Translations under genes and position numbers: made by a program | NCBI GenBank assembly: GCA_947627615.1 | Contig: CANQWS010000027.1 | Span: 1 to 41,317 of the forward strand | Direction of reading: 5' to 3' | Length of the DNA: 41,317 nt | From: an uncultured Muribaculaceae bacterium | GTDB lineage: Bacteria > Bacteroidota > Bacteroidia > Bacteroidales > Muribaculaceae | Shown: positions 1 through 41,317 of the stretch, in pieces | Layout of the letters: the number at the start of each line of letters is the position of its first letter | Numbering within the stretch: the stretch's first letter is position 1 | Notes under the pieces: generated by a model | What the model was told of the DNA's origin: nothing | The model's database searches: none | What the model saw: the letters and a program-made list of their open reading frames with translations, nothing else

Positions 1-274
1 GCAAGAGAGCCACTCGAGACCCATCAATCTGATTCAAGAGCTTTGCTCTAATATGCGGCGCCATGGCCGCGCGGTCCAAAAGCCCGAATCATGGCGAGAG
101 AACATTGACATTTTGGAAAACCCCATCGCTCAGCTATGACAGCTATAACAGCTAAAGCAGCTACTCCTTATTCCCGGGACGAAGCTTCCGGTATGGGGTA
201 AAAGAACGAGTGTAGCCCTCCGGCCTCGAAGAGGTCGATTAATTCCCGCGCAGCGGCCGGGGTCGTGGGAGATT
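1..274. other. Left edge, no supported gene
   Basis: No convincing coding region is visible. On the minus strand, downstream of the VKOR fusion gene, a frame stays open for about 35 codons (roughly 280 down to 171) but has no start codon and then hits TAA. Positions 132-167 hold four imperfect copies of a 9-base unit beginning AGCT (agctatgac, agctataac, agctaaagc, agctactcc). No clear terminator follows the minus-strand operon here, so a further gene beyond the window edge cannot be excluded. Confidence 0.5.
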
Positions 275-1825
275 TCAGTCTGCCAGGAATTCGAGGTCGT
301 CAGCCGTATATTCGTCGGGAAGCTTGTGGCCGTTAATCATCATAACGGGTGTTGCCGTAAGCCCTGACGCCTTACGCCACTTGAGTTGCTTGTCGAATTC
401 TGCATTGACTTCGTCCGTGTTCACATCAAGGTCCATGCCGGTAAAAAACGCTTCGCCCTGCTGCCGTCCGTGATCATACCAGTCAGTCAGAATCTGCCAT
501 GCCCGTTCGGGACCGAACTTCTGATAGGCGGCAATCAGGTACCGGTTGATCACACTCTTCTCTTCGGAGAAGAACGTCATGGTGTAGCGTATGGTGGCAT
601 CGGGATGCGATGCATAGAACACGTTGAGTTTCTTATGAAGCCGTGAACAGGGTATGCAGTAAGGATTGGCGAATACCGTCAGCTTGGGCCGGCCGCCTTT
701 GACCTTGCCGAACACCATGCCTGACTGCAGTTCGGAATCGCTGTCATAGTCCGGTTCGGCATTGATGAGCATTTTCATCACCTCGGGCTTGGTCCGCAAT
801 TCATTGTAGGCATCCGCCTCGTCGTGATACTTCCGCTCGCTGCGCACATAATCGAGCAGATAACTGATTGCGATTATGAATACCCCGTAAAGCACAAACA
901 CCGTGAGGATATGGATGGAAAACAGACCGCCTTCCCTGTACACTCCGGCCATGAGCAGTGTTATCACCTGCAGCCACATCAGTGACAGGACTATCAGGCA
1001 TAGCGTGCACCATGTCTTGGCCACGAATTTCTGATAGTAAAGACTCCAGAAAGTGAATAGCAACCCGATGGCGCTCAACACGGCCATAGGCATTATCAGA
1101 TCCGGAAACAGAAGCAGAATCAGGGTGTTGACAACAAAGAAACCGGCGCCTATCTCGCTGAGGGTCACCATGCGCAGCACAGTTGAATGCTCCGTCAGCT
1201 TCGGACTGTCACACCGGCTCTCCTTGATTATCGAGCATAACCGTTCGGCCACCGGATTGGCTATATGCATCTGTTTGAGTACAAGAAGATATGACACATA
1301 GATGCCGGCGAGATTCACCATCAGGGTCCCGAGTTCCCATCCCGACAGCATGAAGCCCTTTCCGGTAACGATAGCCACAGCAAGGAACGCTATGCCGAGA
1401 ATGAACAGCAGGGCCTTGGCATGTGAAGCAATTTCGTCCTCATGATTGTCCCGGTACTCAGGCTCACGCGAGGCTGCATCAGGCGTACCCTTGAGCAGCA
1501 CCCCGTCCCACCCGTCGGTGAAATCGTGATAGTCCATCGTCACGTGTCGTCCGTTGACCTGAAGGTTTACCTTGCCGTCCGACACACCACGGAGTATCGA
1601 GAACTGCTTTTTGTAAACCACGATGCTCGGCACCGGAAGCGGTTCACGCTCCGAATCCGATGTGTCGAAACGCTGGGCCTTGACCGGAATCCCATATTCG
1701 CGAAGCATTTCCGCCATACCGTACATGGAATTCTTATAAGGATTGCTTTCATAGACCGCACGGCTCCCACGGCGGGTATGCGGCACATTCAGGCAAGTCA
1801 GATAATCATACAGTATAGATTTCAT
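275..1825 (-). CDS. C39-like / VKOR / thioredoxin fusion membrane protein
   Basis: A 516-residue inner-membrane thiol oxidoreductase. Residues 1-120 resemble a C39 peptidase fold, but the segment that should carry the catalytic Cys reads SMYGMAEML, so it is probably a non-cleaving peptide-binding domain. Residues 137-325 hold about six membrane helices with VKOR features: CTLC (C273, C276) and loop cysteines C197 and C205. Residues about 375-516 form a DsbA/thioredoxin-like domain with CIPC (C390, C393) and a later TATPVMM segment that fits the cis-proline loop. Established role of VKOR-thioredoxin fusions: making disulfides by passing electrons to quinone. The longer frame begins with TTG at 1852; the ATG at 1825 gives a natural start, 42 bases after the upstream peptide gene. 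Co-directional position suggests it oxidises, and may recognise, that peptide (inference). Confidence 0.85.
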   Translation of the reverse strand: MKSILYDYLTCLNVPHTRRGSRAVYESNPYKNSMYGMAEMLREYGIPVKAQRFDTSDSEREPLPVPSIVVYKKQFSILRGVSDGKVNLQVNGRHVTMDYHDFTDGWDGVLLKGTPDAASREPEYRDNHEDEIASHAKALLFILGIAFLAVAIVTGKGFMLSGWELGTLMVNLAGIYVSYLLVLKQMHIANPVAERLCSIIKESRCDSPKLTEHSTVLRMVTLSEIGAGFFVVNTLILLLFPDLIMPMAVLSAIGLLFTFWSLYYQKFVAKTWCTLCLIVLSLMWLQVITLLMAGVYREGGLFSIHILTVFVLYGVFIIAISYLLDYVRSERKYHDEADAYNELRTKPEVMKMLINAEPDYDSDSELQSGMVFGKVKGGRPKLTVFANPYCIPCSRLHKKLNVFYASHPDATIRYTMTFFSEEKSVINRYLIAAYQKFGPERAWQILTDWYDHGRQQGEAFFTGMDLDVNTDEVNAEFDKQLKWRKASGLTATPVMMINGHKLPDEYTADDLEFLAD

Positions 1826-1867
1826 GATCCGTAGAATTAATTCAATATTCAATCAATAATTCGGGAT

Positions 1868-2011
1868 TCAGTCATCCTCGCATTCCTCGGGACGCCTTAT
1901 GTCACATGCGCCTCCCGTGTCATCGGTTTCGGTGTCCGGTCCTGCAGTTATATTTTTCATCTCGTCAAGCGAAAGCTCCGTAGAGCCTTTCCCGGTGTGT
2001 TTTCCTGACAT
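1868..2011 (-). CDS. Double-glycine-leader peptide precursor with acidic two-Cys core
   Basis: A 47-residue open frame, ATG at 2011 and stop at 1868. The N-terminal half ends with LSLDEMKNITAG, which matches the Bacteroidales double-glycine leader pattern (LS..EMK.I.GG) used by C39-type export peptidases and seen in GG-type natural product precursors. Cleavage after A23-G24 would leave a 23-residue core with C36 and C44, ten acidic and two basic residues. A second possible site, G33-G34, would leave 13 residues with both cysteines. AGAGA lies shortly before the ATG. The next gene in the same direction, 42 bases on, is a thiol oxidase with a C39-like domain, consistent with disulfide formation in the core. 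Whether it is a bacteriocin, signal or metal binder cannot be told. The acidic core is unlike typical cationic bacteriocins. No ABC exporter is visible. Confidence 0.72.
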   Translation of the reverse strand: MSGKHTGKGSTELSLDEMKNITAGPDTETDDTGGACDIRRPEECEDD

Positions 2012-2035
2012 AATGGTCTCTTATAATTGAAAGTT

Positions 2036-2177
2036 TTACAATAAAAGGAACAGAAACAAGTATCCCTTGGGATTCATGCCTAAAACCTTAACATCTATGC
2101 TCATGCATTGTTCAGTCATGCCCCGCGATGAAAGCAGCGTACCGGCAACGAACTTTACCCCTCGCTCATCGGTTCAT
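2036..2177 (-). promoter_or_regulatory. Possible structured leader or leader ORF before the peptide gene
   Basis: Read on the minus strand, positions 2171-2126 can fold: CGATGA pairs with TCATCG as the outer stem, GCG with CGC inside it, and GGTAA with TTGCC as the tip. Overlapping this, one frame is open from about 2176 to a stop at 2036; from its first ATG (2119) it would give a 27-residue peptide with a very hydrophobic end (LFLFLLL). Either a structured 5' leader or a short leader peptide is possible; both are inference. The same bases also lie upstream of the divergent monooxygenase gene at 2211. Confidence 0.3.
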
Positions 2178-2210
2178 TATCTATAATAATTATTATCCAA
2201 ACAAAGAATT

Positions 2211-2489
2211 ATGGTACGATTAAACGTGTTTGTCGAAATCCGTGACAGCAAAGACACCGCACATGTTACTGAACTGATAAAAGAACTCGTCGACAAGTCA
2301 ACAAACGACCCCGGATGCATTGACTACGAGGCATTCCACAGTCTCGAAAACAATAACCACCTGATAATAGTGGAAACCTGGAAAGACCGCAAGGCTCTTG
2401 ACCATCATCAGCAGACCGAACATTTCAAACGTCTGCTCCCCGATCTTGAAAAAGCGGCCACGACCACCATTACCATTTTTGACTTCTGA
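2211..2489 (+). CDS. ABM-domain (YgiN-like) quinol monooxygenase family protein
   Basis: A 92-residue single-domain protein of the antibiotic biosynthesis monooxygenase fold. The family pattern is clear: an N-terminal strand (RLNVFVEI), a long helix ending TNDPGCIDYEAF, then a strand with the typical IVETWKD and the following helix with HFKRL. Length fits the family. Members act on quinones, polyketides or haem without added cofactor; others are small stress proteins of unknown substrate. It is divergent from the peptide/VKOR cassette. A quinone substrate would be a tempting link to VKOR, but nothing in the sequence proves it. A terminator follows the stop. Confidence 0.85.
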   Translation: MVRLNVFVEIRDSKDTAHVTELIKELVDKSTNDPGCIDYEAFHSLENNNHLIIVETWKDRKALDHHQQTEHFKRLLPDLEKAATTTITIFDF

Positions 2490-2512
2490 AAAAAACTTCT
2501 CACCGATAAGCG

Positions 2513-2544
2513 GCCCCGTTCAATTACAGCGGGGTTGCTTTTTA
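2513..2544 (+). terminator. Intrinsic terminator after the monooxygenase gene
   Basis: CCCCGTT (2514-2520) pairs with AGCGGGG (2528-2534, with one T.G pair) around a seven-base loop, followed by TTGCTTTTTA. The T-tract runs into the -33 element of the next promoter. Confidence 0.65.
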
Positions 2545-2565
2545 TGTCAGGATACATTAATTTTG
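2535..2565 (+). promoter_or_regulatory. Promoter of crcB (Bacteroidetes type)
   Basis: TTG at 2535-2537, a 20-base spacer and TAATTTTG at 2558-2565 match the Bacteroidetes -33/-7 consensus. Transcription would start near 2571, about 20 bases before the crcB ATG. Confidence 0.7.
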
Positions 2566-2590
2566 TACCGTGCAATGCAATTGAAAATAT

Positions 2591-2968
2591 ATGACCCTGA
2601 CAAATATACTGATGGCCGGTGCTGGAAGCTGCGTGGGCGGAATGGCCCGCTACATACTCGGCAAACTGATTCAGACTTCGGTTTCCGGAGTTTTTCCGTG
2701 GGGAACCCTTGCGGTCAACCTCATCGGATGTCTCCTGATAGGATTTATCTACGGTATGCTTGACCGCGGATTCCAGCTCTCGGAACCCGTGAAAATTTTT
2801 CTTACCATCGGATTCTGCGGCGGATTCACCACATTCTCCACTTTCGCCAACGAGAACTATCTCCTGTTCACCGGCGGCCACATCGGTCTGTTCGCCCTCT
2901 ATGCCCTCTCAAGCATCATCCTCGGATTCCTGCTGCTCTATGCCGGCTACTTCCTGTCCCGCATCTGA
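2591..2968 (+). CDS. crcB: Fluoride exporter CrcB/Fluc
   Basis: A 125-residue, four-helix membrane protein matching the Fluc/CrcB family. It has the N-terminal G..GG.ARY motif, GTLAVNLIGC in the second helix, and the family hallmark GFCGGFTTFSTF with the channel-lining Phe, Thr and Ser residues. Fluc channels assemble as antiparallel dual-topology dimers and let fluoride leave the cytoplasm. Only one crcB is visible, as expected for a homodimer. The predicted 5' UTR of about 20 bases is too short for a crcB (fluoride) riboswitch. The following gene starts 27 bases downstream and may be cotranscribed. Confidence 0.95.
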   Translation: MTLTNILMAGAGSCVGGMARYILGKLIQTSVSGVFPWGTLAVNLIGCLLIGFIYGMLDRGFQLSEPVKIFLTIGFCGGFTTFSTFANENYLLFTGGHIGLFALYALSSIILGFLLLYAGYFLSRI

Positions 2969-2995
2969 CTGATTCCCATCCGTAACTTATCAAAA

Positions 2996-3886
2996 ATGAA
3001 AAAAGAATTCTTAATTGCAGCGCTGACGGCTTGCGGTATCTCTTCCGTGGCTCAGGCAGAAACGTCTGACCTTATCGGAGCATGGAAAGGGCCGAAGGAC
3101 CTGACGATAAACGTGTGTCTTGACAATCAGGACAAACCCTATATATGTCAGTGCGGTATTTTCCGTACATACGGCTGGGTGAATTTCTCCACAATCGTTT
3201 CCGGCGATTCTTTGATAATGATGTCTACGGATATAGACAGTCCCTTCGAGGGCCGTTTCAAAATTGAATCGAACGAAAGACTTGTCGGGAAACTGGAGAT
3301 GGGAACGCCCGGTGATGACTGGTATTACAGCGGCACCGCCGAACTTCTGAAACAAAAACCGGAAATGCCGGCAAACCTCAACCCTGCCCTTGAGGGAATC
3401 ATACTTCCGTCGGATTATACCTTGCTGTCGCTTGACCGGGACAAGGCCCGTGAAGTCCTGGCTACTCTCACACCTGAATCCTACGGCTATTCCGGGAAAC
3501 GGATGGTGGAAAAGCTATTGAACGCAAGGACCTATCCGGTCACACTGGACGACATGCTCGGGTTCCGGCGGGTAAGGTCCATTCAGATTGACGCCCGTGA
3601 CGGGATATTCTCGTATCCCTATTTCAAATGTCGCTTCAGGAAAACGGACGGCAAGCTGTTTTTCGAGAAAACCACCGGCAGCCAGCGCAAATCGGGTCAT
3701 GTGTATCAGAACGGCCCCGAATCCCTGATTTTTCTCGGAGGCTGGAGCGTCAACAATGACCCGCAGACCCGCTATGGCGGCGACAATTCAGTTGCCGGGA
3801 CCATATATAAAATCGGTCCACGCAAGGCCATTATGATTTTCCCCACGGAAGCTGACCGCGTGGAAATCTACGAGCTGACTAAATAA
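2996..3886 (+). CDS. Secreted protein, C-terminal part DUF4893-like
   Basis: A 296-residue protein with a Sec signal peptide (hydrophobic segment ending AQA at about residue 21), so probably periplasmic. Residues 22-115 look like a small beta-barrel or lipocalin-like unit (LIGAWKG, then alternating strands). Residues about 125-296 end with FLGGWSVNNDPQTRYGGD and a KAIMIFP...VEIYEL tail, which resembles DUF4893 (recognition by eye). No catalytic motif was found. It lies 27 bases after crcB and 73 bases before the SanA-like gene on the same strand. Function unknown. Confidence 0.75.
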   Translation: MKKEFLIAALTACGISSVAQAETSDLIGAWKGPKDLTINVCLDNQDKPYICQCGIFRTYGWVNFSTIVSGDSLIMMSTDIDSPFEGRFKIESNERLVGKLEMGTPGDDWYYSGTAELLKQKPEMPANLNPALEGIILPSDYTLLSLDRDKAREVLATLTPESYGYSGKRMVEKLLNARTYPVTLDDMLGFRRVRSIQIDARDGIFSYPYFKCRFRKTDGKLFFEKTTGSQRKSGHVYQNGPESLIFLGGWSVNNDPQTRYGGDNSVAGTIYKIGPRKAIMIFPTEADRVEIYELTK

Positions 3887-3959
3887 AAGTCACAGTCCCG
3901 CCGCAGACCATCTGAACACCAACGGTCTTAAACACTGACAGATAACCCACGAATCCCGT

Positions 3960-5033
3960 ATGCCAAGACCCAAAAGAATACTGATCCGGAGAATCGCACT
4001 CAGTCTCTGCGCCTTCTTCATTCTGGTGATAGCCTTCACTCTCTATGCCAACATCAGGGTGGAGCAATCAACCAAAGACAGGATATATCCCGCGGTCGAG
4101 TCTGTTCCGTATAACAAGGTCGCCCTGTTGCTTGGGACAAATCCCCTGAACCGGTGGGGCCGGCCCAACTCCTACTTCACCAACCGGATTAATACGGCGG
4201 CCGAACTGTATCATGCAGGCAAGGTAGATTTCATCATTGCAAGCGGCGACAACCACACTAAAAAATACGACGAGGCCACAGCCATGCGCGACTCGCTGAT
4301 TGCCCGCGGTGTGCCTGACGACAGAATCATACTTGACTTTGCCGGATTCCGGACGCTCGATTCCGTTGTCAGGGCAAAAGAAGTTTTCGGCTGCGACTCG
4401 CTGACCATAATATCTCAGGCCGACCATTGCGCCAGAGCGCTGTATCTGGCCGAGGCCAACGGCATTGAGGCCGTTGCGGTTGCGGCTCCGCTCCGTGCCG
4501 GACGCTGGGTGCGAACGCGTCTCGCCCTGCGCGAATGGCTTGCCCGCGACAAAATGATGCTTGACATCTGGTTCGGCAAGCAGCCGCATTTCCTCGGCGA
4601 CAAAATCGAAATTCCCGAAATACTGACACAGAAGAGTTATTCCACTGCCCCGGGAATGATTATGAGTATAGTGGAGCCGCAGATTGTCAAGGCCGGGATT
4701 GACTCTCTGATTGTAGAGTTCCGGAACACCCGCAAGGATGAAGGAATGACCGGGGAATGGTTCCGGATTGACAGGAAAGCCCCCGACGAGCACTGGCATG
4801 AACTTCCGTATGACAGGAGACATGAAAATACCGACGGAGAGTTATGCATAGTGTTCAACGCCGTAGGGTGGATTGTACGACCTGACACACCATTCCGGAT
4901 GACGGTAAAACCGTGGTCTTACGAATCAGACTGGAAGCCCGGAACTTATCGCCTTGTAAAAACATTCCATTATCCGCCATATCCTCTTAAAGAACCGAGC
5001 GACACGGCATTCGTTGAATTTCAGATCAGATAA
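3960..5033 (+). CDS. SanA/YdcF-type DUF218 protein with C-terminal Ig-like domain
   Basis: A 357-residue protein with one N-terminal membrane helix (residues about 9-28) and an extracytoplasmic remainder. Residues 45-220 follow the SanA subgroup of DUF218: VALLLGTNP, then YFTNRINTAAELY, then IIASGDN, then RI.LD.AGFRTLDSV.RAK and a late IISQADHCARALYLA. SanA proteins are linked to envelope barrier function in enterobacteria. Residues about 235-357 form a second beta-rich unit resembling the Big_14-type bacterial Ig-like domain, ending WKPGTYRLVK. SanA itself is usually about 220-240 residues, so this is an extended form. The stop is directly followed by the next ATG, so the two genes are very likely cotranscribed. 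Confidence 0.85.
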   Translation: MPRPKRILIRRIALSLCAFFILVIAFTLYANIRVEQSTKDRIYPAVESVPYNKVALLLGTNPLNRWGRPNSYFTNRINTAAELYHAGKVDFIIASGDNHTKKYDEATAMRDSLIARGVPDDRIILDFAGFRTLDSVVRAKEVFGCDSLTIISQADHCARALYLAEANGIEAVAVAAPLRAGRWVRTRLALREWLARDKMMLDIWFGKQPHFLGDKIEIPEILTQKSYSTAPGMIMSIVEPQIVKAGIDSLIVEFRNTRKDEGMTGEWFRIDRKAPDEHWHELPYDRRHENTDGELCIVFNAVGWIVRPDTPFRMTVKPWSYESDWKPGTYRLVKTFHYPPYPLKEPSDTAFVEFQIR

Positions 5034-5363
5034 ATGGATTTCGGAAAGTTACTGTCATCCAAAATAAATATGCCTGAAATCAGGCGTATCGCAGCATTGG
5101 CATCCGGAAATTCCGAAAACAGGCAGCGCTTGTGGCAGTCGGCAAAAGCTCCTGACCGGCGCACAAGCATCAATGCCCTGTGGGTTATGTCTCACCTGAC
5201 CGCAACTGAATCCGTCTGGCTTCACTCGTTACAGAACGAGCTGACCGACATGCTGCTTGCCGAGACCGACAACGGTAAAAAACGGATGCTGCTTCAGATT
5301 CTCAGAGAGCAGAACTTCCGGCCGGAATCTCCTTTTTCAGATAGATCATGTCACGCAGCGTAA
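5034..5363 (+). CDS. Helical (HEAT-like) hypothetical protein, probably C-terminally truncated
   Basis: A 109-residue, all-helical cytoplasmic protein starting immediately after the SanA-like stop (TAA then ATG). The body, through LLQILREQNF at about residue 97, reads like paired HEAT-type helices. The last dozen residues (PESPFSDRSCHAA) lack that character, and their DNA is the reverse complement of the end of the convergent acetyltransferase gene, with a 62-base overlap. I infer that the original C-terminus was lost, perhaps by a deletion joining the two genes. Function unknown. Confidence 0.6.
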   Translation: MDFGKLLSSKINMPEIRRIAALASGNSENRQRLWQSAKAPDRRTSINALWVMSHLTATESVWLHSLQNELTDMLLAETDNGKKRMLLQILREQNFRPESPFSDRSCHAA

Positions 5364-5796
5364 CGCCCTCTTCCACTATAGGATTGTCATAATTGGCAGT
5401 AAAGAAATCAGGAATGCGATGGGAATACACGTAGCCGCATGAACGGTAAAAGCGAAGCGTCGATGGAGTCTCGCCGGTTCCGAGAATCACCCTGTGGCCT
5501 CTGCTGTAACGCTCCGCGTGGGCGAGCATCATCCGCCCGATGCCTCGCCGCCCGAATCCGGGAGCCACGGCAAGATTCTTGACTTCGACAACGCCGTCAT
5601 CCAGACCCACCGTGCAGCACACCGCCACAGCCTCGCCGGATAGGAAACCCACATACAGCGTGGACTGCCCGAGGTACCGGGCAATCATACGCTCGGATTC
5701 GTCGCCCAACAGCAGCAATGACATGTAGCGGCTCCTGTCACCCGCTCCCGCCTCTCTTATCTCCAACCGGTCCGCAACCGAAACAATCCTCTCCAT
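5302..5796 (-). CDS. GNAT family N-acetyltransferase
   Basis: A 164-residue GNAT. The acetyl-CoA signature is visible as VKNLAVAPGFGRRGIGRMML (residues about 73-92), with the usual later strand-helix TLRFYRSCGYV. The tail (RIPDFFTANYD...LRDMIYLKK) fits a common small GNAT subgroup of unknown acceptor, so the protein seems complete apart from a few extra C-terminal residues (IPAGSSAL) lying over the convergent gene. It is the second of two GNATs read leftwards, 24 bases after the first. Substrate not predictable. Confidence 0.85.
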   Translation of the reverse strand: MERIVSVADRLEIREAGAGDRSRYMSLLLLGDESERMIARYLGQSTLYVGFLSGEAVAVCCTVGLDDGVVEVKNLAVAPGFGRRGIGRMMLAHAERYSRGHRVILGTGETPSTLRFYRSCGYVYSHRIPDFFTANYDNPIVEEGVTLRDMIYLKKEIPAGSSAL

Positions 5797-5820
5797 CCTG
5801 TCACAATATTGAAATGCTCA

Positions 5821-6345
5821 CTATAATTCAGCCGGGGAAGTGAATGACAGTCTGTAGGCTGTGCTCGGGATTCCGTCATAGACATAATCTTCAATCTTCA
5901 CGAATCCGCACTTCTCCGCCACACGGCGCGAAGCCCTGTTAAGTCTGTCGGTAGTTATGAGCAACGAATCCGTCCTCAGAACATCACGGCAGAAGCCTGC
6001 CAATGCCCTGAGAGCCTCCGTAGTGAGTCCCCTGCCCCAATACGGGTGTCCTATCCAGTACCCTACTTCCCGCTCTCCGGATAATGTTTTGTAATGCTCC
6101 ACGCCCTCCGGGACCAGACCTATGCATCCTATGGGTTCACCCGTCTCCTTCAGGACCATGGCAAACGAGAACCGATTGGGCATAAACACCTCGCGTATCA
6201 CGCACCGGCTCATCTCCACGGAATCGTGGCAGGGCCACAGTGCAAGCTCGCTCACACGGCTGTCGGAAGCGTATTTGTAAAGAGCTTCGGCATCGTCATC
6301 TGTCCATGGACGCAGAATCATTCTCTCGGTCTTGATTGTAATCAT
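5821..6345 (-). CDS. RimJ/RimL-type GNAT acetyltransferase
   Basis: A 174-residue acetyltransferase. It begins TERMILRPWTDDDAEALYKY, the standard RimJ/RimL start, continues with PIGCIGL, and has the acetyl-CoA segment EVGYWIGHPYWGRGLTTEAL with later NRASRRVAEKCGFV. Family members acetylate protein N-termini, small molecules or drugs; the substrate here cannot be told. It is the promoter-proximal gene of a two-GNAT pair with no similarity between the two beyond the fold. Confidence 0.87.
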   Translation of the reverse strand: MITIKTERMILRPWTDDDAEALYKYASDSRVSELALWPCHDSVEMSRCVIREVFMPNRFSFAMVLKETGEPIGCIGLVPEGVEHYKTLSGEREVGYWIGHPYWGRGLTTEALRALAGFCRDVLRTDSLLITTDRLNRASRRVAEKCGFVKIEDYVYDGIPSTAYRLSFTSPAEL

Positions 6346-6713
6346 GTCTGTCTGCAGATTTTCTCCAAAGATAGATATTTTTCATGAATATGACCACATC
6401 CTTTTCCAAGGGCTATGCAATAGTATTTCGACCCCGAATCCGAGGTCAAATGTTAAAAATGCCCTTTGTGAGCTTAATGTGGCTTACGCTGACACAACCG
6501 TCCCGGCAGAGCCTCCGCTTCGCTATGGTCGTGAGAAATGTCACCACAACATCTACAACTGACTTCCGCCTCTCTTTGTTCACTGTTCCGTAAATGATAT
6601 AGCGTTAAAAATTGTGAAATCTATTTTTGTCGTTGAATAGAGATGAACGACAATGAATTTTGAGCCGAATTTTCAGATTCTGTTGTGCAAATGTTGTGCG
6701 AATTTGGCAAAAG
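6346..6713. other. Intergenic, possible decayed mobile-element fragment
   Basis: No supported gene. On the minus strand a 45-codon frame (GTG at 6583, stop at 6446) has K/R-rich segments and a DG..V.V..I pattern faintly like the N-terminus of Bacteroidetes tyrosine recombinases; this is too weak to call. Positions 6680-6701 hold two adjacent 11-base copies of TGTTGTGCAAA (the second reads TGTTGTGCGAA) close to the 3' side of the tRNA-Gln gene. Confidence 0.3.
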
Positions 6714-6752
6714 AAAATTGCAGTCAACTGATAATCAGCTAACTGCAATTTT
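6714..6752 (-). terminator. Terminator of tRNA-Gln
   Basis: AAAATTGCAGT (6714-6724) and ACTGCAATTTT (6742-6752) form a perfect 11-bp stem, starting seven bases after the tRNA 3' end. On the minus strand the stem ends in TTTT and continues CTTTTG. Confidence 0.7.
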
Positions 6753-6758
6753 ACTTTG

Positions 6759-6829
6759 TTGCCTTGGAAGGATTCGAACCCTCACAGGCGGAACCAGAAT
6801 CCGACGTGCTACCATTACACCACAAGGCA
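6759..6829 (-). tRNA. tRNA-Gln (CTG anticodon)
   Basis: The minus strand gives a full cloverleaf: acceptor TGCCTTG paired with CAAGGCA, D-arm GTGTAATGGTAGCA, anticodon loop TTCTGGT with anticodon CTG, and T-arm loop GGTTCGAATCC. Discriminator A. The 3' CCA is not encoded. The base of the anticodon stem (position 27-43) is a T/C mismatch; the other four pairs are sound. Confidence 0.93.
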
Positions 6830-6877
6830 ATTTGTTTATTTTTTCGAGGCTCGCTTGCCTCATTTGTTTTACGTGTG

Positions 6878-6908
6878 CAAAGGTACGCCGAATTTTTTAT
6901 CTGTGCAA
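6878..6908 (-). promoter_or_regulatory. Promoter of tRNA-Gln
   Basis: On the minus strand TTG (6908-6906), a 20-base spacer and TACCTTTG (6885-6878) match the Bacteroidetes consensus. The predicted start is near 6872, about 43 bases before the tRNA. Confidence 0.75.
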
Positions 6909-7183
6909 GTGTTTGGCAAAAAAAATCGAAATTTTAGACTATATTTTAATTGTTTTTTCCTTAAAGAATAGGATTCATATAATATGATTCAATAGAAGGG
7001 TTCCTAATATGCTGACATAGAATTCAAACAGCAAAAGGCATCCCGAAACTGTACAAATATCTGTTTGAGCCGCCGGATTTCCGGTCCCTTAGTCCGTTAT
7101 CGGGTTAAATTTAAAATTACACGAATCGGAGATAAAAAACCGGGGAGTGACTCCGCCGATAAAACATGGCAAACGGGTAGAGC
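6909..7183. other. AT-rich intergenic region, nothing recognised
   Basis: Lies between the tRNA-Gln promoter and the end of the glycan-uptake operon. No open frame, RNA fold or repeat that I can support is visible. Confidence 0.5.
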
Positions 7184-7211
7184 AAAGGCGGCCCCGGTTG
7201 GAGCCGCCTTT
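7184..7211 (-). terminator. Terminator of the Sus-type operon
   Basis: AAAGGCGGC (7184-7192) pairs with GCCGCCTTT (7203-7211), a perfect 9-bp stem with a 10-base loop, 20 bases beyond the stop of the last operon gene. The T-tail is short, so efficiency is uncertain. Confidence 0.65.
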
Positions 7212-7231
7212 GAATATTGAGAGAATCATTA

Positions 7232-8752
7232 TCAGTCAGTCTTGAGAGATACTTTGATGTTGTCAAGGAACCAGCGATGCTGTCCGGTGACAGCCCAGTT
7301 GGCATCATTGGGGCGTATTGTGATTCGAGTTTTGCTATCAAGTTTCACACCGAGAGCGCTGACATCAATCTTGACAGGAATCCATTTGAGAACAGCGCCG
7401 GAAGCCATACCGTGCTCAGGCACGTCAATAATTTCTTGATTGCTTCCATTCTCGAATATTACAATAAGAGCCGTGGGGTCCATGGTTCCGTCTCCCTGAC
7501 GCATGGGACACCATTCGAATGAGAGAATCAGAGGCTGGTCGGAGGGAAGTTCACTCATGGCGGGAAGTTTCAGACCACCCTGATAACTATTCTTGCCGAA
7601 CTTGAGATAGCAGTCCTGAAGATAGATACACTCGCTCTTCTTCTTTGATTCGTGCCATATCTTAAGGAATTCATAGCCCTTGTTCTCCATGGCTTTTTCT
7701 GCTGAAACGCCATCGACCTTCGGAGTCGGCATCTGCGGACAATAGTCATCTAGGTTATTTGTACCTACGGTATTTCCAACCTGCTGAGTAAGGTTGTCCG
7801 CGTTGACCCAATCTATCAGCCATTCGAAGTCTTCGCTCCAATAGATCATCTCGAGAACACCAAGATCTTCAACAGCATCAACGTCAATATTGACAGCCGG
7901 GGCGGCTGTTCCACCATAGTAACCGGATACTTTCACCAGATGTCCGGCAAGTTTGTTGAACTTGATTTCGGGAGTCGTATTTACTACAAAACCTACATTG
8001 GTGGCTCCGTCAACAATCACGCTGTTTCCGTCGGCTTTACCTGTAATGGTTACGTATGTGCGGGGAGAGCCGGTCCATGTGTCGAGTTTGTCTGTAATTT
8101 CCTCGGCAGGAGGGAGAACTGAAGCACCGTTTCCGGTCTCAATTCTTTCAGCTGCAACATAGGGGAATTTCTGAGAATCTGTAGCCTTGAGTCCAAGGAC
8201 ATTGACAACATCGCCCTTGTTTACGTCGCCTGCCCATTCAACGAGCACATTGCGTGTGCCGTCAGTGGCCATGAATTTACCTGCAAACACAGCAGTCACA
8301 GTAAGATTGTTTATTACCGCGGCACGTTCATCGTCAAGTTTTTCCATATCAGTAATGGAAATAGGAGTTACATCGCGGTAAGCATCGCCGTTCTGGCGCA
8401 CAATAACCTTGGCTTCCGATGATTTGAGAACTCCTTTGAAAGTGATGGTACCAGTGCGAGGAACGTCCTCACCACCATCACGGAGATTGTCAAGCACTGA
8501 AATCTTCACGTCAGTTGTGCCGTTACCGGTTTCAGGATCTACCTTGACCCATTCGGGGTGTTCACAAGTCCATGTGCCGTCAGAATAGACAGTAATAATT
8601 TTTCCGGGAGCCTGTGACGCGTCGAAAGTCACTGCCGATGCGCTTGCAAGAACGGCCTTTGCAGCTGCGCTATCGTCATCGTCGCTGCATGAGTTCAGCA
8701 CAAGGCCGAACATTGCAACCAACGACAACATTAAATATGAAATCTTTTTCAT
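7232..8752 (-). CDS. BACON-domain surface lipoprotein (SusE/F-position glycan-binding protein)
   Basis: A 506-residue lipoprotein with lipobox LVLNSC (C22) followed by SDDDD, a common Bacteroidetes surface-export tag. Residues about 33-118 are a BACON domain: ITVYSDGTWTCEHPEWVKV, a DVPRTGTITF turn and the closing IVRQNG strand. Residues about 125-300 look OB-like or DUF5689-like, with repeated VNVLGL and VKVSGYYG strands. The C-terminal 200 residues form a beta-sandwich ending WFLDNIKV, typical of surface carbohydrate-binding modules. It is the last gene, 33 bases after susD, the usual place of a surface glycan-binding protein. Its ligand is presumably the locus substrate (inference). Confidence 0.82.
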   Translation of the reverse strand: MKKISYLMLSLVAMFGLVLNSCSDDDDSAAAKAVLASASAVTFDASQAPGKIITVYSDGTWTCEHPEWVKVDPETGNGTTDVKISVLDNLRDGGEDVPRTGTITFKGVLKSSEAKVIVRQNGDAYRDVTPISITDMEKLDDERAAVINNLTVTAVFAGKFMATDGTRNVLVEWAGDVNKGDVVNVLGLKATDSQKFPYVAAERIETGNGASVLPPAEEITDKLDTWTGSPRTYVTITGKADGNSVIVDGATNVGFVVNTTPEIKFNKLAGHLVKVSGYYGGTAAPAVNIDVDAVEDLGVLEMIYWSEDFEWLIDWVNADNLTQQVGNTVGTNNLDDYCPQMPTPKVDGVSAEKAMENKGYEFLKIWHESKKKSECIYLQDCYLKFGKNSYQGGLKLPAMSELPSDQPLILSFEWCPMRQGDGTMDPTALIVIFENGSNQEIIDVPEHGMASGAVLKWIPVKIDVSALGVKLDSKTRITIRPNDANWAVTGQHRWFLDNIKVSLKTD

Positions 8753-8785
8753 TGTAGTTACAAATTTTATCAGGTTACAGAACCA

Positions 8786-10615
8786 TTATTTGGATGACCA
8801 ACCGGGATTCTGAATAAGATTTTTATTAACAGAAATCTGGTCACTGGGGATAGGATAGAGATAATCACGTTCTTCGTTAAAACCGTAACGTTTTGTCTTC
8901 ATTCCCGTATGCCAGTCAAAGTAGCCTCGGTTACCTTCCGACAAGAAGAGGTCACTTCCAATCTCATAAGCTGCAGCTACCCCTGTCGGTTTGCCTTGTT
9001 CCGCTTCATATATTGCCACATCGGCTTTACCGTCGCCAGTGAAATCATATTTTCCAGGACCGGGGAAATAAACACCGCTGAGGGGTTGGTCAAGACATTT
9101 ACCGGCTTTCCAACGGAACAGGTCGTCCAAGCGACGTCCTTCCATGATAAGCTCGATACCACGCTCGCGGCGGATCTCCAGAATTACACCCTTGTTAGCA
9201 CCATTGACATTTGGGAAACCATATTCGGCTCCGGCAAGATATGGGTCAGGGTTAGCATTGGCATCGTCCATTTTGAGATGGGGCATGCCAACGCGGTCGC
9301 GAAGCACATTGACTGTTTTGTCAAGGTCAGTCTGATTAAGGGTTCCGAGTTCAGCCTTGGCCTCAGCAAGAATCAAAAGGACTTCGGCATAACGGTATAC
9401 GGGCATATCGTTTGTCGAGCTACCGATAGCATCGTTATCGTTGCTGCTTCCGGGTGTATTACGAGCCTGAACAAATTTAATGGGCTGATAGCCGGTTGTT
9501 GTCATAATCAGGTCCGTAGCCTCTACCTTAGTGCTTCCGATACGAGTGTAATTAAGACCACGTACTGTCTGCTGCAGACGGGGGTCACGGTCCTTCATTT
9601 CTTCGGCGAACTGCATGGTCTGCCAACCGGGTTTGTCAGTGAATCGTGAACCATCCTTCATCAGGTAAGAGCAGATATGCTTGCGGGTAATACCGGGACG
9701 TCCCTGAGTAGGCTTGAGAGTGAAAGCGTTGGAGTTATGACGGCTACCCGAGAGTGCCGGTTCGGCAGAAGCACAGATTGCGAGGATGTACTCGTCAGCA
9801 TCAGCAACTTCCTGAGTGAAAAGGTCGCGATAGTCAGTCTCAGGCTTGCCTGATATACGTTTTATGCGATACTCATTGCGATTCATAAGCTCCGTGGCGG
9901 CGTCAGCAGCCGTCTTAAGGTAGAAATTATAGTCATGTTCTTCAAAGGTAAGCCCATGATATTTGCGCCATGTCCCCTCATAGAGACAGAACTGAGCTTT
10001 CAGGGCAAGAGCGGCACCTTTGGTCACACGGAAAGGATTATCTTTCTCATCCTTCTTTGCCGGAAGATTCTCAATGGCGTAGTCAATGTCCTCAAGCATT
10101 TTTGTCATCACGAATTCACGTGAATCACGAGGTTTGAAAAGATCCGGGTCGGAAGAACCAAGTTCGTGTTCGTACCAGGGAACATCACCATAGCGGCGAA
10201 TGAACTTAAAATAGACATACGCGCGGAAGAAACGTGAAACTGCCGAGTATTTGACAACGGCGTCTTTGTCACTACACCTTTCAGCGTTATCCAAAAGCGT
10301 GTTGATTCTTCGGAGGTCAGCCCACCAGTCATCGTTGTCCCAGCAACCGTCCTTTTGGGGAACTGACCTGTTTGTTCCACCTATAAGGATATCACTCAGT
10401 GTACGCTGAATCAACTGGTCATTCTGTTCACTGAATGGCTCCTTGGGAAGAATGTTATTATAATATGGATTTGAGAAAAGTTCCAGCTCTGTAGGAGTCT
10501 TGAAATAATCCTGCATATCCACCTGATGCTTGGGTAATACGTCAAGGGTATCCTCACATGAAGTGAAAGAAAGTCCTAACCCAAGTGTCAAAAGGATAGA
10601 AATATATTTGTTCAT
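8786..10615 (-). CDS. SusD/RagB outer-membrane glycan-binding lipoprotein
   Basis: A 609-residue SusD family protein. The lipobox is SFTSC (C20), followed by EDTLDVLPKHQVDMQDYFKT, the standard opening of the family. TPR-like helical segments with RFFRAYVYFKFIRRYGDVP are present, as is the C-terminal GIELIMEGRRLDDLFRWK signature and the closing LYPIP...NPGW. SusD proteins sit on the surface as a lid over the SusC barrel and bind the incoming glycan. The gene starts 18 bases after susC, so the pair is cotranscribed. Confidence 0.96.
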   Translation of the reverse strand: MNKYISILLTLGLGLSFTSCEDTLDVLPKHQVDMQDYFKTPTELELFSNPYYNNILPKEPFSEQNDQLIQRTLSDILIGGTNRSVPQKDGCWDNDDWWADLRRINTLLDNAERCSDKDAVVKYSAVSRFFRAYVYFKFIRRYGDVPWYEHELGSSDPDLFKPRDSREFVMTKMLEDIDYAIENLPAKKDEKDNPFRVTKGAALALKAQFCLYEGTWRKYHGLTFEEHDYNFYLKTAADAATELMNRNEYRIKRISGKPETDYRDLFTQEVADADEYILAICASAEPALSGSRHNSNAFTLKPTQGRPGITRKHICSYLMKDGSRFTDKPGWQTMQFAEEMKDRDPRLQQTVRGLNYTRIGSTKVEATDLIMTTTGYQPIKFVQARNTPGSSNDNDAIGSSTNDMPVYRYAEVLLILAEAKAELGTLNQTDLDKTVNVLRDRVGMPHLKMDDANANPDPYLAGAEYGFPNVNGANKGVILEIRRERGIELIMEGRRLDDLFRWKAGKCLDQPLSGVYFPGPGKYDFTGDGKADVAIYEAEQGKPTGVAAAYEIGSDLFLSEGNRGYFDWHTGMKTKRYGFNEERDYLYPIPSDQISVNKNLIQNPGWSSK

Positions 10616-10633
10616 ATTGAATCAGATTAAATG

Positions 10634-13600
10634 TTAGAATGAGATGTCAAGACCAATCATATATGTCTTGGGCCATGGATAGAATGCACCGTTGCTGTCA
10701 TCAGAAGCCTCTCCATTGCGGTTGAATGCAGCCTCGGGATCGAGATATTTGGTATGTTTCTTAAGCGGCGACCAATAGCAGAGGTTCTCGCCGGTGAAAT
10801 ATACGCGTACTCGATCAAGATGAGCTTTCTTGGTGAGACTTGAAGGGAGGGTATAACCAACAGTGAGGTTTTTGAATCGCAGATAACGGAGATTCTGGAT
10901 ATAGCGGCTGTTGGTGTGCTGAAGGTTCTTGCCAGAAGCAGCTTTTGCCATAGGACGGGGGAAGTAGGCGTCACGATTATCCTCGCTCCAGACCTCATCC
11001 ATGAAATCGGTCGGTATGAACGACTGATAGGCGGTATAACCGTAAAGTCCCCAGAAAGCAGCCATACGGCTTGCGGGATAGTAATAGTGATTACCGGTTC
11101 CCTGGAAGAATACCGAGGCATCAAATCCAAAATAACGGAACGAAGCGGTGAAGCCATACTGAAGCGAAGCCAGCGAGTTACCAAGTACCTTGAGGTCTCC
11201 GTGGTTGTGATACGAGTTGACTGGCACCACGCTCCAAATGGGGTTACCATCGGCATCACGGGCCGCAACAGCTGCAGCATACTCGTTTTTATTGGTTTCG
11301 GTTTGCACCATAAAATTGCCTTTGCCGTCGGTTATCATTGTGGGGTCTCCCTTATTTATGATACCGTCGCCATTAACATCGACATAGCGAACATCACCTG
11401 CATGATAACCGCCAGTCAGACCGTTGGTCACTTCTCCGAGATTAACTTTCTTGCCATATTCTTCGGCTTCCTCATCGCTCTGGAAAAGTCCGTCGATGGT
11501 GTAACCCCAGATGTCTCCGACATGCGAGCCTTCGTAATAGTCACCAAGGAGCATGTTTTCATTGTTCTTGTATTTGGTGATTTTGGAGTCATAGTCAGAG
11601 ATGTTGAAGCCAACGCTGTAGCTGAAGGGCTTGCCCCAGAGCATGAACGAGTCATTCCAGTTGAGAGCGAGTTCGTAACCCTTGGTGCGCATGTCGGCAC
11701 TGTTCTGGTCAGGAGCGGCAGCTCCATAAACAGCCGGAATAATCATTCCCGAGGTCACCATATCCTTTGTGTCACGGATGTAAACGTCACCGGTAAACGA
11801 GAGGCGGTTGTTGAAGAACGATAGGTCAAGACCAAGGTCCCACTGGTTGGCTTTCTCCCAAGTACGGTCAGAAGCGTAAGGCTTGCTTGCACTTGAGTAT
11901 TTACCAGGTACAGTCGAGTTGCCGAACGAGAATGACTGGAAGCTGTAGGCGGTCATTACACGTAGGAATGTGTAATAAGTGGAGCCGAGGTTCTGGTTAC
12001 CGAGTGAACCGTAAGAGAGACGGAGTTTACCGTTGGAGAGCCAGTTGCGGGTCTGTTCCATGAAGGACTCTTCGGAGAAGCGCCAACCGGCAGATCCCGA
12101 GGGGAACCAACCCCAGCGGTGGCCGCGGGCAAAACGAGAAGATCCGTCATAGCGTCCTGAAAGTTCAAAGAGATACTTGCCCTTATAATCGTAGTTGATA
12201 CGACCGAAAATACCCTGAAGAACATATTCGCCTTGACTACCCGATACATTGGTAATAACGATTCCTTCTTCGTTAGGACCTACAAGTCCGAGGTCATCAA
12301 GATTTTCAGACAAAAGATTAGAGCCATCTGCGCCCACCTTCTTAAGATACATTCTTTCATAATTGTAACCGAGCATCGCGGTCAGATTATGATTTTCCTT
12401 GAACGTGTCCTTATAAGTAGCAAAAGCATTGACAGAATAATAGTGTTGAGTGCTGAATGACTCAGAAAGTTTATTCTCACCTGCTCCAGTATTGTAATAC
12501 TTGATTTCATCATCGGGATATTCGCGATAAGGAATGCTGTTGGAACGGTGGGTATTACGTGTCTGATAGAAACGATAGGTGAAGTCACCTACAACGGAGA
12601 GCTGCTTTATGGGGGTGATGGTCAAGCGGGTGGTGTTGGTGAAATCAGTCTTGCGATTGGTGTTGCGGTGGCTGTTGTCCATAAGGATTGAATGGCGGCT
12701 GTTACCGACATTATAACCTATATAAGGAGTGGCACGTAACCATGTTCCGTCAGGATTCTTGAATGGGAAGATGGAAACGGCGTGGCGTGAAACCATGGCG
12801 AAGTTATCCTCTACGCTGCCATTACCGGCAAATTGGTAGGTGGAACCAAAGAATGAGGTGTTGTTTGACATCGTTGCCCATTTGTTGATGGCGAAGTCAA
12901 TCTTGGAGCGCAGATTGTAGCGTCTATATTTATCGGGATTGGGTTTGATGATACCCTCACGCATGTCAAGACCTCCTGAGAGGAAGTATTTGAATTTGTC
13001 CTTGCCGCCGGAGAACGAAACATTGTGCTGCTGCGTGGGATGAGTGTCACGGAAGAGACTGTGATACCAGTCATAGTTACCATAGTACTTCCACTGGCGT
13101 CTGCCGTTGACAGTCTCTTCAACAACCCAGGGACGGTCAGGATGTTCAGTTTCATCGTTCACGCGGGCAAGGAGTTCCTGCATGTCGCGGTCACTATAGT
13201 TAACGTAAGGCTTGCCGTCAGCGGCCTGGAAGAATTCGTTAAGAAGACGTGTATGCCAATAACCGGTATGAATGAAATCGGTGGAAGTAGTACCGGAATC
13301 CCAGCCGAAGCGACCGTTATAGCGCACGGTTGACTTGCCTTCACGGTCCTGACCTGACTTGGTGGTGATAAGAATCACACCGAATGCAGCACGGGCTCCG
13401 TAAACGGCGGCTGCCGATGCATCCTTGATTACAGAGATTGACTCAACATCGTTAGGGTTAACCGAGTCCATTTCGCCGATAGATCCGTCGATAAGAATCA
13501 GCGGGCCGGCGGAACTGGAACCGATACCAATGGAGTTTTGACCGCGGATGTTGATTTTTGCACTCTGTCCGGGAACGCCCGATGAGGTGGTGATATTAAG

Positions 13601-14053
13601 ACCTGCAACTGAACCCTGAAGCATGTTTGAGATGTTGGCTGCAGGACGGCCTTCAAGTTTCTCACCGTCGAGCGAGGCGACGGCACCGGTAAGGTTTACC
13701 TTTTTCTGCGTACCGTAACCGATAACCACAGTTTCCTCAAGCATCACGGAATTCTCCTTCATGACCACATTGACAGTGTTCTGTCCGGGGGCCACGGTGA
13801 CGTTCTGGGGATCGAAACCGATGTAAGTGAAACTCAATACTGTCTGTTTGGCGGGAATCTTCAGTGTGAACTTACCGTCGATATCAGTCATACAGCCCAC
13901 CTGCGAGCCTTTGACCATGACGGAGACACCTACCAGAGGTTCGTCTGATGCGTCGACAACTGTGCCGGACACCACTCTATCCTGTGCCGCAAGCCCGAAT
14001 GAGCATGTCAGACACAACAAGAGCGTCAGAATTAAGGATTTAACAAATTTCAT
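10634..14053 (-). CDS. SusC/RagA TonB-dependent outer-membrane transporter
   Basis: An 1139-residue SusC-type transporter. After a signal peptide ending near LAAQ come a carboxypeptidase-like regulatory domain (residues about 26-100; VSGTVVDASDEPLVGVSV, GKFTLKIP), the TonB box and plug start (EETVVIGYGTQKKVNLTGAV), the plug motif SIEVIKDASAAAVYGARAA-like (here ESISVIKDASAAAVYG) and a beta-barrel ending in LDISF. The final aromatic residue suits BAM insertion. It imports oligosaccharides using energy from TonB. No extra N-terminal signalling domain is visible, so it is not expected to drive an anti-sigma factor. A long hairpin lies just upstream. Confidence 0.97.
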   Translation of the reverse strand: MKFVKSLILTLLLCLTCSFGLAAQDRVVSGTVVDASDEPLVGVSVMVKGSQVGCMTDIDGKFTLKIPAKQTVLSFTYIGFDPQNVTVAPGQNTVNVVMKENSVMLEETVVIGYGTQKKVNLTGAVASLDGEKLEGRPAANISNMLQGSVAGLNITTSSGVPGQSAKINIRGQNSIGIGSSSAGPLILIDGSIGEMDSVNPNDVESISVIKDASAAAVYGARAAFGVILITTKSGQDREGKSTVRYNGRFGWDSGTTSTDFIHTGYWHTRLLNEFFQAADGKPYVNYSDRDMQELLARVNDETEHPDRPWVVEETVNGRRQWKYYGNYDWYHSLFRDTHPTQQHNVSFSGGKDKFKYFLSGGLDMREGIIKPNPDKYRRYNLRSKIDFAINKWATMSNNTSFFGSTYQFAGNGSVEDNFAMVSRHAVSIFPFKNPDGTWLRATPYIGYNVGNSRHSILMDNSHRNTNRKTDFTNTTRLTITPIKQLSVVGDFTYRFYQTRNTHRSNSIPYREYPDDEIKYYNTGAGENKLSESFSTQHYYSVNAFATYKDTFKENHNLTAMLGYNYERMYLKKVGADGSNLLSENLDDLGLVGPNEEGIVITNVSGSQGEYVLQGIFGRINYDYKGKYLFELSGRYDGSSRFARGHRWGWFPSGSAGWRFSEESFMEQTRNWLSNGKLRLSYGSLGNQNLGSTYYTFLRVMTAYSFQSFSFGNSTVPGKYSSASKPYASDRTWEKANQWDLGLDLSFFNNRLSFTGDVYIRDTKDMVTSGMIIPAVYGAAAPDQNSADMRTKGYELALNWNDSFMLWGKPFSYSVGFNISDYDSKITKYKNNENMLLGDYYEGSHVGDIWGYTIDGLFQSDEEAEEYGKKVNLGEVTNGLTGGYHAGDVRYVDVNGDGIINKGDPTMITDGKGNFMVQTETNKNEYAAAVAARDADGNPIWSVVPVNSYHNHGDLKVLGNSLASLQYGFTASFRYFGFDASVFFQGTGNHYYYPASRMAAFWGLYGYTAYQSFIPTDFMDEVWSEDNRDAYFPRPMAKAASGKNLQHTNSRYIQNLRYLRFKNLTVGYTLPSSLTKKAHLDRVRVYFTGENLCYWSPLKKHTKYLDPEAAFNRNGEASDDSNGAFYPWPKTYMIGLDISF

Positions 14054-14097
14054 ATCAATGTTTTTGATGGTTTATTAACTGTTTGGGCGGCGCTACC

Positions 14098-14136
14098 GAC
14101 GGTCATCCTGCTGATTGGCTGTACAGGATGACCGTC
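14098..14136 (-). promoter_or_regulatory. 13-bp perfect hairpin between phosphoesterase and susC
   Basis: GACGGTCATCCTG (14098-14110) is exactly complementary to CAGGATGACCGTC (14124-14136), with a 13-base loop. It starts 13 bases past the phosphoesterase stop and ends 44 bases before susC. On the minus transcript no T-run follows, so it does not look like a simple terminator. It may protect or process the message so that susCD and the phosphoesterase are made in different amounts (inference). Confidence 0.6.
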
Positions 14137-14149
14137 CGGCCGGTAAGAT

Positions 14150-16135
14150 TTATTTTATTTTATAGGCATCGATGCTGAACGCTTTCGGACGCTCCATGGT
14201 TTCGGTCCATGTATGTCCGAATTCATCCTTGACTGTGATGACCAGGTCAACATCGGCATCCGGAGCCTTAACCTTGAAGAAGTGGCAGAAGTCCTGGGTG
14301 ATGAACGAAGGAGCGGATTTCACGGATTCCTTGTTGAAACGCTTGACTGTCATGGCTGCGATGTGAAGCGGGTCGTAGGCCTGAACGGCAGTCGGAGTCA
14401 GAGTCTTGCCGTCCTTGGTGGTGACTGTCACGGTCCATTTGGGATTGTAGTTCCATACGTTGATGAGCACCTCGTTGTTCTTGTTTTCGGGATAAGCGTT
14501 GCAATATTTTTCGAAATCCTTGAAGGCACCTGTCAGAGGCACGTCTTTCTCATGTGTGAAGCTGACTTTGTTAAGGTCGTAGGCACGGAACTGATGGCTT
14601 TCGTCCATTCCGGCTGTCTTGTAGATGTATTTGAAATCAGTGCCGTTAATATCCCAGATTGCATAACCTGAAGGAGTTCCGTCGGGAGCCATGAGGCATC
14701 CGGGAGTGAGGTTGCCAGACCACCACCAGTCGCTGCAGATGGCAGCTACGTTGTGTTCGTGGATGTCGCGACCGCCTACAATTGAGCTGGAAGGAATCAC
14801 ATTATAGTTCTTGTGGGTGTGGCCGGTTACGAAATGAACCTTATATCCGGCGATGGCTTCGAGCAGACCGTTGTAGTCATTGAGGTCATAGCGGAATCCG
14901 GTTGCTCCGGAAGGATAATAGAGCGGAGCGTGCATTGTGATGATGACCGGAGTTGCCTTGTCGACATAGCTGAGGTCTTTCTTGAGCCAGTTAATCTGAT
15001 CGGGAGTGACAAGCTGCTTGTAATTGCGCGAGCTGGTACCGTCGTAGGTGCTACAGTCAATGTCATCGAGGACCACATAGTGAACTTTACCGATATTGAA
15101 TGAATAATAGTTCGGTGCAACATGGTTGCGGTAAGGCTTCTTGGAATCAAGATTGTTTGTGGTCAACATGTCATTGTCATGGTTACCCATGGTGTGGTAG
15201 ATGGTGATGTCCTTGACGTTCTCGTTGATGGTTTCCACGTAGTTGCCCAGATCAAATTTGTTGTCGTACCAGTAGAGATCCCATGTCATGTCACCGAGGG
15301 TGATACCGTAGACCTTCTCTGAAGAGTGTTCCGTGCGGTAGCTTTGGAGGTCCTCCATAACTTTCTTGAACTGGCCAATGTCGCCGGTGCGGTTGGCGAG
15401 GTGCATGTCGCCCATGAAAAGCACCTTGTAATTATCCTGCGAGGGCACCGGGTTGATCTTGAAGTCAACGCGTTCGGGAGTCTGTTCCGGAAGCTTGGTC
15501 ACCTGATAAATCAATGGCAGAACGCCATCGGTAGAAGGTTCATAGCCCGAGGGGGTGATCATGAACACGCATCCGATAGCCTTCTTAGAGGCAAGCTGAT
15601 AGATACCTTCATCATCAGTGGCCACGATTTCGGCACCATCAGAGATGAGTACGCCTTTCACACCTTCACCTGCAGTGTTGGTGACAATACCATAGATTGT
15701 GGAACCTTCGGCGGGGGTGACTATTCGGTCAACAATCTGGATGGTTGTTTTTCCGAAAGGACGTTTGCGGTCGGCGCGCTTGATAAACACTCGGTATTCA
15801 CCCGTTGGGAGTTCCTTGGGAATAGAAACGGTGAATGAGTGGGAGTCCACAGCTTTCACAAGGCACTCATAAGAGACACCGTCGGTGCCCTCGAGCATCA
15901 TTACGTCAGATGCAAGCGGAGCGCGTTCTTCATTAACCGTGAACGTGAGTCCGTCACTTACTGTACCGACCATAGAAGCCGGCAACTCGAAGTCAACATA
16001 GGAGAGGTCCGACGGATCTGTGACAGAACCTATCTGTTCGTCATCGTCGTCACTACAACCTACAAATGCCGCAGGTGCTGACACCAACAGCATAGCAATT
16101 AAAAAGTACTTTATACGATCCATTGAATAAAACAT
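14150..16135 (-). CDS. Calcineurin-like metallophosphoesterase lipoprotein
   Basis: A 661-residue lipoprotein (lipobox FVGC, C27, then SDDDDE, a likely surface-export tag). Residues about 40-137 are Ig/IPT-like and 140-230 a carboxypeptidase-like MetallophosN unit. The phosphoesterase core carries every metal motif: GDMH (D243, H245), GD (D282), GNHD (N318-D320), MHAPLYY and GHTH. The C-terminal 200 residues match the MetallophosC type (DWWWSGN..PGCLMAPDGTPSGY). It heads the operon before susC, so it probably removes phosphate from, or hydrolyses a phosphodiester in, the imported glycan; substrate is inference. Start at ATG 16135; ATG 16123 (MDRIKYF) is an equally good alternative. Confidence 0.9.
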   Translation of the reverse strand: MFYSMDRIKYFLIAMLLVSAPAAFVGCSDDDDEQIGSVTDPSDLSYVDFELPASMVGTVSDGLTFTVNEERAPLASDVMMLEGTDGVSYECLVKAVDSHSFTVSIPKELPTGEYRVFIKRADRKRPFGKTTIQIVDRIVTPAEGSTIYGIVTNTAGEGVKGVLISDGAEIVATDDEGIYQLASKKAIGCVFMITPSGYEPSTDGVLPLIYQVTKLPEQTPERVDFKINPVPSQDNYKVLFMGDMHLANRTGDIGQFKKVMEDLQSYRTEHSSEKVYGITLGDMTWDLYWYDNKFDLGNYVETINENVKDITIYHTMGNHDNDMLTTNNLDSKKPYRNHVAPNYYSFNIGKVHYVVLDDIDCSTYDGTSSRNYKQLVTPDQINWLKKDLSYVDKATPVIITMHAPLYYPSGATGFRYDLNDYNGLLEAIAGYKVHFVTGHTHKNYNVIPSSSIVGGRDIHEHNVAAICSDWWWSGNLTPGCLMAPDGTPSGYAIWDINGTDFKYIYKTAGMDESHQFRAYDLNKVSFTHEKDVPLTGAFKDFEKYCNAYPENKNNEVLINVWNYNPKWTVTVTTKDGKTLTPTAVQAYDPLHIAAMTVKRFNKESVKSAPSFITQDFCHFFKVKAPDADVDLVITVKDEFGHTWTETMERPKAFSIDAYKIK

Positions 16136-16316
16136 TAATTTGCAAATTATTTAAGGTCACTACGATTGGTAGTTTGATTGGTTGAAATCTCAGTGGGTCA
16201 TTTTATCAGTTAAATGTGATTCATGGGGGTGATAACTGTCTGTCACAAATCAGAAAAAGTCAAAATTCATGTAAACAATTGCTAACGAACATGCATTTTT
16301 CGGACTAATGACTGGG

Positions 16317-16347
16317 CAAAGTTAAACACTTTTAATGAAATTATCAA
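16317..16347 (-). promoter_or_regulatory. Promoter of the phosphoesterase-susCD operon
   Basis: Minus strand: TTG (16347-16345), 20-base spacer, TAACTTTG (16324-16317). It predicts a start near 16311 and a long leader of about 175 bases before the phosphoesterase gene. Confidence 0.68.
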
Positions 16348-16552
16348 AATATTTCTTTCGTTTTCTTTAGTATTTTAACGTAAAATGTTTCAAAGATGAA
16401 ATTTAAAGGTTTCGTCTTGAAATTTAACATTCGATTTAACAATCGGGGGATTTAGATGCTTTACTGTTATTCAATGTATTAAAATCACAAGTAAGAAGCG
16501 AAACATGAAAAAACACTATTTTAAAGTTAAAATTTCATGATTTTCGGTCTGT

Positions 16553-16583
16553 TTGCCAAAGTTGGAAATAATTATTACCTTTG
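16553..16583 (+). promoter_or_regulatory. Promoter of the GH92 gene
   Basis: TTG (16553-16555), 20-base spacer and TACCTTTG (16576-16583). It predicts a start near 16589 and a leader of about 57 bases before the ATG at 16646. Confidence 0.72.
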
Positions 16584-16645
16584 TGATATAAGTAATTATC
16601 ATGTAACACCTCTGTATAAAAGTATACCTATATTTCAAAAGACAC

Positions 16646-18889
16646 ATGAAGAATACCGCAATAGTAGCGACTGCCGCATCGGCAGTATTATTTTTTATGG
16701 CCTGCCACTCTGGCAACAAAGCCACAACGGATGATTTCGCATCGAAAGTGAATCCATTCATAGGCACGGACTTCACCGGCAACACCTATCCCGGAGCGCA
16801 GGCTCCTTTCGGAATGGTGCAGCTCAGCCCCGACAACGGTCTGCCGGGATGGGACCGTATATCAGGCTACTTCTATCCTGACAGCACCATAGCCGGATTC
16901 AGCCACACCCACCTCTCGGGAACCGGCGCGGGCGATCTCTATGACATCTCCTTCATGCCCGTCACCCTCCCCTACAAGGAGGCGCCGGCACCGTTGGGCA
17001 TACACTCCAAATTCCGCCACGACACCGAAGAGGCCATGGCCGGATATTACAAGGTGACGCTCGAGGACTACGGAATAGACGTTGAGCTGACAGCTACGGA
17101 GCGCACCGGCATACAGCGCTACACTTTCCCCGGAGGCAAGGCAGCCGTGCTGCTCAATCTGGCCAAAGCCATGAACTGGGATGCCACCGTAGATACAAAA
17201 ATCACCGTCGTTGACTCGGTGACAATAGAAGGCTACCGTTTTTCCACCGGATGGGCACGCGACCAGAAGGTCTATTTCCGCAGCCGCTTCTCAAAACCAT
17301 GGGACGCCGTGAAAATAGACACCACCGCCATTGTTGACGCCGACACCGGGAAACCGACGGGCGGCACTGGCACCGTGGCTCAGTTTGACTTCAACACAAC
17401 CAAAGGCGAACAGATCACCGTCACCACCGCTCTCTCGGGCGTGAGCCTCGAAGGCGCGGCCCTGAACCTTCAGACCGAAGCTCCGGAGGACAACTTCGAC
17501 AAATACCGCCAGGCCACACGTGACAACTGGAACGCACAGCTCGGTAAAATAGAGGTAACAGGCGACAGCATCAACGATGTGGTCAGCTTCTACACCGCTC
17601 TCTACCATTCGATGATAGCTCCCACGATATTCGACGATGTCGACGGCAAATACCGCGGTCCCGACAAGCAGATTCACCAGACCGACGGCTGGACCAACTA
17701 CTCCACCTTCTCGCTCTGGGACACTTTCCGCGCCGCCCATCCGCTGTTCACCTACACCGAGCCGGAGCGCACAAACGACATGATTAAATCATTCATTGCG
17801 TTCTTCGAACAGCACGGACGCCTGCCTATATGGAACTTCCAGGGGGGCGAGACCGACATGATGCTCGGCTATCATGCCGTGCCGGTGATTGTCGACGCTT
17901 ATCTGAAAGGTATCGGAGACTTCGACCCTGAAAAGGCCCTGGCCGCTTGTGTGGCCACCGCCAATGACGACGAATACCGCGGAATAGGCCTCTACAAGAA
18001 ACTCGGCTACGTTCCTTTTGACGTGACCGACTCCTACAATTCCGAGAACTGGTCGCTGTCACGCACTCTCGAATATGCCTACGATGACTACTGCATAGCC
18101 CGCATGGCCGAGAAAATGGGAAAGAAAGAACTTGCGGACACATTCTATGCCCGTTCAAAAAACTACAGAAATATCTTCAATCCGGCCAACGGCTTCATGG
18201 TTCCGCGTGACAGCAAGGGAGCATGGCAGCCTGACTTCGCCGCCGACGCCTATACCCCGCACATCAGCGAAAGCAACGGATGGCAATATCTCTGGTCCGT
18301 TCAGCAGGATATTCCCGGTTACATAGAGCTGATGGGAAAAGACCGCTTCACCCAGAAACTTGACAGCATGTTCACGTTCACTCCGGCCGACAAAGCCGAC
18401 CTCCCGATATTCTCAACAGGCATGATCGGACAGTATGCCCACGGCAACGAGCCGTCGCACCATGTGATATACCTATATAATAAGGTGGGACAGCCGTGGA
18501 AGACCGCACAGTACGCCTCGCAGGTGATGCACGACCTCTACTTCAACGCTCCGGCAGGTCTGTGCGGCAACGAGGACTGCGGACAGATGTCGGCCTGGTA
18601 CGTGATGAGCGCCATGGGCTTCTATCCCGTGGATCCCGTCAGCGGACAGTACGAGATAGGCAGCCCGTTGTTCAAACAGACAAAAATCCACCTTGCCAAC
18701 GGCAAGACATTCACCGTGAACGCTCCGGAAGTGAGCCGCGAGAACATCTACGTGAAGGAGGTCAGGGTCAACGGCAAACCGTACGACAAGAGCTACATAA
18801 CCCATGACATGATAATGTCAGGCGACACCGTGGATTTTGTCATGACCGACGAACCCGGACATATCTGGTACGGCGACAACAAGAAATAA
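16646..18889 (+). CDS. GH92 exo-alpha-mannosidase lipoprotein
   Basis: A 747-residue glycoside hydrolase of family 92, calcium-dependent inverting exo-alpha-mannosidases. A lipobox (LFFMAC, C20) places it in the periplasm or on the surface. The N-terminal beta-sandwich has VNPFIGTDFTGNTYPGAQAP and GFSHTHLSGTG; the (alpha/alpha)6 domain has the IWNFQGGETDMMLGYHAVP segment, the NEPSHHVIYLYN segment, and GNEDCGQMSAWYV, whose Glu (about residue 643) matches the family's catalytic acid. Members cut alpha-1,2, -1,3, -1,4, -1,6 or mannose-phosphate linkages; this sequence does not settle which. It faces away from the phosphoesterase-susCD operon and shares its control region, so both likely serve one mannose-containing substrate. 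Confidence 0.95.
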   Translation: MKNTAIVATAASAVLFFMACHSGNKATTDDFASKVNPFIGTDFTGNTYPGAQAPFGMVQLSPDNGLPGWDRISGYFYPDSTIAGFSHTHLSGTGAGDLYDISFMPVTLPYKEAPAPLGIHSKFRHDTEEAMAGYYKVTLEDYGIDVELTATERTGIQRYTFPGGKAAVLLNLAKAMNWDATVDTKITVVDSVTIEGYRFSTGWARDQKVYFRSRFSKPWDAVKIDTTAIVDADTGKPTGGTGTVAQFDFNTTKGEQITVTTALSGVSLEGAALNLQTEAPEDNFDKYRQATRDNWNAQLGKIEVTGDSINDVVSFYTALYHSMIAPTIFDDVDGKYRGPDKQIHQTDGWTNYSTFSLWDTFRAAHPLFTYTEPERTNDMIKSFIAFFEQHGRLPIWNFQGGETDMMLGYHAVPVIVDAYLKGIGDFDPEKALAACVATANDDEYRGIGLYKKLGYVPFDVTDSYNSENWSLSRTLEYAYDDYCIARMAEKMGKKELADTFYARSKNYRNIFNPANGFMVPRDSKGAWQPDFAADAYTPHISESNGWQYLWSVQQDIPGYIELMGKDRFTQKLDSMFTFTPADKADLPIFSTGMIGQYAHGNEPSHHVIYLYNKVGQPWKTAQYASQVMHDLYFNAPAGLCGNEDCGQMSAWYVMSAMGFYPVDPVSGQYEIGSPLFKQTKIHLANGKTFTVNAPEVSRENIYVKEVRVNGKPYDKSYITHDMIMSGDTVDFVMTDEPGHIWYGDNKK

Positions 18890-18901
18890 ATGGCACGGTT
18901 T

Positions 18902-18931
18902 TTGTCATGTCAGGAATTATTACTAACTTTG
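18902..18931 (+). promoter_or_regulatory. Promoter of clpP
   Basis: TTG (18902-18904), 19-base spacer and TAACTTTG (18924-18931). The expected start near 18937 lies after the in-frame ATG at 18933, which argues that translation starts at the later ATG, 18966. Confidence 0.75.
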
Positions 18932-18965
18932 AATGTACAAAATCAAAAACCGACAACAGATTTTT

Positions 18966-19640
18966 ATGAATAACGATTTCAGAAACTATGCAGTGAAGCA
19001 TCTGGGCATGAACGGACTCGCTCTTGACCAGTATGCCTCAAGCATCACCTCAAGCTACATCAACCCCACAATCATAGAGGAACGCCAGCTCAATGTGGCC
19101 CAGATGGACGTGTTCTCGCGTCTCATGATGGACCGCGTGATATTCCTCGGCACCGATGTCAACGATTATACAGCCAACGTGATTCAGGCCCAATTGCTTT
19201 ATCTTGATTCTACAGATCCCGGCAAAGACGTGAGCATCTACATCAACTCGCCCGGCGGTTCGGTCTATGCCGGCCTCGGCATCTATGACACAATGCAGTA
19301 TATTTCCAGCGATGTGGCCACTATATGCACAGGCATGGCCGCTTCAATGGCTGCAGTGCTGCTCGTGTCAGGAGCAAAGGACAAGAGATTCGCGCTGAAG
19401 CACTCCCGCGTCATGATCCATCAGCCCATGGGTGGCGCCCAGGGTCAGGCAAGCGACATTGAAATCACTGCACGCGAAATCCAGAAGCTCAAGAAAGAGC
19501 TCTACACAATCATTTCCGAGCATTCGGGACAGCCGTTCGAGAAAGTGGAACGCGACAGCGACCGTGACTACTGGATGACAGCCGAAGAGGCCAAAAACTA
19601 CGGAATGATCGACGACGTGCTCATCAAGGCCAAACACTGA
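18966..19640 (+). CDS. clpP: ATP-dependent Clp protease proteolytic subunit
   Basis: A 224-residue ClpP peptidase. The Ser-His-Asp triad is visible as S127 (GMAASMAAV), H152 (SRVMIHQP) and D201 (DRDYWM), together with the oxyanion-loop segment SPGGSVYAG. ClpP forms a barrel of two heptamers and degrades proteins fed by ClpX. I chose the ATG at 18966 over 18933 because the predicted transcription start falls between them. clpX follows on the same strand after a terminator-like hairpin. Confidence 0.97.
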   Translation: MNNDFRNYAVKHLGMNGLALDQYASSITSSYINPTIIEERQLNVAQMDVFSRLMMDRVIFLGTDVNDYTANVIQAQLLYLDSTDPGKDVSIYINSPGGSVYAGLGIYDTMQYISSDVATICTGMAASMAAVLLVSGAKDKRFALKHSRVMIHQPMGGAQGQASDIEITAREIQKLKKELYTIISEHSGQPFEKVERDSDRDYWMTAEEAKNYGMIDDVLIKAKH

Positions 19641-19643
19641 TAA

Positions 19644-19670
19644 AAAGGCGGGAGCTTAATCCCGCCTTTA
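19644..19670 (+). terminator. Terminator between clpP and clpX
   Basis: AAAGGCGGGA (19644-19653) pairs perfectly with TCCCGCCTTT (19660-19669) around GCTTAA, just after the clpP stop. The downstream T-run is short and clpX has no obvious consensus promoter before it, so partial read-through may supply clpX. Confidence 0.75.
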
Positions 19671-19685
19671 TTGCTTCACCCCCCC

Positions 19686-19713
19686 TATTATTCTCTGATT
19701 ATTATTCTCTGAT
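19686..19713 (+). repeat. Perfect 14-bp tandem duplication abutting the clpX start
   Basis: TATTATTCTCTGAT occurs twice head to tail (19686-19699, 19700-19713), ending two bases before the clpX ATG at 19716. It occupies the space where a ribosome-binding site would lie. No purine-rich Shine-Dalgarno is visible. Confidence 0.85.
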
Positions 19714-19715
19714 AA

Positions 19716-20984
19716 ATGGCAAAAAAGAAAAACGGGAACAATGACGGCCAGGTCTACTGCTCCTTCTGCGGTAATCCGGCTCATGGTCAGGAGGTTTTTG
19801 TGCCTTCGGCCGACGGTTCCGCCTATATATGTGAAAACTGCATAGCTACGATGGACGAAGCCATCCGCGGCTTCAAGGAAAGCAACGGCATGCCTGTAGC
19901 CAGAAAGAAAAACAATTCCGGCGACGACATGAAGAAGGTTCCCAAACCCAAGGAGATATTCGAGTTCCTGAACTCCTACGTGATAGGTCAGGAATCGGCC
20001 AAGCGCTATCTGTCGGTCGCCGTCTATAACCATTACAAACGTCTGGCCCAGAACACCGACGATGACGTGGACATAGAAAAGAGCAACATAATAATGGTCG
20101 GTCCCACCGGTACCGGAAAAACCCTGCTTGCCAAGACCATAGCCCGTCTGCTTGATGTTCCGTTCACCATTGTCGACGCCACGGTGCTCACCGAAGCCGG
20201 ATATGTGGGAGAGGACATAGAGAGCCTGCTGACAAGACTTCTTCAGGCGGCTGACTATGACGTTGACAAGGCCCAGCGCGGCATAGTGTTCATCGACGAG
20301 ATTGACAAGATTGCCCGAAAAGGCGACAACCCTTCGATAACCCGCGATGTCAGCGGCGAAGGCGTCCAGCAGGGACTTCTCAAACTGCTCGAAGGCTCCA
20401 TTGTCAACGTGCCGCCGCAGGGAGGACGCAAACACCCCGAACAGCGCATGATTCCCGTTGACACAAAGAACATTCTGTTCATCTGCGGAGGCGCATTTGA
20501 CGGCATAGAGCGCAAGATAGCGCAGCGCCTCAACTCCCACGTTGTAGGCTACAGCAACAAGGCCCGCAAAGGCATTGACCGCGACAACTTCCTGCAGTAC
20601 GTGGCGCCCCAGGACCTGAAATCGTTCGGTCTCATTCCCGAAATCATAGGCCGTCTGCCCATTCTGACCCATCTGGAGCCGCTTGACCGCGATGCACTGC
20701 GGCGAGTGCTCACCGAGCCGAAGAACGCGATAGTACGCCAGTACAAGAAACTCTTCAAGATGGACGGAGTGGAGCTCGTGTTCACCCCCGAGGCTCTTGA
20801 CCTGATTGTTGACAAAGCCATAGAATACAAGCTCGGCGCCCGAGGACTGCGTTCAATCGTGGAGTCGATAATGATGGACGCCATGTTCGAAATACCCTCG
20901 GGTAAAATGAAAAAATTCGAGGTAACGGCCGATTATGCCTTGAAAAAACTGGAAGAAGCCAATTTTGAGGTCAATAATCAATGA
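19716..20984 (+). CDS. clpX: ClpX, ATPase subunit of Clp protease
   Basis: A 422-residue AAA+ unfoldase. The N-terminal zinc-binding domain has Cys 15, 18, 39 and 42. The AAA+ module shows Walker A GPTGTGKT (129-136), Walker [11 protein letters not shown] (about 189-198), the pore loop GYVGE, and sensor-2 motif GARGLRSI. ClpX unfolds tagged proteins and threads them into ClpP. The spot corresponding to the ClpP-docking IGF tripeptide appears to read VGY; I believe this is normal in Bacteroidetes. The start is fixed by the family N-terminus; an unusual tandem duplication precedes it. Confidence 0.97.
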
Positions 20985-21097
20985 AAGAATTCATAAATTC
21001 TGAAAATTTATTATTATCTTTAACCCAAAATAAAAAAGTCAAGCAGAAACCAGTCATAACGGAATAATCCACTGAAACCTTTTTGAACCTCTTTGCC

Positions 21098-23281
21098 ATG
21101 TCGAAAAACCAAGCTCTGACCGCCGCACTGAAACACCATTTCGGTTTTGACAACTTCAAGGGTAATCAAGAAGCTATAATGCAAAGCCTTCTTGACGGAA
21201 ACGACACCTTTGTCCTTATGCCAACAGGCGGAGGCAAATCCCTCTGCTATCAGCTCCCCTCTCTCATGATGGAGGGAACGGCAATTGTGATTTCGCCATT
21301 GATAGCCCTGATGAAGAATCAGGTCGATGCAATGCGTAATTTCAGCGAGGACGACGGTATAGCCCATTTCCTGAACTCATCCCTGAACAAGTCGGCCATT
21401 GACCACGTGAAATCGGACATAACCGCAGGGAAGACGAAACTGCTGTATGTGGCGCCGGAATCGCTCACCAAAGAGGAATATGTGGAATTCCTTAAGACAG
21501 TCAAAATATCGTTCTATGCCGTTGACGAGGCCCACTGCATCTCGGAGTGGGGTCATGACTTCCGTCCTGAATACCGCCGGATACGCCCTATCATCAATGA
21601 GATAGGCAAATGCCCGGTGATTGCCCTCACCGCAACGGCCACTCCGAAGGTACAGCATGACATCCAGAAAAACCTCGGAATGCTGAACGCCAACGTTTTC
21701 AAATCGTCATTCAACCGCGAGAACCTCTACTACGAGATACGCCCCAAGAACTCCGAGACCGACAAGGAAATAATCCGCTTCATAAAGAGCATGGAAGGCA
21801 AATCGGGAATAATCTATTGCCTGAGCCGCAAAAAGGTGGAGGAACTGGCCGAAATGCTCACCGTCAACAACATCAAGGCGCTCCCCTACCATGCCGGCAT
21901 GGACGGAGCCACGCGCTCGGCCAATCAGGACGCCTTCCTGTATGAGAAAGTGGACGTGATTGTGGCCACCATAGCATTCGGCATGGGCATAGACAAGCCT
22001 GACGTCAGATTCGTGATTCATTACGATATGCCCAAATCCCTCGAGGGATACTATCAGGAAACCGGACGCGCCGGACGTGACGGAGGCGAAGGTAAATGCA
22101 TCACCTTCTATTCAGCCAAGGATTTGCAGAAAATGGAAAAGTTCATCCAGAACAAACCCGTGGCCGAACAGGAGATCGGACGCCAGCTGCTGCTCGAAAC
22201 CGCATCCTACGCCGAGTCAAGCGTGTGCCGCCGGCGTTCCCTGCTGAACTATTTCGGCGAGGAATACAAGGAGGACAACTGCGGCAACTGCGACAACTGT
22301 CTGCATCCCAAAAAGAAAGTCGACGCCAAGGATGACCTGTGTGCCGTTTTCGAGGTGATTCAGGCTCTGAAGGAAAAATTCAAGGCCGATTATGTGATTG
22401 ACATCCTGCGCGGACGTCTGACGAACGACATCAAGTCATACCGGCATGAGGAACTGGAACTGTTCGGATGCTGTCAGGATTCCGATGCCAAGCACCTCAA
22501 CGCCGTGATTCGTCAGGCAATTCTGGCCGGATACATAGAACGTGACATTGAAAACTACGGACTGCTGAAACTTACCAAAGAAGCCCATAAATTCATGAAA
22601 CATCCCGGAGAATTCAAAATCGTCGAGGATACGGATTTCAGCGAGGAAGAAGCCGAACGCGAACCGGTCAAATCAGGAGCCAGTTGCGCGGCCGATCCCG
22701 AACTCTTCGCCATATTGTGCGACCTGCGTAAGAAAATAGCCCGACACCACAACCTCCCCCCCTACGTCATATTTCAGGACCCGTCGCTCGAAGCCATGGC
22801 CACCACATATCCCGTCACTATAGAGGAACTGGCCAACATTTCAGGAGTGGGCTCCGGAAAGGCAAGGCGTTACGGAAAAGAATTCGTGGATATAATCCGC
22901 CGTCATGTCGAGGACAATGAGATTGAACGTCCGGAAGACATGGTAGTGAGGACCGTGGCCAACAAGAGCAAAGTAAAAATCTCCATAATACACTCCATTG
23001 ACCGCAAGATACCACTTGACGAAATAGCCCAGTCAAAAGGCATGGAGATGAGCGAGATGATTGATGAAATAGAGGCTATTCTCAACTCAGGGACCAAAAT
23101 CAACATAAACTATTACGTTGACGAGATTCTTGACGAGGATATCCAGCAGGACCTCTACGATTATTTCAAGGAGAGCGAGAGCGGAAATCTCGAGGAAGCA
23201 TGCCGCGAGTTCGGCGACGAGTGCAGCGAGGACGAAATCCGCCTCATGCGCATTAAATTCATCTCTGAAATGGGTTATTGA
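21098..23281 (+). CDS. recQ: ATP-dependent DNA helicase RecQ
   Basis: A 727-residue RecQ helicase acting in recombination and fork repair. It shows Walker A MPTGGGKSLCYQLP, the DEAH box VDEAHCISEWGHDFRPEY, motif IV-VI segments including AFGMGIDKPDVRFVIHYD and YYQETGRAGRDG, then the zinc-binding RQC region with CRRRSLLNYF and CGNCDNC. An HRDC domain follows (about 530-610; YVIFQDPSLEAMA). A further C-terminal helical extension is present, so it is longer than E. coli RecQ (about 610 residues), as seen in other Bacteroidetes. The frame is open back to a TTG at 21083, but the ATG at 21098 is the natural start. ftsE begins 23 bases after the stop. Confidence 0.96.
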   Translation: MSKNQALTAALKHHFGFDNFKGNQEAIMQSLLDGNDTFVLMPTGGGKSLCYQLPSLMMEGTAIVISPLIALMKNQVDAMRNFSEDDGIAHFLNSSLNKSAIDHVKSDITAGKTKLLYVAPESLTKEEYVEFLKTVKISFYAVDEAHCISEWGHDFRPEYRRIRPIINEIGKCPVIALTATATPKVQHDIQKNLGMLNANVFKSSFNRENLYYEIRPKNSETDKEIIRFIKSMEGKSGIIYCLSRKKVEELAEMLTVNNIKALPYHAGMDGATRSANQDAFLYEKVDVIVATIAFGMGIDKPDVRFVIHYDMPKSLEGYYQETGRAGRDGGEGKCITFYSAKDLQKMEKFIQNKPVAEQEIGRQLLLETASYAESSVCRRRSLLNYFGEEYKEDNCGNCDNCLHPKKKVDAKDDLCAVFEVIQALKEKFKADYVIDILRGRLTNDIKSYRHEELELFGCCQDSDAKHLNAVIRQAILAGYIERDIENYGLLKLTKEAHKFMKHPGEFKIVEDTDFSEEEAEREPVKSGASCAADPELFAILCDLRKKIARHHNLPPYVIFQDPSLEAMATTYPVTIEELANISGVGSGKARRYGKEFVDIIRRHVEDNEIERPEDMVVRTVANKSKVKISIIHSIDRKIPLDEIAQSKGMEMSEMIDEIEAILNSGTKININYYVDEILDEDIQQDLYDYFKESESGNLEEACREFGDECSEDEIRLMRIKFISEMGY

Positions 23282-23304
23282 ACCTACCTGTCAGACTCCA
23301 ACTG

Positions 23305-23964
23305 ATGAAACAGACATTAAATTACAGCAACGTCGATATTGTCCGTCAGGATATAAGGGTTCTCAAGGGCGTTAACCTGACCGTTGACCAGGGCGAGTTC
23401 GTGTACATCACCGGCAAGGTGGGAAGCGGAAAAAGCTCACTGCTCAAGACCATGTATGCCGAGGTCCCCATAGCCCACGGAGAGGCCAACGTCCTCGGCT
23501 ATGACCTGATGTCGATCCGGCAGAAGGAAATACCGTTCCTCCGTCGTGGTATAGGCATTGTGTTTCAGGACTTCCGCCTGCTGAATGACCGTAACATATA
23601 TTCCAACCTTGAATTCGTGTTGCGCGCCACCGGATGGAAGGATCATGACGAAATAGACTCACGCATAGAGCAGTCGCTGAAAAATGTGGGCATGCTCAAC
23701 AAAAGCTACAAGATGCCTCACGAGCTGTCGGGCGGAGAACAGCAGCGCATAGTCATGGCCCGGGCAATGCTCAACAATCCGAGCTTGCTGCTTGCCGATG
23801 AACCAACCGGTAATCTGGACCCCGCCACTGCCGAACAGATCATAAGGCGGCTGCATGAAATCAGCCGCAACGGAACAACGGTCATTGTGGCCACACATAA
23901 TCTGGCGCTTGTAGAGCAGTTCCCGGCACGCACGCTCCATTGTACCGACAGGAAACTGTCTTAA
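23305..23964 (+). CDS. ftsE: Cell-division ABC ATPase FtsE
   Basis: A 219-residue ABC ATPase. Walker A GKVGSGKSS (37-45), Q-loop VFQDFRLL, signature LSGGEQQR (about 141), Walker B LLLADEPTGNLD and H-loop ATHN are all intact. Length and the FQDFRLL/TGNLDP wording fit FtsE, which with the membrane protein FtsX controls septal peptidoglycan hydrolases. FtsX is not encoded nearby. A TTG at 23278 would overlap the recQ stop; the ATG at 23305 is preferred. The main alternative is another small ABC ATPase of the LolD/MacB type. Confidence 0.88.
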   Translation: MKQTLNYSNVDIVRQDIRVLKGVNLTVDQGEFVYITGKVGSGKSSLLKTMYAEVPIAHGEANVLGYDLMSIRQKEIPFLRRGIGIVFQDFRLLNDRNIYSNLEFVLRATGWKDHDEIDSRIEQSLKNVGMLNKSYKMPHELSGGEQQRIVMARAMLNNPSLLLADEPTGNLDPATAEQIIRRLHEISRNGTTVIVATHNLALVEQFPARTLHCTDRKLS

Positions 23965-24051
23965 TAAATATTATTGCGATTTAAACTTTTCAGCCACTTC
24001 GCCGTCTTATCTGTTAAATAACCGATTTGACAACCGAAAACCTCATCTTCT

Positions 24052-25146
24052 ATGAAACGATTTCTAATCAGCGCAGTGACAATTCTGGCAGCCTGCCTGT
24101 TGGCCACATCTGACATTCAGGCGCAAGGCCGCGGAAACGGTGGGGAAAGAAACCGGACCCACAACACCACGAACCGCCCCGGCAGAAACGGAGGCAATGG
24201 AGGCCATGTCCGTCCCGGCAACGGCAACAGGGACCACGGCAACCGTCCCGGCAACAACTTCCGTCCGGGCAACAACCCTAATAAAGACCACGGCAACCGC
24301 CCCGGCAACAACTTCCGTCCCGGCAACAACCCTGATAAAGGCCACGGTAACCGTCCCGGTAACAACTTCCGTCCCGGCAACAACCCCGATAAAGGCCACG
24401 GCAACCGCCCCGGTAATAATTTCCGTCCCGACCACAACCCCGATAAAGGCCACGGCAACCGCCCCGGCAACAACTTCCGTCCGGGCAACAACCGACCGGG
24501 GAGCGGCATAAATCACAGACCTCCGGGCAACCACCGCCCTGCACCGCCCCATCACAATCGTCCCGGTTGGGATCACGGCTACAGACCCGGTCCGCCCCAC
24601 CACAACCACCACGGATATCGCCCCGGGCCTCACAGACCTCCCTATATGAGACCCATCCATCGTCCGGGCCGGCCGATAATGCGCCCTTGGGTGCGCCCGC
24701 TTCCCCCTCCGCACTATCGTCCCGTCTATCGCGGCAGCCTTCTCGGAAATATTCTCGGACTGTCCTTCGGCATAGCCTTCAATTCCGCTCTTGACAACCT
24801 CTATTACAGCGGTTACACAATCGACGGCTACATGAATGATCAGGTTTATCTCTCGGGAGTAGCGCAATTCAATTATATGTGGCCTGACGCCACCCTCTTC
24901 TTCAACAACGGCGGACTTGTGCGCAGTCAGTTCTTCGATCCTACTATAGGATATGACGTGACACGCTACTACGACACATACGCCACACTGTGCAGGATGT
25001 ACGGCAATCCGGCAATGCAGAATATGGCCGGCACTGTTTTGAGCGCCACATGGTTCGGAGGCGGCGGTGACTATATCACCCTCCAGTACACCCCCATGGC
25101 ATCCGGCGACTTCAACTATTTCACCATCCTGACCATAGGCCGATAA
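24052..25146 (+). CDS. Secreted Arg/Pro/Gly/Asn-rich repeat protein, paralogue 1
   Basis: A 364-residue exported protein of unknown function. A signal peptide ends near IQAQ (residue 25). Residues 26-210 are low-complexity and strongly basic, rich in R, P, G, N and H, and include a tandem repeat of 18 residues of the form GNRPGNNFRPGNNPDKGH (residues 63-147, almost five copies). Residues about 220-364 are a folded domain with LGLSFGIAFNSALDNLYYSGY, a WPDATLFFNNG strand and the end ATWFGGGGDYITLQY...YFTILTIG. The next gene has the same architecture, so this is a duplicated pair. The basic, flexible region might bind nucleic acid, cell wall or acidic polymers (inference). Confidence 0.85.
   Translation: MKRFLISAVTILAACLLATSDIQAQGRGNGGERNRTHNTTNRPGRNGGNGGHVRPGNGNRDHGNRPGNNFRPGNNPNKDHGNRPGNNFRPGNNPDKGHGNRPGNNFRPGNNPDKGHGNRPGNNFRPDHNPDKGHGNRPGNNFRPGNNRPGSGINHRPPGNHRPAPPHHNRPGWDHGYRPGPPHHNHHGYRPGPHRPPYMRPIHRPGRPIMRPWVRPLPPPHYRPVYRGSLLGNILGLSFGIAFNSALDNLYYSGYTIDGYMNDQVYLSGVAQFNYMWPDATLFFNNGGLVRSQFFDPTIGYDVTRYYDTYATLCRMYGNPAMQNMAGTVLSATWFGGGGDYITLQYTPMASGDFNYFTILTIGR
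24238..24492 (+). repeat. 54-bp coding tandem repeat, about 4.7 copies
   Basis: Four full units and one partial unit encode GNRPGNNFRPGNNP plus a K/D/H tail. Units differ mostly at third codon positions and at two or three residues (for example NKDH against DKGH, PGN against PDH). Being in frame, copy-number change by slippage would keep the protein readable. Confidence 0.92.
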
Positions 25147-25171
25147 ACACCTGTAGGACAAACTTAAAGAA

Positions 25172-25206
25172 AGCCATCTGCAATTAACAGCAGATGGTTT
25201 TTTATA
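25172..25206 (+). terminator. Terminator between the two paralogues
   Basis: CCATCTGC (25174-25181) pairs with GCAGATGG (25190-25197) across an 8-base loop, followed by a run of T residues. It implies that the second paralogue has its own promoter. Confidence 0.8.
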
Positions 25207-25280
25207 TCTGACTAAACCTATCGGCTCAAATATGGTCATAATACCAAACATTGATTAATTAACCGAAAAAACAGAGTGTC

Positions 25281-26009
25281 ATGAAAAAGTTTACAGCAGT
25301 CATAGCATTCGCATTGGCATTGATCATATCAGTTCCCGCCGCTCAGGCATCGTCAAGAAACGACAGACATGACGGAAGACCCGCAGGTGTGGTAAACCGT
25401 CCCGGCAAAAACCACAAACCGGCAAAACCGATAGTGACCCGTCCCGGCAACAGACCGTCGAAACCGTCGGCCGTTCACCGCCCCGGACAGACGTCCCGTC
25501 CTCCCGTGCTGCTGCCACCGGCAAGACCGAACCGCATACCTTCCTACAAATGGATAAGACCTGTGCGCCCCGGCAGTCTCCGCCCCGGAACCGTCAGATT
25601 CCGCAACACCATACTCGGCATCACATTCGGGTCGGCACTGATGAACACTCTTGACAGACTGTATGCGTCGAACTACTCGGTCGACGGCTACGGAAACGAT
25701 GCCATCTACCTCCGTAATGTGACAGAGATGAACTATCGCTGGACCGACGCCACCCTGTTTTTCACAAACGGACGGCTTGAACGCTCCCAGTTCTATGAGT
25801 CATCCATAGGCTTCAACACAAGCCGCTATTATGGAGTGATGAACAACATTAGGGCTCTCTACGGCGAGCCGGCCTCAACTTCAAAAAACGGAAAGACCCG
25901 CACGGCAACATGGTTCGGGGCCGGAGGTGAATATATCAGTCTCGAATACCGGATGCTTAACTCCACCGGCGGCTACCGCTACTTCACCATACTCACCATA
26001 GGTCAGTAA
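25281..26009 (+). CDS. Secreted Arg/Pro-rich protein, paralogue 2
   Basis: A 242-residue exported protein with a signal peptide ending near AQAS (about residue 24). A shorter basic region (25-105) with scattered RPG motifs replaces the tandem repeats of its neighbour. The C-terminal domain lines up along its whole length with paralogue 1: ITFGSALMNTLDRLYASNYSVDGY, WTDATLFFTNG, SSIGFNTSRYY, ATWFGAGGEYISLEY and YFTILTIG. A conserved folded domain with a drifting linker suggests selection on the domain and on the composition of the linker. Its stop overlaps the convergent thioredoxin gene by seven bases. Function unknown. Confidence 0.83.
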   Translation: MKKFTAVIAFALALIISVPAAQASSRNDRHDGRPAGVVNRPGKNHKPAKPIVTRPGNRPSKPSAVHRPGQTSRPPVLLPPARPNRIPSYKWIRPVRPGSLRPGTVRFRNTILGITFGSALMNTLDRLYASNYSVDGYGNDAIYLRNVTEMNYRWTDATLFFTNGRLERSQFYESSIGFNTSRYYGVMNNIRALYGEPASTSKNGKTRTATWFGAGGEYISLEYRMLNSTGGYRYFTILTIGQ

Positions 26010-27079
26010 GCATCCATATCCCGCCTTACGGCTTCAAGAAAATCCTCATTTTCCCCGACCGCATACCGCACTATGTTGCCCTCGGGAGAAATGAGGAATT
26101 CTGTCGGTAAGGAATCCACGGCGTATGAATCCTTTGGATTGCTGTCACTATGGTCCGTAGGATCTACCCAGAGATTAATCCATGGGAGTCTGTTTCCGGA
26201 AAGATAGTTTTTCCATGTTTCCTCATGATAATCAACCGACAGGGCTATGACCACGCAACGGTCTGAGTATTTTTCGACGAAATCCGTTAACGCAGGGAAT
26301 CCTTTCACACACCATTTACACCATGTGGCCCAGAAATCAAGCAATACCCATCGGCCCCTGAAGTCCGAGAGACTGACCTTGTTGCCTTCCTCATCCCTCA
26401 ATGTAAAGTCCGGTGCCTTTCCACCGGATTCATTCCGTTTCTTAATCTCAATACTTTTTTTGAATCCGGCCGCCCTTGTCGCCATCAGGTCATACAACGG
26501 CTGCAGCATACCGGTTCTTGCCTGAGATCCGATACTGTCAATGATCTGAGCGGACATGGCGAGAGGCATATATTGCATTGCCCAGACCCCTATGTCCTCG
26601 TTACGATGTGAAAGAGCATAGTCCGATGAAAAAACATACTGATCCATAAGAATGTCACCCGATGCATCTTCACTTCTTTGGGCCTGATGTGTTCTAACGG
26701 CTTTTCTGTAATCCGAAACAGCATCCATAAACTCGGTTCCTCCAACCGAAGCCTTACGGAAATCGCCGTTGTCAACAATTATTTCCACCGATTCTCCCGG
26801 ACCGATTATAACAGTGACGCTGTTTGTATCGGAACCGTCAGGCCAAACAACCACCTTCATGACCTCGTCATCGTCTACCCTTAACACAATCTCATCAGAG
26901 CATACGGTAACACGTTTCCAGTCAACGGAAGTTATTCCATTGCAGGCATCGGCAAAACTATTTGCGTCAACCACCACCGTATCCGGTCTGTTACCGTTGA
27001 ATCGCATTTTTATGTCTGACCCGAAGGCATCAAAAACCATCAGAACCAACGCTGCGTACAATATAATTACTTTTCTCAT
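26003..27079 (-). CDS. TlpA/ResA-type thioredoxin-like protein
   Basis: A 358-residue exported thioredoxin-fold protein. A signal peptide (about residues 1-20) is followed by an N-terminal part of the kind seen in Bacteroidetes AhpC/TSA-like proteins (DUF4369-like strands, then a helical stretch). The redoxin domain starts at GKAPDFTLRDEEGNKVSLSD, with the active site ATWCKWC (C254, C257) and cis-Pro region DSLPTEFLI. It is likely a periplasmic thiol reductase or oxidoreductase. Its ATG overlaps the stop of the upstream DUF6155-like gene by four bases, so translation is probably coupled. Confidence 0.9.
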   Translation of the reverse strand: MRKVIILYAALVLMVFDAFGSDIKMRFNGNRPDTVVVDANSFADACNGITSVDWKRVTVCSDEIVLRVDDDEVMKVVVWPDGSDTNSVTVIIGPGESVEIIVDNGDFRKASVGGTEFMDAVSDYRKAVRTHQAQRSEDASGDILMDQYVFSSDYALSHRNEDIGVWAMQYMPLAMSAQIIDSIGSQARTGMLQPLYDLMATRAAGFKKSIEIKKRNESGGKAPDFTLRDEEGNKVSLSDFRGRWVLLDFWATWCKWCVKGFPALTDFVEKYSDRCVVIALSVDYHEETWKNYLSGNRLPWINLWVDPTDHSDSNPKDSYAVDSLPTEFLISPEGNIVRYAVGENEDFLEAVRRDMDAY

Positions 27080-27603
27080 AGCATTTCCACTGTGTCTTTT
27101 AACTCCTGTTTAAGCAATTTCTTGAATTCATTCCCTCTCCACCATGACGATGACATTCCGTTTACGGCCTTTTCAATCCTCGGCAGATAAATGCCGAGCA
27201 GGCCGGAACCGTTGACATAGATTACAGTATCGTGGAGCAACCGGGCCAGACCGTTCTGTGTGGCAGGCTTGATGTTCTGTTCATTCCCAACGAGGCAAAT
27301 CACCTCCACCGCGTAGGTCATTATTTCCGCCACATGCTCGCTGCCGGGATTCAGGGAAGATATGTCCTTGATGAATCCGCGTATCTTAGTTGACCTTGCC
27401 TTGTTTCTGCCTCTTGAGTTCCTCGACATCTCTCGGGTTATGGCTGTCTTGGCCTTTTCGAGTTTTCTATCGATATCGGGAGCGACGAAAAAATCGAGAT
27501 AGGCTTTAGCCTCCGGACGTGCATCATACAGGTCCAGAACAAGTTCCGAGATCTGACCGGCGGTCATCTGTGAGAGCAGTTTCTTCAGTTGTGTCTTTGA
27601 CAT
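27076..27603 (-). CDS. DUF6155-like cytoplasmic protein
   Basis: A 175-residue protein with no signal peptide, rich in charged helices. It opens MSKTQLKKLLSQMTAGQISE, continues LYDARPEAKAYLDFFVAP and a basic stretch (SRGRNKARSTK), and ends with helices; this layout recalls DUF6155 (by eye). An upstream in-frame ATG at 27633 exists, but the family-like start is 27603. Overlap of four bases (ATGA) with the thioredoxin gene suggests translational coupling, though no functional link is known. Confidence 0.7.
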   Translation of the reverse strand: MSKTQLKKLLSQMTAGQISELVLDLYDARPEAKAYLDFFVAPDIDRKLEKAKTAITREMSRNSRGRNKARSTKIRGFIKDISSLNPGSEHVAEIMTYAVEVICLVGNEQNIKPATQNGLARLLHDTVIYVNGSGLLGIYLPRIEKAVNGMSSSWWRGNEFKKLLKQELKDTVEML

Positions 27604-27671
27604 AGGCTTAAGATAGAAAGCCGGATAGAGCATAACAGCCCTACCCGGCCTATTTCCTGATTAAAACTCGG

Positions 27672-29849
27672 TTATGCCTTCTTGACGCTGTCAGCTTCCG
27701 CAGCGGGAGCCGGAGCAGCCGACGGCTTCGATGCCTTGGCGGCTTCCTTTGCGGCCTCGCTGTCGGGCTTCAGCCAGCGGTCAAGCCAGCGGAAGAATAC
27801 ACGCTGCCACATTATGGCATTCTGAGGTTTCAGAATCCAGTGGTTCTCATCGGGGAATATCACCATCTCCGCAGGAATGTCACGCAGTATGGCCGCGTTG
27901 AACGCCATCATGCCCTGCGAAGCAAGGATACGGAAGTCAAACTCTCCGTGAGTGACCAGAATCGGGGTGTCCCATTTGTCAACGAAGCGATGGGGTGAGT
28001 TGGCGTATGTGCGCTGTGCGGCGGCATTGTCCTTGTCCCAGAACGGACCGCCGAGATCCCAATCGGCAAACCACATTTCTTCAGTCTCGAGATACTGGGC
28101 CTCGGTGTTGAAGATACCGGCATGGGCAATGAAGGCGGCAAAACGTCCGTCATGGTTTCCAGCGAGCCAGTAAACGGAGAAACCACCGTAACTTGCTCCT
28201 ACGGCACCGATGTGATCAGCGTCGATATAAGCCTCTTTCTTCATGTCGTCAACTGCGCTCAGATAGTCCTTCATGTTCTGACCGCCGTAGTCCTTTGATA
28301 TCTGCGCATTCCACTCGGTTCCGAATCCGGGAAGTCCGCGGCGGTTGGGAGCTATGACAATATAGCCGTTGGCCGCCATGAGGGCGAGGTTCCATCTGTA
28401 GCTCCAGAACTGGCTGACGGCCGACTGCGGTCCGCCCTGACAGTAGAGGATTGCGGGATACTTCTTTGCGGGGTCAAACTCAGGAGGATAAACAACCCAT
28501 GTGGTCATCTCTTTGCCGTCGGTGGTGGGCACCATGCGTTTCTCCACAGTAGGCATCTTGAGCTGACCGAGAAGTTCTGTGTTGACGTTGCTTATCTGCT
28601 TTACCTCTTTGCCGTTTACAGCCACTATCTCGTTGGGAGAAAGCATTGAATGGCGCAAGGTCAGCAACACGGTCTCGTTGACCGGACACAGTGATGCATA
28701 ATCGCAGACTCCGTCGGCAACTACGGTCACGGCCTTGGTGTTGACATCGATTGAGAACACCGGAGTCACACCGTCCTTGGGCGCGATGAAGTAGATTGAC
28801 TTTCCGTTGGGATTCCATGCTATGGCATCGGCCGTATAGTCCCAGTCTACGGTAAGGTCAGTCTTGACGCCGTCAGTCATGTTCATGACAAATATGCGGT
28901 TCTTGTCGCTCTCGTAACCGTCATGTTCCATTGAGAGCCATGCCACATATTTTCCGTCGGGTGACCATGCGGGTGCAGTATCATAGCCCATCATGCCTTC
29001 GGTGATATTTTTGGTTTCTTTCGAGGCTATATCGTAGAGATAGAGGTCGGAGTTGGTTGAACGGGCATATTCCTTACCGGTCTTTTTGCGTGACACATAG
29101 ATAAGTTTGCTTCCGTCAGGCGACCATGCGAACGATTCCACTCCGCCGAAAGGCTTCATGGGAGCCTCGTATGGCTCGTCGGCCATGATGTCTACCACGT
29201 TTTCAACCTTAGAGCCGTTGAAATCGGCAACGAGCGGATGAGGAATCTCGGTTACCCACTCGTCCCAGTGTTTGTACATGATGTCGTCAAACACACGTCC
29301 GGTAGCTTTGGGCAGGTCAGGATATATATCCTCGGCCGTGCGGCTGTACTTGACCGTGCCAATCATCACAACCTTCTTTTCATCAGGCGAGAACAGGAAT
29401 CCCTGAATACCGCTCTCAACGGAGCTTACCGCCTTGCGGCCGGAACCGTCGGCGTTCATGACCCAGAGTTGCGGCTTGTCGTCGACGTTGCTGATGAACG
29501 CTATTTTACGGCCTTCGTCAATCCATGTATAACCGTTCTCGCTCTCGGCGGTCTTGGTTATGCGCTTGTTGTCGGTACCGTCAAGGTTCATCACGTAAAG
29601 GTCAAGGTTGCTCTTGTTTTTCTCTACGCTTTCATAGCTTACTCCATAAAGGACCTTTGTCCCGTCGGGAGAAATTTTCGGATCACTCACACGGCCCAGA
29701 GCTTCAAGGGCGTCGATGTCATATCGGCCTTCATGAGGCGTGAAGTCAGGTTTGTCAATTATTTCGGCATTGTCCGAATCGCCGCCTGAACATCCACCGA
29801 TAACCAGAGCCGATGAAATCATAACGATTGATTTGAAATGATGTAACAT
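27672..29849 (-). CDS. S9 family prolyl oligopeptidase lipoprotein
   Basis: A 725-residue serine peptidase of family S9 (DPP4/acylaminoacyl-peptidase type). The lipobox VIGGC (C20) anchors it to a membrane. Residues 45-430 are a beta-propeller with repeated SPDGxK motifs. The alpha/beta-hydrolase domain carries the triad S553 (GASYGG), D638 (HGEFDFR) and H670 (ENHW). The last 30 residues are an Ala/Lys/Pro-rich tail (AAPAPAAEADS), unlike the compact end of most relatives. It probably trims peptides in the envelope. It follows the YgiQ gene by 33 bases, with a possible own promoter in between. Confidence 0.94.
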   Translation of the reverse strand: MLHHFKSIVMISSALVIGGCSGGDSDNAEIIDKPDFTPHEGRYDIDALEALGRVSDPKISPDGTKVLYGVSYESVEKNKSNLDLYVMNLDGTDNKRITKTAESENGYTWIDEGRKIAFISNVDDKPQLWVMNADGSGRKAVSSVESGIQGFLFSPDEKKVVMIGTVKYSRTAEDIYPDLPKATGRVFDDIMYKHWDEWVTEIPHPLVADFNGSKVENVVDIMADEPYEAPMKPFGGVESFAWSPDGSKLIYVSRKKTGKEYARSTNSDLYLYDIASKETKNITEGMMGYDTAPAWSPDGKYVAWLSMEHDGYESDKNRIFVMNMTDGVKTDLTVDWDYTADAIAWNPNGKSIYFIAPKDGVTPVFSIDVNTKAVTVVADGVCDYASLCPVNETVLLTLRHSMLSPNEIVAVNGKEVKQISNVNTELLGQLKMPTVEKRMVPTTDGKEMTTWVVYPPEFDPAKKYPAILYCQGGPQSAVSQFWSYRWNLALMAANGYIVIAPNRRGLPGFGTEWNAQISKDYGGQNMKDYLSAVDDMKKEAYIDADHIGAVGASYGGFSVYWLAGNHDGRFAAFIAHAGIFNTEAQYLETEEMWFADWDLGGPFWDKDNAAAQRTYANSPHRFVDKWDTPILVTHGEFDFRILASQGMMAFNAAILRDIPAEMVIFPDENHWILKPQNAIMWQRVFFRWLDRWLKPDSEAAKEAAKASKPSAAPAPAAEADSVKKA

Positions 29850-29877
29850 ATTGGTTGTTGATTAATCTATTCTGCTA

Positions 29878-29885
29878 CAAATTTA
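29878..29885 (-). promoter_or_regulatory. Possible -7 element for the S9 peptidase gene
   Basis: TAAATTTG on the minus strand fits TAnnTTTG and lies 29 bases before the ATG. No TTG was found at the expected distance, so this is weak support. Confidence 0.4.
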
Positions 29886-31805
29886 ATGATTTTTATTTCT
29901 TTTATTGCTATTGTTCCGCTTTTTATCCGCGAATTGGCCCCTTTCAGCAGTCCGCGGACGCGATGATGCTCTGTAATCAGGATACAGTCTGCCTATAAGG
30001 TCCTGCCGGTTCATGCGCTTCAGTGAGTTCACAATGTCGGCCCTGTTGGCCGGGTCATACCAGAAAAAGTACTTCCGTTGCGATTTCTTCTCTTCCGGGT
30101 TTCGCGCCGTGAACACCGGCTCGCCGGTATAGGGATGATAACCGGTGTAGTAGATTTCCGTTGCGAGTGTCATGGGCGTGGGCGTGAAGTCCTGCACCTG
30201 TTCCAGATGGAAATTGAGGTCCTTGGTCTCCACGGCAAGCTCGGCCATGTCCGATTCATGACATCCGGGATGGCTCGAAATGAAGTAAGGAATCAGTTGC
30301 TGCCTGAGGCCGCAACGTCTGTTGACATCGTCGAACACCCGCTTGAATTCATGAAAGAGCGAGAATTCCGGTTTACGCATGATTCCCAACACTCTCGCCG
30401 ATGTATGCTCGGGAGCCACCTTCAGACGGCCCGACACATGGCTCTCGATCAGTTCCTCGTTATAGCGCCGGTTAGTGCGGTCCGTGTCCATGTCGCCGGT
30501 CTTATGCATTGACAGGTCATAACGCACCCCGCTGCCTATGAATGACTTCCTGACCTCCGGGATGGCATCGACGGCATGGTAAATGTCAAGCAGGCGCGAA
30601 TGGTCAGTGTCAAGATTCGGACAGACCACAGGGTGCAGACATGAAGGCTTCATACACTTGCGGCACACCTCCTGATTCTTTCCCTTCATTCCGTACATAT
30701 TGGCCGATGGGCCTCCGAGGTCTGAGATGTATCCCTTGAAATCATCCATGGCTGTGACCTGCCTGACCTCGCGAAGTATTGACTCCTTGCTGCGTGACGC
30801 GATGAATTTGCCCTGATGGGCGGAGATTGTACAGAAAGCGCATCCTCCGAAACAGCCGCGGTGCATGTTGACGGAATGACGGATCATTTCGTAAGCGGGA
30901 ATAGTCTTGCCTTTATAGCGGGGGTGCGGATAACGTGTATAAGGCAAATCAAACGAGGCGTCGATTTCCTCAGTGGTCATAGGCGGCAACATGGGATTGA
31001 CCTTCACGACCATGTCGCCGTGGAGCTGCCACAGTACGGCCCCGGAATAGCGGTTGCTCTGCTGCTCGATGTGCCTGAAGTTGGCAGCCTGGGACTTTTT
31101 GCTGCGCTGGCATTCCTCGAAAGAGCTGAGAATAATGTTGCGGTCATCGGATTCAGGAATTTCCGAAGCCGGAAGCAACACCGCTGTCTGCATTACATCC
31201 CTGAGGTCCTTTATATTGTGGCCCTGCTCGAGAAGCCGCGCTACTTCCACCACGGTTTTCTCCCCCATACCGTAGATAAGCATGTCGGCCGGTGCATCGA
31301 GCAATATCGACGGACGCAGCCGGTCCTGCCAGTAATCATAATGCGACAGACGCCGCAGAGAAGCCTCGATGCTGCCTATTATCAGGGGCGTATCGGGATA
31401 TAGCTCGCGGATTATCCGCGAGTAGACTATTGTGGGGTAATCCGGTCGGGCGCCATGACGTCCGCCCGGGGTGTAGGCATCGTCGCTGCGACGGCGACGG
31501 GCTGCCGTATAGTGGTTGACCATTGAGTCCATCGCTCCTGCGGAAACTCCGAAAAACAGTCTCGGCGCTCCGAACTTACGGAAATCGCGCAGGTCATCCT
31601 GCCAGTTGGGCTGAGGCACGATAGCCACTCTGTAGCCGGCGGCCTGAAGAGTACGGCCAATGACTGCGGCACCGAACGAGGGATGGTCCACATAGGCGTC
31701 GCCGGAAAAAAGAACCACGTCGACATAATCCCACCCGAGCAGCTTCATCTCTTTCACCGAAGTGGGCAGGTATGCGGTAAGGTCTGTTCTTTTGTCAAGA
31801 ATCAT
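29883..31805 (-). CDS. YgiQ family radical SAM protein
   Basis: A 640-residue radical SAM enzyme. The N-terminal region (VDVVLFSGDAYVDHPSFG, residues about 27-45) is the B12-binding-like UPF0313 part. The [4Fe-4S] motif C-x3-C-x2-C is C318, C322 and C325 (HRGCFGGCAFC). Later come the partner segments SDLGGPSANMYG and CRKCMKPSCLHPVVCPNLD, which may hold another cluster or zinc, and a C-terminal DUF3362 unit (KYFFWYDPANRADIV) before a basic tail. The reaction is not established for the family. It overlaps uvrB by four bases and follows it in the same transcript. Confidence 0.94.
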   Translation of the reverse strand: MILDKRTDLTAYLPTSVKEMKLLGWDYVDVVLFSGDAYVDHPSFGAAVIGRTLQAAGYRVAIVPQPNWQDDLRDFRKFGAPRLFFGVSAGAMDSMVNHYTAARRRRSDDAYTPGGRHGARPDYPTIVYSRIIRELYPDTPLIIGSIEASLRRLSHYDYWQDRLRPSILLDAPADMLIYGMGEKTVVEVARLLEQGHNIKDLRDVMQTAVLLPASEIPESDDRNIILSSFEECQRSKKSQAANFRHIEQQSNRYSGAVLWQLHGDMVVKVNPMLPPMTTEEIDASFDLPYTRYPHPRYKGKTIPAYEMIRHSVNMHRGCFGGCAFCTISAHQGKFIASRSKESILREVRQVTAMDDFKGYISDLGGPSANMYGMKGKNQEVCRKCMKPSCLHPVVCPNLDTDHSRLLDIYHAVDAIPEVRKSFIGSGVRYDLSMHKTGDMDTDRTNRRYNEELIESHVSGRLKVAPEHTSARVLGIMRKPEFSLFHEFKRVFDDVNRRCGLRQQLIPYFISSHPGCHESDMAELAVETKDLNFHLEQVQDFTPTPMTLATEIYYTGYHPYTGEPVFTARNPEEKKSQRKYFFWYDPANRADIVNSLKRMNRQDLIGRLYPDYRASSRPRTAERGQFADKKRNNSNKRNKNH

Positions 31806-33883
31806 TCTGTCAGTGTTTTTAAGCGTTCTTCGAGTTTCAGGACCTCATCACGCAGATGTGCGGCCTCCATAAACTGCATTTTTTTTGCCGCCTCCACCAT
31901 CGCTACCCTCCGGGCCGTGATGGTGCGCATGAGCTCATCGCGATTCATATAAGGAATCACTGGATCTGCGGCAATGTCAACTTTCGTGGAGAATTCCATG
32001 TCATAGATGGCAGCATGGCGTTCCTCTCTCGATGACTTGGCCGGCTTCTTGCCGGAGCGCGGCGAAACTTTGCCCTCTACCTCCGCGGAATCCACCCCGA
32101 TTATCCGGTTACGTGCCTTGACAATGGCCTGCGGCGTTATGCCGTGTTCCTCATTATAGGCAAGCTGCAGCGTGCGTCGGCGCTCAGTCTCGTCGATGGT
32201 CAGCTGCATGCTTTCGGTTATCTTGTCGGCATACATTATGACAGTTCCGTTAAGATTTCGCGCGGCACGCCCCACGGTCTGGGTGAGCGAGCGGTGAGAG
32301 CGCAGAAATCCTTCCTTGTCGGCATCGAGTATGGCCACAAGGGAAACCTCCGGCAGGTCAAGGCCCTCTCGGAGTAGATTGACTCCGATGAGCACGTCAT
32401 AGACACCCGAACGGAGATCGTCAAGGATGCGTATGCGGTCAAGAGTGTCGACATCGCTGTGGATATAGGCCGTCTTTACCTGAAGCTTGTTGAGATAGTC
32501 ATTGAGTTCCTCGGCCATGCGTTTGGTGAGAGTGGTCACGAGCACCCTCTCGTCGCGTTCCACGCGCAGCTCTATTTCCTCCATCAGATTGTCAATCTGA
32601 TTCAATGACGGACGCACCTCTATCACCGGATCGAGCAGGCCGGTGGGACGGATTATCTGTTCCACCACCACACCCTCACACCGCTGAAGCTCGTAATCGG
32701 CCGGCGTGGCGCTCACGTAAATCACCTGCGGTGTCAGCCGCTCGAATTCCTCGAACTTGAGCGGCCTGTTGTCAAGAGCCGCGGGAAGCCTGAAACCGTA
32801 CTCCACCAGATTCATCTTACGCGAAAGGTCGCCGCCATACATGGCTCTGACCTGCGGGATGGTGACATGGCTCTCGTCAATTATCATCAGGAAATCCTTG
32901 GGGAAATAGTCAAGCAGACAGAACGGGCGCATGCCGGGCTTGCGGCCGTCGAAGTAACGGCTGTAATTCTCTATGCCGGAGCAATGTCCCACTTCGCGCA
33001 TCATCTCTATGTCGTAGGTCACACGCTCCTGAAGACGGCGTGCTTCGAGCTCGCGGTCCTCTTTCCGGAAAAACTCCACCTGCTCCCCGAGGTCAAGCTC
33101 TATCTGTGCAAGACCTGTCGCCATTCGTTTGGGCGATGTCACGAATATATTCGCAGGAAATATCTTGAATGCCTCATGACTGCCGAGCGTCACATAATCC
33201 GTGGGATAGAATGTGGCTATCGATTCAATCTCATCGCCCCAGAACACCACTCTGACCACTATTTCCTCGTAGGCCAGATAAATGTCAACCGTGTCACCCT
33301 TCACCCGGAATGTTCCTCTGGTGAAGTTGATTTCGTTGCGCGCATAGAGGGCGTTGACAAGTTCCCGCAGGAAAACGTTGCGGGCTATTTTCTGCCCTAC
33401 CCTTATGTCGATTACATTGGAGTTGAAATCCTCCGGATTGCCCATTCCGTAGAGGCACGATACCGAGCTGACCACTATGACATCCTGACGCCCCGACAGC
33501 AGGGCCGAGGTTGTGGCGAGACGGAGCTTGTCAATCTCGTCGTTGATCATCAGGTCTTTTTCTATATATTTGTCAACGGACGGTATGTAGGCCTCCGGCT
33601 GATAGTAATCGTAATACGACACGAAATACTGGACCGAATTGTCCGGAAAAAAATTCTTGAACTCACCGTAGAGCTGGGCCGCAAGTGTCTTGTTGTGGCT
33701 CAGAATCAGTGTGGGGCGACGGACCTGCTGAATGACGTTGGCCATGGTGAAAGTCTTTCCTGAACCCGTCACGCCAAGCAATGTCTGAGCGGGAGCTCCG
33801 TCGAGGACTCCGCGGCTCAACTGCTCTATGGCCTGAGGCTGGTCGCCCGTAGGCTTATACTCGGATGAAAGTTTAAATTCCAT
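31802..33883 (-). CDS. uvrB: Excinuclease ABC subunit B
   Basis: A 693-residue UvrB, the damage-verifying helicase of nucleotide excision repair. It begins EYKPTGDQPQAIEQL, with Walker A GVTGSGKT (37-44), the beta-hairpin region YYDYYQPEAYIP, DESH (IIDESHVTIPQ), the VGRAARN motif VI and a C-terminal UVR domain (AAKKMQFMEAAHLRDEV) that contacts UvrA or UvrC. Full length. The start is fixed by the family N-terminus. A -7 element ends only a few bases upstream, so the mRNA may be nearly leaderless. Confidence 0.98.
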   Translation of the reverse strand: MEFKLSSEYKPTGDQPQAIEQLSRGVLDGAPAQTLLGVTGSGKTFTMANVIQQVRRPTLILSHNKTLAAQLYGEFKNFFPDNSVQYFVSYYDYYQPEAYIPSVDKYIEKDLMINDEIDKLRLATTSALLSGRQDVIVVSSVSCLYGMGNPEDFNSNVIDIRVGQKIARNVFLRELVNALYARNEINFTRGTFRVKGDTVDIYLAYEEIVVRVVFWGDEIESIATFYPTDYVTLGSHEAFKIFPANIFVTSPKRMATGLAQIELDLGEQVEFFRKEDRELEARRLQERVTYDIEMMREVGHCSGIENYSRYFDGRKPGMRPFCLLDYFPKDFLMIIDESHVTIPQVRAMYGGDLSRKMNLVEYGFRLPAALDNRPLKFEEFERLTPQVIYVSATPADYELQRCEGVVVEQIIRPTGLLDPVIEVRPSLNQIDNLMEEIELRVERDERVLVTTLTKRMAEELNDYLNKLQVKTAYIHSDVDTLDRIRILDDLRSGVYDVLIGVNLLREGLDLPEVSLVAILDADKEGFLRSHRSLTQTVGRAARNLNGTVIMYADKITESMQLTIDETERRRTLQLAYNEEHGITPQAIVKARNRIIGVDSAEVEGKVSPRSGKKPAKSSREERHAAIYDMEFSTKVDIAADPVIPYMNRDELMRTITARRVAMVEAAKKMQFMEAAHLRDEVLKLEERLKTLTE

Positions 33884-33889
33884 AACTTA

Positions 33890-33897
33890 CAAAGTTA
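33890..33897 (-). promoter_or_regulatory. -7 element close to the uvrB start
   Basis: TAACTTTG on the minus strand, ending seven bases before the ATG. The -33 position reads TGG rather than TTG. If used, the 5' leader would be only a few bases. Confidence 0.45.
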
Positions 33898-34014
33898 GCA
33901 AATTTCAGTGACATAACCATGACACTATTAAAAAACAACAACAAATTCATTGAATACGTCATAAAATTCAATAAATCCGTTGCTACGGATAACATAAATA
34001 CGAATAAAATTTTG

Positions 34015-34022
34015 TACTTTTG
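34015..34022 (+). promoter_or_regulatory. -7 element of pyrE
   Basis: TACTTTTG fits TAnnTTTG and lies 37 bases before the pyrE ATG. No good TTG is found 19-20 bases upstream. A 6-bp dyad, ATCCGT-TGCT-ACGGAT (33975-33990), lies upstream in the divergent uvrB/pyrE space. Confidence 0.5.
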
Positions 34023-34059
34023 CACCATTCAATGATAATAATCACAAGCCATTGCAAAA

Positions 34060-34698
34060 ATGAAAAATCTCGACACTCTCTTAGCCGAAAAACTCCTTAA
34101 AATCAGCGCCATAAAATTACAGCCGGAACATCCGTTCACCTGGGCCTCAGGATGGAACTCACCTATCTACACCGACAACCGCAAAACACTGTCGTATCCT
34201 GAAGTCCGCAGTTTCATCAAAGTAGAGATGTGCCGCCTCATAATGGAAAACTTCGACACCCCCGACGCAATAGCCGGAGTTGCTACAGGAGCCATCGCCA
34301 TGGGCGCTCTCGTTTCAGACACCATGGGTCTGCCCTACGTTTATGTCCGTTCAACCCCGAAGGACCATGGTCTGGAAAACCTGATCGAAGGCAATCTGAA
34401 ACCCGGACAGAGAGTTGTGGTGATAGAAGACCTCATCTCCACCGGAGGAAGCTCGCTGAAAGCCGTGGAGGCAATCCGCGCCGCCGGATGCGAAGTTGTG
34501 GGCATGGCCGCAATCTTCACCTACGGATTCCCCATAGCCGTTAAGCGTTTCAAGGACGCCAATGTCAACGTGTGCGCGCTGTCAAACTACAACAGCATGC
34601 TTGACGCCGCCCTGAAGGCCGATTACATCCAGCCCGAAGACCTTGAGACCCTTAAGGAATGGCGCCGCGATCCGGCAAACTGGACCGCCAACAAATAA
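34060..34698 (+). CDS. pyrE: Orotate phosphoribosyltransferase
   Basis: A 212-residue enzyme joining orotate and PRPP to give OMP in pyrimidine synthesis. It shows the N-terminal LLKISAIKLQPEHPFTWASG, the YTDNRKTLSYPEVR orotate-site segment, the VYVRSTPKDHGLENLIEG loop and the PRPP-binding motif VVVIEDLISTGGSS. Length matches the family. Two genes follow at 45 and 41 bases, so a three-gene transcript is likely. Confidence 0.97.
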   Translation: MKNLDTLLAEKLLKISAIKLQPEHPFTWASGWNSPIYTDNRKTLSYPEVRSFIKVEMCRLIMENFDTPDAIAGVATGAIAMGALVSDTMGLPYVYVRSTPKDHGLENLIEGNLKPGQRVVVIEDLISTGGSSLKAVEAIRAAGCEVVGMAAIFTYGFPIAVKRFKDANVNVCALSNYNSMLDAALKADYIQPEDLETLKEWRRDPANWTANK

Positions 34699-34743
34699 TC
34701 TGCCCCTAAGCGGGATTCATTCAATTCACCAAATCTTCATAAA

Positions 34744-35166
34744 ATGGCAACCTATCAGGGAAAGCCGGTTGTGATCAAACATCCGGCCGAAGAAATATAC
34801 AATAAATTATCGGACCTCAGTTCTTTTCAGGAAAAGCTCGAATCGCTGCCTGCGGAGGCCCGCGAGAAGCTCGGCGATGTGCATTTCACAGCCGACAGCA
34901 TAGTCATCTCCGCGCCGGCCGTCGGCGAGATGGTGTTCAAGCTTGTAGAGAAAGTTCCGTTCACCACGCTCCGCTTCGCTGCCGAGAACTCTCCGGTGCC
35001 TTTCGGCATAACCATCAGCCTGAAGACAATAGACGAAAACACAACCGAAGCCGGCTCAAAAATCGAAGTGGAGATTCCGGCGATGCTTCGTCCGCTGATC
35101 GGAAGCAAGATGCAGGAGGCCGCTGACAAATTCAGCGAAATGCTCTCGACGCTTTTCGTTGCGTGA
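34744..35166 (+). CDS. SRPBCC (START-like) fold protein
   Basis: A 140-residue cytoplasmic protein with the layout of the SRPBCC/polyketide-cyclase superfamily: an opening strand (YQGKPVVIKHPAEEIYNKL), a helix, a central sheet (ADSIVISAPAVGEMVFKLVEK, then TTLRFAAE) and a long C-terminal helix (GSKMQEAADKFSEMLSTL). These folds bind hydrophobic ligands; no ligand can be named here. It lies between pyrE and a lipoprotein gene. Confidence 0.75.
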   Translation: MATYQGKPVVIKHPAEEIYNKLSDLSSFQEKLESLPAEAREKLGDVHFTADSIVISAPAVGEMVFKLVEKVPFTTLRFAAENSPVPFGITISLKTIDENTTEAGSKIEVEIPAMLRPLIGSKMQEAADKFSEMLSTLFVA

Positions 35167-35207
35167 ACGGGTGCCGGACAAGAACATAATTCTTCTGACA
35201 GACACAA

Positions 35208-35717
35208 ATGACACGAAATCTCATCCTCATTCTACTGGCCTGCCTGTCCCTCTCGGGCATGACAGGCTGTCACTCCGTCGACAGCGAACGCGTGCCGCCG
35301 GTCAACGTAAACGTTATTTTCCCCACCATAGGTGACTGGGAGCGTTACGGAGTGGCCGGAGCCGGTTCCTACCGGCAGTTCATAGCTTCGGAGCGTGTTC
35401 CCGCAGGATTCCCCTACAAAGGGCTTGAGGGTACGGGCTATGGCGGTCTGTTGCTCGTTATGGACCCTATGGGTCAGCCTCTTGTATATGACCTGGCTTG
35501 TCCCTACTGCGTCCCCGCCGTGAAGCGCATATTCCTCGACACCACGTCGGAAACAGCCGGAATATTCCGCTGTCCGGAATGCGGAAGCACCTACGATGTC
35601 TATGCCCAGGGTGGTCCTCATTCTGGTCCGGCCAAGGACAAGAACCACGGTTACGGCCTTCAGCGCTACCGCATAAACATCACCGGCGGTAGTCCCTACG
35701 CGGTCATAAGCCGATAA
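35208..35717 (+). CDS. Lipoprotein with four-Cys (CxxC x20 CxxC) metal-binding, Rieske-like domain
   Basis: A 169-residue lipoprotein (lipobox GMTGC, C21). Residues 98-101 (CPYC) and 122-125 (CPEC) give a four-cysteine site followed by GSTYDVYAQGGPHSGPA and YGLQRYRI. The order of a knuckle, a second knuckle with GS.YDV, then G..GPA...L..Y resembles the Rieske cluster-binding subdomain, but with Cys4 in place of Cys2His2, so rubredoxin-like iron or zinc is more likely. It sits in the envelope and is cotranscribed with pyrE by spacing. Function unknown. Confidence 0.75.
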   Translation: MTRNLILILLACLSLSGMTGCHSVDSERVPPVNVNVIFPTIGDWERYGVAGAGSYRQFIASERVPAGFPYKGLEGTGYGGLLLVMDPMGQPLVYDLACPYCVPAVKRIFLDTTSETAGIFRCPECGSTYDVYAQGGPHSGPAKDKNHGYGLQRYRINITGGSPYAVISR

Positions 35718-35724
35718 ATTAAGT

Positions 35725-35755
35725 TTGTGTTATTGAGAAAAAAATCTTAACTTTG
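35725..35755 (+). promoter_or_regulatory. Promoter of tRNA-Leu
   Basis: TTG (35725-35727), 20-base spacer and TAACTTTG (35748-35755). It predicts a start near 35761, 40 bases before the tRNA. Confidence 0.75.
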
Positions 35756-35800
35756 CGCCGGAATAAAGTCCGGCAACACGGAACTCATTTCTTACCATCG

Positions 35801-35884
35801 GCTCGAATGGTGGAATGGTAGACACGAAGGACTTAAAATCCTTTGGCCATTGCGGCCATGCGGGTTCGAGTCCCGCTTCGAGCA
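35801..35884 (+). tRNA. tRNA-Leu (TAA anticodon)
   Basis: A class II tRNA of 84 bases: acceptor GCTCGAA with TTCGAGC, D-arm GGTGGAATGGTAGACAC, anticodon stem AAGGA/TCCTT with loop CTTAAAA (anticodon TAA), a long variable arm pairing TGGCC with GGCCA, and the T-loop GGTTCGAGTCC. Discriminator A; the 3' CCA is not encoded. Confidence 0.95.
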
Positions 35885-35948
35885 CAGCACGCCCCGCTAC
35901 AGCCTGTTATGGCGATAGCGGGGCGCGTATTATTCTGCCCGGGCGTTT

Positions 35949-36284
35949 TCAGTTACGAAGTTTGTCTGCCAGATTGTGAGCGGAGTCCGCCGCCTTGTCA
36001 AGAATACTGGATGCGGCCGATTTTGCCTTGTCGGCAAACGACTCGGCGGTGTCACTCACCTTGTCTTTCACATTTGCGGCTACATCGCCCACTTTATCCT
36101 TAACATCGCCGGCTACGTCCGATACTTTATCTTTTATATTCGCATACTTGTCGGCTATGGTTGCTTTCGCAGCCTCATTTGTCTCGACGGCAGCATCCTT
36201 TGCTGCTTCTACGCTGACCTGTGCGGCGGCTTCCGATATGGCCTTGTCAGCTTCCGCTTTGTAAAGATTGTCTTGTGCGTTCAT
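35949..36284 (-). CDS. LEA-like Ala/Lys/Asp repeat protein
   Basis: A 111-residue, highly charged protein with no signal peptide and no tryptophan or cysteine. Residues 45-110 are built from imperfect 10-11-residue units of the form DKVSDVAGDVK, DKVGDVAANVK, DKVSDTAESFA, DKAKSAASSIL. This is the amphipathic 11-mer pattern of group 3 LEA and YtxH/apolipoprotein-like helices. Such proteins are often disordered until dried or membrane-bound and are linked to stress. Function here is inference. Confidence 0.75.
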   Translation of the reverse strand: MNAQDNLYKAEADKAISEAAAQVSVEAAKDAAVETNEAAKATIADKYANIKDKVSDVAGDVKDKVGDVAANVKDKVSDTAESFADKAKSAASSILDKAADSAHNLADKLRN

Positions 36285-36409
36285 AATAGTAATGCTTATG
36301 GATTAATGTGTTCAGTGAAAACAACATCGCGAAAAGCCATTGAGTTGAGACCACTAACATAATTTCACAGTTCTGTCGCTCTGAATCACCATTTATCGTC
36401 TTTTTTGCG

Positions 36410-36525
36410 TAATTTTGCATTCGTCTACCGGAATGGTAGGAAAATCCGTGATAGTGGTAAGAGCCGGACCGACAGGAAACCATAACTTTGCATGGATTTT
36501 TAAACGTCATAACCACCTCATCAGT
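36410..36525 (+). promoter_or_regulatory. Promoter and leader region of the DUF3737-MATE-PatB cassette
   Basis: Two -7 elements are present: TAATTTTG (36410-36417) and TAACTTTG (36483-36490); neither has a good TTG partner. A transcript from the first would carry a perfect hairpin CTACC-GGAAT-GGTAG (36425-36439), and AAAATCC (about 36441-36447) could pair with GGATTTT (36494-36500). The second predicts a short 30-base leader. Both support the ATG at 36526 rather than the in-frame ATG at 36415. Confidence 0.45.
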
Positions 36526-37377
36526 ATGAAAACAATAGAAAACAAGGAATTCGGAGGCGAACGCCCCCTGTTCGCTTCAAAATCCCTCAGACTGGTCAAT
36601 GTAACAATCCATGCCGGTGAATCGGCCCTGAAGGAATGCTCCGACATAGAAGCCCTCAACTGCCGATTCGAAGGGAAATACCCTTTCTGGCACGTTGACG
36701 GTTTCCGCATTGAAAACTGCCTGTTCACCGAAGGCGCCAGAGCCGCCCTCTGGTATTCCTCGAACCTTATAATGTCCGACACGCGGGTCAACGCCCCGAA
36801 GATGTTCCGGGAAATGTCGAACCTCAGACTGAGCCGCGTCACGATACCTGACGCTCAGGAAACGCTGTGGCACTGCACCAACGTCACCCTCGACAACGTG
36901 GAGGTGGCCAAGGCAGATTATCTGTTCATGCACAGCTCCGACATACGCATTTCCGATTACAGACAGCAGGGAAACTATTCGTTTCAGTATTGCCGCAATG
37001 TGGAGATTGACAATGCCGACATTGACTCGAAGGACGCGTTCTGGAACAGCGAGAATGTCACGGTGCGCAATTCCAGACTCATAGGAGAATATCTCGGATG
37101 GCACTCACGCAATCTGCACCTGATCAACTGCCACATCGACGGAACCCAGCCGCTATGCTACTGCGAGAATCTCATCCTTGAGAACTGCACATTTGGCCCG
37201 GAGGCCGACCTCGCTTTCGAAGAGTCAGTCCTGCAGGCCGACGTCCGGAGCCACATAGTCAGCGTGAAGAACCCCACTTCAGGGTCAATTCAGGCCCGTT
37301 CGATAGGAAAAATAATCCTTGACGAGAATATCAGACAACCGGCCAACTGCATAATAAAAACTCTGGAACAACCCTGA
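36526..37377 (+). CDS. DUF3737 family beta-helix protein
   Basis: A 283-residue cytoplasmic protein matching DUF3737, with its characteristic start KTIENKEFGGERPLFASK and conserved segments CRFEGKYPFWH, EGARAALWYS, YLFMHS, KDAFWNSENV and GTQPLCYCENL. Repeating units of about 20 residues with N, V and I at fixed spacing suggest a right-handed beta-helix, like pectate-lyase-type folds. No function is known to me. The stop shares one base with the ATG of the MATE gene (TGATG), so the two are translationally coupled. Confidence 0.92.
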   Translation: MKTIENKEFGGERPLFASKSLRLVNVTIHAGESALKECSDIEALNCRFEGKYPFWHVDGFRIENCLFTEGARAALWYSSNLIMSDTRVNAPKMFREMSNLRLSRVTIPDAQETLWHCTNVTLDNVEVAKADYLFMHSSDIRISDYRQQGNYSFQYCRNVEIDNADIDSKDAFWNSENVTVRNSRLIGEYLGWHSRNLHLINCHIDGTQPLCYCENLILENCTFGPEADLAFEESVLQADVRSHIVSVKNPTSGSIQARSIGKIILDENIRQPANCIIKTLEQP

Positions 37378-38819
37378 TGGAGTCTCCGAAAGGACCGGCC
37401 GACAAACTGCTCGCACTGATACGCTCGGGGCATGACCTCACTTTGCGCCAACGTTTCAAGCTCACGGCACTGCTGAGTATCCCCGCCATCGTGGCGCAGA
37501 TCTCGGCAATAGCCATGCAGTATATCGACGCTTCGATGGTCGGAAGCCTCGGAGCCGAACCGGCTGCGGCCATAGGCCTTGTCTCGACCTCCACATGGCT
37601 GTTCTGGGGTATACTGTCGGCCTGCGCCACGGGATTTTCCGTCCAGATAGCCCACCTGATAGGAGCCGGAAGATTCAAGGAAGCCCGCAGCACGTTGCGC
37701 CAATCCGTGACCGCTACGCTCGCATTCAGCATTTCACTGGCCCTCGTGGGCATGGCCATCTCGGGTCCTTTGCCGCAGTGGCTGAGGGCAGACGAATGCA
37801 TCCATGCCGACGCCTCGGCCTACTTTTTCATCTTCTCCATGTTCCTGCCGGCCATGCAGCTCAGTTTTCTCGCGGGGTCCATGCTGCGCTGCGCGGGAAA
37901 CATGACCGTCCCGAGCGCCTTGAACGTGCTGATGTGCGTGCTCGACGTCATCCTTAACTTTTTCCTCATATTCCCCACCCGCGACATCTCGGTCATGGGC
38001 ATAACGCTGACCGTTCCTGGAGCCGGTATGGGAGTGGAGGGAGCAGCACTCGCCACCGTGGCCGCCGAAACCATAGTGGCCGTGATCATGCTCTACTATC
38101 TGTGTGTCATCTACAGACCGCTGCGGATATGGGGCGAGAAAGGCTCCTTCATACCCACAGCCGGCACGTTGCGCAAGGCGGTCTATATAGGCGTGCCCAT
38201 GGGATTCGAGCACATAGCCATCTGCGGAGCGCAGATACTGGTCACATTCATCGTGGCGCCCCTCGGAATCATAGCCATTGCCGCCAATTCGTTCGCCGTC
38301 ATCGCCGAAAGCCTCTGCTATATGCCCGGCTATGGAATCGGCGAGGCCGCCACTACCCTCTCGGGGCAATGTCTCGGAGCCGGAAAGCTCAGACTCATGC
38401 GCTCCTTCGGTCACATAGCCGTAGGCTCCGGAATGGCCGTCATGGGACTTCTCGGCGTAGCCCTTTGGATATTCGCCCCGCAGATAATCGGCATAATGAC
38501 GCCGGTGGAGGACATAAGGATTCTGGGAGCTGACATACTCCGCATTGAAGCATGGGCCGAGCCGATGTTCGCTGCAGCCATAGTGACCTACGGATTTTTC
38601 GTCGGCATGGGGCGGACAATACTTCCGTCAGTCATGAACCTCGGAAGCATCTGGGTTGTGCGGCTAAGCCTTGCGGCCCTGCTCGTGGGCTCCATGGGGC
38701 TTCGCGGCGTATGGATAGCCATGTGTGTCGAGCTGTGTTTCCGTGGAACAATATTCCTGATACTGCTGTTCTCACCCAGATATTACATCAGACAAAAAGA
38801 TAAATCCATCATGCAATGA
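37377..38819 (+). CDS. MATE family efflux transporter
   Basis: A 480-residue, twelve-helix membrane protein of the MATE family (Na+ or H+ antiport of drugs and metabolites). Typical features are the opening LLSIPAIVAQISAIAMQYIDASMVGSLG, a mirrored second half starting VYIGVPMGFEHIAICG, and the conserved GYGIGEAATTLSGQCLGAG. It is overlapped on both sides (one base upstream, four downstream), placing the DUF3737 and PatB-like proteins in one translational unit with it. Substrate unknown; a sulfur-containing amine or peptide would fit its neighbour (inference). Confidence 0.95.
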   Translation: MESPKGPADKLLALIRSGHDLTLRQRFKLTALLSIPAIVAQISAIAMQYIDASMVGSLGAEPAAAIGLVSTSTWLFWGILSACATGFSVQIAHLIGAGRFKEARSTLRQSVTATLAFSISLALVGMAISGPLPQWLRADECIHADASAYFFIFSMFLPAMQLSFLAGSMLRCAGNMTVPSALNVLMCVLDVILNFFLIFPTRDISVMGITLTVPGAGMGVEGAALATVAAETIVAVIMLYYLCVIYRPLRIWGEKGSFIPTAGTLRKAVYIGVPMGFEHIAICGAQILVTFIVAPLGIIAIAANSFAVIAESLCYMPGYGIGEAATTLSGQCLGAGKLRLMRSFGHIAVGSGMAVMGLLGVALWIFAPQIIGIMTPVEDIRILGADILRIEAWAEPMFAAAIVTYGFFVGMGRTILPSVMNLGSIWVVRLSLAALLVGSMGLRGVWIAMCVELCFRGTIFLILLFSPRYYIRQKDKSIMQ

Positions 38820-39982
38820 AGGAAAAATTCGAGTTCAACACCATAATCCCCCGCCGCGGTTCAGGCTCCTACAAATGGGACACTCCTGCGGACCCGGAGA
38901 CAATTCCACTGTGGGTGGCCGACATGGATTTCCGCACCGCGCCGGCTATTATCGACGCACTGCGCCGGCGTGTGGGCCACGGAATATTCGGCTACACATA
39001 CGTGGGTGATGATTACTACGAAGCCGTCTGCCGCTGGTTCGAGACCCGCCACGGCTGGCGCATTGACCCGTCCACGATAATCTACACCTCCGGAGTGGTT
39101 CCGGCGGTCTCGGCCATAATCAAAGCCATTACCGTTCCAGGCAACAAGGTGATCACCCAGACGCCGGCCTACAACTGCTTCTACTCGTCGATACGCAACA
39201 ATGACTGCCTCCTGTCCCCTGACCCGCTCGTGAGAAACAGCGCGGATGGAACCTACGGCATTGACTTCGACCACCTGCAGCAACTCGCAGCCGATCCTGA
39301 CGCCAAAACGCTCATCCTATGCAACCCGCACAATCCCTCCGGCCGCTGCTGGACACGCGAAGAACTAATCCGCGTAGGGCGGATATGTCTTGACAACGGG
39401 GTGTTTGTCATAGCCGATGAAATACATTGCGAGCTGACATTCAACAATCACCGTTACACCCCTTTTGCATCCATATCCCCGGAGTTCGCCGAAAACTGCG
39501 CCACATGCATCTCACCCTCAAAAGCCTTCAACATAGCCGGCCTGCAGATAGCTAACATCGTAGCAGTCAATCCGGAAATTCGAAGACGCATAGACAAAGC
39601 TATCAACATCAACGAGGTCTGCGACGTCAACCCCTTCGGGGTCACAGCCACCATAGCGGCCTACAATGAAAGCGTCGGATGGCTTGAAGCCCTGAAAGAA
39701 TATCTGTGGCAAAACTACCTGTATCTGAAAGACAGACTCGCTGAGGCCGCACCGGAAGTCCTGCTCACTCCCCTTGAAGCCACATATCTTGCATGGCTCG
39801 ACATCTCCCGGACAGGACTGACATCGGAGCAACTGTGCGAGACACTTCTGCACCAGGAGAAACTGATGCTGAACCCCGGCACTATGTACGGCCCTGGGGG
39901 CGAAGGATTCATCCGCATCAATCTCGCCTGCCCGCGCACAGTTCTTGCAACAGCCGTTGACCGGCTCCTGAGACACATCTGA
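38816..39982 (+). CDS. PatB/MalY-type PLP-dependent C-S lyase / aminotransferase
   Basis: A 388-residue class I/II aminotransferase-fold enzyme. It has the PatB/MalY start (WDTPADPETIPLWVADMDFRTAPAI), the GYTYVGDDYYEA segment, CNPHNPSGR, the PLP-aspartate strand VIADEIHCEL and the PLP lysine K236 (SPSKAFNIAGLQ), ending GEGFIRINLACPR. PatB/MalY enzymes break C-S bonds in cystathionine or cysteine conjugates; an aminotransferase role is the alternative. Its ATG overlaps the MATE stop by four bases. Confidence 0.93.
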   Translation: MKEKFEFNTIIPRRGSGSYKWDTPADPETIPLWVADMDFRTAPAIIDALRRRVGHGIFGYTYVGDDYYEAVCRWFETRHGWRIDPSTIIYTSGVVPAVSAIIKAITVPGNKVITQTPAYNCFYSSIRNNDCLLSPDPLVRNSADGTYGIDFDHLQQLAADPDAKTLILCNPHNPSGRCWTREELIRVGRICLDNGVFVIADEIHCELTFNNHRYTPFASISPEFAENCATCISPSKAFNIAGLQIANIVAVNPEIRRRIDKAININEVCDVNPFGVTATIAAYNESVGWLEALKEYLWQNYLYLKDRLAEAAPEVLLTPLEATYLAWLDISRTGLTSEQLCETLLHQEKLMLNPGTMYGPGGEGFIRINLACPRTVLATAVDRLLRHI

Positions 39983-40082
39983 GGCACCGGAACATCGCAT
40001 TCGAGGTAACACCCATGCTGGCAGCGCAATGTACAGCCGGATAAATTCTGCTGAAATTGCGGGAAGTTTATGGGCTATTTTT

Positions 40083-40226
40083 TTGCAGGTTATTTGCGGA
40101 TTACTACAGATTTTTTTTGCAGATTACTTGCGGTTTTCTTGCGAATGACCTGCGCTTTTCTTGCGAATTTCTTGTGGTTTATCTGCGGTTTATCTGCGGA
40201 TTATTTGCGGATTACTACAGATTTTT
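40083..40226 (+). repeat. 11-nt-period degenerate tandem array, 13 units
   Basis: From 40083 thirteen units follow each other, all 11 bases except one of 12. Most fit YTGCGGWTTAY: for example TTGCGGATTAC, TTGCGGTTTTC, TTGCGAATTTC, CTGCGGTTTAT, CTGCGGATTAT. A 26-base block (40090-40115) recurs exactly at 40201-40226. The period is close to one DNA helical turn and puts a T/A-rich patch on one face. It lies between the patB-like gene and the promoter of the CAT-anticodon tRNA. The overlapping open frames are by-products of the repeat. The remaining bases of the gap (39983-40082 and 40227-40258) show nothing I can name. Confidence 0.9.
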
Positions 40227-40258
40227 CATTGGCATTCTCAAAAAAATTGGCGCCGGAC

Positions 40259-40289
40259 TTGCACAAACCAATAAAACTTCCTACCTTTG
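40259..40289 (+). promoter_or_regulatory. Promoter of the CAT-anticodon tRNA
   Basis: TTG (40259-40261), 20-base spacer and TACCTTTG (40282-40289), with a predicted start near 40295, 25 bases before the tRNA. The 11-nt repeat array ends 32 bases upstream. Confidence 0.78.
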
Positions 40290-40319
40290 CCCTCGCAAAA
40301 GCCCAAAAGGCCGCATGCA

Positions 40320-40393
40320 GGTCCCATAGCTCAGTTGGTTAGAGCACCTGACTCATAATCAGGGAGTCCTAGGTTCAAGCCCTAGTGGGACCA
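40320..40393 (+). tRNA. tRNA with CAT anticodon (Met, or Ile2)
   Basis: A 74-base cloverleaf: acceptor GGTCCCA with TGGGACC, D-arm AGCTCAGTTGGTTAGAGCA, anticodon stem CCTGA/TCAGG with loop CTCATAA (anticodon CAT), T-arm loop GGTTCAAGCCC, discriminator A, no encoded CCA. It is not the initiator, since the first pair is G-C. Elongator Met and lysidine-modified Ile2 cannot be told apart safely by eye. Confidence 0.93.
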
Positions 40394-40406
40394 CCGATTA
40401 AAAATC

Positions 40407-40445
40407 AAGAGACTGTCTAACAAGTTTGGGCAGTCTCTTATTATA
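40407..40445 (+). terminator. Terminator of the CAT-anticodon tRNA
   Basis: AAGAGACTG (40407-40415) pairs with CAGTCTCTT (40431-40439), extendable by three pairs including T.G, with an AACAAGTTT-type loop and a TATTATA tail. Confidence 0.75.
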
Positions 40446-40746
40446 GTCTAAACTGGCTGAAATAAATAAGGCTTTCTTTGCGCTTGTCGAGATTTCTGCG
40501 ACGCATCCACATTCGGACTGGTCGATGTTCCGCAACGCCCACAATTTTGAGGGGAGTCTTGCGACTGCCGATTATCACCTCATCAAATAGAATCGAGCCA
40601 TCACCACGACTGGCAACGGCTCGACTTCATAAGGGGTGCAGGGGGTATCATGTCCCACGGCTGATTTTTCGTTTAGTGCGACTCAGAAAAAATTTTTATT
40701 CTGATTTTCGACACCTCGCCGATTTTGTAGTAGGATTTAGTGGGGG
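40446..40746. other. Intergenic, with an unexplained start-less open stretch
   Basis: On the plus strand one frame stays open for 46 codons from 40447 to a TAG near 40588 and reads like protein (AEINKAFFALVEISA, HPHSDWSMFRNAH), but begins without an ATG just after a stop codon. It then continues brokenly. It may be a remnant of a lost gene or element. I recognise no family. The rest holds nothing I can support. Confidence 0.3.
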
Positions 40747-41214
40747 TCATTGTGCTAATTTTATAGTCGTATAAAACACATCATCAGTCTTATTCCACTC
40801 TACTTTTATCGCCCCAAGACACCCATTGTTGTCTTTTTTAGTCCCATAACACGCTACCATTTCATCTGTATCGGAGAAGCCATCCCCGCACAACGCTTCC
40901 ATTTTACGTTTGAATGTTTGAATTGAGGCATCTGAAAGTGTGCTGAATTTCCTGAACAGGCTCACTTTGGTTAGCTTGTCATTTTCAAACTCACAAATGG
41001 CATTGTCAAAACACATGTCCAGAACATAAATTTCTCCCTCTCCGATGATTGAGCCGTCATCTTTGCGTTCTATCTTTGCCTCTTCACGCTCTAATGATTG
41101 TATAGTTTCATCGTATGTTTCGCCCAATGTTATTGCCCCAATGTCAACCTTCTTTTGACAGGACGTTACCACCATGGCGAGCATCATCATCACGATTGCG
41201 ATTAACTTTTTCAT
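40747..41214 (-). CDS. Hypothetical lipoprotein
   Basis: A 155-residue lipoprotein with a clear lipobox (MVVTSC, C19) and a compact mature domain. After VDIGAITLGETYDETIQSL come strands and helices with three further cysteines (in DMCFDNAICEF, EALCGDG, VACYG and NGCLG segments; five Cys in all after the lipobox). The opening resembles proteins that start with a G.t...ev...l helix, as in small SmpA/BamE-like lipoproteins, but the match is too weak to name. No neighbour on the same strand. Confidence 0.7.
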   Translation of the reverse strand: MKKLIAIVMMMLAMVVTSCQKKVDIGAITLGETYDETIQSLEREEAKIERKDDGSIIGEGEIYVLDMCFDNAICEFENDKLTKVSLFRKFSTLSDASIQTFKRKMEALCGDGFSDTDEMVACYGTKKDNNGCLGAIKVEWNKTDDVFYTTIKLAQ

Positions 41215-41248
41215 TTTCGTTGTAGTTTTTAGTTGTTATTTCACTACT

Positions 41249-41303
41249 GTCCACTAAAAAATGGACGGGGTTAAAAATTAAATAAATTCGGTTCACTTGA
41301 ACC
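41249..41303. other. Two short dyads at the right edge
   Basis: GTCCA-ctaaaaaa-TGGAC (41249-41266, with loop of eight) and GGTTCA-CT-TGAACC (41290-41303) lie upstream of the lipoprotein gene. The first resembles short inverted repeats often seen at insertion-element ends, the second an operator. No transposase is in view, so neither reading is established. Confidence 0.3.
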
Positions 41304-41317
41304 ATAGAGAACATTGA

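Follow-up and report, generated by a model that had tools for sequence, protein, structure and literature searches.

Fusions of VKOR with thioredoxin (Trx) are known from the Synechococcus-type protein, in which a VKOR core with a loop Cys pair and a CxxC motif is joined to a Trx domain. Relative to this description, the enzyme analyzed here (P0001) has an additional N-terminal helix, a reversed charge bias and a C39-like domain. Domains of the latter type have been described in transporters. In the passages of the source that deal with them, the HlyB-type C39-like domain (CLD) lacks the catalytic Cys and serves substrate recruitment, and the C39 groove of LahT reads leader positions -4, -7 and -12 (PMC6363468). 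As presented there, the HlyB-type CLD is fused to an ABC exporter, whereas the C39-like domain of P0001 is fused to an oxidase.

Among peptide systems, Bacteroidetocins share with the phylum relatives of our locus, as far as their description goes, a short GG-leader peptide with paired Cys residues, a thiol oxidoreductase and a PCAT. In the parts of the report that describe these loci, an oxidoreductase is needed for full activity, and a five-TM protein with no assigned role is accompanied by a separate thiol oxidoreductase (Coyne 2019, PMC6671954). By contrast, P0001 unites VKOR, Trx and a dead C39 domain in one protein, which sets it apart from Bacteroidetocins as described; the term VKOR does not occur in the Bacteroidetocin text (PMC6671954). 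Whereas the Bacteroidetocin region has four genes (TM protein, peptide, thiol oxidoreductase and PCAT), only peptide and enzyme are present in our locus.

Glycocins (sublancin and thermoglycocin) resemble some of the relatives in having a leader, disulfides, Trx-like oxidoreductases, a glycosyltransferase and a PCAT; however, in the passages describing them these oxidoreductases are separate Trx-like proteins with neither a VKOR fusion nor a leader-binding domain (PMC12457901). Unlike in glycocins, no glycosyltransferase was seen beside the peptide gene analyzed here (P0002), although the contig end limits the view. GG-Bacteroidales rSAM systems (TIGR04149 and TIGR04157) have the leader type and the nearest glycosyltransferase family in common with the relatives reported here; going by the family names, however, they modify their peptides with a radical SAM protein, whereas an oxidase is found here. 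We regard the locus as a leader-peptide system that brings an oxidase of its own, and neither this architecture nor a published description of such a system was found in the open-licence literature searched.

The peptide gene and the neighboring enzyme

The window, that is, the whole stretch of DNA analyzed (41,317 nucleotides, C27:1-41317), belongs to a genome of 3.36 Mb in 118 contigs that is 99.8% complete and that we take to be from a Muribaculaceae-like member of the Bacteroidales. The P0002/P0001 pair lies right at the beginning of contig C27, which ends 274 bp past the enzyme gene (Table 1). This end falls within a dispersed repeat and hides any downstream operon genes. Divergent genes, apparently unrelated, are found upstream of P0002.

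Table 1. Positions of the peptide gene, the enzyme gene and their parts in the window
Feature	Positions	Strand	Basis
P0002, 47-aa precursor-like peptide gene	1868..2011	minus	ORF, gene-like codons, leader matrix
P0002 leader, residues 1-24, ending in ITAG	1940..2011	minus	L -12, E -8, M -7, I -4
P0002 predicted core, residues 25-47, Cys36 and Cys44 (C-x7-C), net charge -8	1871..1939	minus	sequence
P0001, C39-like/VKOR/thioredoxin membrane enzyme, 516 aa	275..1825	minus	Pfam, alignment, profile matches
P0001 C39-like domain, residues 1-117, catalytic Cys/His absent	1475..1825	minus	Pfam, profile, PCAT alignment
P0001 extra transmembrane helix A, approximately residues 136-154, before the VKOR core	1364..1420	minus	hydropathy 2.46
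P0001 VKOR core, residues 168-289; loop Cys197/Cys205, CxxC Cys273/Cys276	959..1324	minus	Pfam, 20 homologues
P0001 thioredoxin/DsbC-like domain, residues 379-512; Cys390, Cys393, Pro493	290..691	minus	Pfam, alignment, profile
Dispersed repeat where the contig ends	1..130	not assigned	contig end

P0002 is encoded upstream of the enzyme gene on the same strand, and the two are separated by 42 bp. Its leader, MSGKHTGKGSTELSLDEMKNITAG, ends in LSLDEMKNITAG and is followed by the core PDTETDDTGGACDIRRPEECEDD, with cleavage predicted after AG. This leader conforms to a pattern of hydrophobic residues at -4, -7 and -12, Glu at -8 and a variant of the GG end (AG). When the 105 leaders of the family (P0002 included) were compared, all 105 had I, V, M or L at -4 and L, I, F or M at -12, 80 had Glu at -8, and position -7 was occupied by M, L, V or A in 63 and by Gln in 40; AG ended 20 of the 104 leaders counted. 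The 23-aa remainder of P0002 contains two Cys (positions 36 and 44) and 10 acidic versus two basic residues. From this acidity the first-pass annotation had considered a signaling or metal-binding role. The core of P0002 does have the lowest charge per residue (-0.35) among the 105 family cores; however, 78 of these are below zero (range, -8 to +7), so neither role follows from the charge, and acidity was rejected as a sign of signaling.

The 47-codon gene, previously overlooked, looks real, as judged by its gene-like codons and its match to the leader model, and the two-Cys acidic core ascribed to it stands. The leader scored 17.2 bits with a matrix trained on other genomes and 29.3 bits after the matrix was retrained on non-window loci. 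Among 6,074 null ORFs, some of which were counted twice where short and long stretches of one place overlapped, 17.2 bits was reached only by P0002's own copy and by a GG-leader peptide of Dyadobacter (L031), and none of 20,000 shuffles reached the score of the P0002 leader. Codon log-odds were 0.222 per codon, compared with 0.16-0.41 for eight window genes printed alongside, which belonged to the training set. Of the 92 window ORFs that start with ATG and encode 38-60 aa, only one reached this value; it was taken to be P0002 itself, which is included in both the codon and the matrix controls.

No Pfam model matched P0002, no NCBIfam model (including TIGR04149, TIGR01847 and NF047798) matched it at E<=5, and TIGR04149 had no matches in its genome at E<=1. 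A search for the same small ORF in related genomes had been proposed as a check. Among 397 genomes of the window's taxonomic family, relatives of P0002 at E<=0.01 were detected in its own genome only. The 47-codon frame is thus not conserved, an outcome that the first-pass annotation had named as refuting its proposal; this counts against the frame but not against the pairing of peptide and enzyme.

The enzyme gene has an intact frame, from an ATG at 1825 to a stop codon ending at 275, and Pfam and profile matches confirmed its earlier description as a C39-like/VKOR/Trx fusion. VKOR (PF07884) matched residues 168-289 (E=1.2e-11, 45.3 bits versus a gathering score of 27.5), and matches below cut-off were obtained for Thioredoxin_4 (residues 379-512, E=0.001) and Peptidase_C39 (residues 33-115, E=0.01, 16.1 bits, cut-off 22). 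A 20-sequence profile of the P0001 family matched, at E ~1e-6, both DsbC-type proteins and PCAT transporters of known structure (4ry2 and others), in the latter over the C39 domain plus first helix; this part of the family aligned with PCAT1. Six redox Cys residues (C197, C205, C273, C276, C390 and C393) were invariant across 20 full-length homologues, as was the Thr-Pro of the Trx domain (Pro493), and Pro392 was nearly so. An AlphaFold model based on three sequences, with a pLDDT of 51, contained six long helices and C39-like strands; in this low-confidence model one helix spans residues 124-154 and overlaps helix A. A second copy of P0001 was not detected in the genome at E<=0.1.

At the aligned positions, the catalytic Cys and His of C39 were absent in 13 of 13 enzymes compared with 12 PCATs. 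In this alignment P0001 itself starts just beyond the position of the catalytic Cys, and Gln replaces the catalytic His. A working C39 protease was ruled out for P0001, as these catalytic residues are missing. The term Cys-less, used in the first-pass annotation, is not literally correct, since the domain contains Cys10. We propose that the domain is a leader-binding module. The same role had been suggested earlier, and by analogy it would fit the C39-like domains characterized in the published passages on them (PMC6363468).

Distribution of the enzyme family and its pairing with leader peptides

P0001 matched 167 of the 397 genomes of the window's taxonomic family at E<=1e-10, and most of the family matches listed spanned only residues 1 to ~345, corresponding to a short C39-like/VKOR form. 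Distribution of the full-length form (C39-like, VKOR and Trx) was patchy. It was detected in two of 34 genomes of the genus at E<=1e-58 (its own and G162, the latter with a match in two frames), in three of 393 genomes of the order at 1e-45 and, with a profile, in 36 of 395 genomes of the phylum at 1e-40, the own genome being counted in each case. P0001 was not found in phage records. With P0001 as a single query, viral contigs gave no match and a scan of genome contigs gave L031 only; an alignment search detected one viral contig (L145). In a tree of VKOR cores, whose long branches make details uncertain, the P0001 family was split from four canonical VKORs (support 99/97), and P0001 grouped with 13 full-length proteins of the same taxonomic family (85/94, drawn open).

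Occurrence of leader peptides was assessed in 38 loci outside this taxonomic family: 35 stretches from the phylum profile search, which cover 36 of the 43 non-window matches listed and leave out seven, and L079, L080 and L145. Included are C39-less enzymes in L121 and L140 and a stop-broken enzyme in L120. With the retrained matrix, a GG/AG-leader ORF with at least two Cys was present on the enzyme strand in 36 of the 38 loci and was not detected in L080 and L118. Such an ORF started within 700 bp after the enzyme in 31 loci and within 700 bp before it in none. On the opposite strand 17 ORFs had good leaders and none of them had two Cys, a strand contrast that is partly circular because ORFs from the enzyme strand carrying two or more Cys had served to retrain the matrix. 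Most of these 17 were tandem Cys-free GG peptides pointing away from the enzyme, in loci that we take to be Flavobacterium-like, and they are a natural control. In addition, a motif fixed before the 35 phylum loci were examined, and not trained on them, picked up 33 leader ORFs encoding two or more Cys; all were on the strand of the enzyme, spread over 18 of the 38 loci, and the opposite strand gave none. Inspection by eye of 12 loci missed by this motif revealed a leader-like small ORF after the enzyme in 11.

The number of Cys residues was even in 103 of the 105 cores (window included) and exactly two in six. A same-strand PCAT was present in 24 of the 38 loci, and an opposite-strand PCAT in none. 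For example, a Parabacteroides distasonis plasmid (NZ_OY725766.1) encodes the VKOR, a 59-aa AG-leader peptide with six Cys, a LanC family protein, two glycosyltransferases and a PCAT. In Emticicia oligotrophica (NC_018749.1) the enzyme occurs with an AG-leader, six-Cys peptide, and the IMG/VR contig L145 has in a row the enzyme, a LanC-like protein and a glycosyltransferase (both assigned by eye) and a GG-leader six-Cys peptide. The pairing of a leader peptide with a C39-like/VKOR/Trx oxidase, surmised earlier for the window, is thus supported as a recurrent feature of the phylum, and the finding is more general than the first-pass annotation assumed.

Within the window's own taxonomic family, a leader ORF with at least two Cys was identified in three of 18 full-length loci at a matrix score of 10 and in two at 12; most of these loci had longer precursors with weak leaders, or none was seen. 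Near the enzyme, 10 of the 18 loci had an ORF on the same strand that starts with ATG and encodes 40-200 aa with five or more Cys, versus one on the opposite strand, and at least two of these ten (in L033 and L038) look spurious by eye. Another ORF in L033, which has a TTG start and falls outside the ATG rule, looks genuine. Six precursors in this taxonomic family were 118-160 aa long and located upstream of the enzyme, with weak leaders, and L047 and L049 had AG-leader six-Cys peptides downstream of it. The peptide of the window locus is thus placed upstream, as in its own taxonomic family, and has a leader of the type found across the phylum. Several observations weigh against the main reading of the locus, among them that P0002 lies upstream of the enzyme, unlike the peptides of the 38 outside loci, that the exact peptide is confined to its own genome and matches no curated model, and that so few loci of its own taxonomic family carry a comparable leader ORF.

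Membrane orientation of the enzyme

Helix A precedes the VKOR bundle, which gives six helices in total. Its mean hydropathy was at least 1.5 in 65 of 73 family members and lower (1.0-1.5) in seven, and it was not placed in L046. Six helices would bring the C39-like domain, both VKOR Cys sites and the Trx domain to one face of the membrane. Lys and Arg were in excess on this active-site face in all 73 members (21 + 32 + 20; L120, L121 and L140 are not among them), at a density of 0.14-0.17 versus 0.03-0.05. Other VKORs of the phylum had K/R favoring the opposite face in 11 of 12 cases, the 11 coming from five genera; in the first eight, densities were 0.05 and, on the opposite face, 0.23. These controls were eight of 20 loci, followed by L154, L163 and L171, which were like the eight, and L161, which was unlike them; the latter four, which gave no match to the VKOR profile, were scored afterwards. 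Left out were L156, L165, L166, L168, L169 and L173, which belong to the C39-like family, L167, which is the window, and L159, which is nearly identical to L158. The exception, L161, is a 163-aa non-family VKOR with an extra helix and a reversed bias, so the bias is not exclusive to the P0001 family and the inversion may extend beyond it. The bias was also present in all four C39-less relatives, of which only two (L031 and the open frame of L121) had a visible helix A; the other two, L140 and the second frame of L137, appear truncated.

According to the positive-inside rule, the K/R-rich face is cytoplasmic. The charge bias, which is a predictor of topology and not a measurement, would therefore place the active site of the family in the cytoplasm. 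In 18 of 20 short-form loci, a CPHC thioredoxin without an N-terminal signal sequence (by eye) was encoded just upstream of the enzyme. Helix A, the charge bias and these signal-less thioredoxins suggest that the P0001 family faces the cytoplasm and is an inverted VKOR, and the alignment of the C39 domain plus first helix with PCAT1 points the same way. Signal peptides were seen neither in the precursors nor ahead of the ~115-aa N-terminal domain of the enzyme. A domain that binds leaders would likewise make sense on the cytoplasmic side, because PCAT strips the leader during export. The probable inverted topology, which was absent from the first-pass annotation, puts the chemistry where the uncleaved leader exists.

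Characterized bacterial VKOR-Trx proteins face outward and work in the periplasm. It is conceivable, though unlikely, that the enzyme studied here does the same, with an unchanged pairing in which the precursor would cross the membrane with the leader still attached and be oxidized outside; DsbC-type proteins, which the Trx domain resembles, are also periplasmic. However, the K/R bias is reversed in 73 of 73 family members and is opposite in 11 of 12 other VKORs, the N-terminal domain has no visible signal peptide ahead of it, the partner Trx is signal-less, and the leader would be lost on passage through a PCAT. The VKOR of Aeropyrum pernix may set a precedent for activity in the cytoplasm: by the title of a 2017 report attributed to Hibender, it is said to drive disulfide formation in two subcellular compartments; unlike for P0001, the title mentions no link to a peptide.

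Proposed function of the locus

We consider it probable that P0001 is a leader-guided, quinone-coupled cytoplasmic disulfide synthase acting on the RiPP-like precursor P0002, with topology inferred from sequence features and each chemical step from what is known of the protein families. In this scheme, P0002 would give rise to a small RiPP-like peptide closed by a disulfide loop, and P0001 would be the synthase dedicated to forming that disulfide. The amphipathic leader (L-12, E-8, M-7 and I-4) would be held by the dead C39-like domain, and the C-terminal Trx domain (C390-x-P-C393) would oxidize C36 and C44 of the core. The VKOR loop pair C197/C205 and the CxxC C273/C276 would then re-oxidize the Trx domain and hand the electrons on to membrane quinone. 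Helix A would put all sites on one face, and the charge bias would make that face the cytoplasm. Elsewhere in the phylum, the oxidized precursor would proceed to the C39 peptidase-transporter. A broader version of this proposal, for which the chances appear evenly balanced, is that inverted VKORs across the phylum are leader-guided, quinone-coupled cytoplasmic disulfide synthases that use a dead protease domain, and that the window holds a minimal one-disulfide version in which the C39 exporter is no longer used.

A C39 exporter elsewhere in the genome, as envisaged in the first-pass annotation, was not found: PF03412 had no matches in the window's genome at E<=0.001, a threshold that also misses the degenerate C39-like domain of P0001. 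As PCATs of relatives score ~1e-30 to 1e-37 in this search, an intact transporter ought to be picked up, although the gap at the contig end remains. The exporter may thus be in an unassembled stretch, another exporter may be used, or the product may stay inside. We consider it rather unlikely that the pair in the window is a remnant or a reduced form that lost the exporter and other genes and whose product is no longer made. The lack of a PF03412 match and of a second enzyme copy, a leader ending in ITAG rather than GG and a contig that ends so close to the enzyme would agree with such a loss. However, the enzyme frame is intact with all conserved Cys present, the P0002 codons are gene-like, and AG is a regular leader end in the family (20 of 104). 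Moreover, only five of 15 sampled carriers of the same taxonomic family (own included) had a PF03412 match in a frame of at least 700 aa; in the other ten, several of which are incomplete genomes, any match was to the enzyme, its short form or a fragment.

In several loci of the same taxonomic family, glycosyltransferases and LanC-like proteins were seen by eye after the enzyme. Two glycosyltransferases that were scanned were nearest to TIGR04157 (236 and 248 bits, below the cut-off of 400), one relative's LanC-like protein cleared the PF05147 cut-off, and peptides of some relatives matched TIGR04149, one of them above cut-off. Such neighbors would be expected if the product were a further modified RiPP, glycosylated or LanC-dependent, and the VKOR module only set the thiol state. 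We regard this as improbable for P0002, whose core has two Cys only and whose genome has no close relative of the one cluster glycosyltransferase searched (five weak partial matches, best 28% over part); genes downstream are hidden by the contig end. A general housekeeping thiol oxidase beside an unrelated small ORF is very improbable and was rejected as the main reading: although the short form is widespread, as would suit a housekeeping role, the full-length form is patchy (P0001's own genome and G162 in the genus) and, outside the taxonomic family, is tied to Cys-rich leader peptides.

Oxidases outside the cytoplasm are usually credited with forming the disulfides of secreted bacterial peptides. 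Bacteroides, in the passage of the source concerned, are said to be without general disulfide machinery (PMC6671954). A leader-guided oxidase of the type proposed for P0001 would explain how and where such bacteria make disulfide peptides. If its active site is indeed in the cytoplasm, P0001 would be among the few natural enzymes of this kind and useful for production of disulfide peptides. In addition, the enzyme family offers a genomic handle for many Cys-rich peptides that are easily missed.

Small ORFs beside the enzyme and its short form

In 15 of the 20 short-form loci inspected by eye (L053-L070 set), the stop codon of the short gene, which encodes only the C39-like and VKOR parts, is closely followed by an ORF of approximately 42-76 aa that carries a leader-like motif (LT..EMN.IHF and variants). 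Eleven of 14 such ORFs were Cys-free and three contained a single Cys, the fifteenth locus (L059) being outside this count. An upstream CPHC thioredoxin, the short C39-like/VKOR gene and the leader-like ORF form a three-gene unit.

Cys-free peptides with GG leaders were also observed 5′ of the enzyme gene on the opposite strand (loci L127, L131, L132, L133, L137 and L139, and also L141). These peptides, which were oriented away from the VKOR operon, often occurred in tandem and had Gly/Asn/Pro-rich tails.

Interrupted enzymes, a non-family VKOR and repeats

Several enzyme copies contained stop codons or were divided between two reading frames: L015/L048 (genome G086), L120 (G1055), L016/L050 (G162) and L176. 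In the annotation of P. distasonis plasmid NZ_OY725771.1, two overlapping genes correspond to the C39-like and VKOR-Trx parts. A non-family VKOR (L161) had both an extra helix and reversed charge bias. The nine best-matching other copies of the repeat at the start of the window were often close to contig ends.

Coordinates of additional features
Feature	Position	Strand	Description
L161 VKOR	G787:C21:6172-6555		163 aa; no C39-like domain
LanC-like ORF, L032	7316-7984	-	222 aa; PF05147 matched at 2-116 of 350 (first third only)
Dispersed repeat	window 1-130		~120 bp; 80-98% identity in best nine other places
Two related adjacent ORFs	window 24052-26009		first rich in tandem RPGNNFRPGNNPxKxHGN repeats

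Other modification genes

By inference from its partial domain match, the LanC-like protein of L032 is probably not a lanthionine cyclase. Further loci of carrier genomes resembling C39 peptidase-transporters (L179-L181, L185-L188) adjoin proteins with CxxC clusters, which by eye look like radical SAM/SPASM maturases; therefore, two peptide-modification routes seem to coexist in these genomes.
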